The notes below the pieces were generated by a model that searched no databases, was not told where the DNA came from, and was given only the letters and a program-made list of their open reading frames with translations. This document shows positions 1 to 64,000 of a stretch of DNA of 64,000 nt, in pieces. Position 1 is the stretch's first letter; each line of letters begins with the position of its first letter. Location of the stretch: the NCBI RefSeq assembly GCF_036373705.1, contig NC_089857.1, positions 42,212,784 through 42,276,783 of the forward strand, written 5' to 3'. Origin of the DNA: Amia ocellicauda. Its lineage: Eukaryota > Chordata > Actinopteri > Amiiformes > Amiidae. The translations under genes and the position numbers were made by a program.

Positions 1-132
1 CACTTGAATGACGCGTTTCAAGCTCGGCATTCGTCGCCACAAATCATGAGATGACCAAAAGAAATGCCACCAAGAACAAACCACAATCCCCCATGTAGGG
101 TGACCCCACCACCAGAAAAAGTCTAAACCCAC

Positions 133-2449
133 CTGATCGGTCTCCAAACCCTCCCCTTCGTCCTCGAAAACCATCGGAGTAGCTGAAATTGCCACTATCT
201 TAGGAAGGGTTTATCGATTTGAAAAAAATTAATAAAAAGGAAACAAGCAGCACTGAACTTTTCTAATAGAAAAAAAAACAAAACAATGCAGTCTGCGAAT
301 ATATAATCTGCCATTTCCCATCTGTAAAACTACTTACCCTGTCTGAATCCTCCTCTGCCTCTCCCTCGGCCACCCCCGCGCCACTCGCTGCCCGAGTCGA
401 AGCCGGAGTCCTTTCCGAAGCCTGACGGGGACAATTGGATACATTTTCAACATACAACCAGGTCAAGAGCGACAGCGCTTATAAATCTGATCAATAGGGC
501 AGACAAAGGAGACCCAGATAGAACTCGAACCTGGTTATCTTTCTTTACACCTTCTAGAGGTCAGCTTTGGGGAACTTTACAATGTGTTACCTAGTATTAA
601 TGTTAAATATTGAAGTCTGCACTAATGCTGTGGAAGTCATGTTATATCTAACGTGGAAACAAAAAGATTGAATACAATAAACTACAGATTAATTGCAGTG
701 GAAAGGTTAGCGTTAGAATTTGTCAAAAGCCACGGATTATTCAGAGAATGTGAAAAACCAGGGAAGCACAGAAGTGAGGAAATTGGGGAAAAACATACCT
801 TGGCTATTCCCAAAATCACCAACATTGCCTGTAGAGCAGGGGAGGGAAAGAGACTAAAGAGTGATTGCAATTGTATTTTCCCCCTGTACAGCATCACTAA
901 ACTGAGGTATCTGAAATGTTCAATTAGAATAAAATCCCACAGCTGGCGTGTATTTACCACCGTGCCTGTCACACACACAACATCGCAAATGTGCACAAAA
1001 CCCACCAGGAGACACCGAACAGAGATACCTGCAGAGGAAAAGGACGCACATCCTCCCCAGCCTCCGCTGCCACCTGTTTGCAATACGAGTCATTTACACA
1101 GGGGATACACCAACCCTGTGTCCTGCCAGGTCACCCGTCCGGCAAACGGCAGAGTACGTCCAACGCCTTCGGACAGACGGCGCTGCTCGGCTCTCACACA
1201 GTTGCACTACAAGACACGGGACTACTCTGGGATCGTGCATAATTAATTACCTTTTGCGTTGCGAAAACCACCCCTGTTCCCAAAACCACCGTCGTTATTG
1301 TTGTTGTTGTTCCAGGTCTTATTTTCATTATCTGCGTGGAAGGAGACGAGGCAAAATGCATAGATACTAGCATTAAAATACACAAATGGGAAACCGTTAA
1401 AATGCAAACCAGTCACTTCTGGAAATACATCTTTGTGCAAAACCGTCGATTCCTTTCACTCCCGGAGGCACTTCAGTCCTTGGGAACGATTTGAAAAAGA
1501 GCAGTTTTGCACTTAAAAAGACATTAGGTGAAGCTGGCTACAGAGATCTGAAACCCACATGACCTGCTGTGCACTGAAGACATGACAAAAGGGTTTTACT
1601 GGCCAAGCACCCAAAGAAAGATGGGGGGGTAGATTCACCAACATCAATAAAACTAAAAAAACAGCAGTATCAGTCTAAGTGATATGCCAATCCAGGGCAT
1701 GAATCATGTTAAAATCTGATCAGCTGTACTATTACAATTCACATTAGGCACCAACCGTTTCGACTCCCAAAACCGCCGCTTTGATTTTTGCTGTTCCAGG
1801 AGTCCATTCCATTTGCTGCAAAAGGAGACTGTTTAAGGTTCATTCCCAATTTACCGTATTTAGACCATGTATGGATGATAAAAATGCTAATATATATATA
1901 TACACACACACGTCTAACAATTTGGCACCATCATATCAAAGCATGCGTTGCAGAAATTTCAATCAATACTGATTTCAGTCACCAATTCTCAGTTTTCTAC
2001 AAACACCACTAGGCGGCAGTGTGTTACCAGCATACATACACTAATCTTTTACTGTGACTTTTCAGTTAATGTCTGCCCTGCAATATTTTCAGACTGAAAG
2101 TTAGGGATCCCAACATCTTCACGTACCTCTGGCACTGTAATCAGTCTTGGCCACAGGTTCCTGCAGAGGTTTAGTTGTTCAAAAGAAACAAAAACACAAG
2201 GCTACGGTCACCCGAGAGCAAAGAAAGCTGTTCAGTTCCCCTGCTCAGAGACTTCGTAATGCAATATTGGTTATACAAACACTATTATATCAGAGGTACA
2301 GAAGTAAAACAGGCAAGTCTGCCATTTACTTAAAATGTACGATTTTTCAATTCAATGCGTCATGCTGGTAAAGCTGTGACGTCATTCATACAGTGCAGGA
2401 AAATGTATGGAGCAAAATCTCTTACTGCTTCTTCCTCCCAGTCATCCAT
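133..2449 (-). CDS. ddx4: ddx4 (vasa), 5' part: eight N-terminal coding exons, partial
   Basis: Vasa is the DEAD-box RNA helicase of germ cells and germ granules. Only the disordered N-terminus (about 141 residues) is in the window; the helicase motifs lie past the left edge. I assembled exons by reading frame and GT-AG sites: 2426-2449 (starts MDDWEEEA, the fish vasa-type start), 2127-2160, 1756-1815, 1251-1331, 1029-1073, 799-828, 338-421 and 133-198. From exon 2 on every junction is phase 1. The exons encode FG and RGG modules: GGFGSRN, a run of six Asn followed by GGFGNRGGF, GGSGGWGG, GDFGNS, then EWRGGGRGRGRGGF and FRGRRGGFGDRS, which resemble the human DDX4 RGG region. The exon at 1029-1073 has a weak pyrimidine tract and is the least certain; the donor after 1756 (gttggt) is also weak. 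Head-to-head placement with slc38a9 matches human synteny and supports the call. Confidence 0.85.
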
Positions 2450-3660
2450 TCTTTGTCGGGATATATGCTAGAATGAAGAAAGATAGAGATATACATAGGA
2501 TGGATAGATAGATACACACGGTGGGGATTTCCAGTTCGGCTTTTTTCACCCGCCCCCTGGTCCCGGTGTGGACACGGGATTTACCCCCCTCCCGGTATTA
2601 AGACTTTAAAGTCATTTCCCAAACGATACATAATACACTCTTCACAGATTGTACGCGCTGCCATTTTAAACCCACTCGGAAAACCTCGGGCATGACAACA
2701 CATTCAAATAAAAGATAAAATGGAGGGGCGCACGCAGTCGTGACGTTTACACGACACTGGCAATGGAAAGGTCAAACCCACACGCCGGCCATTTTGTCGC
2801 AGATCAGTCTGGACTAGCGCGCATGCGTGCACGTTTAAGCCGAATTGGATATTTTGGCACACGACGGTTCGTTTTAAAACTATTTCAGCTGCACCGGGAT
2901 CACATTTAGCAACATCTACATTTTAAAAAGCGAGATAAGACTCAACACTGCATCAAGATGGCCGCCACTCGTATTGTACCTTGCCGCCACTTTAAATTAT
3001 GCTATATTTCATACTGTACATGACCAAAAAACAATACTAGTACCACAATACAGTGAATGACCAAATAATACAGGTTTGACTTAAAATGACTTGTGTACCA
3101 CAACCGAGGCCTCCGCCGTCAGGAGGCCTGAATGCCCATAATTCACGCATTAAGCGCCGCACTGCGCAGTGCAACTCCCGGGCTGTGAACACGCATCCGC
3201 GCAGTCCTTCCACATGCCAGGTTGTGGGTGACTTTTTTATTTGAGATTATATCGATACACATCTTAAACTCCGCAAAGACAAAAACACGACCATCGCTCA
3301 TGACATCTCGACAGCCCACCGCAACCAGACTCACGACGTGCAGCCGCCCGGCCTGCCTCTATAATGCGGATTTAAAGTGTTAAAGTGTCACTTCGCCTAA
3401 AGACGCCCAAACTGCGGTATGAAACAGTGGTTTGGCGGGCAGGCGGTGCCGGTCGGTCGGTCACTCACTCACTCGTCTCCACACGCCGGGCGAGGGTCGG
3501 GCGGACAGGCGGCGCTCCGGACGCGAAGGGAACGGCGGGAAACTCACACGTGGGTTATATCCGGGCTTTTTCCTCCGGACGTGACGACGCGCGTCACACC
3601 TGCGTCAGGGCGGCGGCCTGTGATCGCACTTCCTTCCTGTAACACTCGGTCCCGAACATG
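2450..3660. promoter_or_regulatory. CpG-rich upstream region of ddx4
   Basis: This stretch upstream of the ddx4 start codon is clearly richer in CG dinucleotides than its surroundings, most strongly at 3390-3620. Visible motifs include YY1-like sites (GCCATTTTGTC near 2788; AAGATGGCCGCC near 2956), CRE-like TGACG cores near 2740 and 3580, and an E2F-type GGCGGGAAA (3534-3542) next to a CACGTG E-box (3547-3552). I see no coding exon here. Where ddx4 transcription starts cannot be decided from sequence alone; it could lie just above 2450 or, with a non-coding first exon, near 3400-3600. Confidence 0.5.
3534..3552 (+). promoter_or_regulatory. E2F-type site next to a CACGTG E-box
   Basis: GGCGGGAAA at 3534-3542 is a textbook E2F/E2F6 site. 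Four bases later comes the E-box CACGTG (3547-3552) of the MAX/MGA type. In mammals E2F6 and MGA/MAX are subunits of the PRC1.6 complex that silences germline genes in somatic cells, DDX4 among the known targets. The motif pair is seen directly; its role here is inferred. Confidence 0.45.
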
Positions 3661-4412
3661 TGTGCGGTGTGTACATGTTACACATATTACAGCAACCAAT
3701 CGTATGTGCATGTTTTGTTTTGTTTTTAATTAAATTCCCTTTTCTTATGTGTTCACTTATGCCTTGCTGATTGCTGCGGTTTATTACAGTAATATTACAG
3801 TACTTGCCCGTCTTTACCTTATTTGTCCAGTTACATTAATTGTGATTAAAACAAAGGTCGGTTAATTCTATAGGATGATCAATTAAGGTGTATTAACAGA
3901 CGTTTTGATTGGAAGCGGTATTTGTTTTAAGTGTCCTTTGACGGTTTTGTATGTGAACAGAAATAGAGAAAATGCTATTTAAAACAATCTGCCCACTCTG
4001 CACTTCAACTGAACCACACAGTGACCCCCTGACGCAATTGCCTCCCCACACAGTGACCTGCCCACAAAAATGTAGTAGCAGACAAATTAAATAGTGTCAG
4101 AGTGGACACAAATGCCGCTGCCTTATCCTTTACCATATCATTTACTCACTTACCCCTACGTCACTGCCGTGTCAGCTTAAAATGTGCATTGTCTGTAATG
4201 AGTATCTATGGAGAAAACTATCTACAAGGATACTAATATATTAACAGAGAGTATTTCCACCTTTGCTTGTACTGTTATTGAAATGTGCGGGGCGTGTGGC
4301 ATGTTTTGCACGAAAACAACGTACGTAAGTTGTTTATTCATTCTTTTATAGTATCACGTAAATCGCACAAACCGGCAGCGGCAACGTCTTAACTCAGCTG
4401 ACCGGGTGAAGT

Positions 4413-4498
4413 GCACTCTGGGAAGTGTAGTTCTGTGGCACACTTTCTGCCAACAGGCGCACGGACCCTAAAACTACAGATCCCAGGATGCACTGCGG
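4413..4498. promoter_or_regulatory. Pair of inverted ZNF143-type promoter motifs, probable slc38a9 promoter
   Basis: Two matches to the ZNF143/Staf element (ACTACAnnTCCCAGnATGC) lie 40 bases apart in opposite orientation: the minus-strand site at 4413-4431 (reads ACTACACTTCCCAGAGTGC) and the plus-strand site at 4473-4491 (ACTACAGATCCCAGGATGC). Such sites sit at the transcription start of many housekeeping genes and are often bidirectional. About 100 bases downstream is a consensus splice donor (GAG|GTGAGT after 4599), which suggests that a non-coding first exon of slc38a9 starts here. Confidence 0.6.
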
Positions 4499-4499
4499 T

Positions 4500-4599
4500 G
4501 TGCAGGCACGTTCGCTTTATAGTCGCATTGTTTCCTGTTATCAAAACAATGTTTGGTGTGAGGGTTCCTGTCATCTGTCTGGGTGTCTGTGGGGTTGAG
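4500..4599 (+). other. slc38a9: Putative non-coding first exon of slc38a9 (approximate start)
   Basis: A consensus donor GAG|GTGAGTAAC follows position 4599, just downstream of the ZNF143-type motifs. The nearest fitting acceptor ahead of the start codon is the pyrimidine-rich tttcgttcccag ending at 7576. Together they suggest a 5' UTR intron of about 3 kb (4600-7576), with 7577-7616 as the rest of the leader. The 5' end given is only an estimate. Confidence 0.4.
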
Positions 4600-7576
4600 G
4601 TGAGTAACAGCGATTTCGTTTCACTATATTATGATCTTGCACTTTTAGATCGACTTTCAGGGCATGTCGAGGATCAAAGCGTTGTGGATGTCGCACGGTT
4701 TAAGATTTTACAGGTAACTTGACATCAGGGAACAGATTTCAGTCACGTCAATGAATCCTGTGCTGGATGTGCTTGGAAGAAAACAACACGTATATCGACT
4801 GGAATTCCCCGATTTGAACAAGTTGCATGCGTGGAAGCAACCATTTGAATTAAAATCAAGTTCGTCTAGTTAAAATAATTAAAATAAACATTGGCAAACT
4901 CATCCCTGAGTTTCAAATGGGTTTCAGATGTGCTGATTTAATGAGTAGTCTGCAACATAATTATAGTTCACAATGCTTGTGCACTTTATTGTCACAGATA
5001 GTTATCTAGTTACAACAGTGTATAGGCTATGACTATGAAATAATCTAATATATTTGCATTAGACTTAATTCTAGCCAGGAACAGACCAATAAAAACAGTA
5101 AAATGTGAAGTTCTGAAACTGAATGCCTTTTTTCTTTTAAGACAAAACAAAAAAATAAACAAATGCAAGTTTGTCTGCAGATGGAGTGATTCCCACTGGT
5201 ACAATACATTACTTTTGTGCGGCAATATAGCGAGATCTTTAAATCATATAAGTTCATAGTGTCAGTGCCCAGTACAACACACGTGTTTGTCTATGAATTG
5301 TAGGAAGGGATTGTGAATTCTAGCACATACACCCCATTTCTTAGAAAGGACGAGTACTTCTAGTAGTGTGTTTCGAAATGGATCTTCACAAAATGCTTGA
5401 GGATGAGAGTTTTTTCATCATAACCCACCCAGGTTTTGCTCCCACTGAAAACACACATACACTACTGCAGGTACCAGCTGCACTCATCCTATGATTATTA
5501 TAAATTGTGTGTCATTATCATCCACAGTTTGTGGTTTTATGTCCTTGCCAAGCATTGTTATGCCTCTCTGGCTGGCTTCTTCTCTCAAAATGTTGGGCTA
5601 ATGTTTAAATAAAGCAAGGTAAATGCAAAGGTTAAACATTAAACTGGCGCAATAATATTTTTTCTTCGATTCTTACTGGTTGGTATATTAGAAAAACACA
5701 TTCAGCATAAAGCTTGATTCTGGACTGTAAAATGTTCTCCCGTGATTTTCTGTGTAGCAGACAGCATGATGCCCTTTGATCCGTTTAGTCACGTTTTGCA
5801 CAGTAAACTTCTTGACAAACAAGCATGAATGTAAGTACAACAAAATAGACGCATGCATTTGCGTAATATATTACAAAAGGGCAGAAAATGAGGATCAGGA
5901 AATGTAAATCTACAGAAGTTTGGAAGATTACTTCCCATTTTAAAACAGGGAATCCCTATTGTGGAAAACGTGTTGCCGCAAGTCTGAGAAAGTCAATTGT
6001 AATTCATGCATGTAAGTGTAGCACCTGTGTACTACAGAATGAAATGAAAGTGAACAATCACATTGGCCTACCTTCATGCTATTTTGCAAACAAGTAAATG
6101 CACATAATATAAAATATCAAACTTTGTGATTCTAAAGCCCTGGTTTAAACCCATTGATGGCCCTTACGTATGCTTTTTTCTTCCTGTTATCATTATTTGT
6201 GAATGGCTTTTAAAAAGAGCAGTAGAGAACTGAGCGATTAGCAAGGGCAAGTTACAATATCCCTTCCAGAAACCTTTCCATGAAAGTAATCTATAGCAAT
6301 ACAATACTAGATGACACTTGCTGTCCCCAGTGGTATTTTGGATGCATCCCTCCCATTAAATGCTGAATAAAACAGAACTGATCCTTTAATTCCTATGCCC
6401 TGTGTCTGCATATGTCTTTACTGGGACATATTTTCAGACTGACCATCCTTTTAAGAGTGTGATCATGGCGATGTGGAAATTACTCATCAGTCCCTGGTTT
6501 AATCCAGACAGTATACTATTTTCTGTGACAGCATTTAACTGCCTCTCAGCCGTTTCACTTCTCCTTTTCTTCTATATCATCATTATTCACAGCAAGGTCT
6601 AAAAAGCAGCGTGCTCGTAAGCACATTTGAGAATCTACAGGAAATGCAGAGCATGGCAAATGTGCCCTCTTGTTTCTCCCTGCGCCGTTTCTGTTAGCCG
6701 GGACTTTTCAGTTCAGTGCTATGAACCCTGTTCAGCGTTGACACACTAAAAAGGCAGGGTGTGTAATTTGGAAGCCACCGAGACATTTGCAGGGAATTTA
6801 ATTCATAACGGCTTTCTGTACCATGACAAGATTGGTTCTACTTGGAAACAATTTGATCTGCTTATGCGGTCTATCGGTCAGCCCTTCAGTGAACTTGTCC
6901 TCTGTGCATGGTGGCCAAACTGGTGAGATCTATCTGTCGAGGAGGCGAGGACACATACTGTATCAGTTATCCCTTTGTGTCCTTACACTTTATTTTTGTT
7001 TTTGTTTTTTATTGGTCAAAGTGTGGAGTGAGTAGACATAACTTAATGAGGTAAGTGGTTTTCTGATTTATCACTAATAATTCACTCTGTTAATAAATGT
7101 TCCACCATATCATAGTTGCAGCTTAATGTGTGCGCTGTTAACATCATTATTTTAAATGTTCCTGCGTTGTTCATGAATAGAAAAAGCTAATACAAATTTT
7201 AAAATGTTGATATAAGTGTATATGTGTCTGAGACCTATATTGTATATAAGCTGTTTAGGTTTAACTAATTGAAGTATGATTGTGTGAAGCTTTTTTGTGA
7301 AATAACTACTACAATAAAGGAACTGTGAGAAGTGCATCCCTCCTTTTCAAATGAAGACTCGATTGAAACATAATTTGATAAACCTGCTGCAAGCTGGAGT
7401 ATGACTTAATAACCCTTTCATGAAATCAATTCAAAATCGAACCATACATTTCAGCTTGGTTTGTTTTCACCAGATGAACAGTAATCTGGTGACCAAACCG
7501 CCTGTTTCCAGTGCCGAGTTCTTGTGTTGTTTCTCTGGTGTGCAGCGTGCATAATCGGCATTCCTTTCGTTCCCAG
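4600..7576 (+). other. No gene seen; inferred 5' UTR intron of slc38a9
   Basis: I find no coding exon or clear mobile element in this AT-rich stretch. The short open frames on both strands lack splice signals and resemble no family I know. It is consistent with the first intron of slc38a9. Confidence 0.4.
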
Positions 7577-7578
7577 TA

Positions 7579-7604
7579 ATGAAGTGTAAATGAAACCCTG
7601 CTGA
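7579..7604 (+). promoter_or_regulatory. Two tiny overlapping uORFs ahead of the slc38a9 start
   Basis: Within the 40-base leader between the inferred acceptor (7576) and the main ATG are two short upstream frames: 7579-7593 (Met-Lys-Cys-Lys-stop) and 7590-7604 (Met-Lys-Pro-Cys-stop). The stop of the first overlaps the start of the second as ATGA. Both end before the main ATG at 7617. Such frames usually lower and tune translation. Their use depends on the transcript actually starting upstream. Confidence 0.45.
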
Positions 7605-7616
7605 CCGCCGACAACC

Positions 7617-10600
7617 ATGGAAGACGATGTGAAACCGCTGCTTGCGTCCGAGAGAGCTGGAGAGAGCTATGCGGGAGCCGAGCGCAGTGTCTTGGAGTCC
7701 TTTGACCCCAGGTCTAAAAGGTACCGCTGTCGCTGTCGTTGGCAGTTCAGCAGGACAGAGCTCGGTAGAATTGTATTTATTTTCTGTGTCTGTTTATTGA
7801 TTTAAAGAGGAAATCTTGAGCACCCTTAACCCTTTTAGAATAATGGAGTAAATAAATAAAGGTGCACAACGCTGAGCTCTGAAAGGGAACTCCCCTGTCA
7901 GTGAGCGGGTATCGCTGAGTGACGATGCTTTAGACCTGGCTTGAAGCTCAGGCTTGTGTTGCTCGGTATTTGGCAGCTCCAATCTCGCTGACATTAAAAG
8001 GGAAGGGAAATTCTTGCAGGTTTTGGAATCGTGTTCTCTTTCACACTCCGCTTCCCAGTCCTTCACTTCCACTGTGGAGAGATTTGCTGACGGGTACATG
8101 CTCCCCACAGATAACACACTGACCTCAATTCTGAGGAAATGCAATTATCACATGGTCCATTATCCTTGGCCAGGCCCTACAGCACGGCCAGCTGAGTAAC
8201 AAGTCGTTATTAATTCATTAATCCTGTAGGTATTTCACAAGCGCCACGCAGCAGGGCGGATCATTAGACGGTGACAGTGCGCGCTTTTCCAAACCCGTTA
8301 CCTCACTCCTTGTTTGTCCTGATAGCGCAGCAATGGGAGGAATATTTTTAAGTGTGAAGAATGCAGTGTAATGGAAAACAAGCTGTGCGAGTATCGCTAC
8401 ACTCTTATCAACGGGGAAATACTTTTCTTAAAGGAGTAGAATAAATTGTCAGGTTACTCAGGTCTATATAGAGTGTCATGAACCAGGTAAAACCTCCAGA
8501 ACGCCTTCAGCAGCCTGCAGTTCAGAAGGTTGAGATAGAAAGTCAATTGGAAAATAATGACCAGGTCAGAAATAGGAGTCGTCTCTTCTGTGTGTGCTAC
8601 AGTTACGTTTAGTTTCATTTCTTTTTTCTGTCTCTTCCTATTGGTTAGTAGAACCTTTAAACGTCTGCGTTTTCTTACATCCCAAAAAGGTGGTGTATGT
8701 TTTTTCTGCTACAAGTATTGAAAACAATCCAGCAGAGTCTATCAGGTTTTGACTGAAGTGGCTAAAGTCCAAATGATGGAGTTAAATACGTCAATAATCC
8801 CTGACCATACGCAGAAATCTCCTCCAGTTCCTCAGCTATGTGTACTTGCAGACACAGTTCAGGTTTCAGATCTGCAAAGAAGGCCACGTAGTCGCAAAAC
8901 TCAGAATGATGAATCATCCTTTTCAGAAAAAATGCAGTTAATTATATTATTCACTTTCTTTATAGACCAGGTTTATGACAAACATGTGCTTGGCTACAGT
9001 ATATGAGGCAATTCTAAAGTCATGGGTTACTGATTGAAGCTGATTGAAACTTTTGTGCAAATATCCAAACAATTTGATGTTTTTTAGTCTGGCAGCCTAA
9101 CTGGAGCTTATGTTTTCTAAAATAATACAGACCTTTCTTAAATCTAAATCTCACTGGCTTAAAGATGATGATTGACTGTTATTTACACTCTCGAGGAAAG
9201 TAAAACCTGTTGAGTTACTAGAAGCGGTTGCATTAGAATCTAAAATATGAGACATAGAATTAGACACACAATTGTGGGAATTTGGGAGAAGCTGCCCAGT
9301 TGAATCTTTGGGTTCCTTCAAGAAATTAATGAATTGATGAAACTGTAATTTCAATTCGCTCGTAGGGCCAGACTGAAGAAAGATGTGCTCAGTGCCTTCA
9401 CCCAGTTATAACCCTTCTTCAGTCCCAGGCGGGTGTGTCGGCCTGCTTGTTAAGTGTGTTGTGCTTCCAGCCAGCTAAAGGTGAAAGTGGCATTAGGCGT
9501 TACTCATGTATGTACAGATGGATGGATGCTTTGCGTCTGTGCCTGTGAAAGCAGGTTTGTGCATTCGTCATGATGAGGTGAACTGGCCAGCCACTGTCCA
9601 CGCTCAAGCCATCTCCTCCTCGCCCCGCACAGGCCTTTCCACGTGGAGCCGCGCAACATCGTAGAGGAGGACGCCCAGGAGCGAGTGTCGGCCGAGGCCT
9701 CGGTGATGAGCAGCAGGGTGCACTACTACGGCCGGCTCACCGGCTCCTCGGACAGACTGCTGGTAGGGCTTCCTCTCAGGGCCGTCTCTCAGGGACCCAA
9801 GATGATGTACGTTTTCTAACTATGGCTTCCCAGAAGGATGGAGCTCTTTTTTGGGTACTTGTTAGCTTGCATCTGTCCAATAGCACTGGGGAGCAGGAGA
9901 GACCCCAAATCCTTTTCACCGACTCACAGAGGACACACTGTTAACTGGGTGTGTTTTCTGACGGATTTACTGTCTTTGTATTCCACGCCAGGTTCCTCCG
10001 GACCATGTGATCCCCGGGCCCGAGGAGATTTATGTTTACAGCCCCCTGGGGACGGCCTTCAAAGTGGAAGGAAGTGTTGATGGGTCTGGAAAGAACCCTA
10101 GCATCGTCACCATGTATGTATCCCGAACCCTCAGGCTGGCCGGGCCTGTCGTTCAATAAGCATGAGATCCCGTGCTTGCTCTGTGTAGGCTAAATTATCT
10201 ATAATGCAGTGGAGATCATAATCTAAAACCATGTCATGTGGTGAATACAGGGACAGATACTTTTACGACATTTTGTGAGAACATATTTGAGCAAAATCAC
10301 TTTGATGCATTTCCCAAAATCAAACACTATCCCTTGTCAGTTTAAAAGCCCTTAGTGCAGGGATGGCGAACCTGTGGCACGCAGAGCCATATAGTTTGGC
10401 ATGCCAACTGAGCGGCTATCTGCATTTTTTGCCAGCCCGCCCCTCAATTGTCTAAACTGATTGACACTTTAGAAAACCAGTCAGTATATTTGGCAGTGAC
10501 GGCATCACCCCCAAGTCATTGATCAGCGCTCACGTTATATTCCAAATATTAATGCTTTAGGTCGGGTTCTTGTGCGTAGATTTTCAGTTATGCGCAGAAC

Positions 10601-13600
10601 TGCAGAATCCTCCGCTCCCATTGGTGGAGCTGCACAGATTCACGCAGAACTACGAAAATCTCCACTTCACGGACGAGATGTTAGTGTTAAATGACTGTTT
10701 ATGCTGTGGTGTGGCATTCTGGGAGCAGGAGGAAGAGGACACAAACTAAGTCTGTCCTGTTGTGATTGATTTGTGGTCAGCAATGGACGTGTCTGTAAAA
10801 CTTCATAAAGTTGGCAAAAGAAAGCTGTAAATTCTCAAAAATAAATAAATTATGCCTTTGATTGGGCACTCATTTGTGCAAACTCATACTCAAGGTAGAT
10901 TGATTCTACTGTATTATTTTTTTCTTAAAACATAAGTGCCAGACAATGTATATTAATCTACCAGTTTTAGTTGTTTTACAAAATGTAAAAGCAGTAGATA
11001 TTAAGTAAATATACATTTAAAAAAACAATTGGTAATTATTAAGGGCAAGTACAAACAAAACACAAAACAATATGAAGGGTTTCTAATGCAGCCAAATTAA
11101 CAAAACTCTACTTGTATGTAACGGCAGGGCAATGGGGGAATCTGTGGGACTTTGTATTGGGGGTAGATTGTAATTTGAATGGGGTTTTTAAATGTACTTT
11201 AGCATTATAATCCTCAAACTTAATGTGTGATGAAATGTGATTCTTGCATTTTACTGCACTGTAGCAATACTGCAACATTTAAATAATGTACTCATTGTAT
11301 GATGTACTTATTCTTTATTCTTTAATGTTGTGACATGCATTGGCATGGTGTTCCACTATATACAGTTAAGATTGATTGATTTACTTTAAATGAGGATTAA
11401 AGATTCTCATTGTCCAAAATAAAAAGGGACATATTCCAAAAATGATCGAGCTAGTGAAGTGCTCTTACTGTTGATTTTTATAAATGTCAATTGACAATAA
11501 TCTGTGAGCAAAAATGGAGCCTGCACATTTATAATATTTTGGGGGAAGAATATGTGCCTCGCTTCATTGGGCTTCATACTCTGCAGCAGCAGACTCCCAT
11601 TAGCAGACTGGAGCAGCACTGGCTTCTCCAGACTACAGAGGGATATGGGGGGGAGGTCCAAGGTGGTGGTCCATAGTTTTTAGATGTTTCTGTATTGCGG
11701 TTTGTTTTGTTAGCATGTTTGCTTAATTACAACAAAAAAATAAATATAAATATTGCTATAAAAAAATGCTGTTTAGCCCCTATACTTTTATATCCCCAAT
11801 TTATCATTGGCACCCTTTGGCAAAGTATACAAACCAGACTTTGGGCACTCCATTCAAAAAAGGTTCGCCATCCCTGGTTTCCTAAATTAATCTGCATTTT
11901 TTTACTACTTTCTTTCCAGTTTTGCCATTTGGAACACCATGATGGGAACCTCCATTCTCAGTATCCCCTGGGGAATAAAGCAGGTACGTCCGAGCTTCAC
12001 ATCTTGGCTGCGCGGCTCTGAAATGCCGGGGGGCCGAATGTCCCTCTGAGGGAAGTGGGGACAGTTTGCTGAGGAATGTCCCGCGGAGGATTAGGACCTG
12101 CGTGTCTCAGGGGTCCGTGGTTTTGATCTTGCGTTCTCTTTCAGGCGGGATTCACGTTCGGCATTCTCATCATTGTGTCCATGGGGCTGCTGACGCTGTA
12201 CTGCTGCTACAGGGTATTGAAGTCACGCGCAGCGATACGTGAGGGAAACCCTTTCATTCTTTTCACTGTGGAAATACATCTAACTATCACTGAAATTATT
12301 TTTTTTAACTGATTTGATTCAAAGCCGTAAAATAGTCGAGACATAACTTTAGTTTTCCTGCTTTCTCTTCCAGCCTTTATAGATACCTCAGACTGGGAGT
12401 TTCCGGATGTTTGCCGATATTACTTCGGCGCCTTTGGCCAGTGGTCCAGTCTTGTGTTTTCCATGGTGTCCCTGATTGGGGCAATGGTTGTCTACTGGGT
12501 GCTCATGTCCAACTTCCTGTTTAATACTGGGAAATTTATTTACAGTGAGTTTTTAGTTATTTTGTATGCATGTGATTTGTATGTGAACCTGAACGTGTCC
12601 GATTCATAACCCTGTACCAGAACCGGTTCCCCTCCTGGCCCTAGACTCTCCCTTGACCCGGCCTCACGGGAAAGCCTTTAGCTCCAGGATGGATCGGTCT
12701 CCGTTCCCTTCGGTCCCTCGTCCACAGCTGCGAGGTTCTTGCCAGAAGTTTGCTGATGGTGTGGGACTGTGTTGCCGTTTCCACGCATGTCCAGAAGTGC
12801 GTGGCGCTAGTCTGTGTCCCGTCTCCCGAGAGCCATGCTCCAGACACCGAGGGCTCCCGCCACCCAGGGTCTCACATGTTTCACTGAAGCTTGTGCCCAA
12901 CTCTGGAGTCGTTAATCTGCCCGTCATATCTGTGTAAAGTGATGTAATTTCCTGTGATGTGATGTGAAGTTTATATTGATGTCCTCCCGCTCCGTGCCCA
13001 AACCGTGCTGTGTGTAATCTGCCGCATCACCGTAGGCATCTCAGTCCTACTTTTGGCAATTTCACCAACAGAGCGCTTTCTCTTTGCAGACTTTGCAAAC
13101 AACGTCAGTGTGGCTGATTTGGAGTTTGGGACCAATGGGTCTGAAAGAGGTGAGCGTTTCCAATCTCCACCCAGGCTGGTTTTGTCTTTTCTCCAATCTC
13201 CTCACGTGTTTCCAGATGCTCGGAGTGGTTTCGATAGGCCTGCCGTGACTCTCTCTCCATTTGTACTCCTCCAGTGATCTGCCCGTTCCCCAACACGGGC
13301 CACCTGAACTGCACCGGGGACGGGTTCTCCGCCACGGACAACGGTACCGGCACTCTGTTCGACAAATGGTGGCACAAGACTAACACCATCCCCTTCTACC
13401 TGATCATCCTGCTGCTGCCCTTGCTGAATTTCAGATCGGCGTCTTTCTTCGCCAGGTTTACCTTTCTGGGTGAGTGTCACTGCGGGATCGTCTCCACCGC
13501 CCTGCCCGGTGTGTTTGGTGCACTGTGCTTTGGCTGTCAACATACCAAGCCCCTCGGTCTGATTGGGGAATTCGGTGCCTTCTGGAACAGGTGATTGTCT

Positions 13601-16028
13601 CAATATGTTACTCATTTGTCTATTGTCACATTTATTTGACCAAATGCGTCTCGTGTGATCCTCGCAGGGACGATATCGGTCGTCTACCTCATCGTTCTGG
13701 TGACCCTGAAAGCCGCCCGCCTGGGTTTCCATCTGGAGTTCCACTGGTTTGAGTCGACGCAGTTCTTTGTGGCAGGTTTGTGTTTCCAGGCCGTTGGACC
13801 AGTGCCTCCTCGGCATGCAGAGGAAACAGCTGACCGGAGCAAAACCTTTTTATTTGTTTAAATAATTGAATAGAGAAAGAAAGCACACTGGCTCAAGTCC
13901 GACTCCCTCCATTGGCACCGAAATGTCTGTTTTTCTCGCGAAGGGAGATAATTAAGTTTGAATGATCCGATGCATAACAAAACATCTGTCACACAGGCCC
14001 TTGTTTGCTGAACAGGTCATCGTCTGTTTACGTTTTGTAAATGTGTACATATACGTGCGTGTTTGGTTTTTCGAGTTGTTGAATTAAGCTGCTGTAAAAC
14101 ATCCCGTAAGCTCTGCCAGTGTTTGTTTACATTTGCTGATGGCCCTGCGAATTATTCACCACGGCACTGTTATTGCACCAAACCACACAATCGTATAAAG
14201 TAACTGTTTCGTTTTAATAACCCGCTTAGCTACAGTGCACCTGATTCACGCCGCAGAAATATTGCTATTACTCTCCCATGTATACTCTGATAAAGCAGGA
14301 CGTGAGCCGAAATCACAGCGGCCTCGTTCTGTGGTTTAATTTCTCGTCTAGAGTTCAGACTGCTGTTCCCGCAGCTGACTGGAGTTCTCACCCTCGCGTT
14401 CTTCATCCACAACTGTGTGATCACCCTCCTGAAGAACAACAAGGTCCAGGAGAACAACGTGAGTGCGGCCAACACCCACCCGGCTGTCTCCGTCCTGAGA
14501 CCGCGGGGGACACACATGGTCTTTCACCCAGGGAGGTGCAATACACTAGTGAGAACATAGTATGAAGCAAATCTAGCCAACTCGGTGATTAACACACCTA
14601 TTGGAGCAGTGCTGATCCGGGGCCCCCCCTCACCGCATTCACTCTCCTGAAACGTCACTGGTCCCAAGAATGTGTAAATGCTGACTATTGACTGCACAGA
14701 ATGACATTTATACACAAGACAAATGTTTGCAAATGCTGCTCTGTGATTGGCTGCTTTCTCACGTGTGCGGTTTAATTGTAGGTAAGGGACCTGTCTGTTG
14801 CCTACCTGCTGGTTGGCCTGACCTACCTGTACGTGGGGATTTTGATCTTTGCTTCGTTTCCCTCTCCCCCGCTGACGAAAGACTGCATTGAGCCGGTAAG
14901 AGCTGCCGCGCCGGCAAAGTGACCGCGCCATCGCACCCATCTTGTATCTTGTTCTCCGATGCTTGATATGGAGTGTCTGTGTCTGGAGAGCCGTGGCAGT
15001 CATCAGGCACTGAATACTGTCTTTCTAACCGATCAAGCACAGGAATTGAATCAATGAAGTAGTTAATGGTCAGGCTAACGGCTGAATGGAGGCAGTTCAG
15101 TGAAGATCTTGTTAGACATGTTAAACAGACTGTTGGTGGGAAGAACCTCCACATCTTTGTCTAATCGAAAGCCTTGGCTGGATTACAGCTGACCCCTCTA
15201 CCTCTCGTGCTTTTGCAGAACTTTCTGGACAACTTCCCCAGCAGTGACATCATGGTGTTTGTGGCCCGGGCCTGCCTGCTCTTCCAGATGACCACCGTGT
15301 ACCCCTTACTGGGCTACCTGGTCCGAGTGCAGTTGATGGGGCAGTTCTTTGGGAATCACTACCCTAGGTAACCCGGCAGACACTGACAGATATCGTGAAT
15401 CGGCTGCCAGAGGTGATCCAGTCCGACCGGACTGCAGCTGCCATCTGGCGAGACAATCGAGTCCCACAAAAATGAATACGGCGTGGAAGATTTTACTGTA
15501 GGGCGTGTTTCGGATGTTTTAGTCTCCAGCTGTTGTCGTTTTTCAGGGGTGTCCTGTGATTGTGTAATGGAGTCTTTACTAGATCTACTTGCTGTATGAA
15601 TCTGCTTATAATAACAAATAATGTTATAATCAGGAGAAAAATAGTTGTTTTTGTTTTTCTTCCCTAGTTTTTTCCACGTGTTCACCCTGAATTTGTTCAT
15701 AGTGGCAGCAGGTGTCGTTATGGCAAAGTTTTTCCCCAACATCGGTTCCATTATCAGGTGAGACAGTCGGTTCTGGGATTTTTGGCAAACAGATGGTGTT
15801 CATTCATTCATTCATTCATTCATTCATTCATTCCTTCCTTCTTTCCCTCCCTCTGGCTCTAGGTACTCCGGGGCGACTTGCGGCCTGGCCTACGTGTTTG
15901 TGTTCCCCTCCGTCATCCACATGATCTCGCTGCGGCGCGCGGGGGAGCTGCGCTGGCCCTCTGCCCTCTTCCACAGCCTGCTCATCGTGCTGGGCATCGC
16001 CAACTTGGTGGCTCAGTTCCTCATGTGA
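7617..16028 (+). CDS. slc38a9: slc38a9, lysosomal amino-acid transporter and arginine sensor (complete, 14 coding exons, 557 aa)
   Basis: SLC38A9 is a lysosomal 11-TM transporter that senses luminal arginine and, through its cytosolic N-terminus, activates mTORC1 via Ragulator-Rag. Exons: 7617-7720, 9633-9762, 9992-10113, 11920-11983, 12145-12238, 12374-12544, 13090-13149, 13275-13469, 13668-13775, 14352-14458, 14782-14895, 15219-15367, 15668-15757, 15863-16028. All join in frame at GT-AG sites to 1674 nt; human is 561 aa. Visible hallmarks: the Ragulator-binding HYYGRL stretch and [11 protein letters not shown] in the N-tail (about residues 57-90); the first helix [20 protein letters not shown] (about 122-141); sequons NVS, NGS, NCT and NGT in the luminal loop after TM3 (about 230-275), glycosylated in the human protein; FLDNFPSSD in the loop before a late helix; and the C-terminal VAQFLM. 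The N-tail is shorter than human and diverges before residue 33. The start at 7617 has a good Kozak context (accATGG). Confidence 0.97.
10358..11876. mobile_element. hAT-like non-autonomous element in slc38a9 intron 3
   Basis: The element is bounded by perfect 16-bp inverted termini CAGGGATGGCGAACCT (start) and AGGTTCGCCATCCCTG (end), 1519 bp apart. CAGGG-type ends with this sequence are typical of hAT/Charlie-like transposons. I see no transposase frame inside. The 8-bp flanks (ccttagtg, gtttccta) do not match, so either the target-site duplication has decayed or the ends were formed otherwise. It occupies most of intron 3 (10114-11919) of slc38a9. Confidence 0.7.
15801..15832 (+). repeat. 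(CATT)n microsatellite in slc38a9 intron 13
   Basis: Eight tandem CATT units lie directly upstream of the pyrimidine tract and acceptor of the last slc38a9 exon (acceptor AG at 15861-15862). Confidence 0.9.
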
Positions 16029-17340
16029 TCCACGCCCCCCCCACACACTCCCGGGACGGAGCCGGCGGCACAGCGGGAACCCACTGGCGTCTCCAGGCAT
16101 CGTTAACCCAGGATAGCCAATAATAACTCGACTACACTGGTACAAAATCAGAGCCCACATCGTATCTTCACATAGGCACGCTGTTTTCATAGATGTTACA
16201 GGTCTTGGCTCCCTCTGCTGGCGAGGAGGAGTACCATAAGTCCTGTGCTCGGCAGAGGTGGGTTTAAATTGGACAGCGGCGTGCCAGACATCTATGGTGC
16301 AGCCACCGGCGAACGGAGACACAGAGCTGAGACACTACAGCAGCGTGATTCTAGAACTAATTGAAGCTTTCGTGTCTGGGAAGGAGTCTCCACCTCGATC
16401 CTCTCAGATCTCTCTGGAGTGAACTGGGAGAGGAAGAGACGGTGGGAACTGCGTTTTCTACGGAAAATGTATATCAATAGTCACTGCAAGTGTCATTAAT
16501 GATGTTTGTATCTTTCTCAAGACAGACACGGTTTTTATTTTTGTGAATTCCACGAAACACAGAGTCTGCACTGTGGCGTCGCAGCCCACGGGAGAGACTC
16601 AGTGGCGTTTCCTCTCAGTTGCAAATGAAGCCCGAATCGGCTGATGACCGGCTGTAAAAGACACAGTTTGCAAGACTGCTCGGCTCCAGAGCGTTTCGGT
16701 GCAGGTGCCCCTTGTGTTCACACCCACTTACGCCGAACTCACGTCACCATAAAACAAACCAGGTCAAGGGCCCGGCCCCAGCCCAGCTCGGTGGATGTTT
16801 TGTCGCCGTGTCATCGAATCCATACGTGATGTAGATCTCCGTGCAAACTCTTTGGTCCCATCAGTTGTCTCCCTGTTCTGGTCGCGTGTCATTCCTGAAA
16901 TTGTTTTGAAATCGGAGCCGCCCTGCTGCTGGAGCCGTGTGTGTGTTCTGCACAGCGAGGGCACAAAGTTAGCCGTTGCCCTTCACCTTCATATCACCTT
17001 CCTTGATCCTACTCAGAGCCCCTTTGCGATTTTTACATTTTTATAACTACAAAATATAACAAGCAATCTTCCCTTCCGGTGCTCAGCCATGATGTTTTCA
17101 GTGTTCTCAAACTTTTCTAATTTCAAGTCTGAGCCGTGGGGCCACGGGGCTCTGAAGTGGGATTTGGACATGTTATGCAATGTTTAAATTAAATAAAACC
17201 ATGAAAATCAAACCGAAAACAAAGCATTTCTTTGTCAGTGAGCTGTATGTAGCCGTATAGATCAGATGTTTGGCACAGGGTGGGCTGTAAGTGTAGATAC
17301 TTTACTTGTTCATCTGTAACACAACCAGCTTATTAATAAA
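16029..17340 (+). other. slc38a9: slc38a9 3' UTR with candidate poly(A) signals
   Basis: After the stop codon there is no further coding signal. AATAAA hexamers at 17192-17197 and 17335-17340 are the first plausible polyadenylation signals, giving a 3' UTR of about 1.2-1.3 kb. The end is inferred. Confidence 0.5.
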
Positions 17341-17617
17341 GGGATATTAAAACAATGGACTGGACCTGAAAGGTGACCAGCCAATTACACAACAACTTCA
17401 AACAACGTGCTTCAATTGAGGGAATTTCTTACAATTTTAAGAAACTTAATTTTATTGTGTTGTGCTTTGTACATACATAGTTATATTGTGTCCCTTACAG
17501 CAATGTATGTTTTCATAGTATTAAAAGTTACATTTATTTAAAAATAAAACTGTTTTCATAATAAAAAAACATCCTAATCAATTCCCTCTCCTCTTCTTTG
17601 GCAAGGTTGTTCTATTT

Positions 17618-17623
17618 TTTATT
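17618..17623 (-). terminator. Candidate poly(A) signal for the minus-strand SH2D4-family gene
   Basis: TTTATT on the plus strand reads AATAAA on the minus strand, about 830 bases after the stop codon of the SH2D4-family gene. A second overlapping copy follows in the same ATTTATTTAT run. With the slc38a9 signals at 17192 and 17335 the two genes would end about 300 bases apart, tail to tail. Confidence 0.35.
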
Positions 17624-18455
17624 TATTTATATATATTCTCCTACATCATGAATAAGTCAGTCAAATATTTTTCCCAAAACAAATATGAATATTTGCTAAT
17701 ATGGTTAGTGTCTGCAGGGTGCAATTATGGCCTATACTAGTAATGGTTTACATATGCAAGAAAAATGTGTTTATCTATGTATGTACAGTGCATATATGTA
17801 GTCAATTGTTAAAATTTCTAATAAATCTGACTGTTGTCCAACATAAAACACACATTGTGTCTACAAACACAAGTAAGAATGGTCTTGAACCCGACTCACC
17901 CACCCAGCAGCAGACCAGAAAGGGCAAGAGATGTACGAGGGACTGAGAAGTAACATGATTCTGCCGTCGTGTCAGTTTCTTGAATCTCACATATGCTTGC
18001 ATCCCTGAAGAGCTCTCTCAGCCCCGAGGAGGCTGGCTATTGATCTGCCATTTCACTTATAAGGGAACTTGCCTCCCAGCACATACAAAAATATATATAT
18101 GTTGTTGTTGTTTCTTTAAGAGGGGCACAATGTGTTCAGGAGCTGCAAACACACCATATTAACAGTCCAAGAATCTGAGTGACCGAAAACATAACGATAC
18201 TGCTCTCACTTCAAGTCTTATACCTAAATATATACATTTAATATCTGATACAATTCACTCTCTCATGAATGAGACAGACTGGAATAAAATAAAACACATT
18301 ATTGTTCAGAAGCTCAGTCAAGTTGCATCCAGAAACCGTCCCCGAACCCCCTGCAGGTTTCTCATGTGACGGGTTGCTGGACTCTGCTCTTTGAAGACGA
18401 GTGCAGAGGTTCCTTAATGGTTAAATACCAGGGAAGAGGACACGATGGGGGTCCC

Positions 18456-25651
<7,196 letters not shown>

Positions 25652-26076
25652 TCACAGAGGAGGGGCAGCACGACGTCCTGTGATTTCCAGCCAAGCGGAG
25701 GAGGGTGGCAGTGGATAATGTACAGTTTTAAAGAGTGGCTGTAATTATACTCCGGGCGAGGGCCGTCTCATCGCTGTGGCTTCAGGCGTCCTGCAATAAA
25801 ACACAAGTTTAGGGCTCTATTTTTAAAAAGGGCCATGTTTAATATGAGCTTTGTCTTGAGCATACAGCTGGCAGTCTATCATTATATAATTATTTCTATT
25901 TCTATCACTAACATTCCCTTGAAGAGACTGAGCAAAGAGTAAGAGACAAGCTTTTATTGATGTACTGTATAATACATGTGTCATCTGGACATTTGGTCAC
26001 ACACAACCGAGACAGAGTGACAAGTTCATTTGTCGGCTGGAAAGTTTTTTGACCCAACAGAGAAAATATATATATA

Positions 26077-26101
26077 CAGCTCTGGAAAAAATTAAGAGAC
26101 T
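26077..26101 (+). repeat. Solo terminal inverted repeat of a CAGCTCTGG-type transposon
   Basis: CAGCTCTGGAAAAAATTAAG followed by AGAC matches one end of the foldback element at 54461-54538. It is preceded by a TA run (26066-26076) and has no partner end nearby, so it is a fragment. Confidence 0.55.
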
Positions 26102-26102
26102 A

Positions 26103-26122
26103 ACTACAATTCCCAGAAAGCA
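26103..26122 (+). promoter_or_regulatory. ZNF143-type motif upstream of sh2d4b
   Basis: ACTACAATTCCCAGAAAGCA differs by one base from the ZNF143/Staf consensus (ACTACAATTCCCAGAATGC). It lies about 480 bases upstream of the sh2d4b start codon and 19 bases before an Incomer-like insertion. Whether it marks a promoter or is part of a dispersed repeat is open. Confidence 0.4.
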
Positions 26123-26141
26123 GTCAATTATGTGCTTTATA

Positions 26142-27364
26142 CACTCACCTAAAGGATTATTAGGAACACCATACTAATACTGTGTTTGACCCCCTTTCGC
26201 CTTCAGAACTGCCTTAATTCTACGTGGCATTGATTCAACAAGGTGCTGAAAGCATTCTTTAGAAATGTTGGCCCATATTGATAGGATAGCATCTTGCAGT
26301 TGATGGAGATTTGTGGGATGCACATCCAGGGCACGAAGCTCCCGTTCCACCACATCCCAAAGATGCTCTATTGGGTTGAGATCTGGTGACTGTGGGGGCC
26401 AGTTTAGTACAGTGAACTCATTGTCATGTTCAAGAAACCAATTTGAAATGATTGGACCTTTGTGACATGGTGCATTATCCTGCTGGAAGTAGCCATCAGA
26501 GGATGGGTACATGGTGGTCATAAAGGGATGGACATGGTCAGAAACAATGCTCAGGTAGGCCGTGGCATTTAAACGATGCCCAATTAGCACTAAGGGGCCT
26601 AAAGTGTGCCAAGAAAACATCCCCAACACCATTACACCACCACCACCAGCCTGCACAGTGGTAACAAGGCATGATGGATCCATGTTCTCATTCTGTTTAC
26701 GCCAAATTCGGACTCTACCATCTGAATGTCTCAACAGAAATCGAGACTCATCAGACCAGGCAACATTTTTCCAGTCTTCAACTGTCCAATTTTGGTGAGC
26801 TTGTGCAAATTGTAGCCTCTTTTATTCCTATTTGTAGTGGAGATGAGTGGTACCCGGTGGGGTCATCTGCTGTTGTAGCCCATCCGCCTCAAGGTTGTAC
26901 GTGTTGTGGCTTCACAAATGCTTTGCTGCATACCTCGGTTGTAACGAGTGGTTATTTCAGTCAAAGTTGCTCTTCTATCAGCTTGAATCAGTCGGCCCAT
27001 TCTCCTCTGACCTCTAGCATCAACAAGGCATTTTCGCCCACAGGACTGCCGCATACTGGATGTTTTTCCCTTTTCACACCATTCTTTGTAAACCCTAGAA
27101 ATGGCTGTGCGTGAAAATCCCAGTAACTGAGCAGATTGTGAAATACTCAGACCGGCCCGTCTGGCACCAACAACCATGCCACGCTCAAAATTGCTTAAAT
27201 CACGTTTCTTTCCCATTCAGACATTCAGTTTGGAGTTCAGGAGATTGTCTTGACCAGGACCACACCCCTAAATGCATTGAAGCAACTGCCATGTGATTGG
27301 TTGGTTAGATAATTGCATTCATGAGAAATTGAACAGGTGTTCCTAATAATCCTTTAGGTGAGTG
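26142..27364 (-). mobile_element. Tc1/mariner DD36E (Incomer-like) transposon, decayed copy
   Basis: A 1223-bp element with perfect 29-bp terminal inverted repeats (outer end CACTCACCTAAAGGATTATT) flanked by TA on both sides (26140-26141, 27365-27366). It is nearly identical to the intact copy at 55382-56602; by eye I count about 17 differences, one of them a 2-bp insertion. Its transposase gene is broken. It lies upstream of the sh2d4b start codon. Confidence 0.93.
26174..27216 (-). pseudogene. Broken Incomer-like transposase
   Basis: The frame opens at 27216 with MGKKRDLSNFERGMV and stops early at about 26863 after RRMGYNSR, where an arginine codon has become TGA. A 2-bp insertion near 26823 (cctcttttattcc against cctctttttcc in the intact copy) then shifts the frame; the catalytic part continues in a second frame at 26174-26734. 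Within this part an Arg-to-Pro change follows DNAPCHKG. The copy cannot encode an active enzyme. Confidence 0.93.
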
Positions 27365-27389
27365 TATATTCCCTGTACAAATTATCACA

Positions 27390-28920
27390 CTCGAAGAACT
27401 AGTACCAATTCACAGATTAATAAAACAAGAACATTTGAACATAAAGTTGTTTCAGATTGCAGATCACATTAACTTCTGTTCGAGTCTCCGCTGGCGGCCC
27501 ACACTGCCAGTCCGGCATGGCTTTGATGTTGTGTTGTGGTCAGAGATGGCACGTCTCTTCGACACATGTTAGAGATCAGCGGCAGACACAGAGCCAGCTG
27601 GGAAACTATCGCCTTCCCACCAAACAAGCAGCAGGAACTCAAAAGAACCAAACAAGAAATGTGGAAGCTATACAAACACGTTACACTTTTAAGAACAAGT
27701 ACAGGGAAACTGGAAACCTGACAGCTTGTCTGTTTATTTCCTTTTTTTAGACAACGGTGTAGCACAGGGGCTGGGGATGCCATATGATACAGGGCATTGA
27801 CACCAAGTCTTATGTCACTTACTGCAGCACCGCACAACTTCAAAAACACCACTGGGTTCCCAACAAGAGCGAGACACTAACCCGAGTGGGCTTTATTTCA
27901 AAAGCCGATGGCCTCCACCACTGTGTTCCCAGGTTTGACTACAGTAAACTGCATCTGACAGATACCGACTGTTGCCAGTGCTGGGTGTTAATCTTTGCTC
28001 ACAGTGGCAGTGTGAGAGCAAATGTCACTGCAATAGGAAGAGCCTTACATTACAGTGCAAAGTTGAGATGTCAGTCAGTGTCAGGGCTGAAATGGAGGTT
28101 GGACCACAGCAGGATAACAAAAGTAAAAACCTATTTCCTTATCACAGAGCTCCAGGCGTGCTTTTGAAACGTTTAAATAACTAACACAGTGAAAGAGAGC
28201 AAGGCTAGTAATCTGACCTTCACTACTATTTTTCTTTTTAATCAACAAGTGCAAAACAGCCAGACTGTTTCAGTATGTGAATGAGCAGCACACACCCAGT
28301 GAATGGTGTGGATGTTTCTGAGGGAGAAAAGCCTGCGGCCACTGCAAACCCGTCAATGCAGGTGAAATATTACAAGGAAGTCCTGAACCGGCTCATTGAT
28401 CGTGGAAACTTATACTTGCAAATATTGAAACACGGGGATGAATAAGATCACCCCCAGGCCAACGGTTTCACGCTTGTTTTTGGTGAATAAACAGCGAGCA
28501 GCTGAAACGAGACTTGTAATTGAGAGTTACATGCTTTTCTTTAACCAACCACGACAGCAAATAAAGCTGCCATTACTGCACAATGAGGCCAATGTGGATC
28601 CAAAACACACCCTCACCGTACTGATCATCAATGGGTTTACTTACAAACAATCCTTGTATTAATTACTAGTATGTTGCGGTTTCTGGGGGTTAATTAATAC
28701 CCCCTGGGACCCAGTACAACAGACAGGGTGTTGTTTTGCCGACTAACTCGCAGGACATTAGGACTGATCCACCAAAATACCCCCCACAGTCGGAGAAGAT
28801 GGTGGAGGATAGAGATTCACACGCGGATCATGGATTGATGTCGCACAGAAGTGTGTGTTAGTTTGGGTCTTTTCACGTCGTGTGTCACAAAATACAGAAA
28901 AGCCCAAACTAACACACCCC
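27390..28920. other. No gene seen upstream of sh2d4b
   Basis: I find only short chance open frames here. The stretch lies between the decayed transposon and a cluster of microsatellites. Confidence 0.4.
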
Positions 28921-28935
28921 CCTCCCGAAAGCATC

Positions 28936-29040
28936 GCACAACACACACACACACACACACACACACTCTCACACACACACACACACACACACTCACTCAC
29001 TGACACACTCACACACACACTGACACACACACACACTCAC
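28936..29040 (+). repeat. Imperfect (CA)n microsatellite
   Basis: About 100 bp of (CA)n interrupted by CTCA and TGACA units. Confidence 0.95.
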
Positions 29041-29157
29041 AGCTGTGCTGTAATGACACGGAGGACTGTGTCGAGCTGAGTTACACCGGTTCACACCGCG
29101 GCTACAGTGTAACACTGAGAGTCTGCTCGGATACAGTTTGTTTCCCAACACGCTGCG

Positions 29158-29196
29158 GGAAGAAAAGAAAAGAAAAGAAAAGAAAAGAAAAGAAAG
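29158..29196 (+). repeat. (AAAAG)n microsatellite
   Basis: Seven or so AAAAG pentamers in tandem, adjoining a CpG-containing stretch. Confidence 0.9.
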
Positions 29197-29211
29197 CGAT
29201 GCCAGTCTTAC

Positions 29212-29290
29212 CCAGATGTGCGTGTTTTTCTCCTGTATGCCCGGCCAGAGGTCTTCCCTGTGTGTGAGCGCAGCAGCAGCAGCTCAGCCC
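29212..29290 (-). other. sh2d4b: Possible non-coding first exon of sh2d4b (speculative)
   Basis: Read on the minus strand, a good splice donor (CTGG|GTAAGA) follows position 29212, and the sequence just upstream is GC-rich. A possible acceptor (catctgtag) lies two bases before the sh2d4b ATG at 25627. Joined, this would put the promoter near the CT-repeat at 29316. There is no direct support for transcription. Confidence 0.25.
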
Positions 29291-29310
29291 CAGCCTGACT
29301 CACCGCATAC

Positions 29311-29315
<5 letters not shown>

Positions 29316-29391
<76 letters not shown>
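29316..29391 (+). repeat. (CT)n microsatellite
   Basis: About 38 pure CT units in tandem. Confidence 0.95.
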
Positions 29392-29394
<3 letters not shown>

Positions 29395-30110
29395 CCTGTG
29401 CGAGGAAGTGTTTCTCACTCCAGCTATTGCGAAAGGTAAATATACCCCCCAGCTCTGCTGCCCACAGAAGAAGGCGCTGATTGTGTGGGGGCTTTTCACA
29501 CGTGGTTTCCCATTTCCCAAAAGCAGCTTATTTGACAGGTTTGTGCTCCAGCTCAGTCCTGAATGTCTATTTGTATGATCGTGTGGGTCAGTGCCCGCAA
29601 TGGCGCTGCAGTACAGACGGCGGGCTGCGTCCTGTTCAAAGGGCTGCAGTGTATCGTGTGCCAGTCGGGCATGGACGTGCTCTAGAGGGCAGAGAGGGGC
29701 TGGGGGTTCATAGGGCACAGGTAAGGCTCTTCTTGTTGGTACTTTGTTTTGTCTGATATCTTCTGGACCTCTGTGGCACATTTTCCTGTTTGATATTCTT
29801 TGGTCCCGTATATTGGGGTGTCTTTATATTCAGAAGCTGTACACACACGGATATTGATCTGTTTATTGCGGTAAATCTTAATTCACGTTCATCCCAAAGT
29901 TACTGTCCCTCGTATCTGAGAGTTGATAAGCTTTTCTTGGAAAATCTTTCCCTTCTGAAATGGACTTTACTGTTTTATTCATTTATTTTCCGGAATATTT
30001 TTAAATATATAAATATGAATGTGTATATAAAAATGAAGTCGCATGATACATTGAAAGACTCATGATTGAAATGTAAACTTTCTTTGCACACTTATATTGC
30101 TGTTATATTT

Positions 30111-30175
30111 TGCAAGTCACCCTGGATAAGGGCTTCTGCTAATAATAATACTACTAATAATAATAATAATAATGA
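30111..30175 (-). repeat. Fish SINE-type fragment with (TAA)n tail
   Basis: On the minus strand this reads (TTA)n followed by GCAGAAGCCCTTATCCAGGG and TGACTT, a widespread fish repeat motif. A second copy in the other orientation is at 36513-36600. The element name is not certain. Confidence 0.5.
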
Positions 30176-33100
30176 GCTGCATAATAATGAATAATGTCTG
30201 ATTTATTTTTCTTTTGTACTGGACCAATTATATCAGATGCACTAAAAGGACGTGTGTTTAATGACTGGAGGCCAGTCTTGGGCTGCAACTTATTTTCTGT
30301 AATTTCAGACACAAGGTGGCGTCCAAAGCCAACCCTCCTCCGAGGGGGCCAGGGGTCCGTCCCAGCGCTGGATTGCGCCGATTGCTTCCTGCGGTTGTTA
30401 TCAACGCATCCTGTATAAGCTCAGGCACAACAGCTAATATCAGAGACGATATCTGCACTTCACAGGCACACAGATACCACATCAAATGTTGTGCAGAGGC
30501 TTTGAAGCTGTATTGAAGAGGATACATGTTAATCCTAATATTAATCAGAAAGACAATCGATTCCTCGCATTTGCCTGATGTGTAAAGTTAGGCATTTGAA
30601 ATGAAAGTGGTTAGGGATCCTGTGATTCTGTTTGCTGCAACAATAACTGAGCCGTAGTGTGCAACATCATGGGGAAGTTTCCTTGTGTTGTTTGGTGTCA
30701 AGTTGTTTGACTCATAAACACTAAATAAAATATCCTGGAGTAACCACAGTGTCCTGACTCAGTCCTCTCATGTGTGCTGTTCTTTGATTGTACTATTCTG
30801 TAGTCGTACTGACAGGATGAAGCTGTTGAGAGAAACTGACCCTCTAAGTGGGTCAAATTAAAACTCCATGAAGACTAGGGAGAGGTGCATCTAATTTATT
30901 AACACCCTGGATATCTCTGTCAGTCGAGGGCTTTGCTGGAGACACTTGACAGGCCATCTGTCCACCGGTTTGTGCCAGGACGGTCCTATGTTTAGATCGA
31001 TGGGTCATCTTTTCTTAACTTCTTCTATATTTAATTAAGACATCTGTAAGTGTGTCCCAACCTTGAAATTCAGATAAAAAGCACATGTTGTTTTCTCCAA
31101 GAGGCAGGAGAATTACAATGAGCATTTATATAGAACTGGGTCACCTGAGTGCAGAGACATTTTTGGTGAGTAGAATTGACTAATTCTTCCCCTTGAAATG
31201 AATCATCCTAGTCAGTCCCCAGTCCTCCAACGGGGTACCCTGCCCTGTGCTTTTCAGCTGTGGATTTGTAAATGAACGCAAAAAGGCAGCAGGACGAGTT
31301 GTGAGTGTCCAGGCCGGCTCCCAGGGTTGACGGTTTAGGGGACGGTTAAAGGAACACATTCCGCGTTTCTCCCAGATCGCACCGAGCCGCTCCTGAGGGC
31401 TTATCTGCTGATCGGCAGGATGCAGACGGGACCGGCTACAAAGCGACCGCGTGGATGTGGGTCTCCTGAGATATTTCATTAACGTCTCTTTTTAACGGTT
31501 GCCTGGGCGGCCTCTCCCACCTGCACCTTTTTGTTTTATATCTGTATTTCTTTACAGTTAAACGATGACAAATGCTCACAATATAATATGAACTAAGGTC
31601 AGGTCCCTGTGCCACAGCTAGTAGCTTTTTTTCCTCTCCTTTCCGTTCTGCAACCTAGAACTGAGACTCGTGTCGGCCATGAAGCCATTCATTGGTGCAG
31701 TTAGTCATGGGGATATAAGTGAAAACTGAGCATCCAAATGCAGTCGGATGATTTTAGTTTCAGTTTTACTTGCCTTATGTTTAGATTTTTTCTTCATACT
31801 TTTCTATATTCAATCCAAACCAATAAGCAACGCTCCTCTCACATGAATACAGGTGTGCCTCTTCCACTGTAATATTGCACAGTTACTAACAAGGTGGTCT
31901 TCGAGTTACATACTGCGGTGGAATTAGGTTTATATTGTTTTTTTGTTAGGAAGATATAATCACCGGCTTCAGCTGAGGGCCTTCATATTCGTCCTTTAGG
32001 TAACGAGCCATGCTCTTTAGTTGTGATTTTCTGAAATTAAGTGTTTGTTTTGTTCAGGACTGTACCAAAAAGGTTTTTTTCCTCTGAACTTTTGCAATAT
32101 AATTTCTAATTATTAACATGTAGTCTGTGATTTTGTATATTTATCATAATGCAATCATGACTATGAAGAATTAATTTGATTGTGTCATGACGACTTTCCT
32201 CAAAACCAACCGCAGTGCGCCACACAGTGGTGATTTCTGCAGCGTTTCTTGTGCCAGTTTAACTGCGTTTCTGTGCTCTCCTGGTCGTTGATATGAGGAG
32301 GTTTTTAAAACACGTCCGTGCTTTAAAGAAATAATAATTTTCATAAAATGTGATAATTTCAGAAGCATACAAAAAAAATACATATGGTATTTTTAATCAC
32401 AAGAAAAACTTCAAATATGAGACACTAGACCACCAGAAAAAACATAGTGATCAAAACACAGATGACATCATCAAACTACCAGTTCCCTAATTTATACCAC
32501 ATGCCCCATGGAGGGAAAAGATATCGAATTGCTTTGAAATTTGCTTTTGATTTGTAGTTTAGTTAGTGAAGCTAAAACCTCTACATTATAGAATGTCTTG
32601 CACTGCAGAAAATAAAATGAAGTAAAAAATGCTATGTGGAAAAAAAGCACAGATCTCCTTTAGCTGTATGTTGGTGAAACAGTCGGGAGCAGCACTGGGT
32701 TGCTTCAGTTTAAACACAATAAACATTCCCTGCTCTCTTTTGTGCAACGCTATAATTTGTCAGTGTTTACAGAAGCATCGATCTTATCGTGTTGGTGCGT
32801 GAGGATATTTTTGCAGCAATATCATAAGCATAATTACAAGTGACCCAAAACTGTCCTCGCATCAATGTGCGTTTGATGTTGTGCGCTCGCTGCAAATGTT
32901 CCCCCTCAAACCCCCCGAGAGGGACCATTTGGCTGTGAGATCTGTAGGCAGATGTATCTGGTCACAGGGGAGGGCGAGGGCCAATTAAGAGCAGAATTAG
33001 CCTTCCTCCCGGCACAGCAGAGACGTGCGCTCACACCCATTCAAAGCCCTTCAGATTTCGTGAGCTCATAGTATCGCCACTGCGCTGGAGTGACCGAGCC

Positions 33101-35802
33101 GCCTTTAAAGTGAAAAGCAAAACCTCCTTCCTGTTTCTGCCAGGGAGAAGTGAAAGTGTCTCTGCGTCTCCTGCCAGGAAGTGGCGTCGGATCCACTCCG
33201 GGGGAGGCTGAAATTGGACTGTCACCGATGGACTGATTGAGCCTTTTCCTTGTCTAGCATTACGGCCATGATGTCTTTCTCCTCATCCCTGTAGCTGAAT
33301 AGATATCAGTTTGATTGTATCAGTGAATTGTGAATAATGGAATCAGCCGATGTAAAGACTCTCAATACTTTGCTGCAGACAGCCCTGACCCCGGCACCGT
33401 GTCTCGGATAAACAGCTTGTGCCCCCGAGGGCAGAGGGGCAGGCTGGGATGGCACGCAGCCGCTGCGTGTCTCCGATGCTGTGCTGTTGTTGTGCGTTGC
33501 GGACAAATATGAACCATCTGTGTGGCCCCGGGAGCAGTTTGAGCTTTTGTAAATAGGCTGTCTCTGTCTGAAACTTGGGCAGGCGGGCATTTTGTTAAGT
33601 GGTTGTTCATGAAGGCTGAACTCCTTTAAAATAGCGTTGAGAATCAATATTTATACCGGAGAGTTTAAAACAGGGGTGTGATTGTCCATGTGCTCGAGTT
33701 TGTGGTCGTGTTTCCAGTAGGGACGCCCCCACAGAATTAGTCAGGGGCCGGGGCCGGCGTTTGCAGAGCGCAGGGCCTGTGACGAGGATCAGTGGACTGG
33801 GTAGAGTGACCCAGCAGGACGTGAGTGAGCGTTTCGGCCATCGTCCTGTTAGTGGGGGTCAGAGTAAACCACACAGTCTACAGTGACTAAATGGCAAAAC
33901 AATCGCACAGCAATCGAGGACTTTGGGGCTGAACAAGAACTATAAGCTAGAATCTCAGTGGCTATAGATATGGAGACGGACTTATAGATATCGTATATAT
34001 AAACACATCCGACTTCTCTCTGTTAACGGTCTGTCTGTCTGCCATTTCACCCTTTGCTGCTTCAGCCTCCTCAGCCGAGGATCGGTCAAATGAATAAAAG
34101 CAACTGTCAGTTCGGGGATTTATGCTGACTAATTGCATTTATTATCAGAAGTTGTGTTAATAAAAAACACATGGCAGGGGCCACTTCCCGTGAGAATTGT
34201 GCGCTGCGTACTAATTTGCTCTACTGGCTTCGCTGGGCTGGACTGGGAGAATGGGGCAGATATTGAAAATAATGTGCGTTACGGAGGCCGGGGGCACTGG
34301 CTTAATGGGTTCAATTCATCAACTGGAACAGGCCTGTACAGGAGGGCCCGCTTCATCGTAACTGTATGACGGGCCCTAATGGAAACCACATGACTGCACT
34401 TGGTAAACAGATGCCCTGCTGGTGACATCACTCTGCACATATTTGTATACGTAGGGAGGACTTGGCTGCAATGTGAGGTTTAGCGGCACGTTGAGGATCT
34501 AAATATTGACTTATGTTGCTTCATATTTAGCAGTTTGTGTTATTTCCAATTAATACTAATCGGTTACGGTCTTAATTGGCCTTTATATAAGTCGACTTTC
34601 AAGTAGTTAATTGTTGTGCATCAATACAGGTCGAATTCATTACAGTTTCTTGCAGTAAAAAACGTAAAGGACAGGTTCCCTCACTCGTGTTTCGCACACA
34701 TGCATCTAAAGTAGAATATGATTGAAAAAAACAACAACAGAAAATGGTTTTATTGGTGGATTCCTTCAGAAAAGAAAAAAAACGTAAACATTTCAATAAC
34801 CGTTTGCCTGCAAAACAGTATCACAAGGCCAGGCTTTCACTGGCACCCTTCAATAAATAACAGTGAAAACAATGACCTTTTTCTCTCTCTAGAAAGAAAG
34901 AACTTGGACGGGAGTCAACGCTTTTAATGGTTCCCATACATCTGTGGATACTGCCGCCCCCTGAGCATTAATGTAATGATTTTTAATGCTCAGAAGGAAA
35001 TGGGAACAATTGACATATTAAAACAACGACCTCTGCCTTGTGATGTGTGCTGGGGTGCGGAGCTGCAGGGCTGGGGGGCCTCGCAGGACACCGCCGATCT
35101 GTGGCACTGTGCAGATACCGACTGGGCATTCGCAGCTCCGGATCTGATCACGGGTGTACATGAGCTTGTGGTAGCAAATCATTTTTAGGCAGAGTCTTTA
35201 AAGTAGGTATTTGTTAGCACTGTGCTGTAGGGCCATCTTTACCCTTTCAAATCTGCAATATAAATAAATGTTCTGGGGGTTTCCTTTCAGCCCTAATTAG
35301 ATCAGCAATTTTAAAGTACGACTCCCAGCACCAACAGCGCCTCTGCATGTGAAAATGTGTTGAAAATCTTTCAGATAGTGATATTAAAATAAAACCCTAT
35401 TCCCGGCACATGAGGTGAGGTCACGGGTCACAGGGGCTGGAGTGACCAGTGTTGTTTCAGGCCACGATCACCGTCGAAAACCACGGCCGTGTGTGTGTGT
35501 GTAACCTCCCCCCCTCTCTGTCTGACACCCTTTCCTCCCACAGACCCAGTCAATGGGCCCTCTGTCTCGGCTGCTCCGCGGTAATGAGGTCCAGTTGTAC
35601 AAAGTGTCGGCTGCGGTACCTGGCAGTGGTGGTGTGTTGCCGGCGTTTGCCCTGTCTGGTGTATCGTGTCGTACAACTTGCATCACAAATCACCAGCCAG
35701 TTCTTGTTTCCAGTTTCATTGAATGCCATAGTTTACTCTCATGTTTTTTTTTTACTCACAGTGTAATAGTGTCATTTTTGATAGAAGGAAGGGAATATAA
35801 CA

Positions 35803-35804
<2 letters not shown>

Positions 35805-35870
<66 letters not shown>
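35805..35870 (+). repeat. (AT)n microsatellite
   Basis: Thirty-three AT units in tandem. Confidence 0.95.
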
Positions 35871-35873
<3 letters not shown>

Positions 35874-36512
35874 ATCATTCTCTTATTTATTTGCAGCTTT
35901 TCAAGTTTCTGAAAAAGGAAACAGATCTAGACCTGCCTCAATTGATCTCTTTTCCTGGCAATTCAAATTGGCATGGACAGTGTAGCCATTGCTAATGATG
36001 TCATGTAACACATTTATAAATATGACATTGTACAACAAACAAACAAAAACGACAACAACCAAGGGATGCTTCAGAGCAGAAATCGCGTACAAACGTATCT
36101 GGATGCCTGGTTACAGTAGCTTTTATAGCTCATCACGATGCACATCAAGTTATTCCTCAGATGCGTGATACCTGAGATCACTACACATGTCATTTCATCA
36201 GTTAAGACTTGAACTGGTCGTTTGTCATTGACTGGTTTACTCTCATCATAAGATCGAGTCGTTGCCTTGGCTGAGGCCGGGCTGGTCCTTCAAGAGGTGC
36301 TGTGGGGGTAATATTTTTACATACGGCAAAACACATGAAACTCTTTGCTTAATATAAAACATATTCAACGAGGTCAATTAAATACATTCTGTCAATCCTT
36401 CTCCAGGAATGCATGGAAAATAAATATAATATGCACAGGTCAGAGGTGGGCAACAAGATTTGGGTAAAGAAAGAGGTAACGGATAAGAACAGCACTGTCT
36501 CTTCACATTGGT

Positions 36513-36600
36513 ATTGCTATTATTACTGTTATTATTATTTATTTCTTGGCAGACGCCCTCATGCAGGGAGACTTACAGGTTACATGAGTAACACAAAAGT
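36513..36600 (+). repeat. Fish SINE-type fragment
   Basis: A TTATT-rich stretch is followed by GGCAGACGCCCTCATGCAGG and GAGACTTACA, matching the motif at 30111-30141 on the opposite strand. The element family is not certain. Confidence 0.5.
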
Positions 36601-39600
36601 GCAGATACAGGACTGACCTCACGGGAACAGTCTCTCTCAGGAGTACTTTAGTGGTAGGGGGTAAAACTGAATAACCTCAGAGTAGGTACTGAAATCACTT
36701 GAACCACACTGAGCTGCTAATTTGTCAGATTAATACCACAAAAACATTCCACTTTTCCTGTGGTCTTAATTTGACTTCTCCAAGCTTAACTGAATTTAGT
36801 TACATTTCTTAACGCCACAGAATTTCATAAACTGTTTCTACTTCTACTAAAAAGTAAAAAAAAAACAGTGCCTGCTTGTGGCACTGATCTGCTGCAGCAG
36901 TCAGACTTTCTCTGGTTTCACCGGGAACGCCTCCAGAGAGTTTCACACTTGCCGTAACTTTCCATCAGAGTGCTGTTACCCACAATTCACTGCAGAAGTC
37001 ATTGTACAGAGATGACGTCAGCCATCTGTACAGTGCAAGAAACAACACAAAACAAAAGAGTCAGACCAACCCACTGTACGAACCATCTGTGGACCCCTGT
37101 CCCCGGGGATAATATATAGCTTAAACGCCCACATAGTTATCATATAAAACAGTGAAGAGCACTAACGTGTAACAGTTTAGTTCAGTGTGAAGAACAGCCT
37201 GTATTTGCTAACTTGCTCCCTGCTTCAGAAGTTATACAAACTACTACTTTTATTAGATGATATTATTATTATTTTATTAATCGTGTTTTTACGGCCCTTC
37301 CTGCTGTGAACGTGGCCGGAGCTGTGGAAGGCGGCCCCCCACACAAAGCCCCTTTCAGACCCCACGCCGCTCGACTGAAATTGCTCCTCAAACGCTGCAA
37401 TTAGGCTGACCTTTCCCGAGGTCAACATCTGTGTCTCTGCGTGTTGTCAGGACAGACTGCGATTATTGTTTTAATGTAATTCATGTATATCACATTCCAT
37501 AAATCACCGCTCACGACAGCAGTGCAACTCACTCGTCTTGTGGCCCGTATTGAATTACCAGCGCGGCGTGGGCATCAATCACGTCGGTAACCATCTGCGG
37601 GAGATAGACTACGACCGAAAGCAGACGGATCGATAATTCATTCATTTTCTTGGGTTTAAGTTATTCACAATAATCGTGGGGGCTGCCTGTCTTGGAGAAG
37701 GATGTTTTCATCACCTATTATTGCCTCAGCTTGGGAGTCAGACTGTTGTTGAACCCCAAAGAAATCCCTTGAGAGTTACCTATCAAACTCTCTATTATCC
37801 ACTTCATCCTCCATCCCTGTGTCGTGAGCATCAGGCCCAATTACACCTGTGCTCCCAATGCCTACACTTTCACTGACAGGAGCTGGAAAGCTGTGAATTG
37901 CTCAGGTGATTGAGTATTCTTTTACATTTTGTTCTACATGTCTATCTGTTATATACAATTTCATCATATGTTTGGCCAAGACTAGGACTGCCATAGTATT
38001 ATTGAGGAAATCCTGTGGGATTCTGGACCAGAACATCTTACAGCCAAATAAGGTACAGTGTATTCCTTAAATTTGAAAAAACAAAAAAACTTGTTTGCAT
38101 TGGTTGATTTCTGGAGTGGAGTAATATTAATTGAAAGATAGACTAGTTTTAGTTTTAGTTTCTCTAAATGAATAAAACAGGTTTAATGCAGGGCATAATT
38201 GCTGTGGTTGAATTGACCCATTTTCTAATTTTAGGTGCTGTGCCAGTTATTAGCAACAACCCCATATGTCGCTACAATATAAAAAGACATGTAGCCTGAT
38301 TTTCAAATCTCAGGAGAGAAAAAATATTCCTGGCACTAATGAGGGTGTCAGTTTATTTAAAAACTGTGCTTCTACCTGCGCATCGAGGTGATCATTTAAT
38401 GATCCCAGCTGCTGTAATGCAACATGTTTTTTCCAGCATGCAGTTATCAATATGTAAAGCATTTCCACATCCCCTTACACTACAGTTTATTTTATTGTGT
38501 AGTGTTGAATGAACAGAGTTAATAATCAGCCTAACATGCTGATTTATTTTGTGCGTTTCTAGAGCTACAATACTCTTGTTGTTCGTCCTGTGTATTTCCT
38601 TATCCGCTGGCTGGAATATTTAACGGTATAAACGCTGGGCTGGGTGTGAGGGCATCTTGCACTATCAGGTTGGCTTATAGACCTCAGTGTTGTGACCCGA
38701 AAGAGACCGCTATCCCAAAGCACAGACACTTCCCAGGCCGGAGAGAGTCCAGCACAGGTTGCTCTTTCACAGCTGCTGCTGCCTCTGCAGTGTCTTCACA
38801 AGATGTGTTGTGGTGGAACGGTGATTAAAAAAATGATCAGGTCTAAAGATTTTTCCGACTTAGTAAGACGTTGACGTCGAGAGAGCGGTGCAGGAGATGC
38901 TCTGGGGCTAGAAATCATACTATACATCGCCAAAATCAAAGGTGCCTGTGTCTTCGCCGTTGTCCTGTGGCCCTCTGTCTGGTGTTTCAGCAGTAAGGAT
39001 GACGGATCGCACACGGTGACACACGTGTTGTGTAGCCGCCACACCGTGACTGTATGCTTGGAGGGGCCGGTTGAGATCACAAGAGAGCTATATTGATATC
39101 CATTCATATACTTTCCCCTTCCCCCCCTCCACGAAGCGCAGTGCTGATTGCCATTGTGAAAAAGCTTTTACAAAATCCGGGAATATCCACCCTTGCTTTA
39201 AACCTTTTCTTCTTTACACAGAAAGAAAGACAGACATGAAAGAAAACTTTATTTCCATAATATTTTCATTTCAGCTACTTAAGCGCCACAGACGGGAACG
39301 CGGCCCGGGTCAGTGAGAGACCCCGCTCTGCAGGACATGAGTGCTCTCTCCAGAAATGGGGGCCGTGGAAATGCTGATGAAGAAATGCCTTCAATCTGTG
39401 GGCACGTGTGTTGCCTGTTTACACGGCGCGCAGGAGGCGTTCGTGGACCCAGCGCCCGTCGGGCAGGGAACGGTTAATTGAGCCGAGCTGCCAGTATGGA
39501 TGAATAGTTTCTAGGGAAACAAACCCAGGAAAGAAATCTTTTCTAATTGCTTGCACTGAGGCTGACTGAGTGGAAACTTTTTTAAAGAGACACTGCTGAA

Positions 39601-40972
39601 TTTCTCGTCTCAATTTTTAGCACCTTTGGTTTTAAACGGAATTCCCCCATTTCTAAATAAAACATCTACGTCTTGGCTTTTACATCAGAATTACAGAGTG
39701 CTCTAGTTCCTTTAAACAGTGTATTTTGTCAATAAAAAATAACAACATTATAAATCAGATGTGATGGCATCACAATACCTTGATTTCTTGGTTAGGCAAA
39801 CAGTTTCTCCTGCTTTAAATGTGCTGTTGTTAAATCTCATGTTAATGCTCCCCCCCCAGAGAAATGCACTGAAAAGCTGTGCTCCCCAAACTGCTTTTTT
39901 TTGCATCTGATCACTGCGGGAGATTTGACTATCACACGCTGTTGTCCAAATTGGGAGAGTGTGTTTCTCCATTCAGCCATCCAAACTTCAACAGAAAAGG
40001 TCTGAAGCTCAAATGTTAAAGAAATAGAGTCAATATCAAAACAAAACACAGACGTGAGCTGCCCCTGCTCTCTCTGTGCATGTTACAGAAACTGTGGAGG
40101 TTGTTTTTATTTTTAATGACTTCGTGATGCTGAGGCCCCTGAATAGGAGCAATCTTCCCCTGTAACGCAAAATGCCACTCAGCCGGGGTAACGGTAATCA
40201 CTGTAGATTAAAACTTGTGGTTTCAGCTAAAGGCTCTCTCTCTCTCCTCAGAGTTTAAGGCAGCCCTTTCTGTTGGGTTCCCTTCTTCCTTTGTCTTTGT
40301 TTGTCGGTTTGTCCGACTGCATTGTCTGTTGGAAATTGAGAAGATAAAGAATTGTGCGACACAACATTTCCCAGACATCTTTGTGTTGAAGGAGATCAGA
40401 AAACCTGGGACATGTGCGTCATATTGCACCGTCTCTGGAAGGGGCCCGATGTTTGGTTGGACTGTTTTGGATTTAACAGACGCACCATCACCCCACACTG
40501 CTCCCATTGTGTTAAACTAACACAAGTTCACACCTCGGGGATTAACGGGCCGAGGAAAAACGACAAGCAGAGTGCAGCGCCTCGTGAGCCAGTCCTGCAC
40601 ACAAACACACTTGAGTATAAGCCCTTAAATGCACTGAAAAAGAGGAGATTCCCCACAGCTTGGTTATGCAGATTAATCTTTGCACTGTGCTTTCAGATCT
40701 TGTATTTGCTTCTTGATTAAGCGGTTTAGGATTTAGAATAATCTCATTACATTTCACATCGTCCTGCAGGTTTGTTTAAAGTTGCAACTAAGTATATCTG
40801 ATCCCCTCCCCCTGACAATTATTATGCATTTTGAAATGAAGGATTATACGCAGCCCATAGATCGTGTGTAACTACATAAAAATAGCCACACTCCCTTTAT
40901 CCACGCGGTGAACTGAAAGAAAAGACTAGACAGACTGGGTGAGAAATGATAAGAGCTGCCATCAATTAAGCA

Positions 40973-40989
40973 CCCCCCCCCCCCCCCCC
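40973..40989 (+). repeat. Poly-C run of 17
   Basis: Seventeen consecutive C residues; a likely length-variable site. Confidence 0.9.
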
Positions 40990-43900
40990 GCTGCATTGAA
41001 ACATCATAGTTATTAGATTATTATTAAGATCATCAACGCTTGACATGTCTTCGTATTCATGCTGTCACAGGGTTCTGCAGAAACGGAAATGCTGACAAAA
41101 TCTCACAGACAATCTACGTGTTAATAAAAACACGATCACAGTTATTCTGAAAAATAATGGTTATGTGGTGTTAAACTGTCTTTTGTTTTCAGAGGCAGTA
41201 TCTGTCCAAAAAGATGACTGAGGTGGCATTCAGACACAGCTAAGTCACAAAGAAACGGCACCCAGATTTAGTACAAGGTTTACAGGCCATATTAATAATA
41301 CTACAGCTATCGATAAAGCTCTTTTGCATTTACCTCTGCAGAGAAGAACCACAGTCAAGCAACTCTGAGAAGACTATGGAGTTAAGTTTAAGTCATTTTT
41401 TAAAGAGGGTCTCAATTCATCTGTACAATGCAAATAAAACAAAACCACAACTTCATCTATAACCTTCCCCTTCCCCCATTTTCCTTTCCACCCCTAATTT
41501 ACAAAGGGTACAAAAATAACACAAGGCAAAATGCACCAAAAGAAAAACCTCTTAATGCAGTGAGAAATTAGACAAGTAAAGGGGCTGGTGGGGGAGGTTG
41601 GGGGGTGGTCGGTTGTGCAGTGTTGCGGTCCTGCTGGTTTTGGGTTTCCCCCACCGTAAGAGGAGACAGAAACTGTTTGAATGTGAAAACTCCCAGGCAA
41701 GGTAGCTCTTCCTGTTAGCCCTGAGCGCATTAGAGGGTCTGCGATGCTGGCTGGCTGCTCGGCTCTGTGCGAGACCCCCACTCCGAGGCAGCACATGTGG
41801 AAGAAATGAGTGAGGAAATGGCAAGGGGGAAGAGAGCCGTTAATGAACAACTGTGGGGACTCCTGTGCCTGTCGGCTCATTTTCAGCCCGGGAGAGACGG
41901 GCAGCAGGAGGACGGCAGCAGGATCTGGGACAGTGGAGCCCTGTGATTCAGTTCCACACACTCTCGAGCGCGTGCAGGGCTGTCGGTGAGTGTGTGTGTG
42001 TGTGCTTTTACAATATGGTCTGGCAGAACGGCTTTTGCAGCAGTTACTGGTAGCTTCTGAGATATGCAACCTTTTTTCCTTTCCCTACTACAACAACAAC
42101 AAGAGCAACAAAATCCACACATTTGCTTTTGCTGAAGAGATTTCCTCAGTATGGTAAGTTCTTTCATCCGGCGGAGCTGTTGCCGGTGGTGAGGGCATGC
42201 ATAGCAGAAACCAAGAGCTGAGTGGGAGCAGTGTTTTATTAGCAGAGACCTGCGTCTGTGTTTGGAAAGCCATTAATGTTATAAATGTGCAGTCTGCCTT
42301 GTGACTTGTTGAGTCCAGACCCACACAGCGCTCCCAAAGACCTGCTGTGGAGGCTTTCACTGAAGCAGGCAGTTGGCTGGCCAAGATAAGGAGTGTATTT
42401 TGTAGCCTTCTTTTACAGGTACTGTAAACTACTTTACACAGGGTTTACTGGAAGGTCACTGCGTCGTGGTCTGTCTGTTGGGAGGTACATGCTTGCATCA
42501 GAGGTAGCGGACTGAGACTATAGACACCTGAAATGTCGAAGGGAGATCTTAATAGTCTCAGGTTAGATATTGAGTGTCTGGAAAGATTTGCTTGATCATT
42601 TTCCATTGATGGGGGCAGATTAGGTCAGATCTGTTTGGTGAAAACATACATTACAGTACAAGATTTGTGCATGTGTGATTATTGTGGAGCATTATTCAAT
42701 TATCTTATTGTTTTGCTGCACCTGTGGTGGACATTCTGACAATATTCCAGTTTACTCTGGAAAGATCGTTTTACACAGATTGTCCTGAATCGTCATCATC
42801 ATAAGATAATGCAAGCATGAATATATTTACCTTGGCACATTCATTCATTCGTATCATATATTATTATGAAATAAAATCCCCCAGGTAGCCAGACCATGCT
42901 GAGTGCAGTATTCCCCCACTACAGAGGCTTGCATACTGCAAACAGCAAGAGAACAGTATAAAGAGACAGTCACCTGCTGACCAGAGTCTTCCACAAAGCT
43001 CTCCGCTTCGGCTGCCCGGAGAGGGCAATCTCACTCCCCCACTCTCTCATCACGGTGGGTTAGGGCCGGCAGAGTGCCTGTCACCTCAGAAAACAGCATC
43101 ACATGGTGTGTGTGAGACAGTTTAGAAAGCCTTTCGCAACGCCTTGTCCTTTGTATACACTTCGACCAGAAAATATATCATTTTGAAAAGAGATCAACTT
43201 CATTTCACCTCTGTACATCACAGTGCTCGGTGTCTCGATCAAGTGTAAGCAGTCGTATTGTATTCGAGTTCTTCAGATATCTGCGGTCATACGTTCGTGT
43301 TTGGCTTTTCTCTGGGTGTCTTTAAAGGCGGTTCGCCGCTCCAGCCTGTGTGACTCCTAGCAGAGGGGTGGTCCGTTTTACTGCAGCTGCAGCTGTTTTG
43401 CTTTGCCTGTTCACGGTCATGCCGCCCGCATGGCTGCCAAGACAATGCTTTTTCAGAGTGAATTAAACAGTCAGTGCTGCTATTTTTACGAGCCCCACTG
43501 CTGAACGAGGTAAAGGTGATTGGAGCTGAACAGAAACTGATGTGCCCCTTGGCTGTGCAGATGACATAATTTCCTTTTTCAATTTTTCGTTTTGCGTTCT
43601 GCACAGGGTCTGTAAATGTTTTGCTAATCAGTGTTTATAGCTGTTTTCCCCCCCCCTTTGAGCTGCGGATGTTACCTAAACAACAGTCAACTTTCTGCAA
43701 CTGTAGTAAACTATTCCACCACAGTCATCTCTGCTTCAAAAGCATCCCATGAACTCAGTGTTCAGCACTATAAGTTGCCGCTGAGGGCTCTGCCTTGTGC
43801 TGCAGGTCATAATTAAAGGCTTGTTTAATATCAAACATCCTCCCATACCTGGAGTACTACGGATATCTGTCTCTCAAGTGTGTCCTTATGATAAAGTGCT

Positions 43901-44456
43901 CAATATCCCGAGTGACCAAGGTATAAATAAGTTGGCCTGGGCTGACATACAGATGTTGAATCTGATCATGTCTGCTTTGAAATGAGTTTGTTAAGTAGAT
44001 ACATGATCTGTATTTTTCACGGAGGCCTGGCAGCATGGAGACATGGCATGACCACACACGACAGACATGTGAAGCATGATGGGATGCAGGTTTCCATGTA
44101 GTGAGCTCTGGTTGTGTATTGTATATTTTGGCGAATGTAGCAAGCCATCCGGGCACTTTACCACGCTGCATAGTCATATACTACGTCCAGTTTGCACACT
44201 GCATACTCCTGAAATGTTGGAATGTAGTACGTGTAGTATGGTAGTATGCAGTTTCAAATATAGCCTAAGACTTTCACATTTTAGTTTTACAGCTGGTAAC
44301 TTAAAATGTATTGATTCCTCAAAATATTGAATCCACAGAACATTCCAGAGTCTGGAGAGGAGTGTTAAAATCATCCAGCTAATCATGTAATTAGACTGAT
44401 TAAGGGGCCAAGAGCTGGGCTGGAACAAAGACCAGGAGACACCCCGGCCCCCCAGG

Positions 44457-47400
44457 ACAGACAGCCCTGCTACAGACAGACAGCAGTGTTTCAGACACAG
44501 ACAGACAGACAGCCCTGCTACAGACAGACAGCAGTGTTTCAGACACAGACAGACAGACAGCCCTGCTACAGACAGACAGCAGTGTTTCAGACACAGACAG
44601 CCCTGCTACAGACAGACAGCAGTGTTTCAGACAGACAGACAGCCCTGTTACAGACAGACAGAGAGCAGTGCTACAGACAGACAGTAGTGTTTCAGACAGA
44701 CAGCCCTGCTACAGACAGACAGCAGTGTTTCAGACAGACAGACAGCCCTGTTTCAGACAGACAGAGAGCAGTGCTACAGACAGACAGTAGTGTTTCAGAC
44801 AGACAGCCCTGCTACAGACAGACAGCAGTGTTTCACACAGACAGACAGACAGCCCTGCTACAGACAGACAGCAGTGTTTCAGACAGACAGACAGCCCTGT
44901 TTCAGACAGACAGAGAGCAGTGCTACAGACAGACAGTAGTGTTTCAGACAGACAGCCCTGCTACAGACAGACAGCAGTGTTTCACACAGACAGACAGACA
45001 GCCCTGCTACAGACAGACAGCAGTGTTTCAGACAGACAGACAGACAGCCCTGCTACAGACAGACAGCAGTGTTTCAGACAGACAGACAGACAGCCCTGCT
45101 ACAGACAGACAGCAGTGTTTCAGACAGACAGACAGACAGCCCTGCTACAGACAGACAGCAGTGTTTCAGACAGACAGACAGCCCTGCTACAGACAGACAG
45201 CAGTGTTTCAGACAGACAGACAGCAGTGCTACAGACAGACAGCAGTGTTTCAGACAGACAGCAGTGTTTCAGACAGACAGACAGACAGCAGTGTTTCAGA
45301 CAGACAGACAGCCCTGCTACAGACAGACAGCAGTGTTTCAGACAGACAGACAGCCCTGCTACAGACGGACAGCAGTGTTTCAGACAGACAGACAGCCCTG
45401 CTACAGACAGACAGCAGTGTTTCAGACAGACAGACAGACAGCCCTGCTACAGACAGACAGACAGCCCTGCTACAGACAGACAGCAGTGTTTCAGACAGAC
45501 AGACAGCCCTGCTACAGACATACAGCAGTGCTACAGACAGCAGTGTTTCAGACAGACAGACAGCCCTGCTACAGACAGACAGCAGTGTTTCAGACAGACA
45601 GCAGTGTTTCAGACAGACAGACAGCCCTGCTACAGACATACAGCAGTGCTACAGACAGCAGTGTTTCAGACAGACAGCCCTGCTACAGACAGACAGCCCT
45701 GCTACAGACATACAGCAGTGCTACAGACAGCAGTGTTTCAGACAGACAGACAGCCCTGCTACAGACAGACAGCAGTGTTTCAGACAGACAGACAGCCCTG
45801 CTACAGACAGACAGCAGTGTTTCAGACAGACAGCAGTGTTTCAGACAGACAGACAGCCCTGCTACAGACATACAGCAGTGTTTCAGACAGACAGACAGCA
45901 GTGTTTCAGACAGACAGCCCTGTTACAGACAGACAGCCAGCAGTGTTTCAGACAGACAGACAGCCCTGCTACAGACAGACAGCAGTGTTTCAGACAGACA
46001 GACAGCCCTGCTACAGACAGACAGCAGTGTTTCAGACAGACAGAGAGCAGTGCTACAGACAGACAGCAGTGTTTCAGACAGACAGACAGCCCTGCTACAG
46101 ACAGACAGCAGTGTTTCAGACAGACAGACAGCCCTGCTACAGACAGACAGCAGTGTTTCAGACAGACAGCCCTGTTACAGACAGACAGCCAGCAGTGTTT
46201 CAGACAGACAGACAGCCCTGCTACAGACAGACAGCAGTGTTTCAGACAGACAGACAGCCCTGCTACAGACAGACAGCAGTGTTTCAGACAGACAGAGAGC
46301 AGTGCTACAGACAGACAGCAGTGTTTCAGACAGACAGACAGCCCTGCTACAGACAGACAGCAGTGTTTCAGACAGACAGACAGCCCTGCTACAGACAGAC
46401 AGCAGTGTTTCAGACAGACAGAGAGCAGTGCTACAGACAGCAGTGTTTCAGACAGACAGCAGTGCTACAGACAGACAGACAGACAGCAGTGTTTCAGACA
46501 GACAGACAGCCCTGCTACAGACAGACAGCAGTGTTTCAGACAGACAGACAGCCCTGCTACAGACGGACAGCAGTGTTTCAGACAGACAGACAGCCCTGCT
46601 ACAGACAGACAGCAGTGTTTCAGACAGACAGACAGACAGCCCTGCTACAGACAGACAGACAGCCCTGCTACAGACAGACAGCAGTGTTTCAGACAGACAG
46701 ACAGCCCTGCTACAGACATACAGCAGTGCTACAGACAGCAGTGTTTCAGACAGACAGACAGCCCTGCTACAGACAGACAGCAGTGTTTCAGACAGACAGA
46801 CAGCCCTGCTACAGACAGACAGCAGTGTTTCAGACAGACAGCAGTGTTTCAGACAGACAGACAGCCCTGCTACAGACATACAGCAGTGTTTCAGACAGAC
46901 AGACAGCAGTGTTTCAGACAGACAGCCCTGTTACAGACAGACAGCCAGCAGTGTTTCAGACAGACAGACAGCCCTGCTACAGACAGACAGCAGTGTTTCA
47001 GACAGACAGACAGCCCTGCTACAGACAGACAGCAGTGTTTCAGACAGACAGAGAGCAGTGCTACAGACAGACAGAGAGCAGTGCTACAGACAGACAGCAG
47101 TGTTTCAGACAGACAGACAGCCCTGCTACAGACAGACAGCAGTGTTTCAGACAGACAGACAGCCCTGCTACAGACAGACAGCAGTGTTTCAGACAGACAG
47201 ACAGCCCTGCTACAGACAGACAGCAGTGTTTCAGACAGACAGAGAGCAGTGCTACAGACAGACAGCAGTGTTTCAGACAGACAGACAGCCCTGCTACAGA
47301 GAGACAGCCCTGCTACAGACAGACAGCAGTGTTTCAGACAGACAGAGAGCAGTGCTACAGACAGCAGTGTTTCAGACAGACAGCAGTGCTACAGACAGAC

Positions 47401-50400
47401 AGACAGACAGCAGTGTTTCAGACAGACAGACAGCCCTGCTACAGACAGACAGCAGTGTTTCAGACAGACAGACAGCCCTGCTACAGACGGACAGCAGTGT
47501 TTCAGACAGACAGACAGCCCTGCTACAGACAGACAGCAGTGTTTCAGACAGACAGACAGACAGCCCTGCTACAGACAGACAGACAGCCCTGCTACAGACA
47601 GACAGCAGTGTTTCAGACAGACAGACAGCCCTGCTACAGACATACAGCAGTGCTACAGACAGCAGTGTTTCAGACAGACAGACAGCCCTGCTACAGACAG
47701 ACAGCAGTGTTTCAGACAGACAGCAGTGTTTCAGACAGACAGACAGCCCTGCTACAGACATACAGCAGTGCTACAGACAGCAGTGTTTCAGACAGACAGC
47801 CCTGCTACAGACAGACAGCCCTGCTACAGACATACAGCAGTGCTACAGACAGCAGTGTTTCAGACAGACAGACAGCCCTGCTACAGACAGACAGCAGTGT
47901 TTCAGACAGACAGACAGCCCTGCTACAGACAGACAGCAGTGTTTCAGACAGACAGCAGTGTTTCAGACAGACAGACAGCCCTGCTACAGACAGACAGCAG
48001 TGTTTCAGACAGACAGACAGCCCTGCTACAGACATACAGCAGTGCTACAGACAGCAGTGTTTCAGACAGACAGACAGCCCTGCTACAGACAGACAGCAGT
48101 GTTTCAGACAGACAGCAGTGTTTCAGACAGACAGACAGCCCTGCTACAGACATACAGCAGTGCTACAGACAGCAGTGTTTCAGACAGACAGCCCTGCTAC
48201 AGACAGACAGCCCTGCTACAGACATACAGCAGTGCTACAGACAGCAGTGTTTCAGACAGACAGACAGCCCTGCTACAGACAGACAGCAGTGTTTCAGACA
48301 GACAGACAGCCCTGCTACAGACAGACAGCAGTGTTTCAGACAGACAGTAGTGTTTCAGACAGACAGACAGCCCTGCTACAGACATACAGCAGTGTTTCAG
48401 ACAGACAGACAGCAGTGTTTCAGACAGACAGCCCTGTTACAGACAGACAGCCAGCAGTGTTTCAGACAGACAGACAGCCCTGCTACAGACAGACAGCAGT
48501 GTTTCAGACAGACAGACAGCCCTGCTACAGACAGACAGCAGTGTTTCAGACAGACAGAGAGCAGTGCTACAGACAGACAGCAGTGTTTCAGACAGACAGA
48601 CAGCCCTGCTACAGACAGACAGCAGTGTTTCAGACAGACAGACAGCCCTGCTACAGACAGACAGCAGTGTTTCAGACAGACAGCCCTGTTACAGACAGAC
48701 AGCCAGCAGTGTTTCAGACAGACAGACAGCCCTGCTACAGACAGACAGCAGTGTTTCAGACAGACAGACAGCCCTGCTACAGACAGACAGCAGTGTTTCA
48801 GACAGACAGAGAGCAGTGCTACAGACAGACAGCAGTGTTTCAGACAGACAGACAGCCCTGCTACAGACAGACAGCAGTGTTTCAGACAGACAGACAGCCC
48901 TGCTACAGACAGACAGCAGTGTTTCAGACAGACAGAGAGCAGTGCTACAGACAGCAGTGTTTCAGACAGACAGCAGTGCTACAGACAGACAGACAGCAGT
49001 GCTACTCTCAGACAGCAGTGATTCAGACAGACAGGCGTGCTACAGGCAGACAGATAGCAGTGCTACAGACAGACAGACAGACAGCAGTGCTACAGACAGA
49101 CAGCAGTGTTTCAGACAGACAGACAGCCCTGCTACAGACAGACAGACAGATAGCAGTGCTCCAGACAGACAGCAGTGTTTCAGACAGACAGACAGCCCTG
49201 CTACAGACAGACAGCAGTGTTTCAGACAGACAGACAGCCCTGCTACAGACAGACAGTAGTGTTTCAGACAGACAGAGAGCAGTGCTACAGACGGACAGCA
49301 GTGTTTCAGACAGACAGCAGTGTTTCAGACAGACAGACAGCAGTGTTTCAGGCAGACAGAGAGCAGTGCTACAGACGGACAGCAGTGTTTCAGACAGACA
49401 GACAGCCCTGCTACAGACAGACAGCAGTGTTTCAGACAGACAGACAGACAGCCCTGTTACAGACAGACAGCAGTGTTTCAGACAGACAGAGAGCAGTGCT
49501 ACAGACAGACAGTAGTGTTTCAGACAGACAGACAGCCCTGTTACAGACAGACAGCAGTGCTACAGACAGACAGTAGTGTTTCAGACAGACAGCAGTGCTA
49601 CAGACAGACAGCAGTGTTTCAGACAGACAGACAGCCCTGCTACAGACAGACAGCAGTGTTTCAGACAGACAGACAGCCCTGCTACAGACAGACAGCAGTG
49701 TTTCAGACAGACAGAGAGCAGTGCTACAGACAGACAGCAGTGTTTCAGACAGACAGACAGCCCTGCTACAGACAGACAGCAGTGTTTCAGACAGACAGAC
49801 AGCCCTGCTACAGACAGACAGCAGTGTTTCAGACAGACAGAGAGCAGTGCTACAGACAGCAGTGTTTCAGACAGACAGCAGTGCTACAGACAGACAGACA
49901 GCAGTGCTACTCTCAGACAGCAGTGATTCAGACAGACAGGCGTGCTACAGGCAGACAGATAGCAGTGCTACAGACAGACAGACAGACAGCAGTGCTACAG
50001 ACAGACAGCAGTGTTTCAGACAGACAGACAGCCCTGCTACAGACAGACAGACAGATAGCAGTGCTACAGACAGACAGCAGTGTTTCAGACAGACAGACAG
50101 CCCTGCTACAGACAGACAGCAGTGTTTCAGACAGACAGACAGCCCTGCTACAGACAGACAGCAGTGTTTCAGACAGACAGACAGCCCTGCTACAGACAGA
50201 CAGTAGTGTTTCAGACAGACAGAGAGCAGTGCTACAGACGGACAGCAGTGTTTCAGACAGACAGACAGCCCTGTTACAGACAGACAGCAGTGTTTCAGAC
50301 AGACAGACAGCAGTGTTTCAGGCAGACAGAGAGCAGTGCTACAGACGGACAGCAGTGTTTCAGACAGACAGACAGACAGCCCTGTTACAGACAGACAGCA

Positions 50401-50938
50401 GTGTTTCAGACAGACAGAGAGCAGTGCTACAGACAGACAGTAGTGTTTCAGACAGACAGACAGCCCTGTTACAGACAGACAGCAGTGCTACAGACAGACA
50501 GTAGTGTTTCAGACAGACAGCAGTGCTACAGACAGACAGCAGTGTTTCAGACAGACAGACAGCCCTGCTACAGACAGACAGTAGTGTTTCAGACAGACAG
50601 AGAGCAGTGCTACAGACAGACAGTAGTGTTTCAGACAGACAGACAGCCCTGTTACAGACAGACAGCAGTGCTACAGACAGACAGTAGTGTTTCAGACAGA
50701 CAGCAGTGCTACAGACAGACAGCAGTGTTTCAGACAGACAGACAGCCCTGCTACAGACAGACAGTAGTGTTTCAGACAGACAGAGAGCAGTGCTACAGAC
50801 AGACAGTAGTGTTTCAGACAGACAGCAGTGCTACAGATAGACAGACAGCAGTGCTACAGACAGACAGACAGCAGTGCTACAGACAGAGAGCAGTGTAACA
50901 AACAGACAACAGCGCTACAGACAGACAGACAGCCCTGA
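44457..50938 (+). repeat. CAGA-rich minisatellite array, about 6.5 kb, with higher-order structure
   Basis: The basic monomer is CAGTG(TTT or CTA)CAGACAGACAG, 19 bp, or 23 bp with one more CAGA; a variant begins CCCTG. Alternation of CAGTGTTTC and CCCTGCTAC monomers gives a 42-bp dimer, repeated roughly 150 times. Rare variants recur at fixed distances: the CGG variant at 45366, 46564 and 47488 (1198 and 924 bp apart), and a CTACTCTCAGACAG variant with its 'tctca' at 49006 and 49911 (905 bp apart), showing duplication of kilobase blocks. Edge units are degenerate: CAGACACAGACAG at 44490-44600, GTAACAAACAG and CAACAGCGC near 50893-50915. Because 42 is a multiple of three and the consensus has no stop in any forward frame, all three frames stay open over 45069-48350. 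I consider the resulting 14-residue repeat proteins (SVSDRQTALLQTDS and its frame variants) an accident of composition. Confidence 0.97.
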
Positions 50939-52285
50939 GAGAAGGAGGATTCTTATAGCCTCCATCTTTTCAAGGCCGGCAGTGACTTCAGAATGACTCC
51001 ATTACCATGTCTGAGTGAAGGTCTGCTCTGAGTGAACTGTGTTGTTTCCACTGTGTAAATATTAGTGCCCTGCCTCCTCCAGAGGTCAGCCTGTCCGTGG
51101 CCATTGCGGTATTGTGGTGGCTGTCGTGGGCGCAGGAACACTGTCTGGAGTTTACTGGGAAGAATGTGCTTGCTTATCTTTCTTTTTTTTTGGATGCTTG
51201 AAAACCCACAGACTAAGGAGGCTGACAATATCGAAGAATTATCACACTAGAAGCCCTTTATTACTGCAACAGAAAACATTGATAGTCTTATACCAACATA
51301 ACCAACTGGCCAAGGCATGAAGCAATGATTGGGAGTGCAAGGGAACACTACATGATGATTGCCGTTTCCTTTTTTCTGATGTGAGACGCATTGATTTAGG
51401 ATCCCACAGGAGACTAATACTAAGCTGTAAGTCCAGTGTCACAACGGGACTTTGGACCCAGCTGGCTCCCTGCCACAGTTGGGCTGTTCTACGGAGCGCA
51501 ACCTCTGTGGATTTCTGCTAAAGAAAACAGTGTCTGTCCTAAAGACCATTATCATGCCAGAGTGACCTCAGAGCAGCGATGGCTAACACTGACAATGCAA
51601 GCTGTGCTCACTTTAGAGAAGTGGCAACAACAGCCAGCATTGCACAGCACTGCGGGCTGAGAATTCCTCATCTCAATAAGTATAGATCGCTATCTTGCAA
51701 AACTGTAAACTACAGAGTTGCTGTGAATCTCCTGCTTGCTATGCGAGAAAGGTGATCACATTTCTGAACAAAATCTCTCCCCATTACAGACCTTCTAGTG
51801 AATCTGCATAACTGGATTTCTGAATAACAGTTTTTGAATGATGAATCACTCAGGAAAGATGAATGTGCAATTTAAGCAACAATGTAGCAAGATTTACTGT
51901 TATATGGGAAGTTCCTACAATTTGCTTCTACTTCTATTTGATAGTTGTTACTTCATCCAAGTGATAGAATAATCTCTGTACACTGCTTTCACATTATCTC
52001 ATTGATTTCCTGTCTTCAGTATTATGAAAGTCTTATGAAAAATGTTGCTTGTTAATAGGGCGCAGTCTTGTACTGCATGTGCATTAATAAATATAAGGCT
52101 TCCCGACGTCCCCTGTACAGTGTAGAATAGTAGTTTACCGGCACATGAAAACATGAAAAAGCTTCAATTCATTTATTTGATTTAATATTAAATTGGGCTG
52201 TAATCAATTGAGTGGCTTTAAAGTTGCTGAAACACACTGCTAGGGGTGTTCAGTGCTTCAGTGATATCTAAGCCTTTGCTGTTGC

Positions 52286-52338
<53 letters not shown>

Positions 52339-53170
52339 GCTCTACTGCTTTAAGCCACAGAGAGCTGTCAAAATTGTCCGAGATTCAAACTGTAACCTTT
52401 AAGGATATTTCTACCCAGGGTTTCACTTTATATCCTCATTATTAGAATGAGGCTGGAGAAGATGTGGTATGGTGTAGAGATTGTTGGGAAATCTGACATT
52501 ATACCGGCTGTATGTAGGTGTGGAAATCAAAGGAGGGGAATTGGCGAAGGGGACATTCGCTGATGTACAGGTGTCGGGTAGATAAGCAGGGATAATCCAT
52601 GCAGGTTGTCAAAAGTGTGAGGGAGGAATTGAGAAGGATGCAACTGTGAGGGATGAGCTGTGGCCTGATGGCCCCGGTGACCGCAGTGTGTTGTCAGACC
52701 AGCTCCAAATCTGGTGGCTGCCGGCCACATCCCCCTCTCCTCGCTGTGTGTGGACACTCACACCACACTTTGCTGGCCAACAGAGACAACGCACGTCGGA
52801 CAGCTCAGTGTGTCTACTCCGCCTCTACACCCGGGAGCTTCTCTGTACCTGCATGAGCAGTCTGGGCAGAGCGTGGGTGACTAGTCTCTCTTGTAACCCG
52901 ATTGCCATTTATCTCCACGAGCCCGCACACTGAAATATGGAGCATGTGGACCGTGATATTGGGAGTGGACGAGTATTGTGAGCATAGCTTTTCGGTTGTG
53001 ACCGAATAGACAGACACATCTGCTGAAACGAGTGTTATTACAATTACCAAAATCGCTTTGACAATTTATAAACCCAAAACAAGGCAACACACCCTTCAAA
53101 GCTGCAGTCATCAGCCCCTTTCTTATATTTTACTCAGATATTCACAATTTCTGTTCCCTTTTCTCTCCCC
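50939..53170. other. No gene seen between the minisatellite and the putative exon
   Basis: I find only short chance frames and a (TC)n run in this stretch. Confidence 0.4.
52287..52335 (+). repeat. (TC)n microsatellite
   Basis: About 24 TC units in tandem. Confidence 0.95.
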
Positions 53171-53309
53171 TCCGTAGGTCAGCGCTGTGAACAGAAGAGA
53201 TGCTTTTGGGAATAGCTCCTGTCCGCGCTCCACTGTGCTTTCTGTAGCTGGACGCCCCCCTCCTCCTGCCTCCCCAGAGCAGAGCGAGAGATAACCTAAT
53301 GCAGAGGAA

Positions 53310-54134
53310 ATGGGTGATCATCATCAGGTCAAGACTTCCTTCCTCTTTATACAACTGCAGTCACCGAGCAAGACAGCTGGGCCCGCATACCATGTAGACA
53401 CTGCCTGCTCAGCTGGCTTTGGGGAAGGACTCCCTCCGCCTTGCACAAGACAATCCCCGGCCTCCGCATGTGCCCAAACAGCAATTACCGGCACGAACAC
53501 CCGCCGAGCAGAGCGCCGCTGCCAAGGGCCAGACAGTGACCACGGCCCCAGGAGCCAGGAAGAAAGGTTTGAGATTCCCGTTTGGTCGGAACCCAAGAGC
53601 AGTGCCACAGAGATGAACGACGACAGCCAAACAAGTGCGGCGCAGGGTGCGACATCCACATCCCATTCGAGAGCTGGCAGCTTTATTGGCACTGGAAATA
53701 CGGGCTTCCTGCATCCAGCAGTGAGCCCTGGCAATGGCGCGGGGCTCCGGAGCGAGGCTGGCAACTGGGACCAGTGCGGCGTGTGGGCCGAGGAGGCTCG
53801 GAAACCCTTAGAATGTGTTTACCCCTCCGGTGCCCAGCCTCTTGTGGGCAGAGGCTGCTCCCACAAGGGATGGACCCCACCAACATCCACCCCCAAGAAG
53901 GAGGGCGTCCGGTGGAGAGTCGAGGTCAGCAAGCCCACCGCGGTGGAAACGCCAGTCCTCTTCAGAAGCCCGGAGGGAAAGACGTTCATGGCGGCCGTTA
54001 TGGAGAGGTCGAACAGGCTGGCACAGGGAGCTCAGGGCAAGCCAGGAGATCAAAGCCCTGCCCTGCTCTCTCCTGCTCTCTGGCCAGCCGTCGCGATTGG
54101 CAGCCCCTCACCGGATCCGGGGACACGGCAGAAG
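53310..54134 (+). CDS. Putative first coding exon of an unidentified gene (275 codons, phase-0 donor)
   Basis: A GC-rich frame runs from an ATG in strong context (gaaATGG) at 53310 to a consensus donor (CAGAAG|GTAGG) after 54134, exactly in phase 0. A second in-frame ATG at 53613 (MNDDSQTSAAQG) could be the start instead, giving 174 codons. A good acceptor (cccctccgtag, ending 53177) lies upstream, so this could be a middle or second exon with the leader in 53178-53309. The predicted peptide is Ser/Pro/Gly-rich and disordered, with a more ordered C-terminal part around VRWRVEVSKPTAVETPVLF and SPEGKTFMAAVMERSNRLAQ. I do not recognise the family. Other frames over this GC-rich stretch are also open for up to 200 codons, which lowers confidence. 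The gene's remaining exons are not evident before the window ends. Confidence 0.4.
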
Positions 54135-54301
54135 GTAGGACAACGCTGCTCTGGGTGCTGACTGTGGTTCAATGTGTGTCACAATAGCACAAGAACAGGC
54201 CATCGCGCTATTAAGAAGTTTGAGGCATCTGAATTGTGTTTTTGATTGTTCCTCCAAGCTTGCATCTATATGTAGTGATTCATCCTTTCTTTCTTTTTCC
54301 A

Positions 54302-54356
54302 TCTTTCATTCATTCATACCTTCTTTATATTTCTTTCTTTCATTCATTCATTCATA
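54302..54356 (+). repeat. CATT/TTTC-rich low-complexity repeat
   Basis: Two short CATT runs separated by TTTCTTTC. Confidence 0.6.
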
Positions 54357-54460
54357 CTTTGTACTTAGGGAAGCTGGATGGAATGGTATGAAAAGTAAAC
54401 TGCTTGAATGAAAATGAGAATAAAGCACAAAGTGGAAATACATTATGGTTTTCATTTATA

Positions 54461-54538
54461 CAGCTCTGGAAAATATTAAGAGACCACTCCAAGTTCAGAA
54501 ATCAATGTTAAGTGGTCTCTTAATTTTTTCCAGAGCTG
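54461..54538. mobile_element. 78-bp foldback (MITE-like) element
   Basis: The left end CAGCTCTGGAAAATATTAAG plus AGACCACT is mirrored by the right end AGTGGTCTCTTAATTTTTTCCAGAGCTG, with a 22-base loop between. Both sides are flanked by TA, as expected for a Tc1/mariner-type insertion. There is no room for internal sequence; it is a minimal deletion derivative. A solo end of the same type is at 26077. Confidence 0.8.
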
Positions 54539-55381
54539 TATTTAAAGTGCTTTTCAAATTTCTGAAGACAGCAAACAAACCGAAAGGAAGCAAAAATGAT
54601 ACCTTTTATACAAATGAAACAAACTGACTTTGACTTTGATCGCTATTCTGACAAAGAGTGAATCTGAACCCAACTGGTTAATGTCTCACCACTCATTTAA
54701 TCAGTGAATCAGTCCGTCAGGATGTATCACACGTTGGGGGGCCGATGGCGCGGCGCAGTTCCCCTCCCAGATAGAGAGATAGCTGTGATGAGAGTTATCT
54801 GGTATTTGTCGTCCTCATTCCTGCAAACTAATGGGGCAGAGAGAATGTAATCTGCTATATCTACAGGGTCCCGGAGGGGTCTGACACGCCTCACGCTTTC
54901 ATTTTGCCCAGAAAGTGTCTCAAATCAGGGTCAGCGCTTACATTTGCTGCATTAATGCCTGGTGGTATCCCTTCGTACCTTCCCAGTGAGATCCACAGAC
55001 ACCCACCTCCGATCACATTTAGACTCTCGCCCTATTACTTTCTATAGGGATCCAGTTCATTTTCCATTCTGACTGATTCAAACGACCGCCATCCCAACCC
55101 TTCCCTGTAACTCTGAAGTATTACATACATTTTACACAATCGATATCTTGGCATTATCAGTAGATTAAGACATTTGTTTAGAAGACCGATTTCCAATTAT
55201 TGTGAATTAACCTGTACTGCCATGTCTCTAGGATATCTTTCCATGGTTTGTGCTTAAGTCCTGCTCTTCTGCTGTGCTTAACTGTATCATACTAATACTT
55301 CACTTACATACCAAACAGCGACACGAACAGACATGAGCGCTTTCATTGTAGGTGATTATTATAGGCTATTATTGAGATATA

Positions 55382-56602
55382 CACTCACCTAAAGGATTAT
55401 TAGGAACACCATACTAATACTGTGTTTGACCCCCTTTCGCCTTCAGAACTGCCTTAATTCTACGTGCCATTGATTCAACAAGGTGCTGAAAGCATTCTTT
55501 AGAAATGTTGGCCCATATTGATAGGATAGCATCTTGCAGTTGATGGAGATTTGTGGGATGCACATCCAGGGCACGAAGCTCCCGTTCCACCACATCCCAA
55601 AGATGCTCTATTGGGTTGAGATCTGGTGACTGTGGGGGCCAGTTTAGTACAGTGAACTCATTGTCATGTTCAAGAAACCAATTTGAAATGATTCGACCTT
55701 TGTGACATGGTGCATTATCCTGCTGGAAGTAGCCATCAGAGGATGGGTACATGGTGGTCATAAAGGGATGGACATGGTCAGAAACAATGCTCAGGTAGGC
55801 CGTGGCATTTAAACGATGCCCAATTGGCACTAAGGGGCCTACAGTGTGCCAAGAAAACATCCCCCACACCATTACACCACCACCACCAGCCTGCACAGTG
55901 GTAACAAGGCATGATGGATCCATGTTCTCATTCTGTTTACGCCAAATTCTGACTCTACCATCTGAATGTCTCAACAGAAATCGAGACTCATCAGACCAGG
56001 CAACATTTTTCCAGTCTTCAACTGTCCAATTTTGATGAGCTTGTGCAAATTGTAGCCTCTTTTTCCTATTTGTAGTGGAGATGAGTGGTACCCGGTGGGC
56101 TCTTCTGCTGTTGTAGCCCATCCGCCTCAAGGTTGTACGTGTTGTGGCTTCACAAATGCTTTGCTGCATACCTCGGTTGTAACGAGTGGTTATTTCAGTC
56201 AAAGTTGCTCTTCTATCAGCTTGAATCAGTCGGCCCATTCTCCTCTGACCTCTAGCATCAACAAGGCATTTTCGCCCACAGGACTGCCGCATACTGGATG
56301 TTTTTCCCTTTTCACACCATTCTTTGTAAACCCTAGAAATGGTTGTGCGTGAAAATCCCAGTAACTGAGCAGATTGTGAAATACTCAGACCAGTCTGTCT
56401 GGCACCAACAACCATGCCACGCTCAAAATTGCTTAAATCACCTTTCTTTCCCATTCAGACATTCAGTTTGGACTTCAGGAGATTGTCTTGACCAGGACCA
56501 CACCCCTAAATGCATTGAAGCAACTGCCATGTGATTGGTTGGTTAGATAATTGCATTAATGAGAAATTGAACAGGTGTTCCTAATAATCCTTTAGGTGAG
56601 TG
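55382..56602 (-). mobile_element. Tc1/mariner DD36E (Incomer-like) transposon, apparently intact
   Basis: A 1221-bp element with perfect 29-bp terminal inverted repeats, flanked by TA target duplications at 55380-55381 and 56603-56604. It carries an uninterrupted transposase gene. Near-identity with the copy at 26142-27364 (about 17 differences by eye) indicates recent transposition in this lineage. Confidence 0.97.
55414..56454 (-). CDS. Tc1/mariner transposase, DD36E catalytic triad, 346 aa
   Basis: The enzyme cuts and pastes the element into TA sites. It has an N-terminal paired-type DNA-binding region with helix-turn-helix character (residues 1-120; ISQSAQLLGFSRTTISRVYKE). The catalytic domain follows: WSDESRF (Asp155), FQQDNAPCHK (Asp246) and SPDLNPIEHLWD (Glu283). 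There are 36 residues between the second Asp and Glu, against 34 in Sleeping Beauty-type Tc1 enzymes; DD36E is the hallmark of the Incomer family described from fish and mammals. Length (346) and 1.2-kb element size fit that family. No stop or frameshift is present, all three catalytic residues are intact and the inverted repeats are perfect, so the copy may still be functional. It opens at MGKKGDLSNFERGMV and ends KAKGGQTQY. Confidence 0.95.
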   Translation of the reverse strand: MGKKGDLSNFERGMVVGARQTGLSISQSAQLLGFSRTTISRVYKEWCEKGKTSSMRQSCGRKCLVDARGQRRMGRLIQADRRATLTEITTRYNRGMQQSICEATTRTTLRRMGYNSRRAHRVPLISTTNRKKRLQFAQAHQNWTVEDWKNVAWSDESRFLLRHSDGRVRIWRKQNENMDPSCLVTTVQAGGGGVMVWGMFSWHTVGPLVPIGHRLNATAYLSIVSDHVHPFMTTMYPSSDGYFQQDNAPCHKGRIISNWFLEHDNEFTVLNWPPQSPDLNPIEHLWDVVERELRALDVHPTNLHQLQDAILSIWANISKECFQHLVESMARRIKAVLKAKGGQTQY

Positions 56603-56604
56603 TA

Positions 56605-59600
56605 GTTACTCAGAGTAAATGCACTACACTTCACTTGGACATTGCAGGCCATTCCTTTGACAGTTTACATTCAGTGCCGTGTCGTGTAAAGCATTCATCT
56701 GATTGCTCGCAATGCTTTTCAATTAAATGCAGATTACTAGTGAATGTCCGTTGCTTCATTTGATAAAAATATGAGTTTATGTTGTTACTATATTGGCATC
56801 GTTTCCCTCTGACTCTCAGGAAGTGTCTTCTGCGTTTGTGTAATTAATGGTTGTGTTTAACCTTTGCGGTTTGCCCGACTGTAAACCGATTTCCTGTCTT
56901 TATATTTTCCTTATTTAGGATTTTACTGCTTTCACTGAGTAGATCTGATAAAATGCCCAGTTACATTCCAGCCAGTCACATTTAGAAAGTGAAATTAAAA
57001 CAGTTATGTAATGCTATTAAAGCAAAGACAAGTGAAATAATGGGAAACCCTGGGAAGTACAAATTGTGTACTTAACTATTGTGAAGGAAATATGTACCTA
57101 CCAGCTTCTCTAGATCTTTAATGCCGATGATATGGTACCTTGGATTGTAATACCCACTTTTGAAATGATAACTGGATTAAACCAGATACACACAACCTGG
57201 AGTACATAACTCTCAGGCTCGTCTGTTAATAGACACGTTGCCGAGCCTGTGCAGCTCACTGAGGACTGACCGCGTCTCTCCTGGGTCCGACCTGAGGTTT
57301 CGCTGCAATCACTGGTCCAGCGCGTTTCAAATGCACAGGGGCTTCCTTCAAATTAAATCCTTTCCTTTTCTTTCGGGGTATGAAAGCCAGGGAGTGCAAG
57401 CTTCACTGAAAGGTACAATTCAGCATTAAAGCATTTAAATCTGTCAGATACTCGGGTACGAATGCACGCCATCATTTCGATAGCGTGGGGTTTTAGATTT
57501 ACTGGTGATTCAGGGCCCTACTAGCCATAAGTAAAATACTCCCCCTTGTGTTGGCATTTGAAAATTACTGTGAAAAAAAAAAAAGAAAACTAATAAAAAT
57601 CATTTTCTAAGAATCAGAATAACATTGATCTTGAATGTTTTATCTTTATCTGTGGCATGTGCAGTATGTATATTTATGCCTCAATCTTATATGCTTACAT
57701 ATACAAAAGTTACCTTGCTCAGACCTATTTAAGAGCTCAGTTTTTCTGCCCCCCCCCACCTCCCCGGAGCTGCTTCCACGAGTATCTCAGATTACCATTC
57801 CTCAAAACACCCTACAGCTCCAATGTATAGAACTGCGCAGTTTGTAAATATCATTACACACATTCACGATGCCCAAACTCCATGAATGAATAAAGATCCC
57901 ATTGAGTCAGATAGATACACCATTGAAGATCTGAGCATTTACTTTGGCCACATGCCAGTCTCCACCTACAAGCCAAATAACAGTTCTCCGCTTCCCCCCA
58001 AAACATACATTCAGTCTGAAATTCACAGCATGCATCGTACCTACAGAGTAAACGTGTCTTTGGTGGTGCTCTTGATCTCAGACACGTAGGCAAAGCACTA
58101 CGATGTCACTTGAAGGTGTCAAAACCTGTGTCAGTAATATCTCGACATGCACTGGACCAACTGCTGACTTACAAGAACTCAGTTCATATTTCAGTTTCAT
58201 TTCCAATAAAACTGGATGGAGTGGAGCAACTGTACGAATATTTTGTAATGTTTTGGTATTTTGGCAGTCACTGTGAAAACAAGTAAATTAGTTTCCATGC
58301 CAAAAAAAAAGAAAAGAGGAACGCAGAATTAAAAGAAGAAAAAAGAAGATCGTGACCAATTAATGTACTGTAGTCAATGTCAGGCAACGCTAAGCATGAT
58401 AATAAATAATATTACAGAAACAAGATCTAGCATCTGGGTGTTTAACTTGCTGTGCTGATGGTGTGGTGAGGAGCCGGGACAGGGATGGGACAGCATTTCA
58501 ATGCGTCTGTGGACTCGTGACAACTGAGCTTTCCCTTTCAGCTCTCTCTCCGGCCTGTCTGTCCGCGTTGCCGCCCTCTGCCTTTCTCCTTTGAGTGTCT
58601 TGCTTTTCATTAGTATGACTAAAACTAGGACACAATAGTTAGAAGAGGCAATGATACACTTTACTGCTATTAAACGAGTCTGAATCCTGTTTTCCTGCAC
58701 TGTTTGATATGGAGTGTGTTTTAAAGATAGGCAAGTCCTACTTCCTTTGCATTATTCAGACCCAGTAGGGAAAAAATACATTACAAGCACATGAAACCTG
58801 TATCGTTGCCTGTTTTCCATGCCGCCTTAGCTACATGACTTCACATAAAAGGGACAAATGCAAGCAGCGGAGATGGAGCAGAGAAATGCGCTTTCACACA
58901 TTAGAGGAGGAAAGATACGGCCAAAAATGAAACACCCCAGCAGTTCCCATACATGTATACTTTGGCAGAAAGGTTCATGTGAGTTGTGGGGAATTACTTT
59001 ATTATTTTACTCTTTTATGCAGTGTTACAAACTTTAACAATGTTGGTTTATTCATTTAACAAGAGAAGACCACAAAAAAGACATATACCCAAGAATCATA
59101 GCTGGGAAATGCAGTTGAATGAGGAAATAATACCTCTGTCATCCTGCTAGAGTCACATCAACACCCAAGAAGGATTTAATGTGTCATGCTTCATAAACTA
59201 GGATGTTTCATTAGTTAAAATAGACTCTTGTTTTAGACCATTTTCTTAGATTTGTATTCAGAACAAAACCAAATTAATTTAGCTTGTAATGCTAAAATAA
59301 GAGCGAATAATAGCTTGTGTTCAATGAGACTTGGCAGTCGAGCTTCACAAACATCCCATTAGCCCACATGGTTTCCAGAGCCAGTGTATATGAATGCATC
59401 AGCACAGAACCATGTTATTGAATACGACCGCTGCAGAAATCCCACGGCAGACTCAGCATTTTATTAAATGGTACTTCATGGGCATTATATTGCTTTAGGC
59501 ATAATCAAGGCTTAGAAACAGCAAATGTTACTGTTTATGTTCGTGATTTCAAGACCTGTGTTACTGGATACACTTCACTCCTTGGTATTCGTATGTTGTC

Positions 59601-59990
59601 GTGTTTGTGTAACAATGAAACGGAACCCGCACTTTCTAGTTCTTCTACATTCAGGGAAAAAGAAAACGACAGCTATTGATTTTATTTAATTCACGAGTTA
59701 TTCAGCACATAGATGTTCTCCACATGCACACTCTGGATCTATTCTGGGACTTCGGTTTCTCTCCACTCCGGTTATGTTTCGACACCCCTGCTTTCGGAGC
59801 ATTTGAGTCAGATCTGTCCAGTCCTCGGCTCCAAAAACAGTTTATTTATTTTTTTTATAAGTCCGCAGCGCTTGACTAATGCTGCGGATCCTCTACTTGC
59901 AGGATGCCGGGCATGTCATAAGCCCATAGTGTCTTGGGGCTTCTGGGAGATTGATTTAAAGTGATCAATGTATCACTGAGCAGAGCTTTA
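56605..59990. other. No gene seen
   Basis: This AT-rich stretch holds only short unsupported frames. It would be intronic if the putative plus-strand gene at 53.3 kb extends through here. Confidence 0.4.
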
Positions 59991-59999
59991 ACCACACTT

Positions 60000-60182
60000 G
60001 GGCCGGGATTAAATCAGAACTGTGACCCACCCGTTAATAGAAAACTACAGAACTGTACTCAGTTGCAGCTTCATTTTCAGTAAGATGCCACTTTCTTCTA
60101 ATCAGAAATGTAACCGCTATGATGTACAGGTTTGTAGTTTGCTATTAGCGGGTGGGTCAAAGTTTTGATTTAATCCGGCCCT
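60000..60182. mobile_element. MITE with long terminal inverted repeats
   Basis: The left end (GGGCCGGGATTAAATCAGAA, continuing through GACCCACCCGTTAATAG) is matched in inverse by the right end (CTATTAGCGGGTGGGTCAAA, continuing through GATTTAATCCGGCCC). The arms are about 46 bases with a few mismatches, separated by about 90 bases. No coding capacity. The target duplication is not clear. Confidence 0.75.
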
Positions 60183-61129
60183 TGGTTCGCATTACTGGAT
60201 TCAATCATGTGAGGAATGGGAGGGAAATATAGTAGCCTCAAGTATTATTTGTGTAGCCTGTATGTTCTCATAAAACGCACTGGAATTTGTTCAGTTCTCA
60301 AAATCTCACTTTATACTTTTCATTTAGGTTTTCAAAATGAAGAAACAAGAAATAAAACATTAGAGCCCACTTTGTATTAAATGTGTGTGTTTGTGGGTAT
60401 CATGTGCTTATAGCTCTTAGGAAAATATTCCACATGGATGTTTTTTTCTGTACAAACCTGCTTGAAAGCTCTACATTATTGCAAATAGGCCTGCTGTCAA
60501 GTGAACGAGTCAGATCTGATACAGCGGATAATGAGCGACTGTACAGTGCACTTACTTTACAACATTAATTGTATACCTGGGACTAAAAAAGAACCAGGCT
60601 CTGAATCACTAACTTTGTTTCCAGTTATTTGGTGCTAAATTGCTTTGTTTGAGATGTTGTGCACATGGGGTGTGTATTACTTTCCCTGCAGGCACTGAGG
60701 TAGTCAATAAACGTATATATATCAATATGTAGGTTGAAATCTAAACCGCAGGCAAAGAATGAAGTATGGCAGGGTTGTGTGTGTGTAATTGTACACAGCT
60801 GTGTTTCATTGCGGAGAATCTCACTCGTTTTCATGTGCACTCTAGTCATTTGTTGTGCTTTTGTTGTTGCTAAAAACAAATAGCACACATGTCATTCATT
60901 TAAAAGTGTAAAAGGAAAAATATCACAAAGCCTTTATGGATTCTGTCTGAGACGCCTAATTGAAGGAGGTTTCACATTTGTGCTGTTGTTTCAATGGCCT
61001 GAAACTGAAATTCTCACACCTGAGGTCATCATGCAGGTAGGTATGGATGTGCGAACTAGACACTGTGCTTTATAACAGGGCTACCTATTGCAAAGTAACT
61101 CAGTGGACCACAAAAACAGAATACAATTA

Positions 61130-61645
61130 CACCAGAGAGTTGGGGAAAGCACACTCATCTGGATACTGTGGACAGTTCTGGGCTCCACACTTCAAGAAAG
61201 ATATCGCTGCTCTAGAGGCAGTTCAGAGGAGAGCAACCAGACTTATTCCAGGTCTGAAGGGAATGTCCTACTGAGAGACTGAGGACCTGAACCTTCTCAC
61301 CCTGGAACAGAGGAGACTACGTGGGGACTTGATCCAAGTCTTCAAAATCATGAAAGGCATCGACCACATCAACCCAGAGGAGCTTTTCCAGATCAGCAGG
61401 GACACACGCACCCGGGACACAAATGGAAATTGGGCTTCAAGGCATTCAAGACAGAAAACAGGAGACACTTCTTCACACAGAGAGGCGTCACAATCTGAAC
61501 AAACTCCCCAGCGATGTGGCTGAAGAGACAATTTGGGAACATTCAAAAACAGACTGGATAGGATCTTTCGATCACTTAGTTATTAATGGACACCAAACGA
61601 GCACGATGGGGCGAATGGCCTCCTCTCGTTTCTTATGTTCTTATG
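61130..61645 (+). mobile_element. CR1-like LINE, 5'-truncated and decayed 3' end
   Basis: The translated fragment [20 protein letters not shown], then [11 protein letters not shown], is the C-terminal region downstream of the reverse transcriptase domain in CR1/L2-type ORF2 proteins. It is followed in other frames by LEQRRLRGDLIQVFKIMKGI and, further on, a FFTQRGV-like stretch, so at least two frameshifts and a stop have accumulated. It ends with TTCTTATGTTCTTATG, the short tandem 3' tail typical of CR1-like elements. The 5' boundary is approximate. Confidence 0.8.
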
Positions 61646-61659
61646 CAAAAGATTACTGT

Positions 61660-63575
61660 ATATCAAAAAGCCTAATGGTTTTATTTTTTAACTGAGTAAA
61701 ATGGTTTCAGAAGTAAACTCTCTTTATGCCCATGAAAATCTTGGTCTTGATGAAGCAGCGAGTGATGAACTGTAGTAACTTGCAGAAGCGTCCCAGCTGT
61801 GTCCATTAATGCTGGCTTTCCCAGCTGACTGCTGTCTAGGTACAATTAAACAGTTGTTTCTCGAGCTGAGTTATGCAACACTAGTGTAATGTTAATGATC
61901 TGTGACTGGAATGTTCAGCCAATATAAAAAATTCAGAGCACCGACAGAGCAGTGCTAATTTAAGTCGTGTTCATGATTTGGCCATTATTGTTTTATAGGT
62001 CGAATGCATTTGTGGAGAAGAATGTCAGAAAAAACATGAGCCAAACTCCCTGCGACTGCCTTCTCCAGTAATATTGCCGTGCACATATCGCGGTGTGTAG
62101 TTTATAGGCCCTATTACACACTATTTGCCTTTGGTGGATGTGAAAGTGACTTTAAGCAACACTTTTTCAAAATATGGACACAGCGTTTGTCTCTCCCTTT
62201 TCCGATACATTATATAATGTGTAAGTAGTGGTCGCATGTGCATAAACCAAGCCATATCTACATTATAAAGTAACTACTTCTTACTACTATGTATTTTCTC
62301 TATGTTGGCAATATTATGTTCAATTTTGCTGTGAGCAATGTATCTTTAGACTGCCAAAAAAAGCATGGAAACATTTCCTTTGGAAGCTGGGACTTCAAGA
62401 GTCCACGTAATGCTGGGTAATACAGGAAAAACTGACCACCACTCTGTCAGCGTATAATTAAAAACATCAGCCCTGCTTTTTCACAATTAATGCCTTTACT
62501 TATTTAATTTGTACTATTGATTTATCACTTTTACAACCAGGGGGTTCATCTGACGTTCACACTTATTAACAAACCGTTTTACTGACTGACTGTTTGATCG
62601 ACCGTGAAGCTTAACAGACCAAATCAACTAAATTGATATAAAATAACTATACCTCTAATTAGTTTCTTTTTTTTAAAAGAAACAATTATGGCTACTTGTA
62701 TATTATATAACCAATTTGAATAGAGGGTTCTAATGGTTAAAGCTTGGCACACATGATTGGATCCTAACAGTTTGCATATACATGTAGAAAAGCATGGCAT
62801 GAAACCAATAGAACATTTGAAAGTTTACCTTGTAGAAAGATGGATTAATCTGCTAAGTGATTGAGGTCAGCTTGGTATTCAGTCTTCGATATTCAATAGG
62901 CTTGGTCTAATACAACACCACATCAACTGGTGCCACACCTATTTATAATTTTTTGTAAACTAAGATACACTAAAACACTCTTTGGCTGTTCGGGAAAGGT
63001 CCCTATATGAAAAAACAAGGGGGTTAGAAGACGTAAAAGGAAAGGCTGGAAAAGCTGGAGGCTCGTGTTCAAATTCAAATCAGACGGGGAAAAATTCTAC
63101 CAGCTCCTGAACTTCAGCAATGCTTTAATATTTCATACAGGACCCCCACCAGCTCAGAGGCTCTTACTCTTGATAAATACCTTTTAACCAAATGTCAAAA
63201 GCACATTGTTTTATTTATATCTTGCAAAATACCAAAGAAAACACCAGTTTCATCTGACATGGATCTCAAAGTCTCACTTCATCCAGTGGATCTCACAGAA
63301 CGAATAATTCATGGAGGCACAACAGAGACACTTAAATGCAGTAAGGCTCTCGGGTGGTTGTCTTCTGCATAAATCATTTTGCAGGTTATAGAATAAAGCT
63401 TATATTTATTCTGGTTCAATGTAGAAATGTATGTATTAACCAGATGCAAAGTCAAAACTATAACCTCTCAGGAAAGCTGTAAATATACCTCAGTCTTCAC
63501 TTATTCACTGGTACTCATGTCAACAATAATGAAACAAATCTGAATTAACACTACTTACATCATGCTGGCATGAAG
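61660..63575. other. No gene seen
   Basis: I see no exon, RNA gene or clear repeat in this stretch. Confidence 0.4.
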
Positions 63576-63576
63576 C

Positions 63577-63580
<4 letters not shown>

Positions 63581-63632
<52 letters not shown>
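63581..63632 (+). repeat. (TAA)n microsatellite
   Basis: Seventeen TAA units in tandem. Confidence 0.95.
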
Positions 63633-63633
<1 letters not shown>

Positions 63634-64000
63634 CATAACCACAATATATATACTCATAATTGTAATAGATGTAAAATGACCATCCTACAACCAGCTAAAT
63701 TCCTTTCCACTGTACTCACTTTGCAATGCTTTAAATAGATATGACTCATTTTATATGTGTGGTATTGGTGTTTTTCCCCTCTTCTGGGTAAAATCATTGG
63801 ATATACTACACTTTGTCAAACGACACAGTACCGTCTGCTTTAATTTCAGTTTTTTAAACCAGTTTCCCCACAATAAAGGCAACACTATCATTCAATTCAT
63901 TTCAAAATCATTGTATTTCTTTATTATACACTTTGCATCATATATTTGTTAAGTGATGTGTAAATATTCCTGGATATGCCTTTATAAACGCATGTAATAC

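Follow-up and report, generated by a model that had tools for sequence, protein, structure and literature searches.

A CAGA-core minisatellite at a single locus, probably seeded by the end of a hAT-like MITE and carrying nested block copies

The window analyzed here, a stretch of 64,000 nucleotides, spans positions 42212784-42276783 of contig C8 in a 988-Mb, 385-contig assembly and contains a long tandem array together with an SH2-domain exon, transposase sequences, two truncated inverted-repeat elements, and simple repeats (Table 1). The SH2 exon is presumably part of an SH2D4-like gene. SH2D4-like motifs near 20733 and 25084 suggest that there are more exons; the open reading frame at 24776-25186 gave no Pfam or PDB match, and the stretch 20626-20880 gave no Pfam match. 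Three pure dinucleotide runs were reported by Tandem Repeats Finder. The two ends of C8 carry 15 and 16 telomere-type hexamers, in each case confined to one strand; the contig therefore probably comes close to the chromosome end on both sides. The array lies about 3.3 Mb from the right end, and the window locus lies at about 7% of the contig. Among eight contig ends inspected, one-strand hexamers were present at both ends of C8 and at one end each of C1 and C10 and were absent at one end of C7, the remaining three being wholly or largely N.

Table 1. Features of the window (positions in the window; a dot marks a feature with no strand)
Feature	Position	Strand	Description
SH2-domain exon	18979-19272	-	Pfam PF00017, E 5.2e-16; about 25 kb from the array
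Split second copy, apparently of the same transposase as at 55417-56454	26177-27216	-	DDE_3 in 26177-26821; N-terminal half, recognized by eye, in the open reading frame 26866-27216
Pure CT run	29317-29391	.	37.5 copies
Pure AT run	35805-35870	.	33 copies
Left flank past both elements	42400-44055	.	Single copy; one genome match
3' part of second dispersed inverted-repeat element	44060-44265	+	5' part absent; adjoins the MITE; alignment with 11 copies
3' part of 321-bp hAT-like MITE	44265-44458	+	Consensus 110-303, 86% identical; 5' 109 bp absent
CAGA-core minisatellite	44456-50937	+	305 units and edges; monomers of 19/23 bp paired as 42-bp dimers; about 6.5 kb
MITE-array junction	44456-44469	+	GACAGCCCTG of first unit matches MITE terminal 10-mer GACACCCCTG at 9/10; 7 inverted-repeat bases missing
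Block	45270-45870	+	Exact copy at 47392-47992, offset 2122, 601 bp
Block	45450-46482	+	Copy at 47964-48996, offset 2514; 1033 bp, one substitution (45834 versus 48348)
Block	46378-46799	+	Exact copy at 47302-47723, offset 924
Block	48704-49160	+	Exact copy at 49609-50065, offset 905
Right flank	50938-51400	.	Single copy; one genome match for 50925-51400; directly after last CAGCCCTG
Pure TC run	52287-52335	.	24.5 copies
Tc1/mariner-type transposase	55417-56454	-	Unbroken 346-aa frame; Pfam HTH_Tnp_Tc3_2, DDE_3

Tandem Repeats Finder placed the array at 44456-50933 with a period of 42 (155.2 copies) and at 44456-50928 with a period of 19, and the final CCCTG, located by eye, ends at 50937, one base beyond the interval 44456-50936 on which our array scripts were run. 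When the array was cut at each TG[CT]T[AT]CA motif and at two variants of it, 306 marks and thus 305 units of 32 types resulted, comprising 153 units of 19 bp, 116 of 23 bp, 17 of 27 bp, 14 of 15 bp, and 5 of other lengths; the most frequent type, TGCTACAGACAGACAGCAG (19 bp), occurs 78 times and the second, TGTTTCAGACAGACAGACAGCCC (23 bp), 75 times. TGCT-type units and the remaining units, nearly all of which are TGTT-type, alternate at 242 of the 304 steps, against a mean of 152.6 and a maximum of 183 in 2000 shuffles. Together with the two periods, this bears out the alternation of 19- and 23-bp monomers into a 42-bp dimer that had been described in the initial annotation. The array at 44456-50937 is real and, consisting of tandem units within the 10- to 100-bp range with interspersed variants, is a minisatellite. 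The accompanying claim of degenerate edges around a homogeneous core stands in part. Among the first 25 units, 6 are of types present in at most two copies, as are 2 of the final 5, and 9 of the 11 intermediate 25-unit bins contain 0 or 1 such units. The bins starting at 48626 and 49699, however, contain 5 and 4, since both copies of the block repeated at offset 905 include the same rare types.

The monomer appears to be local rather than dispersed, a point that had been put forward for checking: searches of the genome, in which the best candidates were scored, lead to one locus with single-copy flanks. When a 501-bp query from the array was searched against its own assembly, the 20 strongest matches (80-100%) all fell at the window locus, and matches at other loci were at 66-85%. 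Consistent with this, a 20-base word from the unit, with up to 2 mismatches allowed, was found 170 times on the forward strand and 12 times on the reverse strand of the whole genome (control, 4); 161 of these sites lie inside the array and 21 outside it, and the 5 outside sites among the matches listed are each single. Since only the best candidates were scored, a second array of the same monomer is unlikely rather than strictly excluded. A phage search with the left flank returned no match, and none of the papers listed in literature searches describes the monomer. Nine non-window loci fetched from the genome (L040 to L048) proved to be CAGA-rich arrays with other units. The closest unit is that of L048, a 183-bp array whose 20-bp unit contains ACAGACAGCAGTGC and which has no MITE, indicating that no MITE is needed for this portion of the unit to arise. 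With two further loci, on C3 and C6, set aside, 9 of 17 non-window loci with CAGA matches fell within the terminal 5% of one end or the other of their contig, where 1.7 would be expected by length; no more than nine of the loci were read as arrays.

Two truncated dispersed elements adjoin the left edge of the array. The one next to the array belongs to a MITE family for which a first look gave 430 candidates in the genome, the best 40 of which were scored and yielded 40 matches, including the window's own. Its consensus, derived from an alignment of 29 copies, is 321 bp long, begins with CAGGGGTG and ends with CACCCCTG, and has terminal inverted repeats of 56 bp that are 98% identical. Among 30 copies examined, 5 of the 19 with both ends recognized are flanked by 8-bp target duplications matching at 7 or more of the 8 bases, against 4 of 342 mismatched pairs used as a control, and the five best of these duplications have a central TA. 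A central TA in the target duplication is a habit of Buster-type hAT elements, and from the 8-bp duplication and the ends we take the family to be hAT-like. This evidence comes from other copies of the family; the window copy has no 5' end against which a target duplication could be compared, and neither CTACAGAC nor AGAGAAGG shows the central TA. The second element is likewise dispersed (178 first-look candidates, with the best 40 scored and giving 41 matching stretches, including the window's own) and may have inserted into the MITE, which it adjoins, before both lost their 5' parts.

Alignment with the consensus places the start of the array inside the 3' inverted repeat of the truncated MITE, an observation that is new and does not appear in the initial annotation. 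Homology to the MITE ends at CCCCCCAGGAC, after which the consensus continues with TGGAGTCTGACACCCCTG and the window with AGACAGCCCTG; the latter can be obtained from the former by loss of seven bases and a change at one or two others. Matches to the terminal 10-mer as good as that in the first unit, allowed anywhere within 20 bp, turned up at 121 of 200000 places drawn at random elsewhere in the window, and none of 7493 places in the nine other CAGA arrays had one. The first unit also contains CAGCCCTG, which occurs 107 times in 44456-50936 and once more ending at 50937, where it forms the last bases of the array before single-copy DNA begins; it is absent from the nine other arrays. The terminal match, the counts of CAGCCCTG, and the fact that the array ends in it together suggest that the unit probably took in the terminus of the MITE. 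The relationship does not extend to the 42-mer as a whole. Aligned locally to the inverted repeat, the 42-mer scores 10.5, against a mean of 9.3 and a maximum of 17 for shuffles, and although only 6 of 2000 letter shuffles do as well in a global alignment, 680 of 7547 CAGA controls align to the inverted repeat equally well. We therefore rejected an origin of all 42 bases by decay of the inverted repeat, and the link between unit and MITE is confined to about 10 bp. A pattern search of the genome, which allows 14 bases and so misses the window junction with its 15, found no second MITE with a CAGA array: the lone match to the junction pattern is not a MITE, and the copy on C24, whose match extends to query base 130, is a MITE that lacks an array. 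The proposed seeding event is thus a single case.

We consider it likely that the end of the MITE and its CAGA-rich flank were caught in a tandem duplication that then grew by unequal exchange or conversion into a locus-specific, probably hypervariable minisatellite. In the first step, which the junction supports but does not prove, a hAT-like MITE copy would have lost 7 bp within its 3' inverted repeat, and the terminal GACAGCCCTG together with the flank that follows (CTACAGACAGACAGCAG...) would have been caught in the first tandem duplication, which would explain why the CCC-type units carry a transposon terminus. In the second, two diverged half-units of 19 and 23 bp would have been joined into the 42-bp dimer and amplified as a pair, as the observed alternation suggests. 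That transposable elements give rise to tandem repeats is established (PMC9659126 and PMC3389668), and the mechanisms postulated for this explain only 6% of such repeats in human (PMC3389668). An alternative that is unlikely, though it retains some weight, is that the array is an ordinary CAGA microsatellite expansion and that the MITE is coincidental, having been inserted beside or into an existing array and having lost its end later. In keeping with this, the MITE abuts none of the nine CAGA arrays examined elsewhere, the 42-mer as a whole resembles generic CAGA sequence, and L048 has a similar unit with no MITE. Against it, the array starts inside the inverted repeat and not next to it, and CAGCCCTG, which is missing from the nine other arrays, is present more than 100 times here; in addition, no array is left beyond the MITE on its far side, although this part has been lost to deletion. 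Seeding by the MITE end remains the reading that we prefer.

Above the dimer, whole blocks of the array have been copied. A base-by-base self-comparison, set to report exact repeats of at least 150 bp at offsets of at least 15, identified 31 exact repeats. The offsets of 1198, 924, and 905 bp at which marker variants had been noted to recur correspond to exact repeats of 332, 422, and 457 bp, and these prove to be part of a larger nested set. The claim of block duplication is upheld, the largest pairs being those at offsets 2514 and 2122, the former of which is made up of exact repeats of 648 and 384 bp. The first 332 bp of the block at 45270-45870 are found again at 46468-46799 (offset 1198), and further exact repeats of 384 and 283 bp occur at offsets 392 and 252, respectively. 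The copies are nested: 45270-46482 comes back in part at 46468-47074 and once more inside 47392-48996, which contains an internal duplication at offset 392. At 648 bp, the longest exact repeat in the array compares with at most 204 bp in 100 arrays of shuffled units and at most 347 bp in 100 first-order Markov chains of units. The offsets (2514, 2122, 1198, 1008, 924, 905, 392, and 252) form no constant head-to-tail period. The third level is thus real but irregular, without a single period. In the third step of the proposed origin, unequal sister-chromatid exchange or gene conversion would have copied blocks over distances of 0.25-2.5 kb, and the largest copies, with one difference in 1033 bp, suggest that this activity was recent. 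It is doubtful that the kilobase blocks are in part an assembly artifact, through collapsed or doubled copies. Copies of up to 648 bp are exact, and both copy number and block order come from one assembly, as such an artifact would allow, but the window contains no N and the copies differ by one substitution and by internal rearrangement (offset 392, and 1198 versus 1008), a mosaic that simple doubling would not produce.

No function has been shown for the array, and our analysis found nothing encoded in it. Searched against Rfam, the whole window gave no family at the gathering score. Hairpins in single strands were rejected as a driver of expansion on the basis of one 126-bp stretch of the array, in which the two strands gave z values of 0.13 and 0.46. 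The array could conceivably be a cis-element or decoy for Smad proteins. It contains 698 sites for CAGAC, the classical Smad binding element, at a density of 107.7 per kb, compared with 1.51 per kb in the rest of the window, all of them on one strand and none on the other. In PMC5727232, Smad4 is reported to bind CAGAC with a Kd of 270 nM, and CAGAC to be enriched three-fold in Smad4 peaks and two-fold in Smad3 peaks. On the other hand, CAGAC clusters are reported in the same paper in only 1-6% of the Smad1, Smad3, and Smad4 peaks studied (PMC5727232), and it is largely for this reason that we regard a Smad role as very improbable. Furthermore, the CAGA core by itself would produce such a density, which is to be expected of CAGA arrays in general, and the sole confirmed gene part, the SH2 exon, is about 25 kb away. 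A more specific version, in which the 698 sites would form a transposon-born Smad cluster whose length varies among individuals and which tunes the TGF-beta response or titrates Smads near the SH2-domain gene, is a shade less probable still. We give almost no credence to a coding repeat, because, despite open frames of 1550 and 1574 aa, a dimer length divisible by 3, and a stop-poor plus strand (20 TAG, 1 TAA, and 2 TGA over all frames), that strand has no ATG, the 19/23-bp units shift the frame at the 62 nonalternating steps, and three frames are open simultaneously over long stretches.

The origin of tandem repeats is poorly explained, and this single-locus case is readable: one sequence allows a likely seed (the MITE end), a dimer stage, and a block-copy stage to be placed in order. 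The array may also serve as a variable marker. The initial annotation had likened its organization to that of centromeric satellites. Multilevel repetition is common to the array and to alpha-satellite higher-order repeats, but the likeness is not supported beyond that: the array has no periodic third level, its copies being irregular and nested, and it occupies 6.5 kb amid single-copy DNA about 3.3 Mb from the contig end. Block copying is, moreover, also seen in L041:1376-3369 (C7, 1.10 Mb), a CAGA array of 1994 bp with exact repeats of 455 bp at offset 580 and 445 bp at offset 786. Exact block repeats reach 167 bp in L044 and 178 bp in part of L045, and 27 to 141 bp in seven other stretches tested. 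Block copying is therefore not special to the window locus, but it is unequally strong among arrays. L040 to L048 share with the present array the CAGA core, longer units in most cases, and block copies, clearest in L041, but differ in having other units, no CAGCCCTG, and no abutting MITE. With other CAGA arrays having units of their own, and with the blocks in L041, the organization is ordinary for its class.

Among known minisatellites, human MSY1 and D1S80 (PMC2599865 and PMC3356730) resemble the array in that variant repeats are interspersed in blocks at one locus; unit, size, and species are different, and the array is known from one assembly. MSY1, a haploid human minisatellite, gains and loses units, with conversion as the likely process, and its mutants change 1-3 units (PMC2599865), whereas block copies in the array reach 1 kb and by this comparison would need larger exchanges than those of MSY1. 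The array belongs to a known kind: it is a locus-specific minisatellite for which a MITE end was probably the seed. In PMC9659126, the Xstir repeat of Xenopus goes back to the Xmix MITE, from whose terminal inverted repeat it is derived, and (GTCY)n repeats reside on lepidopteran MITEs. These cases share with the present array the association of a tandem repeat with a nonautonomous DNA element, at its end or in its body, but here, as far as seen, only one copy of the family is involved, and the unit probably contains no more than roughly the terminal 10 bases of the MITE.
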